A DNA stretch of 64,000 nucleotides from Coptis chinensis. Taxonomy: Eukaryota > Streptophyta > Magnoliopsida > Ranunculales > Ranunculaceae. Positions within the stretch are counted from its first letter, which is position 1. Each line of letters begins with the position of its first letter. This document shows positions 1 to 64,000 of the stretch, piece after piece. Under the pieces are notes generated by a model. That model worked only from the letters and a program-made list of their open reading frames with translations, had not been told where the DNA came from and did not search any database. The stretch is taken from NCBI GenBank assembly GCA_015680905.1, contig CM027382.1, positions 14,109,501 through 14,173,500 of the forward strand, given 5' to 3'. Made by a program: the position numbers and the translations under genes.

Positions 1-113
1 AAAGACAAAAAAATGAGGAAAGGAGAAATAATCGTTATCAAAAACTATAAATATACCGTGGGAGATGATAAGTAAAAATTAAAAAAGCACAAAAAGAACT
101 ATTTGCACCATAC

Positions 114-1629
114 TGTGTCAATCGCCGCTTTGAAAAGCTTAGAAGCTCTGCGCTTTTCTGGATTGTCAGGGAACACCTGAATTTCAAATGAGAGTGAGCT
201 CACACTTTTGAGTGGTAATAAGAAAAAATGGTAAAGAAAAAGAAACGAGAATTACAATACACGCCCTTGTTCCCTTCCTTTCTTGAAGATTCCTTATGAT
301 GGCTACAGCAAGTTGGACGTTGGCCTCAATGAAATCATCTGAAGATCCCTTCACGAAATTAGAAATTTGAGAGGATCATGTATATAGTTTAGTACATTAT
401 ATGAAGAAAGCATCTGTCAGGGATCTACATCAGCAATTCACATATTTATATCAATAAGCTGCTAGGTACTGATTTGTTTTCCCCTTCTCAGTCTATAAAG
501 TGTCTCATCGAGCAATATTTAAGACATCGTATCAAATCAATCTCAAAACTGCAAGGTAATTTCTGACCATGCAATTAAATGATTAATTAAACTGCACGGT
601 ACGTTATGCTGCTCAACAACCATGTGACAAAGTTTCCAGTGGACATAGTCTCAAGATATTCTCTTCAAAATGTCTATTTTCTTCCCAATTTGGTAAGGTT
701 CATGAAGAGAGAAAAAGACCGCAAACAACAAACAGAACCATCATAGAAATGTCTGTGGTGCAAGTTGCCCATAAATATTATATCAGAAGATAAGCTCCAT
801 ATATATTTAAGTGATCGTAAGACCACATTTACACAAACTAATCAGGATGCAAATATAACACAGTAAAAATATGTCTACTTTATCGAGAATTGCAACTTTC
901 ACATACTTGTAAATTGTAGAGAAATTGACTAAATAGGAATTGTAAGATAAAGCAAAGAAAGGGGTAAAAACAGAATGATGCCAGAAGAAACCAGAAATGC
1001 TGTGGACCTATCACTACAAAGTGAAGGCCCAATCAACGTGCGTATAGGAAAATAGGTAAAACAATGCACGATCACGCCAAGCAAGTGGCATTAAAAAGTG
1101 CTAAATCTAACTCACTAGCAGCTTCACAGCTAAGTAACTACAAATAGATATAATTTTCATAGAAAAATAAGTGCGAGAGGAGTACCTTGTAGGATGAAAT
1201 GCTGCTAGGTAAAGGCCTGATAACATGATTCCATGCAAAGAAAAATCCAAATCAATGTCAAAATAGAAAATTGGACGCTCTTAAAAAACCGAAATTTAAA
1301 GTAATGAAAATAAAACAAAAAACATACGGGAACTCAATTTCCAAACGAGTTTTGCCATCATCAAGAGCAGAAATGAGAGAGTTAGCAGCATCACTGAGAA
1401 GAACCTCGAAAGACTTGGGCTTATAAAGTGGGACACCAACCTTAGGATCTACTTGTTGAGAAGTTTCTTTACTACTACAACGGATTGTATTGTAATGGTG
1501 CTTTGAAGAGAAGAAAGTAAAGTGTGGATAAGTAGAAGCTACGGAGATGGAATGAAGAGAAGGGGTTGAGCGTGGTTGATAATGGAGTGGATATGAAGAA
1601 GAGAAGGCCATTGCCATTGCCACTGCCAT
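114..1629 (-). CDS. LPA3: LOW PSII ACCUMULATION 3-like protein (DUF1995), first four coding exons, 3' part off the window
   Basis: Chloroplast protein of the DUF1995 family; in Arabidopsis LPA3 assists assembly of photosystem II (family knowledge). Exons read on the minus strand: 1328-1629, 1186-1216 (only 31 nt), 256-348 and 114-176, 489 nt = 163 codons, all with GT-AG borders and compatible phases (2, 0, 0, 0). The start at 1629 gives a Ser/Thr-rich N-terminus of about 50 residues that looks like a transit peptide, ending near RCSSKE. The DUF1995 core then begins with [30 protein letters not shown] across exons 1-2, [14 protein letters not shown] in exon 3 and [15 protein letters not shown] in exon 4. 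The donor after exon 4 lies at 113-112, and the remaining exons must lie beyond position 1. It is divergent to the PPR gene at 2364. The family assignment is firm; the symbol rests on remembered similarity to the Arabidopsis protein. Confidence 0.85.
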
Positions 1630-2363
1630 GGGAGGTTCTGTTATTTTAGTTAGATCAGTGTGGATAAAGAGTCTGGGACTGCCGAGATTTCAAAAGGTGA
1701 AATGTTGACCCACCACATCCAATGGGTTTGTTATATAGGATGTTGAAATGCAATGTAGAATTCCAAATTACCATTCCAAATTTTCAACGTGGTTTAAATT
1801 TATGCTGGTCGGATAAACTCAGTTAAAAACTATTGAGTTATCTCTCTTTAAAAACAGGCGTGCCCACACATTTTCCCATCAAAAAAAGATAAACTCATTT
1901 AAATTTGTAATTTTGTCTAGCAGCTATCTAAAATTAAATTGTGAATTACAGATGGCACAATTTATGTGTTGAATTAATGGACATACGTAGAAATTGTGTC
2001 GTCCATATCGATTTAACACATTAAAATAAAAAAACACGAATAATTTGCAAACTTTTGACATGCCAAATTTACGATGTGGCACCACCTTTTTAACATATCC
2101 CCATTGGACTTCTCTAATATTTTCCATAATTATGGACTATGGTACTACTTCTATGTGAAATTTCAAACGGTTTAATCGAACAACGAAATTGTGGCATCAA
2201 CACTAAGAAATATACGGCGCAGTATAGTCAAGACCTTTGGGTATCGCGTAGTTTAGCAGAGTAACTAACTAATTTAATAAACTGGAAAAAACAGTTAACC
2301 GTTAAAAAGTTAAACCCTCAACTGGTTCCCTCCCCAAAAAAGCATAAACCCTGCACTCAATCC
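1630..2363. promoter_or_regulatory. Divergent intergenic/promoter region between LPA3 and the PPR gene
   Basis: This 734-bp AT-rich spacer separates two start codons that point away from each other, so it must hold both promoters and both 5' UTRs. No repeat, RNA gene or conserved coding sequence is visible. Short open frames inside it have no recognisable content. Confidence 0.5.
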
Positions 2364-4271
2364 ATGCCCAACATAAACAAATCTTTAAAGCTTCCCATAT
2401 TCTCCAAAACCCATTTAAGCTCTCTCCTCAAGTTTCAATCCAGACTCATTTCATCTACATTAGTCCCTACCCATGAACACATTTCCCATCTCATTCTAGA
2501 CCAAAACTCACATACCCAAGCTCTCCAAACCTTTAGATGGGCCTCAAAACTCCCAAACTTTACCCACAACCAAGCCACATACAGAGCTTTGGTTCATAAG
2601 TTATGTGTTTTTCGCCGTTTTGATACAGTCAAGGAAGTGCTTGAAGAAATGCCTGGTTTTATAGGTGTGGTGCCGGATGAGGATATATTTGTTACTATCG
2701 TACGTGGGCTTGGTCGAGCGAGGATGAATCGGAGAGCGGTTAAAGTACTTGAGTTAGTTACTCAATTTGGACAATACCCATCTTTGAAAATTTGTAATTC
2801 GATACTTGATGTTCTTGTAAAGGAAGATATTGATTTAGCTAGAAGGTTTTATAGGAAGAAGATGGCGAGTTGTGGTATTTATGGTGATGAATATACTTTT
2901 GGAATTTTGATGAAGGGACTTTGCTTGACTAATAGGATTGCTGATGGTTTTAAGCTTCTAACATTGATGAAATCTCGTGGTATTAGACCGAATACTGTGA
3001 TATATAATACATTGATCCATGCTCTTAGTAGGAATGGGAATGTTGGGAAAGGTAAGAGTTTAATGAGTGAGATGGTAGAACCTAACGAGGTTACTTACAA
3101 TATTTTGATTTCAGCATATTGTCGAGAAGGGAATTTAATTCAGGCCCTTTTGTTGTTGGAGAAGTGCTTTGAAAAAGAGTTCTTACCTGATGTTATCACA
3201 ATCACTAAGGTGGTGGAACTTCTTTGTAATAAAGGTCGGGCCAAAGATGCTGTAGAGGTTTTGGAAAGAGTGGGTGAGAAGGGTGGTACGGTGGATGCAG
3301 TTGCTTACACAACTTTGATTAAGGGGTTCTGTAGTTTAGGAAAACCAAAGGTTGGACAGAGGTTCTTGAAGGAGATGGAAAGTAAGGGCTGTCTTCCAAA
3401 TGTCAACACATACAATGCTTTGATCGCTGGTTTTTGTGCATCTGGGAAGTTGGATTCGGCACTTGATATGTTAAATGAGATGAAAACAGATGCAATCAGC
3501 CCAAATTTCATCACTTATGATACATTGATCAGAGGTTTATGCTTGGGAGGAAGGATGGAGGATGGATTCAAGCTCTTGGACCAAATGGAGGAGAGTAGAA
3601 GATGTGGGGGACAAATCGGTCCTTATAATAGTATCATATATGGTCTTTATAAGGAAAACCAATCAGACAAAGCACTTCAGTTTCTTAAAGATATGGGGAG
3701 CTTCTTCCCGAAAGCTGTCGAAATGAGCTTGAGACTATTGGGATTCTGTGAGGAAGGTGTTGTTGGGGAAGCAAAGAGGATTTATGATCAGATGATCGAA
3801 GAAGGGTCCCTTCCTAGTGCTCTTGTTTATGAAACCTTAATCAACTGCATGTGCCAGCAAGGGGACGTCCGGGAATCTTTTGAGCTGATGAACGAAATGG
3901 TTAGCCATGCCTATTTTCCTGTTGCATCAACATTCAATGCTCTGATCAGTGAATTTTGCAACCAAGGAAAGATAAATAATGCATTGAAGCTCATAGAGGA
4001 GATGGTTGGAACAGGTTGCAAACCTCAAGTAGGAAGCTATAGTCCATTGATTGATACTCTTTGCAAGAGAGGAGATTTTCAAAGAGCTGCAGGGCTTCTT
4101 TCAACAATGGCAGAGAAAGGCATTATTCCTGATTTGTTCACATGGCACACCATTCTAGTTTGTCTAACTCAACAAAAGCATTGGTTTGAAAACAGGTGCA
4201 TAAAAAACCTGTCATGTTGGATTCTTGGGACTGGTAATCATTTTTCAAACAGTGAAGAAGGTTACCGTTGA
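2364..4271 (+). CDS. P-class pentatricopeptide repeat protein, probably mitochondrial (At2g17525-like)
   Basis: Intronless 635-residue PPR protein. PPR proteins bind organellar RNA one base per repeat and act in processing, stability or translation of organelle transcripts. The first ~35 residues (basic, Ser/Leu-rich, with [11 protein letters not shown]) look like an organelle presequence. From about residue 72 to 600 there is a near-continuous run of 35-residue P-type motifs. Examples are [20 protein letters not shown] near 178, [20 protein letters not shown] near 243, [20 protein letters not shown] near 352 and [20 protein letters not shown] near 527. There are no S or L spacing variants and no E or DYW tail, so it is a P-class rather than an editing factor. 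The last ~35 residues after the final repeat are not PPR-like; a CAG/GTGCAT site at the junction could be a splice donor giving another C-terminus. The closest remembered relative is Arabidopsis At2g17525, which I could not verify. Confidence 0.88.
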
Positions 4272-5142
4272 GACACTAACTTCTTCCAAATTTGTTACCG
4301 ATAATGTCTCAGTTTTGCTGGACTGCTTCACTTAGAGATTACATTTCTTCAGTTGCACTGAAAATTCTGTACACAACTTTCTAGTTTCTTAAGCTTTTCA
4401 GAGCGGTTGGTTAACCCACATGTTTTCCGGAGACTTCTTGTTCTGCATGGTCTGATTGGGTAACTATGGAATTCAGACGTCAATTATTTTCGAACTACAG
4501 GTCCTCATTTTTGCTTCTAGTCAACGGTCAGCTGCACATGAAGAGTGAACAGTCTGCTGCACCAAGAAAAGCAGGATGTATTGCAAGGGGAAAGAAGGGA
4601 TCCATCCTACCAGTTGATTGAACTTTGATTGGAAGACCAACAAGATGAGGCATGCACATGACCAGGTGGTCAACACAGGTGCTAGCTGTTCATCATTATT
4701 TTGAAGGCAAATTGAGATGTTTGCTGTAATTATAGATAATACGAATATAGAGGAGCGTGAATCCTTGTTGCCTGTGCTTATCGCAGTCTCTTCCAGAAGG
4801 AAGCTTTCTGTGATGAGATCACTCTAGTTCATTGGGAGTTGAAATGAAATCCCAATTTAAGTTCAACTTTATTCCTCTTGGCAACGACAATAGATTTGAA
4901 GTATATTATTATTTTCAAGGCCAAATCAAATTTCGCAAGCTCTTGTATATAAATGGAGATATACAACAAATTTCTTTTTATAATATTCCGAGAATATACG
5001 ACACCTATCAAAAACCTCTACAGAGAAAAAACTTAAATACACATAAATTTAGAACGATATAAAACCAGCTCCTTGGTCTGCTTCACAAACCTTTATAATT
5101 AAACTGATGCCTTGGATCAAGGAAAGAACCGCTATTACCAAC
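4272..5142. other. Convergent 3' region between the PPR gene and PUB43
   Basis: The region holds the 3' ends of two converging genes. The PPR stop is at 4269-4271 and the PUB43 stop at 5143-5145. Small open frames on either strand carry no recognisable protein. Nothing else is visible. Confidence 0.4.
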
Positions 5143-8100
5143 CTAACCAATTGCCTGAAACACCCCAGAGAAGTTTGGTATCTTATCGACATGTTTCAAT
5201 GCACGCTCAGCAATCTGTCTTGTCCGATAGTCACCATGACGAAATGCATCAACAAGAGCAGTGCTAATATTTGGGTCCCCAGAAACCTCATACGCAATTT
5301 CATCAGTCCTTAAAAGCCTCTCAACAACCCAAACAGAGCGCTGCCTCAAGATTTCTGACCTACTCTCAAGCATCACATCGAGTATTGGCTTGACTCCCTC
5401 TACCTCACACAAGATCATAACACCTTGCTCGGTGTCGACGTCATCTTCCAATAAAGTGCATAGCGCTGCAATTGCTGCTTCAACAACCTTCACATTTGTG
5501 TGGTCTAAACAAGCAACCAGCTTCCCCACAGCTTTTCCTTCAACAAGACAAAACGTGTCCTTCAGTGAACAGGTCCCATGGTGGAGCCGGCACAACCCAG
5601 TGATTGTTGGTGGCTTGCTGAAACATGGAAAGATAGAAGCACACACACCAGGCTTAGGCAAGTCTGGCACTTGCGTCAGACGTTTAGACTCTTCCGCTAG
5701 GTTCTCCAATGCCATGGCTGACACCATTTGGACCTTGTCCAGCCCATTTGACTGAAGGAGATCAATGAATAAAGCAGCAAGATTGTGCTCACGCACCAGA
5801 GTAACAGCATCAGAATTATCAGCCAAGACAAACGTAAGTCTTGCCAGGATTCGCACAAGCCCTTCTAGATATGGGGTCACAAAGCGACCACCCCGGGTTT
5901 CTCCTTGCCGGATCTGTCTAACCCTGGAGTCGACTACCTGGAATGCACCTTCATCCAGCAGTTGCCTAGTGAGTCCTGCATCCCTCTCTGGAAGGTCTGC
6001 TAACATACCAACAGCTGCAGCCTGCTCTTCAGTGACACCATTGTTTTCCGAAATTACTTTGATCAATCCGCCCAGCTGTCCTGCTGTACCACGCAAGGCA
6101 TCTGTTAGCTCTTGACCCATGAGGGGCGAGAGGTTCTGGAGGAGTTTTATTGAAGCTACTCGCAGATCCTTTTGTGAAGCTTCAATGAATTGAATCAAAC
6201 TGATGGTAGCACCAGAGCTTTTAATTGCTGTAACTACATTCTGAACAGTAGATTGAGAACTAGTGAGTCCAACAAGAACCTGCAGAAGCTTGCATTCAAT
6301 GGCAGGACCTGTGTTGCTGATGAGATGGAGTAGGTTGTGGACCACGTCTTCTGATACCAGAGTCTGGTGTTCGGGCCCAAGTGGAACAAATTCAAAGTCA
6401 TACCCTGAGCTCACCAGATTAGCAAGGATTGTTGCAGAGACCTCTTTCAGCCGCGTGGGAAGTTGATTTGCACCAACAGTGAAAAGGTCCTTGACAAGTG
6501 GGGGCAGAATCCCTGCTTCTATTAACACCTTTGCACTGGCATCAGAAGATGATATCTGATTCAAAGCCTTCAGTGCAGCTTCTCTTGACTGCATGTTGCC
6601 ACTTCTCATGACGTTCACCAGTGAAGAACCCACCCTTCTAGCAACAACAACCTTTACATCATTGCTAAGAACCAGCTCACCAAGATATGCAGCCATTGCT
6701 AACTTGGTTTCAGGTGGACCTGCATCAAATTTCAACCGCTAAGACTGGTATAAAAACTTTATGATATATACCAATATAAAAAATTATGTCGTATTAACAA
6801 ACTAAATTGACATTCAGGATGCTACTGGTGTACCTAAATCATTCAGGCAAAAAAAAAAAGGGAGTCCACAAGATAAACAAACACAACAAAGTCAAGCCAA
6901 GGCCAAGCCACATCTAAACAAGCCATTGACATAAATATTGAAACAATGTAACTTTTTGATGTTTTATACCCAAGTGTTGAAAAAATCGTAGTGGGATATA
7001 CGACACTGAAAGAGGGAAAAAAAATGAAGGAAGCAGTGAAGCGAGATACTTTGATAAACAGATTATAACAAAGTGATTATTACATAGCTATGACAAATGC
7101 AACTGAAATACTACAAACAACCCAGATACAAGGAAAAAAAGATATATATGTATTTTGAAAGTGAACATTGCAACTAAAACCATAGAAAATTTAAAATAGA
7201 TATTTTGACAGAAAAGGCATCATACTATGATATGTGATAAAAAGAGACGAGTTTGAAGAGCATGGAAATGAATTTTTGTTCAAGCATTATGATGAGCTTC
7301 AGCATAAACTTATTATTGTTGTCGGAGCCACAAGTAAAGAGAAAAGCATATTTTAAGAGCTTGTAACCATATATGGAGAGCATTTAAAGAATCAGCAATA
7401 TTGTTATGCCAATGAAGAATATCTTCCTCCATCTTTTACGCTCCCTTCTTTTCGTCTAATCGGTTAAAGAGCATTGTTCTTTGCTACCTCCTAACATGCT
7501 CTGATATAGCATGCTCTATAAAATGAGATTACAACTAAGTGTGATTCAGTTTGAAGGAATAACCATGTAAAACAGAAAGTACTGAAGAGGGAAAAAGCAC
7601 CTTCAAGTAGGAGAGTGAGAAGAGGCTGAAGTCTTCCATTTTCAGCCATCTGCTGCACATTTCTTTCGCACTTCTCCAGATTCTCCAGTGTTTTGTCTGC
7701 CTTCTCAACAGTCAAAACATTCTCTGAGTTACTGCTGGTCATCCCAACTAATATAAGGATTGCCCCATTGACAGCACCAATCTTTTCACACAGAGCTTCG
7801 GATTTTGAGAGCTCATACAACAATGACACAGCTTCCTCCCTCTCCTTCGATTGCTCATGAGACAAGAATTTCACAATCGTGCGTATAGTGTCACCTTCAG
7901 CTATTACTTCCTGAAAGCAAGAAAAAAGTTCAGACACCCTATTAATTTTTTTCTTGTGATGGTGTGCAGCTACTGACAAAGGAAATAAGCAAACCTGCAG
8001 ACAACCTTATTATCTGCATCTTCTTCTGCAACAATGCACAGAGTTTCTAGGGTTTTACACCGAACTCTCCTGCTGCTGCTCTTTAACATATTAACGATCA

Positions 8101-8560
8101 TTGGTATTAAATCTGCACTACGAATAAAATGTCTATTCGATCTGCTTTTCTGGCATATGTGCTGGATGTAGTTCAATGCCTTTAGAACATCCTGTTCAGA
8201 ACTTCCTGGAGTCAAGGACCTATGTGCAATATCAAGCTGTGCAGCTTCGTTCCTTGCATTCCATTCTTCGATTGTGTTTCTCAGAGCTATACTAGGATTT
8301 AGCTCAGTGCTTTTTAGCTCTTTCAGGGTCAGAGGGCAAACTAGCTTCCTTCCACTCTCTTTGCATTCCTTAAGCCACTTTTCAATTGCTTCTCGCTCGT
8401 AACTTTGCCCATTCTCCAAGGTAACAGGATCACGCATTACTTGTTTTGTAAGAGGGCAAACAAATGCATCATAAATAGGTTCAATATGTGTTCTTTCGAG
8501 GCGAAAGCTATCATCTGATTGGCTACCGGTGTCAAGACTTCCATCCCAGCTTCCTTCCAT
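5143..8560 (-). CDS. PUB43: U-box and ARM-repeat E3 ubiquitin ligase, PUB43/PUB44 (SAUL1) type
   Basis: Three coding exons: 8006-8560, 7601-7910 and 5143-6719 (2442 nt, 813 residues, close to the ~800-811 of Arabidopsis PUB43/44). The introns are GT-AG, 95 and 881 bp. The U-box lies at about residues 28-105: YDAFVCPLTKQVMRDPVTLE, then YEREAIEKW and CPLTLKEL, ending NTIEEWN. As in all U-boxes, the zinc ligands of a RING are replaced. The rest is alpha-solenoid ARM repeats, for example VVCKFLSHEQSKE-type (here IVKFLSHEQSKEREEAV) and EGVKPILDVMLESRSE. Family role: the ligase receives ubiquitin from an E2 through the U-box. Arabidopsis SAUL1 is linked to senescence control, abscisic acid and immune signalling. 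Exon 1 ends DADNK and exon 2 opens EVIAEGD, which fixes the first junction; the second junction forms LLEGPPETK. A 5' UTR intron is likely upstream. Assignment between PUB43 and PUB44 is uncertain. Confidence 0.9.
6720..7600 (-). other. PUB43 intron 2
   Basis: 881-bp AT-rich GT-AG intron (donor at 7600-7599, acceptor AG at 6721-6720). No inserted element or RNA gene is visible. Confidence 0.75.
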
Positions 8561-9600
8561 CTCTCTATACTAGGAAAGCCTGCTAAGGAAAAAATATATA
8601 TATATATATATATATATATGTTATAAAAAGACTAATTCCAAACAAAGAATTGTAGATTAAATGTGCCTCACAATTAGATTGTGAAATTTTAATGATTCAA
8701 CTTAACATCAATCCAATGTACCAATAGTTTGTAAAAAGTCTCTTTCATTGTCTTTATGCAGTGAGACCAACCCTTACTTCTAAGTTCTAACTCGACCTTT
8801 TCACTATATTCCAAAATGTGGATTTACAATCCATAGTTTCAAACAGAAAAGAATTATGCATCAACATATAACATATCTACATTTACTGAACAGGTTCACC
8901 TAATCAAGAGTGGATCAAATATGAATACCAATAACATCATGCAAAAGTCAACCACATTTCTGAATTCCCCAAACCTAAGCTTACAATATCAGGGATCTAA
9001 AAAGTACAAAATGCAAAAGTCACTATGAGAATTTCATCTTAACTCTCTGTTGGCAGTGACCCATTGTGCTTAAACTAGTTCAAAAGCTCTAAAAAAAATC
9101 CAAAATTACACTGCATATTCAATCCAACACCTATTTGCATCTACTTTAACTATACTACCAATCAACAAACCACACACTAAACATACATACTTCATATTTT
9201 CAGCAAATCACTAAACACTTGAAAACAAGTAAAGATTCAATATTTGATAACAAAACCTAATTGAACAATCTACAAACTCACTACAATTCACATAATTGAG
9301 ATAAAAAAAATGCATACCCAAGTGCTAATCCAGTCTGAAAAATGAAAAGCTTTCACATAAACTATACTTGAAAGTTAATGATCAAAGCTTGATGGAAACT
9401 TGTTTTAGAGTAATACCGAAGAAGCCAAATTGGTCTTGTTCCATAAGTGGACACAAAAGGTTTATGGGATAAACATGAAGAAGGAGGGAACGAAGAAAGG
9501 AGGGATTGAAGAGTGTTTGAAGAAAAGAGGATATGTATAAATAAATATAAAAAAGGTGAAAAGGAGGAAGAAGAGAACAACAGCGTAAGAGGAAATGAAC
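8561..9600 (-). promoter_or_regulatory. PUB43 5' region with probable 5' UTR intron
   Basis: On the minus strand an AG acceptor-like site lies just upstream of the ATG (around 8570-8580) and a GGTATGCATT donor-like site lies near 9315-9320, which would make an approximately 740-bp 5' UTR intron. The proposed non-coding first exon (about 9320-9600) is pyrimidine-rich on the sense strand, as many plant leaders are. The intron is inferred, not shown. Confidence 0.4.
8594..8619. repeat. (TA)n microsatellite
   Basis: An uninterrupted run of alternating A and T of about 26 bp just upstream of the PUB43 start codon, within the likely 5' UTR intron. Confidence 0.95.
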
Positions 9601-12424
9601 AAAGTGTGGTTGTTGACTCTTGTTTTAAGTTTTCAGACTAGTACTCTTTTTTTGGCCTAAACCACAAGTTTGTTTACTACTACTACGCTGTCTTTTTTTT
9701 CCTTTTGTTCTACACTTCTACCTGTAGTACTTACTGTGCATGAAAATGAAAGTGAGACGTAAATAAAATATATGAAATAAAAAATTTGGTATGTTAAATT
9801 ACGAAAGTGTGGTAAAAAACTAAAAACTATTAGTATACTGCTAAGCAGTGGGACATCAGGGAGAGGGAGAAAGAGGAGTGGAGATTGAGAGTGCGGAGAA
9901 AAAAAGGGAGGGACGAAGAGGAAAGACAAATAGAAATCAACTAAACACATTTTATTTCGCATATTTTCTTTCTGCCAAAACATTCACTCCGCTCACTTGA
10001 AAAACATGCTTTTCCTTTGGATTTAGAAGCCTCCCCTTCAAAGTTCAGACTTCAGCCCATGATATCAAGGATTGAACGTTGATTGAAATGTTATTGAAAT
10101 ATTAGAATACCTTGACTTCCCTGAGTTCCTGTTTTACTTTTTGAGTCTAGTTTGTACTTTGTAGGCATTATTTTAATTCGTCCTACTCATTATTTTCTTG
10201 TTTAATGCTTGTTGTTTTCATCATTGTTACGTACTTGTAGTAAATTCTTTCGCAAATCTGTAATTATTTGGCTGCCGGTTGCTGACGTGCTCGTATAACT
10301 TTCTTTTTTATTGTGTCATGCTCTTCATTGGTCTTGGGTTCTAGTGAGTGATTTTGTCTTCATATAGATTAATAAGTCAAATAAAATAGCTTAATAAAGT
10401 TAATTAAGCTTAAATTTCTGGTTTGCCAAAGGAGAATTCGGAGTCGGTAAGGGTGCCCAGAACTGGGGTGGTAGCTGGTCAGGTTGTAGGGGTTCAACCC
10501 CAACCGTCACCACTAATAACTAATCCCTTTACCAATCAGCTGTTAATCACACCAAACACATTCCTTGGCTCCATAATGTTCCCAACCTAAATTGATCGGA
10601 GCAATGGATTAGCTGATCATTTTGTTTTTCGATAATATGGATTAGCTGATCATAACTGTTTTGTGTGACTACGTATGATGGACAGATGGAGTGAGTGATA
10701 TATTCATATAACGGATAAGATGAAAAACAGCTCAATTTTGATTGCTATTTTATTTATTGCTATTCAAACTTCAAACAACAAGCTGTCTTTGAAATCTAAA
10801 TACAAACAAAACCAGCTATCGCTTTCATTAAGATAAGTCACTCTTCATCTTAGCTATTCTTGTTTATTCGCATTTAAACCCAATAAATATCATTGAAATC
10901 TGGGGGCATTTCAATTCCAAACTATAACTTCACTTTCTTGCATGGCCGGCACATTTTTGAAGGGTTGTTATATTAGAATCATAGGAAAAGTAGGTGGACC
11001 TGTGACACATAACAATTGTTGTTTATTTCCTTACCAAAACACAACTCAGAGGACACTAAAAATCCTAAAAGCTCCCACAACAAACGCACAGACACACCAA
11101 ACATATAAACAAAAGAAACAATTAGAAGCCTGCTTGATTTGATGGGATTGCACAAAAGAGGTGGGGGGGCTTCTGGATCATACTTCAGATCGAATTTGAT
11201 CATTCCCTTCAAGTTCATCTGACTGGAAGTCTGGAACAATGCTAACAACCAATGTTGCAGTGGTGCTACCTGCCTACCTCCATTTCCACCTTTGTGTCAC
11301 ATTTTTACCAACTATACACTGATCAGCTGCGCCAATCATCAGTTGTACTAATTCTGTGTCTGCCTTGCAGATTATCTTTTCTAGGGTCATTACTTAAAAG
11401 GTCAAACACACGCTTTACTTTATAATAATGTACTTTGTATCAAGTACAAAAGTATCTAAATGGTTCGAGAAACTTTTGTATATTATTTTTATTTTTATTT
11501 TTATTTTTTGATATTTAGAAACTTTTGTATTGGATGCCAGTATGAGGAGGACTTCAGCCTAATAGTCTGTTATCGCTTATTCCGCTTCTTATACTTGGAA
11601 GATAGCAATTTGGACATCTTGTTTTGTTGGCATCTTTCAAACCAACTTCATTCTCTTATGAAAAGTATTATTGATCAACTTCAACGCTTTTCTCCCCATA
11701 CATCAGATAGTTGCACTTAAACAAAGCCGATTGTCTGTCTCAATCAGTGTAACACGGTGCCGACTGCAGTTTTCTCAAACAGTTTGTCTGGACATTTACA
11801 GTATGAAGACCTGGAACAATCAAAAGTTGGATCGTCATATAAATCCTCAGGGCTATTTGAACTTATAAAGGAACGATTCATCTCATTAACATAGCCATTC
11901 TCACTATCTCACATTTATAAACACCAAAACCTGATTTACTGGTCAAACCAACAATCAAATATCTATAACCTTACTTAAGGTCGTCCCTCATACAGTCATA
12001 CTTGTTGCTTCCATATTGTCAAGCTAGCTTCATACCCACCTTCTACATTTCGCTGAAAGGTTAGGAGGATCAGACACGCACTAAAGGCGGTTCAGATAAT
12101 CATGAACTCCCAAAATAGCAACTTCTGATACATTAGGAGCTGTGAAGCTGCAGCATTTCTGCAACATGAAACTCTCCCATGTCAATACACTTATCTCCTC
12201 TCTTAATGTATCAGTAGTCTAACTTTGTATGCCACAGGAGAGCCCATGGCTGAACAAGTATGTGCCGCCATGGGCATGTGCTCCAACCAACACCTGGCTG
12301 ATATTCCTTTCCTCCGACATACCGCTCACTGCAAGCAGTAGAGAGTATTAACACCCTTTGTACGATAGAATTTGTAATATCTTAAGCAATCCAGTCCTTG
12401 TCTTCAATTGTCATTCAAGCTCAT
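9601..12424. other. Intergenic region, no gene recognised
   Basis: AT-rich sequence between the PUB43 leader and the 3' end of the PLS-class PPR gene. The open frames at 9657-9983 (minus), 10942-11248 (both strands) and 11460-11868 (plus) are low-complexity or unconserved in appearance, with no domain I recognise. A GC-richer patch near 10437-10515 with a palindromic GGGGTTCAACCCC resembles a tRNA B box but does not form a tRNA. The stretch next to 12424 probably includes the PPR 3' UTR. Confidence 0.35.
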
Positions 12425-14218
12425 TCATGGTGGTTTTGGTACATAGCCTTCCCGCTGTAACAACAATAAGATGTCATTCAATATTTTATATATCTCTTCT
12501 GATTGAGGGTGTGACTTATCTTCAACCAAGAATTCATGGGACTTGCCATCCACCTCTATTGAGCTTAGCCCTGGAGTCTTCTTGACACCTCTGCCTCTCA
12601 TCATACTTCTGACCATACTTACATCATCCCATCTCTTTTCAGTAGCATATATGTTTGCTAAAAGTACATAGTTTCCACTGTCATTCGGATCCAAACCAAG
12701 AAGCTTATCGTACGCCAACTTGCCCATATCCACATTTGCATGCATCCTAGATGCATTAAGAAGAGCACCCCAAGCGGCTTCATCTGGTTCCATGGGCATT
12801 CTCTTTATCAGCTCAAGTGCTTCTTCTAAGCGCCCAACTCGACCAAGTAGGTCAATCATGCACGCATAGTGTTTGTCCTTGGGCTCTATATCAAACACCT
12901 TTTTCATGTTTTTTAAATGTTCCCGTCCTTCAATGACCAAACCACCATGACAACAAGCAGACAAGACACCGACAAGCGTGATATCATCCGGCCTCGGTCC
13001 CAGTCTTTGCATTTGTTTAAAAAGGTTAAGTGCCTCCTCAGTGTACCCATGAACTGCATAACCAGAAATCATCGAATTCCAAGATACCAAATCCCTATCT
13101 GGCATTCTAGTAAAGAATTCCACAGCTGCATCTATACTCCCACATTTAGCACACATGTCTATAAACGCATTTGCCAGCTTAACACTTGGTTTAACTCTCT
13201 TTTGATCAACATAGTAGTGATATATTTTCTTACCTATATCCAAACGACCCAGTTGAGCACAGGAAGAGAATACACATACCAATGTACCCTCAACAGGTCT
13301 CAAAGTAGTCTCCTCCATCTCACGAAACAACTCCAAAGCCTCTTTCGGCTTATTCTTCTGTGAATAACCAGCAATCATTGCATTCCAAGATACCACATTC
13401 TTTTCCACCAATGCATCAAAATATTTTCTCGCAACTTCCAACTCTCCTTTTTTCGCATAACCATCCGTCATAATAGTCCAAGAGTAAACATCCCTTACCA
13501 CCATCCTACCAAAAATTTCTCTAGCAATGTTCAAACACCCACACTTAACATACATATCCATCAATGCATTCAACATATTAAGTTTACATTCAACACTACT
13601 CTTCTCAATATACCCATGAACCAATCTACCTAACCTCAAATCTCCAATAACACAACAAGCAGAAAGCACTGCAACCATAGTAACCTCATTAGGCACAACC
13701 CCACTTCTCAACATCTCATTAAAAATCCTTAACCCCATACTGGGTATACTTTTCTGCACATAACAGTCAATAATAGTAGTCCAAGTAAAAACATCTTTCA
13801 CAACACTTTCATCAAACAAAAGTTTAGCAGAACTTAAAAAACCATACTTTCCATAAAAATGCATTAAAACATTACGTAAAACAAGTTCAGAATCAAAACC
13901 CAACTTACAAACTATACAATGTATCTCCTCATTTACTATAACACCTCCTTTAAACAACTCACATGCTTTTATAGTGAAAACAAAGGTTTGTTTATTCATT
14001 TCAAGATGTTTACGTACCATTTCTCGAAATAAAAAGATTGACACTTTGGACTGTTTTGATTTTGAGTAATGTTTTACAATGGTGTTGTAGATATAAAGAT
14101 TGTTTTGTGAAGTTATGCTTAAGAGATTGGTTGTGTGTGGAATGAGACATGTTCTGATTATGACTGCTTGAATTTGTTTGAAATGCGACATTTTTAAATG
14201 GAGGGGGTAAATGGTCAA
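12425..14218 (-). CDS. PLS-class pentatricopeptide repeat protein, E+ subgroup
   Basis: Intronless 597-residue protein of the PLS-type PPR family, whose members usually specify sites of C-to-U RNA editing in mitochondria or chloroplasts. It has alternating P, L and S motifs. Examples are DVFTWTTIIDCYVQKSIPSM near 143, NVVSWNAMIAGYSQKNKPKE near 275 and DLVSWNSMISGYAVHGYTEE near 379. A long helical E region follows (ACMIDLLGRVGRLEEALELI near 451, then LLANIYATEKRWDDV), and an E+ tail (SHPQSEEIYKILNDI...EGYVP) ends the protein. There is no DYW deaminase domain, so as an editing factor it would need a DYW protein in trans. Two in-frame Met codons (1 and 10) are possible starts and neither gives a strong presequence. 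The target transcript cannot be told from sequence alone. Confidence 0.88.
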   Translation of the reverse strand: MTIYPLHLKMSHFKQIQAVIIRTCLIPHTTNLLSITSQNNLYIYNTIVKHYSKSKQSKVSIFLFREMVRKHLEMNKQTFVFTIKACELFKGGVIVNEEIHCIVCKLGFDSELVLRNVLMHFYGKYGFLSSAKLLFDESVVKDVFTWTTIIDCYVQKSIPSMGLRIFNEMLRSGVVPNEVTMVAVLSACCVIGDLRLGRLVHGYIEKSSVECKLNMLNALMDMYVKCGCLNIAREIFGRMVVRDVYSWTIMTDGYAKKGELEVARKYFDALVEKNVVSWNAMIAGYSQKNKPKEALELFREMEETTLRPVEGTLVCVFSSCAQLGRLDIGKKIYHYYVDQKRVKPSVKLANAFIDMCAKCGSIDAAVEFFTRMPDRDLVSWNSMISGYAVHGYTEEALNLFKQMQRLGPRPDDITLVGVLSACCHGGLVIEGREHLKNMKKVFDIEPKDKHYACMIDLLGRVGRLEEALELIKRMPMEPDEAAWGALLNASRMHANVDMGKLAYDKLLGLDPNDSGNYVLLANIYATEKRWDDVSMVRSMMRGRGVKKTPGLSSIEVDGKSHEFLVEDKSHPQSEEIYKILNDILLLLQREGYVPKPP

Positions 14219-14913
14219 TTTGAGTGATGGGGTTTTGTCCGTTTTGAGGATTAGTCTGATTTTTGTGTTTGAATTTCATTTTGGTTTTGAAGAAGAAGAA
14301 GAGTGGGTGTCACTTTATATATCACTCATGTATATCCAAAAATATCGGAAAAATATCAGGGCATATCGGTTATGTATATCAAAAAATCAGGTGACGGGTA
14401 TATATGTTTGATTTATATTTAACTAGAATAACTGCCGTGCAGTGCGTAAACGGAGAGTAGTGGGAGAGATAGAGAGAAGAGAGAATGAGGACAGAAAGAA
14501 ACCTACCAAATGGTCCGCTCACTTGACTATCATTCTATCAACACCTGAATACGTGACTACTGCCACTTATAAATCACAGATTTCTACAAGAAGCACCAAT
14601 AGGAAAACACGGATGAGTTGCTGATGTGAGGAACTGGAAAGTCGAAACTCGTACTCAATTCATTAAGATTGCGAAAGAAAAAAATGATTAAGGTATTTGT
14701 TTACATTTACATGAAAAAACGAAAAGTGTAATCGAACAATCCTACAAAACTGATCATATTCCCTTGCCCGAATAAGTTAAATGCTGGGCCAAATATCAGT
14801 AATAACTCATATATGATGCTAAAGGTGTTGCAACTGTCGCCTAACTGGAAGAGTCGGCCAATAAATAACTAGCACAACATGACTGATACATCTGTATTAT
14901 CAGTTGTTGGATG
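14219..14913. other. Intergenic region between the PPR-E+ gene and the GNTI 3' UTR
   Basis: The left part is the PPR promoter (start codon at 14218, gene running left). The right part is beyond the GNTI 3' UTR. No coding sequence or repeat with clear borders is seen. Confidence 0.35.
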
Positions 14914-15026
14914 TTATGAACCTTGAAAGAGCTCATCAGTAATCCTGTCTGAGAGGTGCTTCGCCCAAAGTTCATATTGTCTCAGCACTCTTCCCTTCCA
15001 TGTCAATTCCTTCACTTCTAACAACT
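14914..15026 (-). other. Probable 3' UTR exon of GNTI containing a 36-codon open frame
   Basis: After the GNTI stop at 15246-15248 the minus strand shows GGCAGAG/GTCAGT, a donor with GT at 15237-15236. An acceptor lies at 15028-15027 (ACAG/AG). Together they define a 211-bp 3' UTR intron and a further exon. That exon is open in one frame from the acceptor to a TAA at 14914-14916 and reads, in part, VKELTWKGRVLRQYELWAKH. Arabidopsis GNTI is remembered as having 18 introns, which fits an extra untranslated exon. The open frame may be chance or the last exon of another gene. Confidence 0.4.
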
Positions 15027-15245
15027 CTGTTTCTTATCAAGAGGACCAAAATGAATATCGAAAAGGCTTCACATATAGAACAAACAATATTAGTTAAGTT
15101 TAAATTTTCTAGAATATGAGTCCCTTTTCTTCTCTACGATTTAATGACTAATTCTGATGCCAACAGATTGGAATCTCAATACAAATCTATCAATCAACAA
15201 TGACATTTAAAAAAATACAAATCTATCAATCACTGACCTCTGCCA

Positions 15246-18200
15246 TCAGGTATTTCCAATTCCAAGCTGCTTCAGAGAGTCGGGGCCAATGAGGAAAATA
15301 CGCCTAGGGGTTTGGTATCTGAAAACCACCACTCCTTTATATGCCGTTCTAGGGATACCATCCTGGAAACAAAAGTATAATTCAAAACGTGCGAAAAATT
15401 TAATTTCTTATGTAGCAAAATGATGCAAGAACTGAACTTAGGGAAGAAAACATAAAGAATAAGCAAACAAGCCAAGTTGGATGGCAGTTCCACAGGATGT
15501 ATTATATAGGATAATAGCAAGTAAAATTTAAGAGAAGTTATAATGGCTTATAAAAGTTGATATATAAGTTTAATAGCATCAAGCACTTATCACGTTTAAG
15601 GTATCAGCAAACATATAGAGAAATTGTTTTTGTGTGTGCCTGTGACTCTGCCATTGTAGTTATACTTGATTAGAAGTTCTGCATAATCGAGACTCGTGAA
15701 TCGTGATCAGTCTGTTCACTCGACAAATCACGAGTTATGTTTTAAGGACACTTTGAGGCTGAGATATAGATATTCATATGACTCTAAGCCTGTGCAGTTA
15801 AATCGCTACTCGTTTGAAGAGTGAGTAGCGAGTAGGTGTAATCAGTCGGGGATTAATCGGCATTAATCGGGCAATTTTTCATAACTCTATTTCTTTACAA
15901 ATACTTGTTAATATATTTAACATTGAAATACCAACATAATGGAGCCAATTAAGAACCCAATCAATCAATAAACAATCAAAACACTCAATCAACTAAAATA
16001 AATATGATTAAAGTGTAGATCAACTAATTGTCTGGTAAGAGGGAGAAGGGGGGTAAAGAACCTTGGTCTTTACGTGCCCCCCATTCATAATCGACAACCG
16101 GGGTATCTCGTAACCACGGTCGGTCAAATCATAGCCGGCATGCGATTCCCATTGTCACTCCTAGACGTCGAAGTGTGCAACCACTTTCACATTTCCCCCT
16201 ACCAAGGAATCGGTAATTTCTGGAGGATAATGTACGCTGGAAACCATTATAACAAATCCAGAGAACCCAAGATAACACTTCGTGACATCATATCTCATTA
16301 ATATATAAAATAGAGTACCAAGGATGTGAGCCTAGGGTACCATTCTTTCTGTGTGCGTCCCAGGAAACAATCATTCATAGTCTGCATTACCACCTTGGAC
16401 AAGGCCTGACACCACTCCTTGTACGTTTCAGGGAACTTCATGTCTGCGGACATCCCAAGCGATACGACTCTTTCTCATCTAGCTTTTCTTACCAGTGGTG
16501 AGTGTCCCTACTTATCTCCCTTCATATGTGAGATATATTCCGCTAACTGAATGTCTATTTTTCCCTTGCACAGGCTGGAAGGCTGATTCTAAGTCACGCA
16601 TCTACGCGGGTATTACTTCGCCCGTCTTTCAACAACTCCGTAGCTGGGGGTATACACAATCAGAAGTCCTCGGTATAAAGAACCCTTCTCCCTCTTACCA
16701 GCCGTCCATCTGTCTGCCACCCTTGGTCTTAAATAGTGAACACAATCAATAAACAATCAAAACACTCGAATCGGCGAAATGTCAAGTTCGATGTTTAACA
16801 GTGAAATAGTGAACACAATTATTCAGCTAATCAGCACGTATTAATCAGCTAATCGGCCGACTACTTGGGGAGTTTTTGAGCCCGATTGTCATTGGGAATT
16901 AAATTGTTAGTCGGGTCGGCTAAGCAGCGAGTACTCAACGATTTAACTGCCCAGCTCTAGGCCAAATATTTCCACTTCGTCAATCAGTGACTTACATAAA
17001 TAGTGTCAATCTCAAAGAGGAACTTTATCGAGAAGAAGAAAGCTAGACAGAAGAAAAATATAAAGAGAATGCAAAATAGGAGAATGGATTACCTTCCATT
17101 CTTCAAATATTCCAAACTGACGAGCTATGCGCTCAAAATCTGCCTGGTCTTTGTACTGGATGCGCACATCACCATCAATATTATATGCCTTGAGGACGAC
17201 ATCACTTCCATGAACAGGTGTTGCATTTGACACAATGTTGCCAAAGTGCCTTACGTAATTTTCCTGCCAAAAAAAGGTATTTATGGATTACAGGAAAATA
17301 AGAGTAACACTTTCACTGCGTGCCATTTGTGAAATAATTTACCTCCATCAAATAGCTCAGATCCATTGATTTCCAATCAACCTTTGGAAAGAACAAAAAA
17401 ATAGGATCAAACAAATACATTTAAGACATACATATAAGACTGTTGAAAATAATATGATGGCAAAAACAAAAATTACTCACATGACCGTCATTCATCTTAA
17501 TAGGCTCCAGGTATTGCTTGAAGAACTGCCCCATACTAGAACCCTGCAACCCAAAATCAAGGAATTGACTGATTCTGAACTCAAAAGACTTTCTATAAAG
17601 CACAACACAAAGGAACAAAAGCCAAATATAGGCATAATGAAAACAAGCTGCATTCACACTACTAAAGTAGTCTAACAGAATAAACTGGAGTTTATCAACA
17701 CAGTTGTATTTCTATAATCAAAGACAAGATTAGTAGTACGATGCTAGGAATAGTTGAATATTGATTAGACAAGCTGTATCTTTCTAGAGTCTTCTGCTCA
17801 AAAGAGGTTTGCATATTAGAAATTTCCTTGAAAAGATGGGAGATTAAATATTTTGGACTTAACTATTTCAGAACCTCAAGAGAAGTGTTGGGTCACATGC
17901 TGATCTGAATCTGAAGGATCTATTTGAAAGGACCTTGTGTTCCAAATGATTACAGAGACAACATATGTCACGTCTCAAATGAACATATAATGTATTAATG
18001 CAGATAATTATGTAAAGTGAAATATCACTAACTAGTCAGAAAAAGGAAAAGGAAAAGCATCAACATGGGATAGTCCTTTTCTGATTATAAAATGACGGTT
18101 CTTTAGATTTGCATATCAAGTAAAGATACATACATGTTCACCAAAATTGTAAGTCCTGCACACTTCTGGACGTACAAACTGTCGGCCTTTGTGGTTCTCT

Positions 18201-21200
18201 TTTAATCTTAGCCAGTCATCCCAGTAAGTGTAATATTGTCAAGGAAAAGTGATGGAACATAGACAAGAAATATTTCAAAATATGATTTAAGAACTAGAAC
18301 ACAGTATGCCAAGAAGGATATGCCCTAGGCCACTTCGGTGATAGCTCATCCCATGTAGATTTTGTCAACATCCATCCAAGTCCGGGAAAGAAATCTGAAC
18401 GGTATAGACTATCTGCAGGAAATTTCAAAGAGCTGTTTATGAAAAAAAAAGGCATGTCCAAGTAACATTAACTTTGTTCTGATGTCTAAAAGATGATGAA
18501 TGAAATGAGATAATATTGCAGTTATTTTGTAACTTACTGGCATCATGAACAAATTGCTTCTGCCCATTGTCGTTCCATGAGGAAACTGCCATAATGGTCC
18601 TGTTACAATACCATATCAAGCAACATGGCATAAGAGAACATTTAGGGTTAGCAAGACTTGAGCTTAAGTAATCAAAAGAAGAAGAAAAGTACCCCATCCA
18701 AGCTTTAGTTCATCAAAAAAACATACTTATCCTTTTCAAGTAGAGTTGCTGCAGCCTCAAAGTAGTCGAAAAAGTCCACAGATATCTCCATGTCATCTGT
18801 CTTTCAAACAGATATTTTATTACATACATGTCGCTGACATTGTATAGTTCCATAAAAGATGGAAACAAAAGTATAATCAGTAAGAACATTTCTGGTCACC
18901 TTCCAAGATGATTACTCTGGCGAAGTTATGCTTGTAAAACAATTCATCCAATGCCCATTTGTAGTGACCTGGAACAATAATGATTCAGTGGTGAAAAATA
19001 AAGAAAGAGCAGGAGATAAAGCAATCATTACTTGCAATTTTGTAGTATGCGATCAACTCCCCTGGCCTTTCAGTATGAACTTGACCAAAATCCAAATGCT
19101 GCAGTTAAACGAAATAAGTCACTGGAGTAGCTTGAATTTGTCTTCTTGAATATTCAAATTTGATATATTCTATTTCTATCTTTAAAGGTGTTTATATATA
19201 TTCTGTGTAGGAAATGGAATATAAAACACATTTGTTAACAGAGCATACTAATGTTAGTACTATGCTGAATTTACCAACCATACTTGCAGTGTGCATAGTT
19301 AATGCAGAGGGAATGGCGGAACCACTGCCTGTTCTGGTGTGTGTGTGTTTGCTAAATGGGAATTTTTATTAGTGTATGTGTGTCCGTTGTTATATGTGTG
19401 GTCCCTTTAACATCAGCTTGGGCATTTGGTATAAAGAGTTCCATTTATTTGAAAATTTCCCCCATCAGGAACCAGCAATCACGTGATTCCTTGCCATAGC
19501 GTGTATCTTGGCGTTGGAGGGATGTAAGAAAGAAAATTAATGAGCACTCAAGAAAGAAAGAAAGAATTGCTTCTTTACAAAGACCCATGGATTACCACAA
19601 TATGCAACCTGCAACTTTGGGCGTAATCCAAACCTGAAGGGCTCAACCAGACTCAGGTCTTGAAATAGCTGACATATTTTGCACTTACAGTTTGCTTCAG
19701 GTTAAGATTGGAAGAGCCGAATACGGAATACAATACTATATATACCAAGTATATTGAATAAACTAAAAAACAAAACTAAGTCGGTGATGTATTTTTTTAT
19801 AAACTACTTTCAGTTATCTCTGGTACAACTTTTATCCGTTTTTCTTAACATCATATTCATATATAACGATTACTAGCAAGGAATATAAAGTTAACATCAA
19901 ACTCCACATTTGAACTAGAACCAGATACACACCCAAGTTTGATATTTGCCCCAAATATTTTCAAACACAAAGAGACCTAAAGTTCACCTGCATATAAGTA
20001 AGCTGGTTGTAACTTAAAGCTTTCTTCTTCACATTTTCATCTGCCCCATCCTGAAAAAACATACAACCAGATTTTGTTGCAGCATTTCACACTACATACA
20101 TTCAAGAGACAAGTCTTCCATGTTTGTCTCAATAAATAAATAGTAAAGTACAAAACGAATGTGGCACAGAGAAGGATTATGCATATAATTACCTGGGATA
20201 CGAAAAGTGGGAACTTCGAAGCAACAGAGAGTTGATATCTGAAATATATGAATAATAGATATCTGAAGTCTGAATATATGGTAGTTAAGTAGGTGTGAAA
20301 GCACATTTTTCAAGACAATAATAGTGTTGAAAATAAGAAAGGTCGGGACAGTCATACTTTAAAATAGAATCAATTGTTCGTTCCAAATAATCTGGGCGAC
20401 TGCAAGCCATTACCACAACAGCTGCCACTGGAACCTGAAAATTTCCAGAATGCAGGGAGGTTTGATATTGTACATGCTATATTTCTGAAACTTGAAGGGG
20501 GTCGGTGATATTGTACATGCTATATTCCAGAAAGTCTGTTCACCTGTACATTGTCAATTAATTTATGTACGCCTTTTCCTGCAACCAGAAAGTATAAAAT
20601 TTTAAAACACAGATATGATAACAGATCTTAAAGTTGGGAACTCCAAATTTGAAAGTATGATTCACTAGAATAATAAGAAGAAAGAACCAAGTAACAGACA
20701 AATCGTGAGTACATACTTTCAAGATCTTGGAGGAGAGCTCTCAACTGTCCACACTCTTCATCTCGACGCTTTTTTTCTTCTGAAAATGCAGTAATTGTTA
20801 ATTAAATAAGGACCAGACCAGTAATACAAATCTTGTTAGACAACAAGCGATAAAACAGCACTAGAAATGTTCCACAGACCAGATAATTACTGCTTACCAG
20901 AAACACAGCTATAAGCTATTATTCAAAACAATCTTATAATTTTTTATACAACTGTATCATATGAAGATATCTAGACCATGGATGTGTTTATCTGTATAGG
21001 ACAATTCTATTTGAAGTTACACGATGTATTAACAATGTGTCAGCCACTCAGACTCATGTCACGTCAAAAACCTTAGTTAGTTCATTTTTTTTCTATGGGT
21101 AGTGGCCTCGCTCTCCTGGGCAAGATTCGTAATATTCACTGTTCCATGCTTGCTAGTTCGTCCTTGTTCTTTCCATATACATTCTTCTCATATTGAAACT

Positions 21201-22166
21201 ACAGATAACTAGAGCTATAAGGAGATACAAGATTTAAAAATAAGGTTACTGTCGAAGCACCTAATTGCTAATTCCTTAAATTCGACTATTGTCTCTTTCC
21301 TCCTGTTGATCTCATTTCACCACAAAGGAAAGGACAATAATGAACAATATTTCATATAATTGCATATATTTGTGTCAAAATCATCCTTACATCTATTTTT
21401 AGAAGATTTGATTGTGTGAGTGGCTATGTTTGATTCAAAGAAACGAAATTCCTGTAAAATGAAGGGTGTTCCAGGAATCTTAATTCCTATAATCAAAGGC
21501 AACCTTCACTCTGTATTTCCTTTAGAGTTATATATACCATTTGTCAGCTAAAAAGCTATGTAATCAAATGTGCCACCTGGGCAGCTATGTACAGATATGG
21601 CCCTGACTCAAAACCTCACGCAAAATTTTCCTCTTCCATATTTTCATACTAAAATAAAGTAACAAAATATGAATTAAACAAAAGTCCAAGAAGCATACCT
21701 TCGAGCGCCACAATTCGGCCCTGTTGTACGCTAATTTGGTCAATCAATAACCGCGTTTGACTTGTACAGTGGCTCTCAGATTCAATCTGTTCAACAAACA
21801 ACAGAATAACAATCTTATCAGAGTAGATAATCCTTGAATGCTTCCAATATGTATACCTAACCTAGAAGTGTTAGAAATCTGATGGTGCTAAATGTAACAT
21901 AAACATACTGCAGCAGCGAGGCGGTCAGCATACCCAGATTGTGTAGCAAAAAGTCTCATCTAAATATAACAGAAACAAAAAACATAAAGCATATTTGATC
22001 ATTAAAAATTCCACAAGCATGAATGCAATAATAATAATAATAATAATAATAATGGTTTAAAAGAAATGGGAAATTGAGGGGAAATAAATACAAGTACCTG
22101 GATGTAGATAAATGCGACTGCAGCAGCAATAAGAAGGATTCGAACATCGCATATGTTTCTTGCCAT
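15246..22166 (-). CDS. GNTI: Alpha-1,3-mannosyl-glycoprotein 2-beta-N-acetylglucosaminyltransferase (GnT I), GT13 family
   Basis: Golgi type II membrane enzyme that adds the first GlcNAc to Man5GlcNAc2 and opens complex N-glycan synthesis (Arabidopsis CGL1). Eighteen coding exons: 22098-22166, 21909-21959, 21699-21786, 20717-20779, 20544-20578, 20358-20434, 20193-20238, 19988-20050, 19032-19098, 18900-18968, 18727-18796, 18538-18599, 18322-18412, 18134-18227, 17481-17543, 17343-17381, 17093-17263 and 15246-15362. They sum to 1335 nt = 444 residues, the Arabidopsis length, with every phase compatible. A signal anchor lies at residues ~6-24 ([16 protein letters not shown]), a stem to ~100, then the GT13 domain: [20 protein letters not shown] (103-122), the metal-binding EDD motif at 209-211 in [24 protein letters not shown] (237-250), FFPGLGWML (260-268) and [17 protein letters not shown] (285-301). 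An in-frame ATG 24 nt upstream could extend the N-terminus, but the MARN start fits the family. All introns are GT-AG except intron 13, which is U12-type. Confidence 0.97.
15785..16959. mobile_element. Non-autonomous terminal-inverted-repeat element, hAT-like by its ends, in GNTI intron 17
   Basis: The left end TAAGCCTGTGCAGTTAAATC is matched by the reverse complement of the right end, TAGAGCTGGGCAGTTAAATC, and the similarity continues into CTACTCG / GTACTCG. Sub-terminal AATCGGC and AATCAGC motifs recur on both sides. Such TAGNGNTGGGCA ends are common among plant hAT-derived MITEs. I found no clean 8-bp target-site duplication, so the class is inferred. There is no transposase frame. A second inverted-repeat unit lies inside it. 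Confidence 0.6.
16032..16701. repeat. Nested 670-bp unit bounded by a perfect 19-bp inverted repeat
   Basis: CTGGTAAGAGGGAGAAGGG at 16032-16050 is the exact reverse complement of 16683-16701. Outside it a direct repeat (CAATCAATAAACAATCAAAA at about 15962 and 16747) flanks both sides. A CCTTGGTCTT direct repeat also occurs near 16061 and 16724. Inside, 16074-16301 (plus) is open and includes [20 protein letters not shown], which recalls the domain of plant 'putative gypsy type transposon' proteins (PF04195), weakly. Interpretation: a small element or rearranged fragment inserted in the larger inverted-repeat element. Confidence 0.55.
18228..18321 (-). other. U12-type (AT-AC) intron in GNTI
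   Basis: Intron 13 starts ATATCCTTCT (18321 downward), a perfect U12 5' splice site. It carries the branch-point match TTCCTTGAC at 18246-18238 and ends TTACAC at 18228, 11 nt after the branch A at 18239. No GT-AG alternative restores the reading frame. With these borders the junction reads WPRA/YWDDWL, identical in spacing to the family. The intron is 94 bp and splits the codon of Ala284 after its second base. Confidence 0.93.
22026..22053. repeat. (ATA)n trinucleotide microsatellite in GNTI intron 1
   Basis: About nine uninterrupted ATA/TAA units between coding exons 1 and 2 of GNTI. Confidence 0.95.
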
Positions 22167-22640
22167 GCCCCCTTCCTTTTTCTCACTCATAAAATTAGCG
22201 GGTCTTTTTTACTAGTTTACCATCAGTGTTTATTTCAACAGATAGTGGTAAGTGAGGAACACTCACGTGGCCCAATGGGTCAGGTGAGTCTGACAAAATA
22301 TAATATTTCTTTTGGACTGGCAGCATCAAAACTCAAAAGTCTAGTTTGATACTTTGATGGCGGTCTGACTGATTTGCTTGGTCAAGCCGTGACCAAGGAA
22401 GGAACAGAATTAGGATTTCTTGATTATCGAAAAAAAAAAAAAAAGGGATTCCTTGACTTACTCCTGTTATTTTCGGTAAAAAAGTACTTTACGTTTTGCG
22501 ATATTTTATCATTTTATGTGTTATTATCCAATATCTACTGACATGAAGCTGACTGAAAGGTAGGCGTTCAAGCGAATATATCGGCACTGCATCAATATTA
22601 AATTTCATAACATTTTTTTTTATATAAAGATAGTTATTAT
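22167..22640 (-). promoter_or_regulatory. GNTI upstream region, cut short by a LINE
   Basis: About 475 bp separate the GNTI start codon from the target-site duplication of the LINE. GNTI leader and core promoter must lie here unless transcription starts inside the LINE. No TATA box was assigned with confidence. Confidence 0.45.
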
Positions 22641-22659
22641 AACAATTTCAAACTACAGT
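22641..22659. repeat. Left target-site duplication of the LINE
   Basis: AACAATTTCAAACTACAGT, matching 29420-29438 with a single difference (C versus T at the 15th base). Confidence 0.9.
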
Positions 22660-22901
22660 GTGGGAAAAGTTTGGGAAGTTTAAACTGCTCCACTCTTTTT
22701 TCTGCTCTGCTGCGGCTCAAAGCAGCTCATACCAAATTATTCCCCCCTCTTTTTTCACGTTCAAAATTCAAAATTTTTACTGAGCTAAGCTTATGCGGAG
22801 TAGTTTTAGTTGTCTTATTTCTTTGCTTCACGTTTTTAGTTGTTTTAGCTGTCTTAGTTCTCTGGCAATCTAGTCTCTGATAGCCTAAGCAGTTCTGGTA
22901 G

Positions 22902-25251
22902 ATGGCATTGATAGATAGAGATGTAGAAGGGGAAGATGAACAAGGAGAGCTCTCAAGGGCCAGAATAGAGAAACTCCAAGCTGAAATGAAAAATTTATTT
23001 TGCTCTAAGGAAAAACATGTGGTGAAGATTGGCTGCAAAAACCCCAGAGAAGTCCTTACAGATCACACGACCTTGGTGGGGAAGCTATATGGGGGAAAAC
23101 ACATATCGCTACAGGACCTTGCAGATGAAGTGCATAGATGCTGGCAAATCAAGGGGGAGACCAAGATAGAAGTTATTTCAAAAGGTATCTATAAAATGGT
23201 TTTTGCTGAGGTAGAAGACTATCAGCATGTCAAGACAAATGGACCTTGGGTGATCCAAGGATTTATTCTCTCCATTAAGAAAGTAGATGATTTGGGTAGC
23301 ATGGGAGAAGATCGAAACTTTGATAGAGTGGACTTCTGGGTGCAGACCTTTGGACTCCCAAGAGATCGCATAAATGAAAAAAATGTGCACACATTGGGTT
23401 CAACTCTGGGCAAAGTCAAGGGGATGGATCTTCATTGTTCAGCTGCATTCAAAAACCCTGTTGCAAGGGTGAGAGTGCGTATGGACATCAAAGAGAGATT
23501 GCTCAAAGGTATTGAGTTGAGTACGGAATTGGATGAAGTCCTCTGTGTCTCCTTCAAATATGAAAAGCTAGAAATCTTTTGCTACTTTTGTGGATGTATT
23601 GGGCATGATATACATTACTGTAGTATCAGAGAAAAACATAGTTTGGAGTTGAGGAAGCTGGGGGGTTCTCCTAGAGATATAAAGAACAATTTCTCTTTTG
23701 GTCTAAGAGCAAATGTTTTCTACAATGGCAATGCTGTGCCAATCCCAGCCTCGATTACTTTTTCAGGTCCTCCTCAAAAACCTAGGATGGATCAAATTCC
23801 AGCTAGGAACAGAACCCCCCCTGGGAAGAAGCTGTGGAAGGGTGATGGGCTATGGTCACCACCACTGAAGGATGCTCAGGTGGTGGCGAGTGTGGAGGTC
23901 AAGTCAAAGGGTAGGAGAGGGTATTTAGAGGAGGTTCGGCGACAGAAAACGGATACATCGATCCGGATGATCACAGAATCGGTGATTGGGTTGGGAAACG
24001 GCCCTGACTCAAATAAGGGGGTGGACCTGGATATGACGGATATGGAAAAGGCCCATGGCTCAGGGGCCAAAGCTGGACCGATGGACCCCGATCAGAGATT
24101 AGAAGAGTCTTGTGAGGCTTTGGTGCTCTGGAGCCCAAGTTCGGGTATGATGGATATGGACCAAGGTAAGGGTTTAGAAACAGGGAACTGCAATAAAAAA
24201 CAAGAGTATAGGCCGATTCTCGAGAGAACTGCAATTTGGAGAACCAGGAGAGATAGCTTTAAAAGATGAGTCCTTGGGAACAGGACCATCTTCTGTGGAT
24301 GTTCAGGCTACGCCGCCCTCTCTTTTGCTTTTGTCTGACACCATCATACACGATTTTGAGAGCACCACGCCTGATGTATCTCACCATTTCACCTCACCAG
24401 CTGGAAGAGAGAGCGCTTGTTTCAAGTTCACAGGATTGCCTACACGTGGAAGGGGTCTTAAAACGGTGGTATCTCGAGGTAAGAGAAATGGGGTAGTTAA
24501 GAAGCTTGAAGGTGTTGGTCAAGAGGTAAGGATAGGTAAAAAGCGATCTTTTGCTGCTAAATCTACTGGAAAACAACAAAACATGGATGATGCAGAATGG
24601 GAAAGGTATTGTTTGAAGGTGGTAGCAAAACAATCTAAGAAGGCTAAGAGGGAGGCTGATGAGCTTAGGGAACTAGGCCTAGGGCATATGTTAATCCCTG
24701 AAGAAGCTCCAGTGATTGATATTTCTAGTGATACTGGCGCATCTTTAGACCCCTCCAACTCAAGCCGGTCTCTCAACCCCAACATACCCTCTGATCTCTC
24801 AGACCATAGTATCCCAGAAGACCAAATTCCTTCGGATGCCTTCACAGAATGGGGAGAGGATTTATACTCTGAAGAGAGGGGCCCAAGCTTGGAAGTTCAG
24901 AATGGAACAATGCAAGAGGAAGTAGCATTAGATTTTGCTCCAGTGGATCTGGTGCAAGGGAGTATTGAAGAAGGTGGATATGAATCAGAAGACAGCATCT
25001 CTTTGGCTAAGCAACCTCAACCTTTAGCAGTAGATGACTCGTTTGTTAAGAGAAGAGCTTCTTTCAAAGGAAAGTATCATAGTATTGGGGAGAGTTCTTT
25101 TGTCTTCAAGAATCCAGAGAAGATTCCGAGGGAGTATGAGAAAGCTATACTGGGTGGGGATGAGTCTGATAAGTCTGATAGCAGTGGGGGTCTGATGTCT
25201 CCTCCAGGGTTCGCGGTAGCTGTCCCACAACAGCTGCCTCAACAACCATGA
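22902..25251 (+). pseudogene. LINE ORF1 protein (DUF4283 and CCHC zinc knuckle), frameshifted
   Basis: Nucleic-acid-binding chaperone ORF of an L1-type LINE. The first 455 codons (22902-24269) carry a DUF4283-like segment (VFAEVEDYQHVKTNGPWVIQ and VDFWVQTFGLP) and one CCHC knuckle, CYFCGCIGHDIHYC, at about residues 227-240. The frame then shifts by one base: the rest, 24274-25251 (325 codons), is in the next frame and is acidic, Ser/Pro-rich and of low complexity. Its TGA stop (25249-25251) overlaps the ATG of ORF2 (25248-25250) as ATGA, an arrangement suited to termination-reinitiation. Confidence 0.88.
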
Positions 25252-28200
25252 TACAAGCCTGGAATTGCCGGGGAATTAGTTCCTCCACGGCAATTCAAAA
25301 TCTAAAGGACTTAATAGGTAAGTTTGACCCTGATATAGTATGTTTGTCTGAAACAAAAGTGGGATGTGATAGGATCTGAAGAAGATCGGTAGGATGGTAA
25401 AGTATAGTGGTACGCTTTAGTGTTCCGGCTTTGGGTTGATGGGGGCTAATTTGTCTTTGTGGAAAGATGGGGTGGATCTGGAAATTCTGGGAGCTTCAAA
25501 CAACCATGTGACAGGTAAACTTAGCAACTATCTTTGTTCTAATACCTGGTTTTTCTCCTTTGTGTATGGCGAACCGGTCGCCAGTAATAGGCATAGAGTG
25601 TGGAATGAGCTCAGGGAAGTTGCCAATTTGATCCCTGGACCTTGGTGTCTCTTTGGGGATTTCAATGCTATTACTTCCCTAGATGAAAAGATAGGAGGGA
25701 ATAAACTTATTAGTAAAAGCATGGCTGAGTTCACTGAGTTCATTAACGACCTTGGTCTGTTTGACCTAGGTTACAAAGGACCTAGGTTTACATGGAGCAA
25801 TAATAGAAGTCCTCATGACCATATTATTGAGAGGCTTGACAGAGCCTTGGCCTCGGAGGATTGGATTCTCCAGTTCCCCAATATGAAAGTCATAAATGTA
25901 GTTAATGCCACTTCTGACCATCTTTGTCTTATGATCAATTTAAAAACTACTGCTGAGGTTAATATGAAGCATGAAAAACCTTTTAGATTCTATAACATGT
26001 GGTTAGCTGATCCGTCCTGTATGCCTGTGATTGCTAAGGCTTGGAACTCTATTACATATGGGTTATCTGATGTTGAGGTCATCCTTAAACAAAAAGTCAC
26101 GCAACAACACCTTACTATATGGAATAAAAAGGTGTTTGGAAATATTTTCACTAATATTAATAAAGTTAATAAGGAGCTGGATTATGTCTTGCAGAAACCC
26201 TTCTCTTTAGCCAATTATGAAAGAGCTAAGGTCTTAAAATCAGAGCTGTTGGATTGGTTGGCTAAGGAGGAGAGTTTCTGGAAACAAAAATCCACAACTC
26301 ATTGGCTGAAAGATGGTGGGAGGAATACTAGATTCTTCCACCTCTCAACCATATATAGAAGAAGGAAGAATAATGTGGAGAGGCTTCAAAAGGAAGGGGA
26401 GGTTCGGATGGTAGAATTGCTTTGTGGGAACCACTATCAATTCATATTTTCAAAATCTGTTCAGCTCTGACCACCCTCAAGTCAATGAGGATATCCTCAG
26501 CCTCTTCCATCCTTGTATCTTTGCTAGGGAGAATGAAAATCTCATAGTTGTTCCTACTTCAGAGGATATTTGGAGAGTGGTGAAGAAGATGGGGAGCCTC
26601 AAAGCTCCTGGCCCTGATGGGTTCCAAGGATGCTTCTACCAAAACACTTGGGACATTGTGGGTAAGAGCATTGTAGCCTTTGTTAGGGACTTCTTCATTA
26701 ATAGGGTGCTTAACCCTACCTTTAATGAAACTTACATTGCTCTCATTCCCAAGACAGGTAACCCTGAGACTGTGGCAAACTTTAGGCCTATCAGTTTGTG
26801 CAACTTTTGCTACAAAGTGATCTCCAAGATCTTAGCCAATAGGCTGAAGTGCCATTTGAATAAGATTGTTTCCCCCTTCCAAGGGGCTTTCATTAAGGGA
26901 AGGAATATAGGGGACAATACTGGGCTGGCCTGTGAGCTGTTTCATCACATGAAAAATAAAAGGCATGGGTGGATAGCTTTAAAATTTGATATGGCCAAAG
27001 CTTATGATAGGGTGGAATGGTCCTTGGTTGACAATATCTTTGAGAGGCTAGGTTTTAATTCATCTTGGAGAAGTATGATACAACAATGCCTTTCCACTGT
27101 CTCCTTCAGAGTGCTGCTGAATGGCAGCCCTTTGGACAAGATTACTCCTGAGAGAGGCCTTAGACAAGGAGACCCCCTGTCTCCCTATCTGTTCATCATC
27201 ATGTCTGAAGCCCTCTCTAGGATGATTGCTAGAATTTGAAACTTGAGAACTTATCCATGGGATCAGGATAAGAAGAGCCTCCCCCCTATCTCTCATCTCC
27301 TCTATGCGGATGACCTCATCTTATTCACTAGAGGAAACCTAGAGGATAAAAAAAAGGATTCTGCAAGAGTATTGTGCTGCCTCAGGACAGCTCATAAATT
27401 TTGATAAGTCCAGCATGTTTTGCAGCAGAAATATCAAGTTTAGAACCAAACTCAAGCTGAAAAAGTTCTGGAAAATGAGGTTGTTTGATCCCAAGGAGAA
27501 GTATTTGGGTATCCCCATTATGCTTTCCCAAAAGAAGGCAGAGGACTTTGAATATTTAGTAAACAAAATACACAATAAGATTAAGGGGTGGAAGGCTAAG
27601 GTGCTATCACAGGCTGGAAGGGCTACCATGATCCAGTCTGTGATACAGGCCACACCTTTGTATGCCATGGCTACCTATATGCTCCCTATATCTACTTGTA
27701 ACAAGATTGATAAGGCTTGTAGAGACTTTTTCTGGCATGGGACGGAGGACTCAAAAAGTGTCCACACCATAGGGTGGGATAACTTGTGTAAACCCAAATC
27801 TGTTGGAGGGTTGGGATTCAGAAAGATGAGGGATATGAACCTAGCTATGCTAGCAAAACTCCCTTGGAAAGCAGCTACGGATATTAACTCTATATGGACT
27901 AAAACCCTAGCTAGCATCTATGGAAAAAACTGGATTGGGGATGTTTGGAAGCCCCCTGAGTATGCCTCTTTCTTCTGGAAAGGCATACACAAAACTTTCA
28001 ATCTTATCAGTGGGGGGCTGATATGGGGGATTCACAATGGACAATCCATTTCGATTATGGATGACCCTTGGGTTGTTATTAATGGACTCCCAAAACTCGG
28101 AGAGAGAGGAGTTAGGACCCGAGAACTTTACCTAAGCCCGATCTCCATGTAAATGAGCTTTTCACAGAGAATAGGACTGGGTGGGATGAGGCTAAACTCA

Positions 28201-29376
28201 CAGCTTTATTCCCCCCTATCCTTGCTAACAGCATAAAAGAAGTGGTGATCAGACCTTTGGGTTTGGGAAAGGACAAGATGGTCTGGGGAGCTGAAAAGTC
28301 TGGCAAATTCACTGTGAAATCTGCCTACAAGTATCTTACCAAAGATACCAATGTAGGGCAGAGTTCCAGCTTCAACACCAAGGCAGTTAAGCTTCTCTGG
28401 AGAGCTAGATTGCCAGCTAATATCCTGTTGTTTCTTTGGAAGGCCTATATGGAGGCCTTACCAATGGGGGATAGGCTGCTATCTAGACATATGCTGGGAG
28501 ATTTCTCCTGCCCTCTTTGTGAAACTAGCTTGGAAAATGACACACATCTTTTCTTTGAATGTGAGTGGGCTAGGGCCCTGTGGTTCACATCTGAACTGGG
28601 TCTGAGAATGGAGGTTCATAGCAGAAATGGGGTCAGAGATTGGATCTATAAGTTCCTAAGATGGGAGTCATAGCGACAAAGCGACAAAATCCCAATTTGG
28701 GATACAAGCCTGCTATCTTCTGTATAACATCTGGAAAGCCAGAAATGAAGCCAAGTTCGAGCATAGACAACCTAACAGGGAACGGATAATCAGACGAAGT
28801 GTTGTGGAGGCAGAACAATGTTATGCCAGCTTAGCTGCATGCCAATTTCAGCACAGAGCTTCTACTGCTCATGATCTCCCTGATGCTAACCTTGACTTTG
28901 ACTCCAAGTTCTTTGTTATACCTAATGAGTGTATTAATATTAGGTTTGATGCCTCTTTTCAGGCAAATACTGGGAAGGCGGCAGCAGGAGCAATTGCTTG
29001 GAATAGTGAAGGGAAGATAGTGGGAGCTGGAACTAGAAGGTACCAAGCCAAATCAGCAGAGGAGGCTGAGATGGTGGCAGCTGAGGTCGCTGTAGCATTA
29101 GCACTAAAATCAGGATGGACTGAGCTTTTGGTAGAGGGAGACTGTATAGCAAGTATCAAGGCTCTGAATAGGCAAGATTGCGCTTGGCAGTTTGAGAGTC
29201 TGAGAAACTATGTACTTAGATTAAGCTCTCCTTTATCTTTTTGTACTTTTAAGTGGGTTAGCAGAAAAGACAATGGCGAGGCACACTTGTTGGCAAAATG
29301 GGCACACTACCAGCAGCAAGTGTGTCATCTCCCACAGTGCCTCCTGGATTACAATGTTTTGCCGCTCTCGGTTTAA
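25248..29376 (+). pseudogene. LINE ORF2: endonuclease, reverse transcriptase, zf-RVT, RNase H; broken by several frame changes
   Basis: The start MIQAWNCRGISSS (25248) is the classic opening of a plant L1 endonuclease. Further landmarks are GDFNAI and SDHLCL of the endonuclease (25.6-25.9 kb) and APGPDGFQGCFYQNTW, FRPISLCNFCYKVISK, ALKFDMAKAYDRVEW, GLRQGDPLSPYLF and the catalytic YADD in HLLYADDLILFTRG (26.6-27.35 kb). The zf-RVT region follows (WRARLPANILLFLWK, CPLCETSLENDTHLFFEC, 28.4-28.6 kb) and then an RNase H-like end (IRFDASFQANTGKAAAGAIA, 28.94 kb onward). The frame is interrupted early in the endonuclease (TGA at 25377-25379, then a shift by 25436), near 26.42-26.47 kb, at 27237-27239, near 27.35 kb, and again between 28.15 and 28.8 kb. 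Confidence 0.92.
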
Positions 29377-29419
29377 GCTTTATAATATATATATATATAT
29401 GGTTTCATCGAAAAAAAAA

Positions 29420-29438
29420 AACAATTTCAAACTATAGT
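29420..29438. repeat. Right target-site duplication of the LINE
   Basis: AACAATTTCAAACTATAGT directly follows the poly(A) tail and matches 22641-22659 at 18 of 19 positions. Confidence 0.9.
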
Positions 29439-32250
29439 ACAACAAAAGACAAGCCCTAACAATCATAGGATGATGAAGATGACAGTGTTTAAAAACTCGC
29501 CCGGTCAACTGGGACTCAAATTATAACAACTCCAACTTTTAAACAATATAAATTATATTATTTTAATTGAAAATAACTATTATATTATAAAGTCTAGTTT
29601 CTTCTAGAATTTGTTTGGTTGTTGTTAATTTTTCAAAATTGTTTTTACTTGAATTGTTTGTTAGAACTTGTGTGGGTATTTTAGAATCATTTTTGAACTT
29701 GAAAACATTGTTAAAATGTACTCATTCATATAGGAATGGACATTGGGTGTTTTTAGACCCATTTGAGGCTCATAGATTAACTTAAACAGACTTAAAACAT
29801 TGAATAAACAATATATGTGAGTTTCTTCTGTAAAAATCACATTATTAAAAAACAAAACCCTAGCCTCCATTAAAAAAAATATTTTTTATTGAAAGAAAAA
29901 AAAAATGGAGAGAAGAAGAAAAGGGATTAGAGAAAATGAAGCATATATGGGTATTATTTTGCAAATTCAATTTCGGGTGAGTAGTCTAAACCTTATTTTC
30001 ATATAATTGATTTATTACTATGGTTTAGATTAGTTGCGTATTTAATTCTCTATAATTATATAGAACTTTGAGATCGAAATTATTTGTTTAATCAGAGACT
30101 TTCGATATATTGAGTTACTGACACAAAAAATTTAGCTTTGATATATAAGTGTTGTTGTGTTCAGGAGTACTTGTTTATTGATTAATTGATAGTATTATAT
30201 AGGCCTGCAACTGTTTTGAATGATGTGAAGTCATTGGATTCATGTTATAGGGTTTTGATTTTCAGAATTTTAGAACTATTCTTAGTAATTTAAGCATAGA
30301 AAATTCGTTTTTGATCTTTTTGATATGAATCTAACGCTTGTCTACTGTAGACACGCATATCTACAACTTTTGTGTTTTGTAAAATTTCATATCTAGTCGT
30401 TTTGCATACTGAAATTTAAGTTGAAGTCTGACCTAGAAACTGAACAGTCTACAGTAATAAAATCATATAAAATAAAATATTTACTCTTTTGTGTTGATTC
30501 CAAAACCATTAGAATCTAGACTTATAGAGGTACAACCTCATACTTTGACCTGAGTTCATACTCGTGTTTAAGATTATGAAAACTGACTTCAATATATGTT
30601 GTACACATATTCTGGATATGTTGCATTGTAGGAAGTATATAGGACATTATACTTTGTAGATTTGTGCGAAACCAAAACCTAATGAAACCTTAGAGAGTCG
30701 TTTATCCGACGAAGTGAGCCTCACTTAATTTGGATGAGTGATTGAAAAGATATGACCTCGACAATTCTATTCGTCAGAAATTCTATTCGTCAGAAAACAA
30801 TTTTTTGTATAGGGTTTGATCACAAATTACATAAAGCTAGGGGGAGAGTTAGAGCTTTTGTAAAACATAAAAAGGTGAGTTTTATAAGTCTTTTTTCTAA
30901 CTCAATTGGCCTCGTCATATTCCGAGGTCTGTGGAGGTAGATATGATGTCTGGAAGTTTGACTGGCAGAAAATAGTGCGTCAGAAATCAGTTTCTGTGCA
31001 CTGTGTTCTAACTTAGTTTTCGTATACTTAGAATGAGATTGAGTATTTTTGTAAAACATAAAAAAGTAATTTTTGTGTGTTAGCTTTTCAACACAAAAAA
31101 CCTCGATATATTTGGATACCTGTGGAAATAGTTGTTCCATTCGGAAGATAGTCCGTCAGAAATCCAATTTGATGAAATTAAGATTTTTACCATTTTCAAC
31201 CTAAGTTTTCTTTTAGATGGGCTGAGGTTGGGACTTTGAGTTATACATGAAAAAGTATGTCTACATGCCCTAGTTTCTAAATAATTAAGTTACATGTCAT
31301 TTGGATGAATGTAGGAAAAACTATAGAATTGACAAGTTGGCGAGAAAACTTACCGTGTTATCCTTTATGTGCATGAACCTATTTTGGAAAATATGTCTAA
31401 TAATGAACTGAGAGTCTCTTAAACTCTTCTTGGGTGTTTTATATAGTGTTTGTAGTAAACTTTTAGACTGTGGTTTTATTTGGAACCGACATGGTTCATA
31501 AGATCATTTCTTTAGAATCAAAAGTAGAGAAATATTCATTTGTGAGTTTTTGGATTTAAAGGTTCATAGTGTATCTCTGGGTATGAAACTTTATGTATAT
31601 GATTGTGGGAGTATTAGAAAATTATTGTATGTGATTATATATAGTATAAATTGTTGTTTTCCTTAAAGGTACATACAAGGATGTTGATATTTATTGGTTA
31701 AGAGCTACGTAAGGTTTGATTCTAATATTAAAAGATTGGATACGTAGGCAGCCTTATGTACAGGTGCAGTTAATATATTATGTATTATATATTAGTTTTT
31801 GTGATAATTATATGTGTACAATATTAATACTTAATTGTGTACGTGATTGTGGTTGTTTAAAATGTATTCACGAGACATTTAAGTAATGCGTTATTCCTGA
31901 TTGAACTTTTTGATATCTAAGATTTATATAATTGATAATGAGGTGAGTTGATTAGTTATTGTGTTTGGAATCTTTAGTAATAAATTATTGTTGGAGACGA
32001 TGTTTGTTTTGTAATGAAAATATTATAATAACTGAGAATTCTTGAGTGTTAAAATCTGATGTAAAAGTGTCTGGTGAAAATTTAATGTGTTGCCCACATC
32101 TTTAGTTTTCTCTACGCCTCTTTAATGAAAAGAAATGAAATGAAATGTTTATGACTAATGATGTCATGTGAAAAGTTGCCTTAGAGAGGAACTAAGGCAT
32201 TTGCCTTGCGGGTTGGCTGTATTCCTTGAATGTACGGGAATGTAGGTGGG

Positions 32251-32386
32251 TATTCCTTGAATGTGGCGGGAATGACCCAAGATATTCATTGAATGTGTCA
32301 TGAATGACATGTTAGTGTTATGATGGATATTTCTTGAATGTGGCGGGAATGACCCAAGATATTCATTGAATGTGTCATGAATGACC
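32251..32386. repeat. Two-copy tandem repeat of about 78 bp inside copy A
   Basis: The block TTCCTTGAATGTGGCGGGAA... is repeated as TTCTTGAATGTGGCGGGAAT... 78 bp later, each followed by ATTCATTGAATGTGTCATGA. Related short repeats occur in copy C near 53.82-54.04 kb in inverted orientation. Confidence 0.8.
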
Positions 32387-32953
32387 TGATATTTTGTTAT
32401 GCCCAAAAGAGGCTTTGTGATTGTGTGTATGGGAAGCCCAAAGATGGCTGTGACTCACAAGTTACGAGTTTACAAGATGAAAATATGTTTCCTGGAGGCG
32501 ATATCCCCATTTGGGACATATGTCTTATAGTGGTACTCGGTGTGAGTGAGGCACATGAATATGTGTGATTTGGCAAATTTGTGTAGTGCAAATCGTAGAG
32601 TAGAAACTAAAGGTTGGGTTGTGTCTTTTAATAAATGAGTCAACGAAATAATTAGTAAGCAAAGTAAAATATTGATTTTTACGTGTGACTGAGTTATTGC
32701 ATATGAATATTTATATATTATGATGTACATGATATCTTATGAGAAATGTATACGTGGTTTGTGTGAGTTAATACTCATGAGGGATGAATGTACTCCCTAG
32801 TTGTGATATATTTCTTCGTTCTCATAAGTAGACGAGTGGTTTTTAAGAAAAATATTGGCTTTAAGTATGAGCGAGTTATTGGACATGATTGGTGATATAT
32901 TATGGTATGATGTCTATAATTTCTTATGAATGAATGTGAATATGGTTAGCGTG

Positions 32954-33120
32954 ATATGATGGATATGGTGGTGTGATATAAATGTTAGTTAATATTGGTG
33001 ATATATTATGATATGATGGATATGGTGGTGTGATATAAATGTTAGTTAATATTGGTGATATATTATGATATAATGGATATGGTGGTGTGACATAAATGTT
33101 AATATTGGCGATATATTATG
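32954..33120. repeat. Three-copy tandem repeat, unit about 57 bp, inside copy A
   Basis: The unit starts ATATGATGGATATGGTGGTG and ends TATATTATG. The first two copies are nearly identical and the third has a small deletion. Confidence 0.85.
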
Positions 33121-34177
33121 CCAGATTATATATACCCATAATGGTTGTAGTGAGAGTGAAATAGATGTATATTATAAATGATTACGTTTGGGAAATCTAA
33201 CTTTGTTTTGCAGGAGGGTAGGACTTATTAACTTTTTATGCAGAGACGATGTTGACCTACCCTAAGAAGACGTGCTGACTTAAAGGTAAGGTGTATCAAA
33301 CTCATATTTAATTAGGTTATCATATGTGCATTTACTAAGTGAAATGTAAGTGGTATTTATGTTGTGAGTTATTTTGGAAAGTGAAAATGATGAGTACTGT
33401 TATATGAGATTCTTGGAATTGTATACTGGGGGTTGAAATCTTACTTGGGAAGAAACTGCATGCCGTTTTGAGAATACGGAACTAAATTGTCTTCCAAGTT
33501 GAAATGATTGTATTAATATATTTCTTGATTTAAAAGATTGAACATACTGCTATACTATTTTTATATTTTTAGTCTTACTCATACCATCAAATTCAATTTG
33601 CTGACCTATGTTTGCTTTGTTTTGCAACGTGGGTGTGTTATTGGAAACATATATAGTGGAGTGCAGTGGATGAGGACACGTGATTTGGATTTGCTCTTAA
33701 AGTCTTCTGGTTTAAGTTTTTTTGAAGTGTACGATTTTGTTTTGAGACAGATGTAATAGAGTTGGTTAGTTTCTTTGTAGTTTAATAATGTGATTGAAGG
33801 ATTTTCCCTTTTGGTTTTAAATTTTATCTCAGTTTTTTTTATCGTGGTTGATAATATGTTATTAGGGTTTCACTTCGCCCTAGGTTTTCAGATGATTGAA
33901 TAGGGTGGCAATTGAGATATGTATATCTTGAAAAAAAATTCCCTATTTTAAATTTTTTGGAAATTTGGGGTGTGACACAAATCTTAAATTTCAAACCAAT
34001 ATTCTTCCATCCCTTAACAATTTTACTAGTACAGCGTCCTGTCAAAAGAAGTAATATGTCTTTGAAATCGAATTCTCCATCTTTAGCAATACGCGTACTT
34101 TGCTTCTTATACTTTATTATGCCCACATAGAGTATCACAAGAAAATTTAATGCCAGTAGTACGTATGGAATTGGAGT

Positions 34178-34564
34178 TCAGGAATCAGGGAGGAGTATAG
34201 TCAAGTACATAAAGAAGGCTACCACCAGATTAAAAAGTGAGAATAAACAAAGACCTTCGCTAATACTTTTGTGCAAGTCACGGAGCCAAATACCGATAAT
34301 GGAAGAGGAGAAAGCAACAACATTCAAGATAACAATAATAGTGAAGAGTTTTGGGTGTGAAGCAAAAAGTGTTGCTGGAACAAGTACTCCCCCAACTCTT
34401 ACAAACTCGACACTGAGAGGCCCAACTGGTATTGAGAATGACAAGGCTAGGACGATGCTGGGAAAAGTGGCACGAACTGTAAACCACTTTACCTTTGGTT
34501 ATGATTGACCTGAAGAAGATGATGGTGATGATAGCGGCGTAGAATTGTCAACTGATTGACTCAT
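34178..34564 (-). pseudogene. Small multi-span membrane protein relic with one in-frame stop
   Basis: From an ATG at 34564 the minus strand reads MSQSVDNSTPLSSPSSSSGQ, then a TAA, and then continues in the same frame as a convincing membrane protein: KWFTVRATFPSIVLALSFSI, FTIIVILNVVAFSSSIIGIW and LCLFSLFNLVVAFFMYLTIL, ending at 34178. Three hydrophobic segments and a Ser-rich N-terminus are typical of a plant family of short membrane proteins that I cannot name. The stop may be real (pseudogene), or the upstream part may be a separate frame. A second Ser-rich open frame follows upstream at 34589-34864. Confidence 0.45.
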
Positions 34565-34588
34565 TGATATAGTAATTGAATTTGTGCA

Positions 34589-34864
34589 CTATGTGATACG
34601 ATTGGGTAAAGGAGGACAGTCGTCCAATTCCTCTAGAATTGAAATGGAAGCATGGCAAGAAGAAGACGAGGACGATGAAGATGGGCGTGAACTTGTAGAT
34701 GGATGACTTGTTGTAACCGATTGCATTGCCAATTGTCTGACTGGAGGTTCAGCCTGTATAGGTGAAGAAGGGGGTACATTAGAATAAGTGCTTGATATTA
34801 TAGTTGATTTGGTGGGCTGTGAAATATGAAGACCAATGGAGCTAGTACGTGATCCACCGGCCAA
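34589..34864 (-). CDS. Ser/Pro-rich hypothetical open frame, possibly an exon or duplicate N-terminus of the membrane-protein relic
   Basis: Ninety-one codons, MAGGSRTSSIGLHISQPTKS at the start and a run of Ser residues near the middle, ending LPNRIT. It lies 25 bp upstream of the membrane-protein relic, on the same strand, and has the same Ser/Pro character. No domain is recognised and splice sites linking the two are not obvious. It could be non-coding. Confidence 0.25.
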   Translation of the reverse strand: MAGGSRTSSIGLHISQPTKSTIISSTYSNVPPSSPIQAEPPVRQLAMQSVTTSHPSTSSRPSSSSSSSSCHASISILEELDDCPPLPNRIT

Positions 34865-35121
34865 CTATCACTTCGAAGAAGCTCTTAAACTTGTCCATCC
34901 GTGTAGATTGTTAAAAGCAATTGAAGGTGGTGCTATGTGGTGGGCTATATTTATAATATATTGGAAGCAACAATTAGAGGAAAGTTTCATTAATAATTTA
35001 GCTGTATCTACTGTTTTTTTGGGAAAAGCACACTACTTTAAAGAATTTTTTATTTCGATAAACAAAAAGAATGAATCTATAAAAAGTGTGTTTTTAATTA
35101 TACAAAAATTCTGAAGTAACA

Positions 35122-35327
35122 CACAAGTTGAACCGAATTTCATAAACACACTGATGTGACAAAGGCTATCACGTGAACAAAGAAAAGGCCATGATATAGA
35201 GAAAGTATATCATCAAAAGAACCCCACAAGTTGAACCGAATTTCATAAACACACTGATGTGGCAAAGGCTATCACGTGAACAAAGAAAAGACCATGATAT
35301 AGAGAAAGTATATCATCAAAAGAACCC
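35122..35327. repeat. Tandem duplication, 2 x 103 bp
   Basis: The unit starting CACAAGTTGAACCGAATTTC is repeated at a period of 103 bp with only a few differences, indicating a recent duplication. Confidence 0.92.
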
Positions 35328-35934
35328 CAAGTTGGATTTTTCACAAATTAAGACATTTTCAGATTTGTAGAAAACAATTTCAGTAGGTGGAAGTGTGGTG
35401 AAAACTGAAAACTTGATAGCAAAGAAAGAACAAATACACAACCCAGAAAGGTATCAGGAATGTGGGAGTGTAAAGCATTAAAAAGGATTGGGACACGTGG
35501 AAGGTAATTATTCAATATTGGATTTGCCCAAAGAACAAATACTAACGGTTTTGTGGAAATGGGTTGTTTTTTACTAATAAGGTGTGTCCAAATGTCAAAA
35601 TGTATCAGCTATTGTACAATGCAACAGCCGCAACTTTTGAAGGGAAAATTGGTAATGGAATTGGTGGGGGTATATTGTGCTACTAGGTCTTTTAGCTGTA
35701 CTAGCCATTAAGCCCGGCCTATGGTCGGGCCTGCTACCTTGATAGATGAATATATGGTTGAATAAATTTTCTAAATATGTATGTATTTTATGAAAGCTAT
35801 TAAGAACTTTTAGTTCATGTGTAAACTTGCACTTACATACTGAAACGTTAAGTTGTGATGGAAGAAGAATCAACGAATTAGAACGATTTTTTTTATTAAT
35901 TGAACTATTATTTATCTACTACTATTTATCAACG

Positions 35935-36395
35935 CATGTGTAGTTTATAGTGAAAATGAATGGTGTATCCAGTTAAAAAAATGTAGAAAGAACGTTAAAA
36001 GCCTGAAGTTTTCTAGTTAGTTGTATCAAATTGAAGTTGTAAAACATGAAGAAAAAATGTGATTGCATCTTTGCAAGTGTTTGGTCAGAGTATTATTTAT
36101 TAATAAGTTTTTGTTCATGTATAAACTTGCGCTGGAGTTTCTAGTAATAACGAACAGCGTATCCAGTTAAAAAAATGTGCAAAGAACGTCAAAAGCCCAA
36201 ACTCTTTTAATTATGGATTTATTTTATTAAAACCCAAACTTTGGCCCATAGTCGTGTCCTTGGTCAGAGTATTATGTATTAAGAAATTTGTGTTCATGTA
36301 TAAATTTGCACAGTAGTTTATAGTAAAAACGAATAGCGTATCCAGCCCAAAAAATGTATGAACAATGTGAAAAGTCCAAAGTCTGCAAATTATGG
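35935..36395. repeat. Three diverged direct repeats of about 170 bp
   Basis: The blocks near 35940, 36130 and 36310 share GTTTATAGTNAAAANGAAT, GCGTATCCAG and AAAAATGTNNNAANAACGT. The linker TTCATGTATAAACTTGCNC precedes each. Older than the 103-bp duplication, judging by divergence. Confidence 0.7.
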
Positions 36396-36668
36396 GGCCT
36401 ATAGTCCATTAATTTGTTGAACTTTTTAAATTGTTTGGACCTCATTGTTTATTTTTCAAAAAAACCCATGAAAAGCCCTATTGTTGGGAGTCTCTCTTCC
36501 GGTTTCCTATATCCTCTATTCTTCTCGTCAGTATATCCTTGACCAAAGAACTCGATCTCTTTCAGGTACTGTTCTTGAATGGAGCTAGAGTTTTCTTTTA
36601 TTTTTTAGGCTGATCAAGCTTTGAGATGATGATGATGAGAGTGATGGAATATTAGAACTATAGTGATG

Positions 36669-36670
<2 letters not shown>

Positions 36671-36703
<33 letters not shown>
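36671..36703. repeat. (AT)n microsatellite
   Basis: A run of about 33 bp of alternating A and T. Confidence 0.95.
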
Positions 36704-36706
<3 letters not shown>

Positions 36707-37409
36707 AGAAAAATAGATTTTGAAATTTCGTGTTTCTTTGTTGTTCAAATATAATGTGTTTGTAGTTGTTTGAGGTGAAGCACTGTGTTGATAGGTTCAC
36801 AGTTTGAATGTCCGAATTATAATGGGCTGAATCAAACACACGGTAACTTGAATGACAAACATGCACTCTATATTGTATTTTTGAATAAGACTCTAGTGGG
36901 TTTGGGGCTTGATTTCTACCCAGCTCAGTCTTGTTCAAATCTTCAATACATACTTTGTTTTATTTCTCAAAAAACTATATGTAAGTTGTTACTATATGCC
37001 TATACTTGTATATTTGAAGGTATGCTGTGTGTTTGTCAGAATATTTATGCATGAACATCATAAAACATTTTCCCGAATCCTAAACTAAATGTATATGTTT
37101 TTGTTGATACAATGATATATTGAATGTACTATTTTTTTTTCCAGGTTTTCTTGCAATTTGTTCAAAATGGAAGTGTAAGTTGAGTTATTTTTGTTTTATG
37201 TTTAAATGTTTATATTTGTTATGATTACTAATTTCTCTTATTTTTTTTTTTTTTGTTTTGTAGAGATTGTTCTTGTAAATTTTGTAATTTTTTTTGTTCT
37301 CCAAAAGACAAATGGCCTGCCAAATCGTATGCTCGATATAATTAGGAGTGCATTACTGTTTTTGGTTTTTTTGAATATCTCATTAAAAAAATCAAGCAGA
37401 AGAGGTGTT

Positions 37410-37417
37410 GTATGCAC
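37410..37417. repeat. Left 8-bp TSD of the hAT-type MITE
   Basis: GTATGCAC; the partner after the element at 38235-38242 is GTATACAC (one difference). Confidence 0.88.
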
Positions 37418-38234
37418 TAGGGGTGGGCAATGGGTCGGGTCGGGCTAGCCCGGCCCTAACCATTTAAAAGCCCTTCATATATTAAGGTCGGGTCGGCCCA
37501 ACCCTAAAGTCAGCATAGGATCGGGTCGGGCCGGGTCACAAGTCTAAATCTCAAGCCCTGACCCTACCCTAAGCCCTCTTTAAAGGCTTTAGGGTCGGGT
37601 TTTAGGGCCGGGCCTATATATTTTCTTCTTTTTACAAATGCTATTTTTCAGACAAAGGTTGTTTTTGGTTTCGTGGTTACAAAATGCGCTCAGATTTCAC
37701 TTTAATGGTATGGGCGGAAACCTTTAGTTCTAGACTTGGCTTCGATGTGAATAAAAATATAATTTATAAGAAGTAAGTGGGAAAATAAATTAAGAATAAT
37801 AAGTTCTAGACTTTGATTTGATGATCAAAGGAGTCTTATTTTTTATTAGGATAGTGCTCATTGTTCTTCATGGCCTCTAGATAGGTTGACAAGTTTTTGT
37901 TATATAAGACAAGTTATTGGAAGTACCATTGGGTATAAGTGATAAATTACAAAGGACAACGTTATTTTAATTGAAAATATTTAACAAAGAGTTGGGCAAT
38001 TATGGTACGTGTATTTATAGTGAAAATGTGAAACTATAACTAGGGCTTGGTTAGGGCTAAATTAGGGTTGGGCCTATGTTCAGAACCTTAGCCCTATCCC
38101 TGCCCTAGAAGGCATTAGGTCGGGCCAGCCCTGCCCTAAACTCTGTAAGGGCTTTAGTTGTGAGGGCTTATAGGGATTAGGGTCGGGTCGGTCAGGGCCA
38201 GGTTAGGGTCGTTAGGGCCAAATTCCCACCCCTA
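37418..38234. mobile_element. hAT-type non-autonomous element (MITE), 817 bp
   Basis: The ends TAGGGGTGGGCA and (reverse complement) TAGGGGTGGGAA are the standard plant hAT MITE termini, with 8-bp TSDs GTATGCAC/GTATACAC. The interior is rich in GGGTCGGGC and AGGGCTTAGGG-like motifs on both flanks and has an AT-rich core without coding capacity. It is inserted in what looks like a coding exon. Confidence 0.92.
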
Positions 38235-38672
38235 GTATACACCGTGGTCAATCTAATGTTTACGCGAATAGTGAAACTCATCAATTGAATCTAAGGATGA
38301 GGAACAAATTAGATGAGTAAGTTTTTTTTATTTATTTTATTTGTAATTTATTTACTTATAATGTTTAATTTGATGTTTTTTATTATTAATATTTTATTTT
38401 ATTTTATTTTATTTTTATTTTTTTCTGTTTTGTGAAGTGTTGGTGTTCGTTCATATGCTATAAAGATGTTTTGGGTAAATAATGAAGCGGATAATTTATG
38501 CGCGTATTATAGGGAAAACTTTGAAGGATTAAGTTTCTTAAACTGTATGGAATATTTGGTTGAAGTTCTTACGAAGTATATTGATTTGGATGAATCTGAT
38601 GAAGAGGTTATTCCCTTTATATCACCTACTTTTTTTTTTTTTTTTTTTTATCCTAATTTTTGTTTTAGCTGA

Positions 38673-39903
38673 ATTGAATATTTTATGTTTGATTTGACAT
38701 GTTTAGTAGTTAATTTACATTAGGAGTAAAATGTCAGAGTATGGATAGGGAAGACAAATGTGTTGCTGTTGTGAACACAGAAATGGATAGGAAAGTTGAA
38801 GGCTGTTGGGCTAGTTGTGGATATTTTTAAGAAAGACCTACTGATGTTTTGTTTGTTTTGAAAAGTCAGTGTTAGTTTTTTGGTGTTTGTATGGCTGTTT
38901 TTTTTGGTTTGAATTGTAATGTCTTGATACTTTGCAAGATTGTGTGTTTCAGTCAGATAATTTATTTTCTAGCTTATGTTGATCACATTGTAATGTTTAC
39001 TTTTAGTTTTATCTCTTTGCGTACATTATAATAAAGACTGTGTGATTTGGTAGTAGATTTCTGAGTAAATTATGCATTTAAACTGTGTTAGACCTGTCAG
39101 AGTCTGTATCCATGGTTACTGGTTATTTCTTTATATATAGCTATTTTCATTTTCCTGTTTCCAAAAAGTCCAAATGATATGCTGATAAGCATTATCAATT
39201 GGCATTACCCGCAGTGACGATGCCTTAATTGACTTATTGCCACTCCTTGTATAGAGATGTGCAATTTCAGAGACGGGCAATGCATGAATCTTACTATAGT
39301 GCCAATCTTTTTACTCCATCAGGTGATATGCACAGTAGTTTGGTGGAAGGAAGTTTTACCCTTTGCACCCCTCAGTTCTGCAGTGTTTGTTTGTATTTGT
39401 CAATGTAATAAAGTTGGTCAAGTAAATGTTGTTGGGTTGAAGAGAAGCTATTTATGAAATTGTAGCAATAGTATTTATTGTGTAATAAGGGATAGTCCTC
39501 TGAAGAGGTGGAAGAAAGTGGTGGATAGAGGACACTTTTAAGTTACGGATACATTATGTTAATTTAGTATCAATGTGAATCTGTAGCATAAAACACCAAC
39601 GCCATATATATTTTTGCATTTTACATAACTGTATCTCCTGTTGTTTGCTTCTAGTAGATGGTCATATAGATAGGCTTTCCAGGCATATAAGTTGCTTTTA
39701 ACCAGGTCAAGTTTCTTATTTAAGGATGTATACGACGGCCCTGCATTTGAATGTTATACTTCGTAACTAGTGAACGTACTTCCAATCGCATATTGCAATG
39801 CTGCAATCACAGTTTACAATTATATTTAGAAGAAATAACCAACAATCTAGATGCAAAACATTGATTCCGTTACATTTAATTAATTGCCGAAGTTAAGTTC
39901 ATA
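38673..39903. other. 3' flank of the MITE-split gene and intergenic sequence
   Basis: A possible further exon (acceptor at 38722-38723, then a stretch containing MDRKVEGCWASCGYF) and an ATAATAAAG poly(A)-like signal near 39030 may belong to the gene on the left, but the joining phase does not work from the visible donor. The rest shows nothing recognisable. Confidence 0.3.
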
Positions 39904-41230
39904 CTAAAGCTTCTCATTAGCACCAACAACATAAGCTAGGACACCACTTTTTATAACCTTACAACTGTCAACCAAAACAGCCATCAATCTCATCTTAACC
40001 ATCGGTTCAACAAACCAAACCGACAACCTCCTCAATGAAAGATAATTCCCTGAACTCACCACCTCCGAAACCATCGGAATAGGATTCATCGATTGTGCTT
40101 CAAGTACCGCTAACAACTTATAATACTCCGGAAGCTCATCCTGCAACGTAGCACAAAACGCTTGTCTAACTGTCCCAACTTCCTCTGCTGGAATCATTAT
40201 GATAAGTACTTCTGCATATTAACTCTTAGAATATTGCACAAAATCACCTTGACCAAGGAGCAAATAACGCTTAATAGTGAGACAATGTTCTCTGAACTTA
40301 TACTGCTTGTACATAATATCCAGTAGGTGCTTATCTATCCTTTTCACAGCTTCCATTACCAGAGTTTCAAGGGCATCAGTTTCCCCATAGCCGAGCCCTC
40401 CCCTCTTAGTCCTGGTCCCAGCAGCAGCTGCTGCTTCCACTGCAGCATCTGCCCAACCTTGGTCTTCACAACAAACCCGAAGGAAATTGATTAACTTTCC
40501 AGTCCTTAGAATCCGTTGGGCAAGAGACTGTGAAATGAATGATGGAAGCATCCCAGAGTGTAGCATGTAGCCGTCTCGCCATAGAGGCTCAGCAGCAGAC
40601 TGCGAAGCAGCCGCCTCATAAACTCCCGCACCAAAGAATCTCCGTGCTGAGCATGATGATGAATTGCACCAGCCATTGCACCACCTTTCATAATCTTACA
40701 ACTGTCAACTAAAACAGTCATCAATCTCATCTTAACTGTTGGTTCAACAAACCAAATCGACAACCTCCTCAGTGAAAGATAATTCCCTGAACTCACCACA
40801 TACGAAACCATCGGAATAGGATTCATCGATTGTGCTTCAAATACCGCCAACAACTTATAATACTCCGAAAACTCATCCTGCAACGCAGCACAAAACGCTT
40901 GCCCAACTGTCCCAACTTCCTCTGTTGGAAACTTATCCATACTCTTAGAAACATACCCTTTCACTTTCTTAAACAACCAACCCAACTCACATAACTTCCG
41001 AACCATAATCCTAGTTGCTCTAGGCACTTTAACCGAATCCAACACAACATAGCCATCTAAACACTTATCAAACTTGACCCACTTCCAACATCTCTAACTA
41101 AAACCCCTTCATTCACTTTACTCTCTTCCTTCAACAACCCCCAAACTTCCTAAATGCGATTTCCCTAAAATTCTCCGGATCTTTCGAAACTAACAAAACC
41201 CCATTACGATGCCCATTACTCGAATCACCA
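39904..41230 (-). pseudogene. Gamma-tubulin complex component 3 (GCP3/SPC98) pseudogene, with an internal duplicate
   Basis: Reading right to left: NGVLLVSKDPENFREIAFRK (about 41.2 kb), VKVPRATRIMVRKLCELGWL, TEEVGTVGQAFCAALQDEFS, EAQSMNPIPMVSYVV, NYLSLRRLSIWFVEPTVKMR and GAIHHHAQHGDSLV, then, after loss of about 40 family residues and a frame change near 40566, MLPSFISQSLAQRILRTGK, GGLGYGETDALETLV and KRYLLLGQGDFVQY. These are consecutive parts of plant GCP3 (a spindle and cortical microtubule nucleation factor) with introns missing, so the source was processed RNA or an intron-poor stretch. A second copy of the EEVGTV...VLVDSCK block lies downstream at 39904-40197. The pieces are separated by frame breaks, a stop and a skipped segment, so no functional protein is expected. 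Confidence 0.88.
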
Positions 41231-41320
41231 TATATATTAGGCTGCCACCTACATAAGTAGAGAAGCAGAACACCCAAACTGTACACCTCCCCAAACTGTG
41301 AACTTCATGAACCAAGAATT
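41170..41320. repeat. 151-bp duplicated segment, copy 1
   Basis: ATTCTCCGGATCTTTCGAAA to CAAGAATT is repeated at 41634-41784 with about ten differences. It includes the NGVLLVSKDPE piece of GCP3. Confidence 0.9.
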
Positions 41321-41633
41321 GAGCATGCACACTCGGGGGGCTACGAAAACACTCCAAGCTGAGTGTTTCACTCAGTGGCTCAGGGCAACATCAATTGCAT
41401 TATCCACTAAACTTGAAAAAGAAATAAGGATGGGATGAATGTCACTATTGACATGATGTAGATTATACCCATTTCAATGAGGCAACATAATGAATTGATT
41501 TTACTAATTCAAATTTCTTTTAGGGGGTCATTGGAAGCTGCTTGCTTGCCTGTAGAATAATACTGAGCCATGGTTTTTCTTAGAAAAGTAGGAAATAGCC
41601 CAGCAATGTACAAGGGGCCTAATCACTTTCCAG
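41321..41633. other. Spacer between the two 151-bp duplicates
   Basis: 313 bp without recognisable coding content. A stretch near 41521-41600 (GGGGTCATTGGAAGCTGCTT...) resembles the end of a small DNA element, but no partner end was found. Confidence 0.3.
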
Positions 41634-41784
41634 ATTCTCCGGATCTTTCGAAACTAACAAAACCCCATTACGATGCCCATTACTCGAATCACCATATATA
41701 TTAGGTTGCCACATACAGAAGCTGAGAAACAGAACACCCAAACTGTACACCTCCCCAAACTGTGAACTTCATGAACTAAGAATT
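41634..41784. repeat. 151-bp duplicated segment, copy 2, joined to the polymerase eta fragment
   Basis: Matches 41170-41320. Its right end abuts the polymerase eta-like exon at 41785 in the same orientation. Confidence 0.9.
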
Positions 41785-42238
41785 CTATTAAGCTTGAGAT
41801 GATGCCATTTGATGGTGGTGTAGCTAATATTTTACCTGCCGCAACAGAAAGACTTGTTACTCCCCACTTATTGTTTTGATTTCCAGATGTCTCGGCTCTG
41901 TATGAACCTAAGAACTCACGTAGGCCAGAATTAAACAGTTTCAGTGCATCTTCCTGAATCTTTGTAGTTCCATACTTTAACGGGCAAGATTTGGAAGGAA
42001 ATTTCTTGAATGAATCCGAATCATTAGTCTACCAAATAACATCAATTTAGTATAGTTATGAACTGATGTGTACTTAACTTTTCCTTTGAAGAAAGGGTCT
42101 AAAAGAAAGAAATAACATATACACCTTGTACACTCTAGCATTGAGTGTAAGTGTGTGAGCGACCCTGTTGTTTTGATCCAAGTCAGACTGAATTCGTTCG
42201 CTCAACTCTTCACAAAGATTATTAAGCAAGTATTCAAC
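41785..42238 (-). pseudogene. DNA polymerase eta (POLH) fragment: two exons of the little-finger domain
   Basis: Exon 42125-42238 (114 nt, CAG acceptor and GTGTAT donor) encodes VEYLLNNLCEELSERIQSDL and DQNNRVAHTLTLNARVYK. Exon 41785-42028 begins after TTGGTAG and encodes TNDSDSFKKFPSKSCPLKYG, TKIQEDALKLFNSGLREFLG and WGVTSLSVAAGKILATPPSN. This is the C-terminal part of the catalytic core (little finger) of Y-family polymerase eta, the translesion enzyme for UV dimers. Both exons are open and the intron is kept, unlike the GCP3 part. No palm or finger exons are found in the 3 kb upstream, so it is a truncated gene fragment. It runs straight into the GCP3-derived duplicate. Confidence 0.75.
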
Positions 42239-45213
42239 CTGCAGCAGAGAGGAATAGATTGGAGAAAAAAGATACTTAGTTTAAATACTTCATTTCTAGA
42301 ATTTTAAAAAAGATAAAACTAATCTCTAGCTCTCAACAATACACATTTTAGCATATAGTTCTACCTTAATGAAGGCTTCGAGTATCACAATCTTGGATAG
42401 AAGCAAGAGTAGAATTTATGGTTGATATCTATATAAATATTCCTATATTCCAAATTCTTTCTTGGAATACATAGTTCGCAAATAACAATGACATATACTA
42501 AATGAAAACAGATGAAGACACTATGTAACGGATGCGCCCTCTTAAGGTTAACATAGTGCATACATAATCGGGTGAATAGGAAGATAAGACAAAAAATGAG
42601 CTAAAAATATACCCTTCTATTAGTTTTTGTGGCAAACCTAGCAGTCTCATTAGGCACAATCAAGCAGCATTGTGCGAGGGTGAACGATGGGAAGTCCCTC
42701 ACTTTACACAGAGTTGTGAATTTTTTTAATTTGGTGTTCTGTTAATGAAATATTCACAAAACTTTTTTTTTAATACACGCATATCAGAAACAAACCCTTG
42801 GCATCGCCAATAAAATTCATATGAAAAATGCATCAGCCGATATACTAATTAAATGAAAGAAGTATCTTTTTTTGACGGAAGATACAAACCTGTGAAATTG
42901 AAGCTTGTTCCGGCCAATAGCAAACTCTAGCTACTAAAGAAAACAGAAGCATGAAATTGAAGATTATTTCGGCCATTGATAATATTAGAGAGAGAAAGAG
43001 AGATGATTAAAAATTTGAATACCTAAAATTGCTAACAGAGAATTTGAGGGAGATAATTTGATTTGAAGAGAGAGAGAGTACCTGAACTGCAACCACCAAT
43101 TACCAGTGTTGAGGTCCTGAGTCGAAAAAGAAATTATATTAAAGTCAGATAATAGAAAAAACTAAAGAAAATTAGTAAGTAATTGATTAGTTATTCATCT
43201 AGTTTTCCTTTACATAATGACAGATTATGCAATAATGTTTATTTATGATCAATCTGCATTAACTTAAGACTTTTGACATCCATCATCCTTTTCCTATAAG
43301 TCTATAACTAACTATTTGTTTGTGGGTGCTCTTGTATATCGTCCAGATTGCAGTTGACAAAGGCCAGACATTAATCTAGAATTTGTGGAAGGTAATTCTG
43401 GTGTCGAGAAAATTGTTCAACATTGGCATGCCTATTTGATTGGGTTAAAACTTTAACATAATCACGCTTTACGGTGCATTTTTGTAACAAAGGGCATCAA
43501 CAACAAGTATCATAGTGATTTTGAAACTTATTTGTCTTGTCTAGAAAACTACTTATTCTAGTTAACCTTTCCTTACGCTAACCAAGTAAGAAACTGTTCA
43601 CAACGCGCAGGTACTCGAGTAAATTCTGGTTAATTAGCACTTGTGCATCCTCACTGGTTTAGTGGTCTTCTAGGATGAGTTCAACACACGGGTTTGCTGA
43701 CAAACAAATTATGAAAATTCCAAATTCCAAATTCATTCAGATTTCAGTTTTTGATCCATTATATCAGAGTAGAGACCATCAACCATCAAATAGGGGTTTA
43801 AAGAGTTAAGAGTCTTTCTTGCTAGAGGTAAATGGATATTTTATATTAGTCGTCAAATTACGACGAAACAGGATCAATACTGGCACAAAGAACTATCTCA
43901 AGGCTAGTTTGAACAAATCATGAGCAGATTAGATCAAAACATCCTATTTTTGTTGATGAATCAGCCTGAATCATCAAAGCAATCAAATACACGACCCATA
44001 GTAGAACATGCTCAATGTTACAATGTTTACTACTATAGCTGCCAGTGTATTGTGATGCATGAACATTAGCTGTGAGGAGCATTGTATCTTAGGTGGTTGC
44101 ATAGATACGTAGTTTCGTGTTCTAAGCAAGTAGAAAGCCCATTCAAACAATAGAGTTGACCTTCATAGAAAATGGAACCAAAATTCTTTAGCTTCACTAA
44201 ACCTAACCAAGCTCAAAATCTTTCCCCAAAATTCATTTTTTTCGTCTTTTTTTAAAGGTAGTTACCAATGCATTTCCCTCAAAATTGAGGGCCACACCAG
44301 CCTTTTCAAGGCAAGTTTAAAGGAGCAAATTGATGTGGAGAACCTTTAAGAGAGGGATCCACAGACCACAATGCGGACTTTTAAAAGATTCCATAATCTT
44401 TCAGTCGCATGGCAATTGAATTGTGACATTGTGCATATAGGTCTCGAGTTCAACTCTTAATAACAATTTTGTTGTTTTCGTTTCTGTAAACTCTAAAGCA
44501 CAAATTAATAGCAACTTTCATTATTGTTTTTTTTTGGAAAGTTTTTATTTTTGTCCAGATCTTCAGAGTTCGTCTGTTTTGTCGAAAGGTTTATTTCTCT
44601 TTTTCTTTTACTTCAGATTGTTACGCGAACAGTTCCCTAAACTGGGCGTGAGTTTGTTTTTTTTTTTCCGAATCATTATAAAAAGTGAGGTGTCCATCTA
44701 AGAGAAAAAAGGGAGCTGACGTGTTTCACTGAGAGCATTCTCAACTATTCAGTATTTACGAAATATCCCAGGAAGTATACTAACCAAAATATTGACATGA
44801 CAATCATCTCACCAAACTCCAATCCATTGACAGAAGCCTCATCCAATTAGTTTTCTGGTATTTGGGGAACGACTCTGCTCTTCCAGCAAGAATGCCTACA
44901 CAAACTTTCCTTATACTGAGTGAAGTTTCACCTCATTTCTTGGTGGACACGTACAGATAATCCCTTAGTAGCGTTGTTGTTGTAGGACATCGTATAAGAA
45001 AATGCACCAGGAAGTTGGATGTTTAAAAGGCAGCTGAGTTATCTAACGGAATCCAAGTTGGAACATAGTTAAAGCATTCAGCTACTTGAGACTAATTTAT
45101 CGGACTGTGAGGTGATCTGGCTAACAACAACAAATTGTCACTGATAGTTTAACATTTTTTTGCTGGGGAAATCGAAATTGGGTTACTTTCTTTGTTTTGG
45201 GTTCAACAATATT
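42239..45213. other. Intergenic region, no gene recognised
   Basis: Nearly 3 kb without a convincing exon on either strand. A tRNA-like B-box motif (GGTCTCGAGTTCAACTC) near 44440 may mark a degraded SINE, but no second box or poly(A) tail supports it. Confidence 0.35.
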
Positions 45214-45659
45214 TGTCACACCCCGAATTTCGACAGAATTCGGAAAAAATATTATTTGTTCCCGACTCTTCGATCTCCGAGGTGTGACACACTCTCCACT
45301 CCCAAAAACCCATCAACAGTTTAAATATGCGGATAATTAAAAAACCAAATAAAAGTTCCATTATACAAATGTCCTCTTCATTACAAAAATTTACAAATGA
45401 AAATACGTAAAACATCGTCTAGACTGAAAATCTATATCACCTCAAGGAAAACAAAACACAACCGAGATGCAATGCTAACGCAAAACCACAAGCAAAGAAC
45501 CAATCTTCTTCATCACTAAACCTGTCAAGACTTATCAACTATGTTCATTTATGAACACACCCGATAAGCAAACATGCAAATCGGGTCAAGATATAAACAA
45601 TCTTTGGTGTGAGTACCCCTAAAATACAACATATAATATACATATATATATACACAATC

Positions 45660-45840
45660 CACAAGGCGCTTAGTTCCCTCCACCGAGGCCTTTAACTTTC
45701 AACGACTAATACAAAGATCCTTAAGCACAATAATAAAGGCGGTAGTTCCTCCATCGAGGCCTTTAACTTCCCACTAACCACACAACAAACTATACGCGAT
45801 AATAAATAAGGCATGTAGTTCCTCCATCGAGGTTTTAGGT
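45660..45840. repeat. Three diverged direct repeats of about 70 bp inside copy B
   Basis: The phrase TAGTTCCTCCATCGAGGCCT and variants recur near 45670, 45743 and 45817, each preceded by an AATAAAGGCGG-like stretch. Confidence 0.65.
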
Positions 45841-46219
45841 TCAACTAAACAAATAATCAACCAAGCATATTACCATAATAAGATTATTTCGGGCTTTCTT
45901 TGTGTGTCCCTAAAATCACGTCAGATCTATGTCTTACCTAGTTTTCCGGCTACCACAATCGCTACCAAATTCTAACATGTACATCCACATGCCTCCCTTA
46001 CATAATGAGCCACTCCGTATGTACCCTGGCCGGGATCGCGACACCGTAAATCCTCACACGGAAGCCAAATCTATGTGGGCATCGCCACTATTCGGCATAA
46101 AATATTATGCATCATCGTTCTATTTTGCTTAACGGAATAATCAAACTACTATCGGGCTACTCCAGAGGGCCATTCACTTTCTTTTTCAAACGCGGGGAGG
46201 GCCAATCACATTACTTATG

Positions 46220-46300
46220 CCCGAAGGCCATTCAGATTAACTGAAACGCCAGAAGGGCCGCCCGAAGGCCATTCAGATTAACTGAAACGCCAGAAGGGCC
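46220..46300. repeat. Tandem duplication, 2 x 41 bp
   Basis: CCCGAAGGCCATTCAGATTA...GCCAGAAGGGCC occurs twice in direct succession inside copy B. Confidence 0.9.
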
Positions 46301-47004
46301 AATCACATGAGTTGTGGTAGCTAGGTTCTAGGATTTTCGTTACGTAATTTATTCAAGTGTCATACATTAATGACTCATAATAAATCTACTATATCATGTG
46401 CAGGTCAATTGCCTTATTGCACTAAGCCACAATATATAGAAATATCTCAATATATCTCATAACCATTTTCATATTTTCACGTGCCAATATATTATTGTAC
46501 TACACCACACTCCCGTGGGCAAATATTCACCAATACTATGCTACCTTATAGTAGCATCTCACATATATAATAATGGAGCGTTTATATAAATTTCTCCAAG
46601 ATATTACATTAATATATATATCCCAACATATGATATCATGGCATAATGCTTCAACGATCGCATACATTTTATTATAACGTATTAGGAATATAATGTCTCC
46701 TAACATCTCAATATCGTCGCGTGTCAAAAATACACAACATCAATGTCAAATCTTTCTTAGATAATGACAACCAAATTTATACAAGCTTCCACAAGCATTT
46801 TATTACTATATGTGTCCATATAATATACAACATAAAACGTAACACAATTAGGCGGTCAGCGGTCCACAATCAAAGCCCAATATATATATGCTTTACACAC
46901 TACTCACGTTAAATCTAAATTAGATAATGACCAACCAAGTTCTATAATATCGACAATATTTTATTACTATATTTGTCCATACAAATCAAATAGGTGAAAA
47001 ACAG

Positions 47005-47120
47005 GAAAAGTCAACATTTCATAGTCAACGGTCAAAGGTCAAAGTCAACATGTCATGGTCAAAGTCAAAGTCAACCGTCAATGGTCAAAGGTCAACATGT
47101 CCTGGTCAAAGTCAAATTGT
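47005..47120. repeat. TCAAAGTCAAC minisatellite in copy B
   Basis: Imperfect units of GGTCAAAGTCAACNTGTCAT. A related block is at about 54375-54525 in copy C. Confidence 0.85.
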
Positions 47121-47572
47121 CTTTTCCGTGTTCGACAGGTTCAGGGTCATAGCCATGGTTCATGGCTAAGGGCAAAGGTGCATGGCTCATGGCTAAGGTA
47201 ATGGTTCGGACCCAACTGGCCAAGCCCAAACCTTAAAACCCGAAAGTCTAAAACCAACTTATTTATTCTATCTGACCCAATTGGGATCTATATTAAGTAC
47301 TATGGACTGGCCCCAAGCATTATTAGAAACTGGCCCAAAAACTTATACTGCGCTGGCCCAAAACATAATTTGGATTCGGCCCAAAACTTTAAACTAAACA
47401 GGTCCACAAAATAAGAGAAAACCGGCCCACAATTACAAAAATTAGAACTGGCCCATAACAAGTTAACAACTAATAGGAAAAGGGCCCAAACGAAATAGAA
47501 ATGAACTGGCCCAACACTGTAGAACATAATCGGGCCCAACTAATTACCAAGGCCCCAAAAACTGAACTCGGC

Positions 47573-48952
47573 TGATAAAAGTGAAATGATGTGTTTTACC
47601 TACGAAATGAACGATGAATTCACAACGTAAGTAAACTAACAACTATTTTGTTTCTATAAGTTTATCAAAAGTTTTCTACTCTCAATCCTATGAGATATAG
47701 TGGAGTAGAGTGATTCGTTCCACTCTTAGTCCTTCCGCATGCTGTGTTTTCTAAGTATGAGTATCTTCTTAAAGTCTATGAGAGATTTACGAAAAGGCAA
47801 CTAGACTAAGATGCAACTACCCACGAAATGCAACTAGTCGATTATCAGACAACTAAGGGAATGCTACGTTGATTCGATGATAAGGAGTTAGAGGGGGGTT
47901 GATTCCACCTTAACTCAACTTAATCCACTAGCGACGAAGTCGTCAGAATCCGAATTGAATCGCACGCAGAACAATCGGTTCTTCCTAATCCCTAATTACA
48001 CATGGCATTTCTACCAATTAATAATTAGCATGTGAACGATTAAACCCATTCTCATGGTGAACTAAACGTTTCTAGAGTGGAAAGGAAATTACGACAATCT
48101 CCGATAATTGGAATCAAGCTTTCATCAAGGTTTCTCAACCCCCTCTAATGGAGGTTTAGCCTTGAATCATTCCGCAATCATTTCCATTTAAATTAAATCT
48201 AAACATAATATAAAGCATTGAAATTTACTTAATTAAACAATAATGAAATCTAAATTAATGACTAAAATGAAATAAGAACAAGAATTGAAATTAGATCTAG
48301 AAATGGAAATGACAAAATCGAAATTGATAAAAAATACTACTTTATTGATCTAATCAAATGAAGAACAAGATTCAAAGGTTTAATCTAATACAATAATTTA
48401 AATGGAACTAAACTTAATTAAAACAATTAAATCTAGATATAGAATTATCTATCTTATTTTAGGTCTAACTAGCTACCTAACCTAACTGCCATTAACAAAG
48501 AGCTAAGCTTTTGTTTTTATACATTCAGATCCAAAAATCGTGCATGGGCTTGGAGCCATGTTTTGGGCCAGAGAATCAGGCCCAAAACCCAATTCTTTCA
48601 GTCCAAAAAGGCCTCTTCAGCTGCAGTTGGCTTCCACAGACTTTTCGTCCACTTCTGCTCCTCTGATTGGGTCAAGGCTTGGACCATTGCAAAGCTCTTT
48701 CCGAGCCGGTCGTTTTGACATAAGGTAGGCCTCAATCCGAGGTCTGAGTCCAAAGATATGGCATTCGAAGTTCTCACTGACTTTTGCTCCTTTATCTCGC
48801 TAAAAAGTGGCACATTTCTCGCACATAATAGACTTTGAAGCCTGAAATGCATAAAAACACGTAATCGTATTAACTCTTACTTATTATTCACATAATTGGT
48901 CTAACAGTATGATTATTAAGGGGTTAAAACTACAGTTTTTGGGCTCTTATCA
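47573..48952 (-). repeat. Left LTR (3' LTR in element orientation)
   Basis: 1380 bp, aligned along its whole length with 61624-63000. Confidence 0.93.
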
Positions 48953-51900
48953 AACCACCCTAAAAAAAGATTTTGCTTGTCCTCAAGCAAAAGATGAGAA
49001 ATTAGAATAAGTGACCAAAAATGGAGTTCTAACTACTCTCGCTTTTGAAAGCGATTACATTGACCATATGCAACAAGGCCTTAAACCACTAGGAATTCCC
49101 TAGTGGACGAAGTTATAGCCTCTGCGGAGAGTTTTCCAGTGAAGGTACTCACAAACTTCATCTATACTACAACGACTAAGAAAATAAAACTATTGTTTCC
49201 TTATTCATGCTCAACTATCTATACATCTCTCTAGCAATTGAATAAGAATAACCAAGTCAGAAACCTAAGCTAATATATGCATAATAATCTATCATCTACA
49301 ATAAACATATACACAATGAGTAGTACTATAAAATGTTTAGCAGGTTTGTTTCTGAGAACTCGGAATAGCGTCCTTAAGTAGGTTCTCACAATAATAGTCA
49401 AGAAACAACACTCTGATTTTTCCACTCAAGTTTCGCTACTCCAGTGTACAGTGGGCACACTTTACCTTACAATCTCAATGACACACAGGAAGCCGGAGTC
49501 GATCAAACACATCTGCCACTTACTATCACACTAACCTATTCCTAATTGAGCTAAAGGTCTTTATTAGGTGTTGCGGGGATTAGGAGATGGTTTAAGAAGG
49601 AAGGAAATGGATATTCTAAAGGACAAGTCTGAGATAATAGAGTCTTCATATTATGTAACTAGAGAAAACCTTGTTATTTACTTTTGCTTCTACACTTTGT
49701 TTCCATCCTTAGCCATATTTTTCTTTTCTTTTATTTGGCTTTTGACTCCCTTTTATTCTATTTTTGGAGTTTTTATTTTATTTCTATTTTTCTTTTCTTT
49801 GGATGGAAACTTCTTTTCTTTATTTTCTGAAGCCACTAACTAATTTTTGTTTACATAGGTTTTTCTCTTCTTCTTTCTTTATTCATTCTATTCTCAGACT
49901 TATTCTAAATTGGGTAGGTTGATTTATTTATTTATTTATTTATTTTTTGTTTTGTTTTTTGTAATGGTAAAGGAATTGTGGTTTATGGAAGGGCTAATGA
50001 AAGGCTCAGCTTACTAGCTAAAAAATAATTCATAGGTTTGAATTTTCGGCTATATCGATCCAAAAAGGGCCTAAATTCTCGCTTAGGATATGGTTTAGTG
50101 ATCAAGCAAGTGGACGTGTGATTTTCTATTCGATTTTACTTCTCCCTTGTGTCATTTCTCAAATGTTTCGGCTTATAAGGCTTTAGGCTATATTCTCACA
50201 GGATTTGTAGAATAAGTACTCTAGCCTAGATTTTTAAACTTTAATCGCTAACAATCATAGATACTCATGTAATATATTTATAGATAGATGTAAAGATTAT
50301 TACCTATATATTAACCTAAGTTTCTAACAATTATTATTCGACGAACAAATAGCCTAATGGAGACTTCTAGATTGTTAAGAGCATGGAGAAAGAAACAATA
50401 CCAATATTCCTAAGTGTATAGCATAACTTATTTATTTATATTTTTAAATTTTGAAATTTTAACTAGAAAACAAATGCATATTATATATATTTATATCCTA
50501 GCAGATGTCTTAATTACACGTGTTTCTATGCCCCCAAACAAGAAGCATGCTTTGTCCCTCAAAGCATTTAAATAAAGAGGGTAGTAAAAATACCATCAAA
50601 CGCCGCGGAAATTCGGGAACATCCGCAAAACAAACTTAGAACGTACTAATATAGGAAATACAAACCGACTCAACTCTATAATGAAGTTCTACCCATTATG
50701 GGGTTAAAAGAATGAAATTGCTTGGGACATAAGCGGACACTCACCGTAAACTAAAAACTTACCTCCACTCCTCGCCGTTATTCGTTATATTCGGCCATCC
50801 TCTACTTCTATAAAGAAGTGAGGGCTCCTTCGCCCCGCCATGCTATGATAATTTGTCGCTTCACGCCATTTATCATCTATGGTTGCTAACCTATTAAGTG
50901 CCACTTGGTGCGATGGGGTGTAGGGTGCAACCTGGTGAGGTTGTATCCGCCCACCGCCAAGTCATTGCACGGAAAGATCGAATAAGACTATTGGTGGGTC
51001 GCACCGCGTCTACCCTAATCCAATCCGTGAAACGCGTGTACAAAAAAGCGAGGAAAGAAACATAACATAATACGCGGAAATTAGAACATGCATAAGAAGG
51101 TACTTATGCCTCATGGTATGGGCTCGTGCTAAACTAGACATCAAAGTTCGGGAAGGTCATAGACCGGGCGGCAATGGCTAAAGCAAGGAAAACGCCGCAA
51201 GTGGCGCCATTCACGTAAGAAAACGCCATTCCCCTAAAATGTTTAGCATAATCCAAAACATAACAGTTCCTATGTTCATGGACAAGGGCTACTGCGGCAA
51301 CGTTATAGTCCCCTTGGTCCTCAATACGGAAAATGCCCGCCCCATAAGCCTCGTGCAAAACTCATAAGTGTAGACATGCATATTATCTAATCTAATAGCA
51401 CCATAGGTCTTGTATCTCAAATGGGCATAGCAAGTCCAAGAACAAATGCTAGCAAGAACACGGTAATTTCCATTGGTTCATCGTCAATGTTGATGGAGAA
51501 CACTTGTTCTCCATCGGTCTCTCAAAGAAAATGCGGTTATTATAAAAATAAGATGCAAGTCTTTGGAGAATAAAGTTCACCGGTCTTACCATAAGAGGTT
51601 CCTACCAACGATGTGATCACCTCACATAAACCAAGCACCGTAAGTAGTGCTTTGGAACAAATCTTGAAAGACTGTTCCGGTATTATTATAGGAGATGTCA
51701 TCTCAAACTACACTCGAACAAATGCAAAACAACCGGTACTACGCGAAAAACTGGAAAATTTCTGGTCCACGGAAGTTATGAAAGGCCAACAACTAGGGCG
51801 CGAAGTCGCGTTTTCTTTGTATTTTGGAATTCTAGTGTTTTTCAGTCGCGCTTTGCCTTTTGCCTTTGGCGGCCTCGAGTAAAATTTTTTCGAGGAAGTG

Positions 51901-52936
51901 TAGCGAAGCGGCAGCCCGAAGTTGCAGATTTGCAAAAATGGAGACTAAACGTGGGAATCGCGGGTGTGAAAGGTCGTGATGGAGTTTAGGTGTAGTGTGA
52001 GTTGTGAGGATAGATTGTATCAAGTTTATATAGGTTTTAAGTTGCTAAAATGGGTCGGAAAAGTTGCCAAAACTAATTTACGGGCAGTTCTTTAAATCCT
52101 AAAATTTCCAAACCCGAAAACGGAAACAACTCATTTTCTTGATTCTAATTCAAACCCAAAGATCTTTTAGGTTGATTATATGATTGAATGTACCTATTTA
52201 ATCTAGATTTCATCCTACAATGATACTTAATCATATTTCTGCCTAAACAACCATATTTTCACTTTGACTCCATAATAAATTCTAACAGTGGGGTTATATA
52301 AAAATAAAGCTTGAATTGATAAAACCACCCCCAAACAAGTTGGGAAGGTGGGATCAATATGAAACAACCACACATACTGAAAATAACCCCTTATATTAAA
52401 ATTTTCATTGAGTACCTTTCACTACAAAATTCAAATTACTTAAAATAAAAGTTACATTACAATAAAACAACAAAAATAAATAAAACAACAACCACTATCA
52501 ATCCTCACACTCTCTAAATACCTCGCCATTTGGTGGCGGAGGGCACACTCTCTAGTGGTGGCTCCCTGGCTCCCCGGAAGGTCAAAGAAAAGTCGCCCTT
52601 TCGCCGACGACGCCATGCCTCGTTTTCGTGTCCTCGGCAGAGTCTCAGATGAGGTAGGAAGCGTGCAAGCATATCCACTTAAACCGGGCGCTGGCTTCCA
52701 TCTTCCATCTCACTGTTCCCATCTCATCCATCCTCTCGGGTGCGGATCTCGAAGTTGTGATGAATAATAGCCTGTCGAAGTCCGGAGGTCCGCGACAGAT
52801 AGTGTTTAGGGGAACGATGCCCCTATGAAGCATAGCCATGCGCTCGTGATCCGACCAACACCTCGGAAGGCATCCGATCAAAGCAAGTCACGCCCCTCCT
52901 CATCCTCCTCCGAATCATCCTCATGTCCCCCAGCCT
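48953..52936 (-). mobile_element. 3' internal part of the retrotransposon fossil, no domain recognised
   Basis: About 4 kb between the left LTR and copy C. It is mostly AT-rich; a GC-richer part at 50.6-52.0 kb contains degraded open stretches whose products I do not recognise. The polymerase motifs expected in an autonomous element were not found. Confidence 0.5.
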
Positions 52937-55900
52937 TGTCACAAATGAATTTCTAAACAATTAAAAAATGAATATTTGAAATATAAATATCTCAAACATC
53001 ACTTGGTTCAATTGTCTAAAACCCAAAGCTATGACGGGTGGATACTACATATGTCAAAACCTAAAACCCAAATCATAAATAATCTTAACAACAAAAACTC
53101 CAAAAATTCTCTCTTCCATTCAAAAATCATCAATATAAAATTCTAAGAATAATGTGTCCTCAACATCTTATTCTCATTCCATATGAATATGAAACTACGC
53201 TTATTACATACTTCCAAAAAAAAGAACGGACCTAAAATATAAACTCCCTGGACTTTCGGCACAAGAATCCAAATCTGCCGCAATTCCATCGCTTTCCACC
53301 TATGTTCCTAAGAACACACCCACGCTAAAAACAGAGCAAACATGGGTCAACAAATTGAATTTTTGGTATGAGTAGACTAAATACATATAAACATTATCAT
53401 ACTTTGATTATTCAAACAATCACTTTATATTATCCCATAACTTAATCATTCACGGCTTTGGAAGTGTAGTTCCGTCATTTTAACCCAAGATAATTTCTTC
53501 CCAAGCAAAACTTCCATTTTATTAACGCCCATCTTATTAACTCATTCTAATAACTCCTTTTAATATCTAAATAATTGAATTACACTTACCGATATCCCTG
53601 GCCAGATAAGGGTAGGACCGCGTCCCCTCAAGACAAAATATTATTAAGTCCTACCCTCCCCCAGTAAAAAGAAAGTTAGAACTTGTATATATAACATATG
53701 TAGATATTCTATATGTATTCAATAGTAAACCCAAGCACACTCGTATAAACAAATCCATTTCTCTTATCGATTAATCAATTACTTTATCTTATACACCCAT
53801 TTCACAACCTATGTACCTTAGGTCATTCCTGCCACATTCAAGGAATACCCAACCCTACATTCCCGTGACACTCAAGGAATACAACTAACCCCAAGGCTTA
53901 ATACCTTAGTTCCCTCTAGTAGGTAGTCCAAACAATCCGGTCATTCATGGCACATTCAATGAATACCGAGTCATTCATGGCACATTCAATGAATACCCCT
54001 ATATAACGCTTAACGGGCCATTTATGGCACATTCAATAAATGCCCACCTAACATATGACATCATCGGTCATAAAACTCAAATCCAAAACTTGAGTCGTGG
54101 AGTTCTAAAAGAAATATTGTAAATTTATTTATGCATTATTGAACTTTTATTTTATATATCATTTAAGATAACGAATGAGTATCTTGATTCCTCGTATTTT
54201 TGATTTTGGCGTTATTAATTTCAGGGATGTCTTAGTGTCATAACGTTGTATATCATAAAATACTGCAAAATCACATAGTAGTTAATACACATACACACGT
54301 ATATATAGAGGTCTTAGCCTAAAGTCAAGTATGCTAATAGTCCTAGACCTATCTTAATAACCCAAATCATAATCCGAGTTAAAAGGTCAAATTGGGTCAA
54401 CTAGTCAAAGTCAACTCTGGTCAAAGTCAACCCTAGTCAAAGTCAACCATGGTCAACCCTGGTCAAAGTCAAAGTCCACATGTCACGGTCAAAATCAACA
54501 TGTCATGGTCAAAGTCAAACTGTCGTTTCCATGTTCGACAAAAGTTCGTTAAAAGTCATGGTTCATGGCTAAGGTCAACGTGCATGGCTCATGGCTCATG
54601 ACCAAGGTAATGGTTCGGACCCAACTCGCCAAGCCCAAACCTTAGAACCCGGAAGTATAAACATTTAAAAACCCAATTAGATCTATTTTAAGTCCAATGG
54701 TCTGGCCCGAACAATATTAGAAAACCGCCCAAAACTTGTTAAGTGGTTCGGTCCAAAAATCTTAAATTGAACTGGTCCACAAAACTTAACTTAAACCGCC
54801 CAAATTAAACACAATCCGCCCAACCAAACATTTAAATTTCGCCCACCACTAAAAAATTAGAACCGCCCAAACTAAAAGATTTGGATCGCCTAATCTCACC
54901 TAAGGCCCAAAGCCCACACCAAATCATCTGTTCATCTTCTCTATCGGGCTCCTTCCTCCACCACCACCGTTGACTCCAAATCGACCACCACAAATACCGA
55001 TCGCTTACCCATTCCAACCAAGCGGTTGGACTCCTAAAGAAAACCCCACACCTTTAATATATGAAAACTCGATTTCATCTTCCCTCACCACCCACCGACG
55101 GCGACTTCAAGCCAAATCAGCCGCCATTGATAGCTTTCAACACCTCCGACTTGACCACACCAATCCAACATACAAACAAACATCAAATCCAAACAAAACC
55201 GGTTCAAACGATTTTTAAAACGATAACCCCAAGTTCCAAGTATCACCGGCAAGAACGCTTATTATTAACAAGTCCGGGAGCTTCCACCGAGCTTCCCAAA
55301 GACCCATTCGACCCATCATAATCCCACTACACAACCCAACAACCAACATCCAAACAAAAATAACAATCCAAGATAAATTACAAAAAAAAAGATGAGCGCC
55401 TCCATTAACCCCCTAAGAGTTAAGAGCTTCAAACGATCCACCCCCAATCCGCATTTAATCCCCACTAATCCCCAATCGAAGACGATTTCAAAAACCACAA
55501 TCAAGTATAACCGAAAAAATAAAACACAACAGGTACTAATATATGCGGGACCATTGCTTTGTTTGAAGCTGAGCTCCATTGACAAACCAAATCGCCTCAA
55601 CAGAGTTTCGATAGTTCTAAATCAACTCCGAAGTTTCACTTTCGAAGTTTTAACAACTTCGACAACACGACGCCGAATCAAAACAATATTATGGACAAGT
55701 AAAAACAGAAATATTAAAATGCCGAAAAATCATAGTTCTAGTAGTGGTGAGAGTTAACTCTACTCACCTTTAGCTAACAGCTCGACGAATTTTCCTAGCC
55801 CGAATCGTCGTGCTCCACCTCTCCAGCAAACCAGCTTCTTTCTCTGCCTCCATTTTTTATATTTTATTATCTTCAAAACCCTATTCTCTAGAACAATGTG

Positions 55901-56050
55901 TTTATATACTTGGGTCCGAAACCCAAGCCCAACACCGACTTCGGCCCAAAACCAAGCCCGTATCCCGGAAGTCCAATCCGGTTAATTCTTAAAATAAACA
56001 ATTAAATTAATTAATTAAATAGAAAATACGATAAAAAACGGGGTGTTATA
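52937..56050 (-). mobile_element. Copy C of the unclassified non-coding family, inserted in the retrotransposon fossil
   Basis: A 3.11-kb unit from TGTCACAAATG (52937) to GGGGTGTTATA (56050), flanked by weakly similar 5-mers (AGCCT, CTCCT). In transcription orientation (right to left) it shows a TATATAAA box at about 55902-55909, then ATGGAGGCAGAG with the ATG at 55853, and a splice donor at 55767-55766. It carries the same minisatellite and motifs as copy B. No recognisable protein beyond the short first exon. Confidence 0.62.
54375..54525. repeat. TCAAAGTCAAC minisatellite in copy C
   Basis: Imperfect units of GGTCAAAGTCAACCNTNGTC, related to the block at 47.0-47.12 kb in copy B. Confidence 0.85.
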
Positions 56051-59000
56051 CTCCTCTTCATTCTCAGCTCCACCATCCTCTTCTTCTTCTTCTATATCCT
56101 CAGCCCTCCTCCAAACTTGTTGGACACACTCCCTATAGATACGCGTGTTATGGGCAGTGGTAATGTAAATCCTATCGACGGAGTCGCTTTCATCTTCAAA
56201 GATGATCTTGGTGATTAACACGGGGAAGAGGTGCCAAAGACTTTCCGACCCCCACTAATCATGTTCAGCAAAAACTCCAAGATACAGAAACATTATGCTT
56301 ACGCTCCCGGAGTACCCATAAGGCGATGGAGGCAGGTCGGACCGATGTCACGACCTTGTCCTTCCCTAGGACATTCGACTAATCCATCGGGTCAGAGTAA
56401 CCGGTTGGTCCCTGGCGACCTGGCGAACACAATGGGAGTTTGTATTGTAGCTCCCATTGATGACCGATCCACGCCCATCGAGGCTCTACCCGTCACAAAC
56501 TGGGGCTCCTGAGAGTGGCATCAGATGGATTCTAGGCGGAATGCCTAGAATCTCACCAACAAATCAATGAGTCAACTCCCTCCCTCTTCTTCCTTACCAT
56601 CACAAAATCCTACTCCCTCCAACTCCCTCGGTGTTGTAGAACCGTCGGACCAAGTCTTCATGGTCGATCGAAAGTACCACAAACTACCCCAGTCTCTACT
56701 AGCCATTTCTCACCGTAAAACGGCGAATGGTGGTCGGCGATGAAAACTTGCTTCGGTGATAATTCGTTGTTGAGCCATCTAGTTTTGGAATGGAGTGAGG
56801 GTTTAAATATGATGTGGTGGTGGTGGTTTAAATTGACCATGAAAAAGAAAAAATGGTGGTGGTGGTGGAGTGGTGGTATAAGACCAAAATTTGTAAATTC
56901 CCGTGGTTTTAGTGATTTAAATCGGGGGGTTGTGGTGGTTTGGTTTTAGAAGATTTGGGGTTAGGATTTGATTTTGAAAGTGGGTTTATTGTATTTTCTT
57001 TTTAATTTTTATTTTGTTTTAGGTTTTGGAGCTTTGTTAATGGCGGAATGGAAGATGAAAACGATGAACTGATGATGGTGAGAAGGTAAGGGCGCTGAAG
57101 GCCTGGCCGCGGCGGAGTGGTTAGCCCAAGCCCAAAATCGAATTTTTGATTTTTTCGATTTTTTCGCTAATTTCAATTCAAAATTGCAGCCGTTACCGGG
57201 TCCGATTTTTTGCGAATGAGATATGGAAATGATCGAGAGAATTTCCTATCCAATGATCCATAAAACAATCTATTCCGACTTTGGATGACATACGATAGTG
57301 GAAAACGCCTCGAAGTCGTGCATGACGTAAGTTATCTTAACGAATGAACTCTAAATTAATAGATTATGTCAATCCGAATCGTAATACAATAAAACGCCTA
57401 AAGCAACTCTAATGGGACATAAAACATTTTAGTACGGAAACACTAACACCTACCCCAAAACAAATTTTTACAACGAAGCTTAGAAAATTTGTTTTAGCAA
57501 ATGGGTCTTTTAAAGTCGATTCGAGACTTCCTAGATTACTATGTGTATTTTTATTTTTATTTTTATTTATTTTTTTATTTTTTTATTTTTATTTATTTTT
57601 TTTTTATATTATTTTTAGAAGGAAAAACAATAAGCAATAAAGACATAATTCACACCATAGAGAAACATGACTCAAAAATCCGAGAAAAACATGCAAGAGT
57701 GGAAAACGGAACTATGTGAACCGTGGACTTAGGATCCGTACTTACGTACCACACACTCCATAGGGAGGGGGCACGGTTACCTTAATGGTGCACTCACCAA
57801 TATATTAAAGTGAAAGGAAGTGCACCAAACACAGAATTTGAGTCGTTTATAGTCGATACTCGAGACTTTATCTAAAACATATGTATGAACATGCAGAGTT
57901 GATCATATATCAACAACCGAAATAGTTGTGGATCATTCCATAAATAAATATCACGTAAAACATATCCAAACACAATCAAGCACCAAGATTTTCTACGACG
58001 CAGACCTAGTGGAATGAAAACTAAGTCGGATTACCCTATTGTGTAACTTATCATGCACCTTCTTTTTAATTTTTTGAATGAGTGGGTGTTCTAGTAAATA
58101 AGTGTGGAAAAGTGAATGGTTGTGGAGAATATGGTGGATATGTATAAGTTGTAGAAAGAGGCGACGCATAACAATGAGGATGTGGTTTTAGCAACCAACT
58201 CATTCATTTGTGTGTGTAGGGACTGCCTCAATTCTAAAAATGAAGGTGTCAAATAGTTTGTCCTTCCAAGTATCTCGTTTGCTAGGAGGATTTAAAAAAT
58301 TATGAAGCAATGGGAGAAACAAAAGGATCGAAAGTGCAAACTCGAGATTCCTTGAAAAGGGTGGAAGGAGGGAATCGAGGTGGATGTTGTGCAAGGTAGA
58401 TCTTGATAGGGTGAATCGTCACCTACTCAAAGAAACTCATCGAATTCCTCATCTAGATTGGTCATATCCACATTACTATGGTAGTCCCTCTACATCTTTG
58501 AGAAAGTCATCTATCCCTTCCTCATCAATAATATGTGTATCGACTAGTGTGTAGAATGAAAATGTTGGAGTCCGACTTTCCAAAGGAAAGAATTTTGGGC
58601 ATATGACTATCGGGGGCGTGTTGTTGAAATAATCTCGAACAACGCTCGATCATGCTAACCTCTCCATCCATAGGCTAATCGGGTAATCGCGGTCCTTGTT
58701 TTAAAAACATTGACTTCAACAAAGAAGATGGCCAAAAGACATGGACATTGAACCATCACGCAATTAATGAGCGCATTGGGTTGCCGTGAAAGGACGCCTT
58801 AAAATGATGGGACAGAGTCGTTAGCGATTTTCAGATCGAGGACTACAAAATCAGCCGGGATAGTAGAAACTCGAACTTTTACCAAAGACATTTTCGACTA
58901 CACCCTTAGGATACTTAATAGACCGATCACCTAATTGCAACGCCATTTTAGTGGGTTGCATCTTGTCTAGACCTATTTGTCTATACAAATAAAATGGGAG

Positions 59001-61608
59001 TAAGTTAACACTAGCCCCCGTGTCTAATAACGCCGTCGTCAGATAGGAATCTCCTAAGGTGCATCAGACAAGAGGGATCTAATTGTGGTCCCAGACTTAA
59101 CAATTCCATTATGTTGGATAAGGTTGGGAATTGTTATGTTAAAAGGCGTCTTTTGGTATATTTGTTCGCTGCCTAGTAGTACACAATTCCTTAAGAAACT
59201 TAGCATGATGTGGTAGCTTTTAATAGCTTTCGAGGGAAAGGAAGGTTTATAGTTAGATTCTTGAAAACGTCCCTAATCTCCTCGTAATTTGTATCCCTAG
59301 TTAACATGGCTAATTTTTGTGGAAACGGTGGTTTCGTCTATATTTAGCAATGGTATCACCTGGATGTTTAACCGCATGTTTTCTTAGGTTGTGTTGTAAC
59401 CGGTACCTCTACAAATTGGTAGGCTCTTCGGTTTCTATTTCGTATCTAGTAAAATAGTAGGTGTAGGGACTCTTGGTGGGGTAACTATAGGCATAGTTAC
59501 CTTGTTATCAACCACTCTGCCTTAAGCGGAGAGTGGTGATGGCATTTATCTCACCTACATTTTCATATTCATTACTAGTATTATCGGTTACCTCAAAGGT
59601 TGTGTTTGTTGTTTTAGGATTAGGTATTCGTGCGACTCGGCAACACACCTTTGGTTTGGGCTTTATCTTGAGCCAATTGTTGGGTTAAATTATTAACGGA
59701 TTGTAGAAGCTGTTGGTTAGATTGAGCCATGGTTTGGAAAAGTTTTTGCTCACCTGTATGAAGGTGTCAAGGCGATCGGTTGTGTGGGTGTAGTAGTCAC
59801 GTGGGGTGGTGTATTTGAACTATTTCACGGAATTATTTATAGGTGGATTCCGATAATTATTATTTACCTAACGATACCTCTATTAGCATTATAATTATTA
59901 TAATTACCTTGACCTTGTGCTTGACCTTGTCGAGGTTGCACTTGGTTGTTATAATTATTAAAATTACCCCGACTCGCCCCCGTCGTGAGTGGAGCTTGGT
60001 TAAAGCCGTTCGTTGGCCTAACATATTGATTATTGTACCCTCGAGGTGTGACTTGTTGGTTATTTCTCCAACCGGAGTTGGGATTTTGTCTCCAAGGGGT
60101 GTTAGGTTCACTATTAATGGAACAAGCCCTGTTCATAGGCTATATAGGACGGGGGAGTCGGGATGCCTCGGGACTCCAACGAAATTACATGGGTTTGAAT
60201 TTACATTCATGACGGGGATAGGCTTTTGTTGTACAGAAATGGCCTCGACCTTTTTAGTGAGTGATTCGATTAGAGTTTTAAGCTCGGAATCGTGTTTAAT
60301 TTCAAACATACCGGCAGCCTTAACTGTATTAGTAGAACTAGCGGAGCGGGGGATATCATCACTACCCCCCCAATTATTATTTCGCTTAGTTTGGTCCTCT
60401 AAAAATTTATAAGCCTCCGAGGCTCCTTTACTTAAGAAACTACCCCCATTCATTATGTCAAGGACTTCTTTATGGTGATGTTGAAGTCCTTTGAAAAAGG
60501 CACGAACTAACGTGTCTTTTGCTAGGTTATGGTGTGGACACTCTATAAGCAGATCGGTGAAACGATTCCAAGCCTCTGAAAATGATTCATGAGGATTTTG
60601 TCGAAAAGAAATGAATCTTGGAAAGCATCTCATCCGTCTTTAGGGTGGGGTAAAAATGTTCCATAAAAACGGTGAACAAGTTTAGCCCACGAAGTCCTGA
60701 GAATTAGGCTTGGGCAGGTTAACCAAGACGCCTTTTATCGGCTAAGGTGAAAGGGAATACCCTTAATTTAATTTGTTCGCATACCAACCGTAGGATGGTG
60801 GAATGTTGTTAAGACTTGTTCAATCCTACGATATAAGCCGATAAGGTTTTTCATGGTCTAAACCATGAAAAGCGGGTAACAAATTAAAAATATTTGGAGG
60901 GATTCTCAAATCCTCCCGGGTCTCCGCTAGAACGATGCAAGATTTGGGGCTATCGCCAAGGCTTTGTAGAAGTCCGAGAGAGGAGTCTCTCTTTCTTCCC
61001 CATTATATCGGTGGTGTGTGTGTGTAATAGTAGCTAGAGGTGTAGTGTGTGGTATACTAGATAGACTTGTTTGTTCTTTGTTGTTGTGTATTTACGTTAG
61101 GTGTTTTTGTTCGACCGCACCTTAATCTCATGCAAGACTAAGTCGAGCTTAACTAAACATGCAACACTCCAAACAATTCTCGATATACAAGTATAAACCT
61201 CTAACGAGGAGATGCGAGGTGTGGAAGAAAGGAATACCTGACAAGGTCCTTGCTTCGCTTTATGAATAGCGTCTTGTTTACACTTGTTCGTATATAGCGG
61301 GTTAGAACACTGAAAAATATGAAAGAGCAAAGTTCGAATCAAAACCGTCGAAAACCGAAAAATTTAACACGGTGTGGTCGCTTTCAGCGATAGAAGCGTG
61401 ATGCGCCTCGAAAGTAATTTTCAAATTACAGTGTTTTAGGGCTGGTCGCTCAAGGAGGATGCTGCCAAGCCTTGTGTAATTTTTGCCCGGAATTTTTCAA
61501 CTCTGAAATGGACAACCACAGTATGAATCAAACAAGGGTGGGTGGGTGAAATGGGACTTTAAAAACAGTACTAACACTACGAAAACAATACGAAAGTGAA
61601 ACTAAGAT
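56051..61608 (-). mobile_element. 5' internal part of the retrotransposon fossil with gag- and protease-like regions
   Basis: From right to left: leader and 5' gag (61.6-60.64 kb), a gag domain around 60133-60633 (SFSEAWNRFTDLLIECPHHN and FFKGLQHHHKEVLDIMNGGS, the retrotransposon gag signature of Athila-type elements), an Asn/Gln-rich stretch near 59.86-60.14 kb, and an aspartic-protease-like stretch near 58.89-59.05 kb with the D-T-G-A motif. An acidic region next to copy C follows. The reading frames are broken in several places. A T-rich run lies at 57540-57620. Confidence 0.75.
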
Positions 61609-61621
61609 GGCAGCGGCGCCA
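61609..61621 (-). other. Primer-binding site, tRNA-Asp type
   Basis: TGGCGCCGCTGCC on the minus strand, two bases inside the right LTR, sets the element's orientation and fits the Athila branch of Ty3/Gypsy. Confidence 0.8.
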
Positions 61622-61623
61622 TT

Positions 61624-63000
61624 TGATAAAAGTGAAATGATGTGTTTTACCTACGAAATGAACGATGAATTCACAACGTAAGTAAACTAACAACTATTTT
61701 GTTTCTATAAGTTTATCAAAAGTTTTCTACTCTCAATCCTATGAGATATAGTGGAGTAGAGTGATTCGTTCCACTCTTAGTCCTTCCCATCTTTGTGTTT
61801 TCTAAGTATGAGTATCTTCTTAAAGTCTATGAGAGATTTACGAAAAAGCAACTAGACTAAGATGCAACTACCCACGAAATGCAACTAGTCGATTATCAGA
61901 CAACTAAGGGAATGCTACGTTGATTCGATGATAAAGAGTTAGAGGGGGGTTGATTCCACCTTAACTCAACTTAATCCACTAGCGACGAAGTCGTAAGTAA
62001 TCGAATTGAAACTGCTACATGAGAACAATCGGTTCTTCCTAATCCCTAATTACACATGGCATTTCTACCAATTAATAATTAGCATGTGAACAATTAAACC
62101 CATTCTCATGGTGAACTAAAGCGTTTCTAGAGTGGAAAGGAAATTACGACAATCTCCGATAATTGGAATCAAGCTTTCATCAAGGTTTCTCAACCCCCTC
62201 TAATGGAGGTTTAGCCTTGAATCATTCATAATCATTTCCATTTAAATTAAATCTAAACATAATATAAAGCATTGAAATTTACTTAATTAAACAATAATGA
62301 AATCTAAATTAATGACTAAAATGAAATAAGAACAAGAATTGAAATTAGATCTAGAAATGGAAATGACAAAATCGAAATTGATAAAAATACTACTTTATTG
62401 ATCTAATCAAATGAAGAACAAGATTCAAAGGTTTAATCTAATACAATAATTTAAATGGAACTAAACTTAATTAAAACAATTAAATCTAGATCTAGAATTA
62501 TCTATCTTATTTTAGGTCTAACTAGCTACCTAACCTAACTGCCATTAACAAAGAGCTAAGCTTTTGTTTTATACATTCAGATCCAAAATCGTGCATGGGC
62601 TTGGAGCCATGTTTTGGGCGAGAATCGGGCCCAAAACCCAATTCTTCGATCCCAAAAGGCCTCTTCAGCTGCAGTTGGCTTCCACAGACTTTTCGTCCAC
62701 TTCTGCTCCTCTGATTGGGTCAAGGCTTGGACCATTGCAAAGCTCTTTTCCGAGCCGGTCGTTTTGACATAAGGTAGGCCTCAATCCAGGAGGTCTGAGT
62801 CCAAAGATATGGCATTGGAAGTTCTATCGACTTTTTGCTCCTTTATCTCGCTAAAGTGGCACATTTCTACACATAATGGACTTTGAAGCCTGAAATGCAT
62901 AAAAACACGTAATCAGTATTAACTCTTACTTATTATTCACATAATTGGTCTAACAGTATGATTATTAAGGGGTTAAAACTACAGTTTTGGGCTCTTATCA
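61624..63000 (-). repeat. Right LTR (5' LTR in element orientation)
   Basis: 1377 bp, near-identical to the left LTR apart from scattered substitutions and short indels. Confidence 0.93.
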
Positions 63001-63893
63001 TCGGCCCAAGCAAACAAAACAAGGTCGGCCCATATAGCAAGTGGATTCGGCCCAAGGCCCAACCACAGCTACAGTGCATCTTCTTCCCCAAATTTCTTCT
63101 TCCTCCAGCCATCGAAAATCCGGCCACCACTCCTCCACACACCACCCATTTTTAACTAGGCGGTTTTAACCCAAATCACAAACCCTATAATTTTAATGAA
63201 AGCTCCACCTCGATTTGCTAACTCCATCTCCTACCTCCAAACTAGATCTAGATAAAATTCGGCCACCATTAAAGCTTGTTTCAAGCTTCCAATCGACAGC
63301 CCACCCAACTCTCCAACATTTAAATCCGACATAACAACTTAACCTCAACCCAACAAAGCAAAACAACACACCCAATTAAAACAAAAAAAACAAAAGCTTC
63401 AACCACCGGTTCGGCCACCGCCATTCTCGCGTCCTTGAAGTTTCAATCAACGCCCAAACTCCCCACTGCCACCGACAGTTCAAACCCCCACTCACAATAC
63501 CAAAACGCAGTTCAAACACAAAAAATAAAACCCAAAAACCAAAACCTTCAAGAAACACAAGACGGCGTTTGGTCGCCATTACGCCTCTCTTGGGAGCTTC
63601 CAACAGCTCTATGCTAACCACAGACTAGCCACCCATAGAAATCACTTAGCCCCCCACAGTATCCTAGTAACACGCATACGGACAGGGGCTGCCATTGATG
63701 CTCTGTCGAAGCTTCGACAGTTCAACATCAAATAGCCCAATAAGCGCAATAGTTCAAATCCAATATATTTTTAACAACCACAGTACGAACGATAATAATG
63801 TAAAAATGAACCGAAAACATAAACAAAAACTTTTAACAGTATACGCCGGTACACGGAAAACTATAATCCGGTGAAATAGCAAAATAGCTACTC

Positions 63894-63981
63894 ACCTGTA
63901 TGAACAGCTCGACGAATCCCTCGTAGTCCGAGCCGTCGCGCTCCAACGCTCTAGCCAACGCGTTTCTAGCTCTGCCTCCAT
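63894..63981 (-). other. Conserved promoter-proximal ATG exon and splice donor of the A/B/C family (copy B)
   Basis: From the ATG (63981) to the base before the GT donor is 86 bp, the same length as in copy C (55853 to 55768). Both begin MEAE and contain an ERWS-like core. The donors are CAG/GTGAGTAG and AAG/GTGAGTAG. Confidence 0.55.
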
Positions 63982-64000
63982 TTTTAATATTTTATTTTTC

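Follow-up and report, generated by a model that had tools for sequence, protein, structure and literature searches.

Intron 13 of GNTI, in the only full-length gene for GnT I that we found in the Coptis chinensis genome, is very probably a U12-type AT-AC intron whose removal by the minor spliceosome would restore the active-site stretch of the enzyme. The sequence motifs, the reading frame, the match to the protein family, the RNA loci for U11, U12 and U6atac and a match to CENATAC form the basis of this reading, and from them we infer the splicing itself and the factors that would carry it out.

Gene Structure and Anatomy of Intron 13

The window, i.e., the whole 64-kb stretch of DNA analysed here, corresponds to G000:C6:14109501-14173500 within a genome of 935.6 Mb and 116 contigs. 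To model the gene, we mapped the 444-residue protein onto the window by exact spliced search, with GT-AG, GC-AG and AT-AC introns permitted. The coding sequence runs on the minus strand from 22166 to 15246, with 18 coding exons, 17 introns and 444 codons, and closes with a TGA stop at 15248-15246. Residues 14-441 match the Pfam family PF03071 (GNT-I) with 621 bits (cut-off 25.4), and residues 104-434 align with chain A of PDB 1fo9 (E 6.6e-85), which we take to be rabbit GnT I. Both the EDD metal site and the WDDW stretch are present in this alignment, YWDDW being the active-site stretch of GnT I. The catalytic base of the rabbit enzyme is presumably Asp291, and if the EDD site comprises residues 211-213, counting along the chain puts the first Asp of WDDW at position 291. 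The features are as follows:

15246-22166, minus strand: coding region and introns of GNTI (GnT I), from the spliced search, PF03071 and PDB 1fo9
18322-18412, minus strand: exon 13, ending TGG CCT AGG GC (WPR and two nucleotides of Ala284), from the spliced search
18228-18321, minus strand: intron 13, very probably U12-type AT-AC, 94 nt, phase 2, from the spliced search and motif scoring
18314-18321, minus strand: U12-type 5' splice site ATATCCTT, 8/8 to consensus
18294-18296, minus strand: in-frame TAG reached on retention of intron 13, from the retained-intron translation
18238-18246, minus strand: U12-type branch site TTCCTTGAC, 9/9 to consensus, branch A at 18239
18228-18229, minus strand: AC end of intron 13, 11 nt after the branch A
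18134-18227, minus strand: exon 14, starting T TAC TGG GAT GAC TGG (YWDDW), from the spliced search and the 1fo9 alignment

The consensus motifs of U12-type introns are RTATCCTT at the 5' splice site and TTCCTTRAC at the branch site. Intron 13 agrees with the former at all eight positions (ATATCCTTCT) and with the latter at all nine (TTCCTTGAC), and its branch A lies 11 nt before the 3' end. Sixteen of the 17 introns have GT-AG ends, intron 13 being the single AT-AC case, and a full match to either U12 motif occurs in none of these other 16. The initial annotation had placed the intron at 18228-18321 (94 bp), had named the same 5' motif, branch site and AC end 11 nt past the branch A, and had counted 16 further introns, all GT-AG; the spliced search and motif scoring reproduced each of these points exactly, the coordinates to the base. 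Judged by its sequence, intron 13 has a very high probability of being a real AT-AC intron of the U12 type. Removal by the major (U2) spliceosome, to which a few AT-AC introns have been assigned, is highly improbable here: U2-type AT-AC introns do exist, at 0.01% of the A. thaliana U2-type introns in the IAOD table (PMC7367187), but in intron 13 both U12-specific motifs are perfect, and the sequence following the branch A reads CAATATTACAC, with no pyrimidine tract between the branch site and the AC end.

The GNTI introns scoring next best on the U12 motifs are intron 3 (7/8, 7/9) and intron 14 (5/8, 8/9), both GT-AG. Intron 14 (window 18133-17544) contains the near-U12 branch motif TTCCTTGAT, and intron 3 (window 21698-20780) contains GTATGCTTCT together with TTAATTAAC; these near-motifs are either due to chance or traces of U12-to-U2 conversion.

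Splice Borders and Reading Frame

By sequence alone the AC end is ambiguous, as AC also occurs at +9 and +15 nt from the branch A; both of these break the frame, and of the three positions only +11 keeps it. We scanned the exon 13-exon 14 stretch for border pairs with donors 21-200 nt into it, introns of at least 40 nt and an in-frame, stop-free product. Thirty-seven pairs passed (8 GT-AG, 6 GC-AG and 23 AT-AC), and just one of them, AT-AC 18321/18228, gives the family sequence WPRAYWDDWL, which upholds the earlier claim that only the AT-AC borders yield WPRA/YWDDWL. The joined sequence aligns without gaps to KWPKAFWDDWMR of PDB 1fo9, which reads ELEPKWPKAFWDDWMRRPEQRKG across the junction, with no gap there. 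That 8 GT-AG, 6 GC-AG and 22 further AT-AC pairs also keep the frame open counts against the minor-spliceosome reading; none of them gives the family sequence, and these 36 of the 37 pairs were rejected as borders for that reason.

Use of a GT-AG pair in place of AT-AC, leading to a shorter or altered protein, could draw on 8/37 open-frame pairs, for example one of 94 nt that joins ..SWHTV to LKENHK. According to the 1fo9 alignment, however, all eight delete WDDWLR, which we take to contain the active-site Asp of the family, and four of the eight add intron codons; we find this alternative very hard to credit.

When intron 13 is retained, translation stops after eight extra residues and the protein ends at residue 292 of 444, with WDDW lost. 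Four GNTI introns lie downstream of this stop in the spliced search. Nonsense-mediated decay is expected when introns lie downstream of a stop, so a transcript that keeps intron 13, encoding the truncated 292/444-residue product, would probably be degraded or inactive.

A U12-type intron 13 that is spliced yet often retained would act as a brake on the amount of GnT I. This reading, which would add to removal by the minor spliceosome, we consider possible and rather unlikely. It accords with the early stop on retention and with the relatively high basal retention of AT-AN minor introns described for human cells (PMC8280824), but both splice motifs match the consensus, and the RNA of intron 13 folds no better than its shuffles (z +1.5). 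A structured intron 13 was rejected, its fold being equalled or bettered by 194 of 200 shuffles. Less likely still is the further step that slow splicing of intron 13 sets the GnT I level, in which case AT-AC-specific factors (CENATAC, DROL1), or stress that affects the minor spliceosome, would shift the share of complex N-glycans produced in the Golgi.

Chance Expectation and AT-AC Introns in CWF19L1-like Genes

To express the U12 pattern loosely we used ATATCCTT, 20-300 nt, TTCCTTRAC, 6-16 nt and AC. When the 6.9-kb GNTI pre-mRNA was shuffled 2000 times with its dinucleotides preserved, the pattern turned up in one shuffle, and within the 64-kb window intron 13 is its sole occurrence, with either an AC or an AG end allowed; each strand of the window holds a single ATATCCTT, and TTCCTTRAC has three sites over both strands. 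A pattern shaped on intron 13 returned 12 rows from the whole 935.6 Mb, corresponding to 10 distinct loci since two were counted twice each, and the same pattern read backwards, as a control, returned four rows. The 10 loci are intron 13 itself (by construction), its copy on C2, two CWF19L1-like loci and six others in which no coding junction was evident by eye. As the control indicates, several of the 10 are chance matches.

The two CWF19L1-like loci (L064 at G000:C3:807864 and L065 at C3:929942) are closely similar genes or fragments with one AT-AC intron each. Their introns are in phase 2, measure 91 and 92 nt and have the form ATATCCTTTT..TTCCTTGAC..AC, the AC lying 11 nt beyond the branch A. 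Excision of the intron (ATATCCTT..TTCCTTGAC..AC) joins VDLFL to TNEWP in frame (EIVDLFL-TNEWPSGV), and read-through leads to a stop in both loci. The joined protein matches CWF19-like protein 1 in PDB (E 2.2e-16), in which the equivalent site reads VDILLTSPWP; a search of Pfam with a shorter part of this protein gave no family. These loci serve as a positive control, in that by sequence a second gene also appears to need its AT-AC intron removed. They share with intron 13 of GNTI the 5' start, the branch site, the 11-nt distance to AC and the phase; in contrast to the CWF19-like protein encoded there, the host of intron 13 encodes a Golgi enzyme.

Minor-Spliceosome Components and Proposed Mechanism

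In the minor-spliceosome pathway, an intron is recognised by the U11/U12 di-snRNP, after which U4atac/U6atac.U5 joins. On intron 13, the di-snRNP would recognise ATATCCTT and TTCCTTGAC, U4atac/U6atac.U5 would then enter, and the splicing of exon 13 (..WPR-GC) to exon 14 (T-YWDDWL..) would restore the active-site stretch of GnT I.

A search of the genome placed five U12 snRNA loci, 15 U6atac loci and one U11 locus above cut-off, and an Rfam scan confirmed four of these loci, two for U12 and one each for U11 and U6atac. The interval G000:C8:4679619-4767383, under 90 kb long, contains three of the 15 U6atac-like loci. By eye, the U12 locus L045 carries GTAAGGA, complementary to the branch site, which can pair with TCCTTGAC leaving a bulged A and including one G-U pair. 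For the 5' splice site, a segment able to pair with its CCTT is AAGGAGAGA, read on the sense strand of the U6atac locus L050, likewise by eye. No match was obtained in the genome for U4atac, for which no control genome matched either, or for the U11-48K zinc finger, a 25-residue model that matched in one control. These two misses stand against the preferred reading; in a genome so large they do not show absence. For CENATAC (CCDC84), three matching pieces lie at a single locus on C6. In human cells CENATAC acts on minor introns of the AT-AN kind (PMC8280824), and mutations in DROL1 impair AT-AC U12 introns in Arabidopsis (cited in PMC11039992).

Other Copies of GNTI

Among 41 protein matches in the genome, for which the best candidates were scored, all those reaching GNTI residues 1-251 lie at the GNTI locus. 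Nine further DNA matches to the GNTI region were found, none of them a full-length gene. A spliced retrocopy recording the exon 13-14 junction was sought among the nine and rejected in every case, the matches either keeping introns or starting at the junction. No relative of GNTI was confirmed outside the genome among viral or prokaryote contigs.

One of the nine, L035 (G000:C2:12492000-12500500), is a GNTI pseudogene fragment covering window 18528-15052 in pieces. Its copy of the U12 intron is identical at 94/94 positions, its intron 15 at 78/86 with 13 gap positions, and its exon 14 contains an in-frame TAG. The eight other fragment copies (L036-L043, on C2, C4, C9 and C42) comprise exons 14-17 with introns. 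Five of them start to match at 18232 and three at 18223-18220, and the switch to foreign sequence falls among the final bases of the U12 intron. Introns 14 onwards are kept, and six copies extend as far as window 15381, ending alike in intron 17.

These eight copies sit inside a larger repeated unit, of which up to ~6.9 kb is common with L040 at 91-98% identity, with a common 3' end that by eye shows a hairpin in six copies; L036 also contains a protein-kinase fragment. The unit looks like a gene-capturing element. A stretch of ~857 bp in GNTI intron 17 (window 16034-16890) is absent from six of the eight copies, and the C2 copy retains part of it, to about 16743; this reflects either an insertion at the GNTI locus or a loss in the copies.

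Discussion

In anatomy, intron 13 does not differ from plant U12-type AT-AC introns, having a like 5' splice site, branch site and ends; the host gene alone is notable. It is an ordinary member of a well-described class, in a host gene of moderate interest. IAOD holds 269 U12 introns of A. thaliana, 26% of them AT-AC (PMC7367187). A second source gives 64 AT-AC introns in A. thaliana transcripts and, at positions aligned to A. thaliana AT-AC introns in other plants, 967 AT-AC, 93 other non-canonical and 157 GT-AG introns (PMC7072748). As plant AT-AC introns are, on these figures, largely conserved, intron 13 may well be shared with other plants and catalogued.

The Arabidopsis cgl1 allele C6, described by Frank et al. 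in 2008, reportedly carries its mutation at the 3' end of an intron, in the splice site of intron 14. Nicotiana tabacum GnTI.A is likewise a many-exon gene for the same enzyme, with 19 exons reported (PMC7873608). In the article passages covered by text searches, neither a U12 nor an AT-AC intron is mentioned for plant GNTI/CGL1. This silence is weak evidence of absence, and the intron may already be listed somewhere.

The initial annotation had held that GnT I of this plant depends on the minor spliceosome. Of this, the U12-type character of intron 13 and the requirement of its removal by the only full-length GNTI found are well supported by the sequence. The broader proposal, a tie between complex N-glycosylation and minor-spliceosome activity, would depend on the intron being conserved in other plants and on its splicing being limiting for GnT I. 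Complex N-glycans are lost without GnT I, and rice gnt1 has a severe growth phenotype, unlike Arabidopsis cgl1 mutants (PMC7873608). For gene prediction the intron calls for caution, given that all eight open-frame GT-AG alternatives lose the WDDW stretch. With an obligate AT-AC intron placed immediately before the active-site codons, the phenotype of a plant minor-spliceosome mutant could partly stem from the Golgi.
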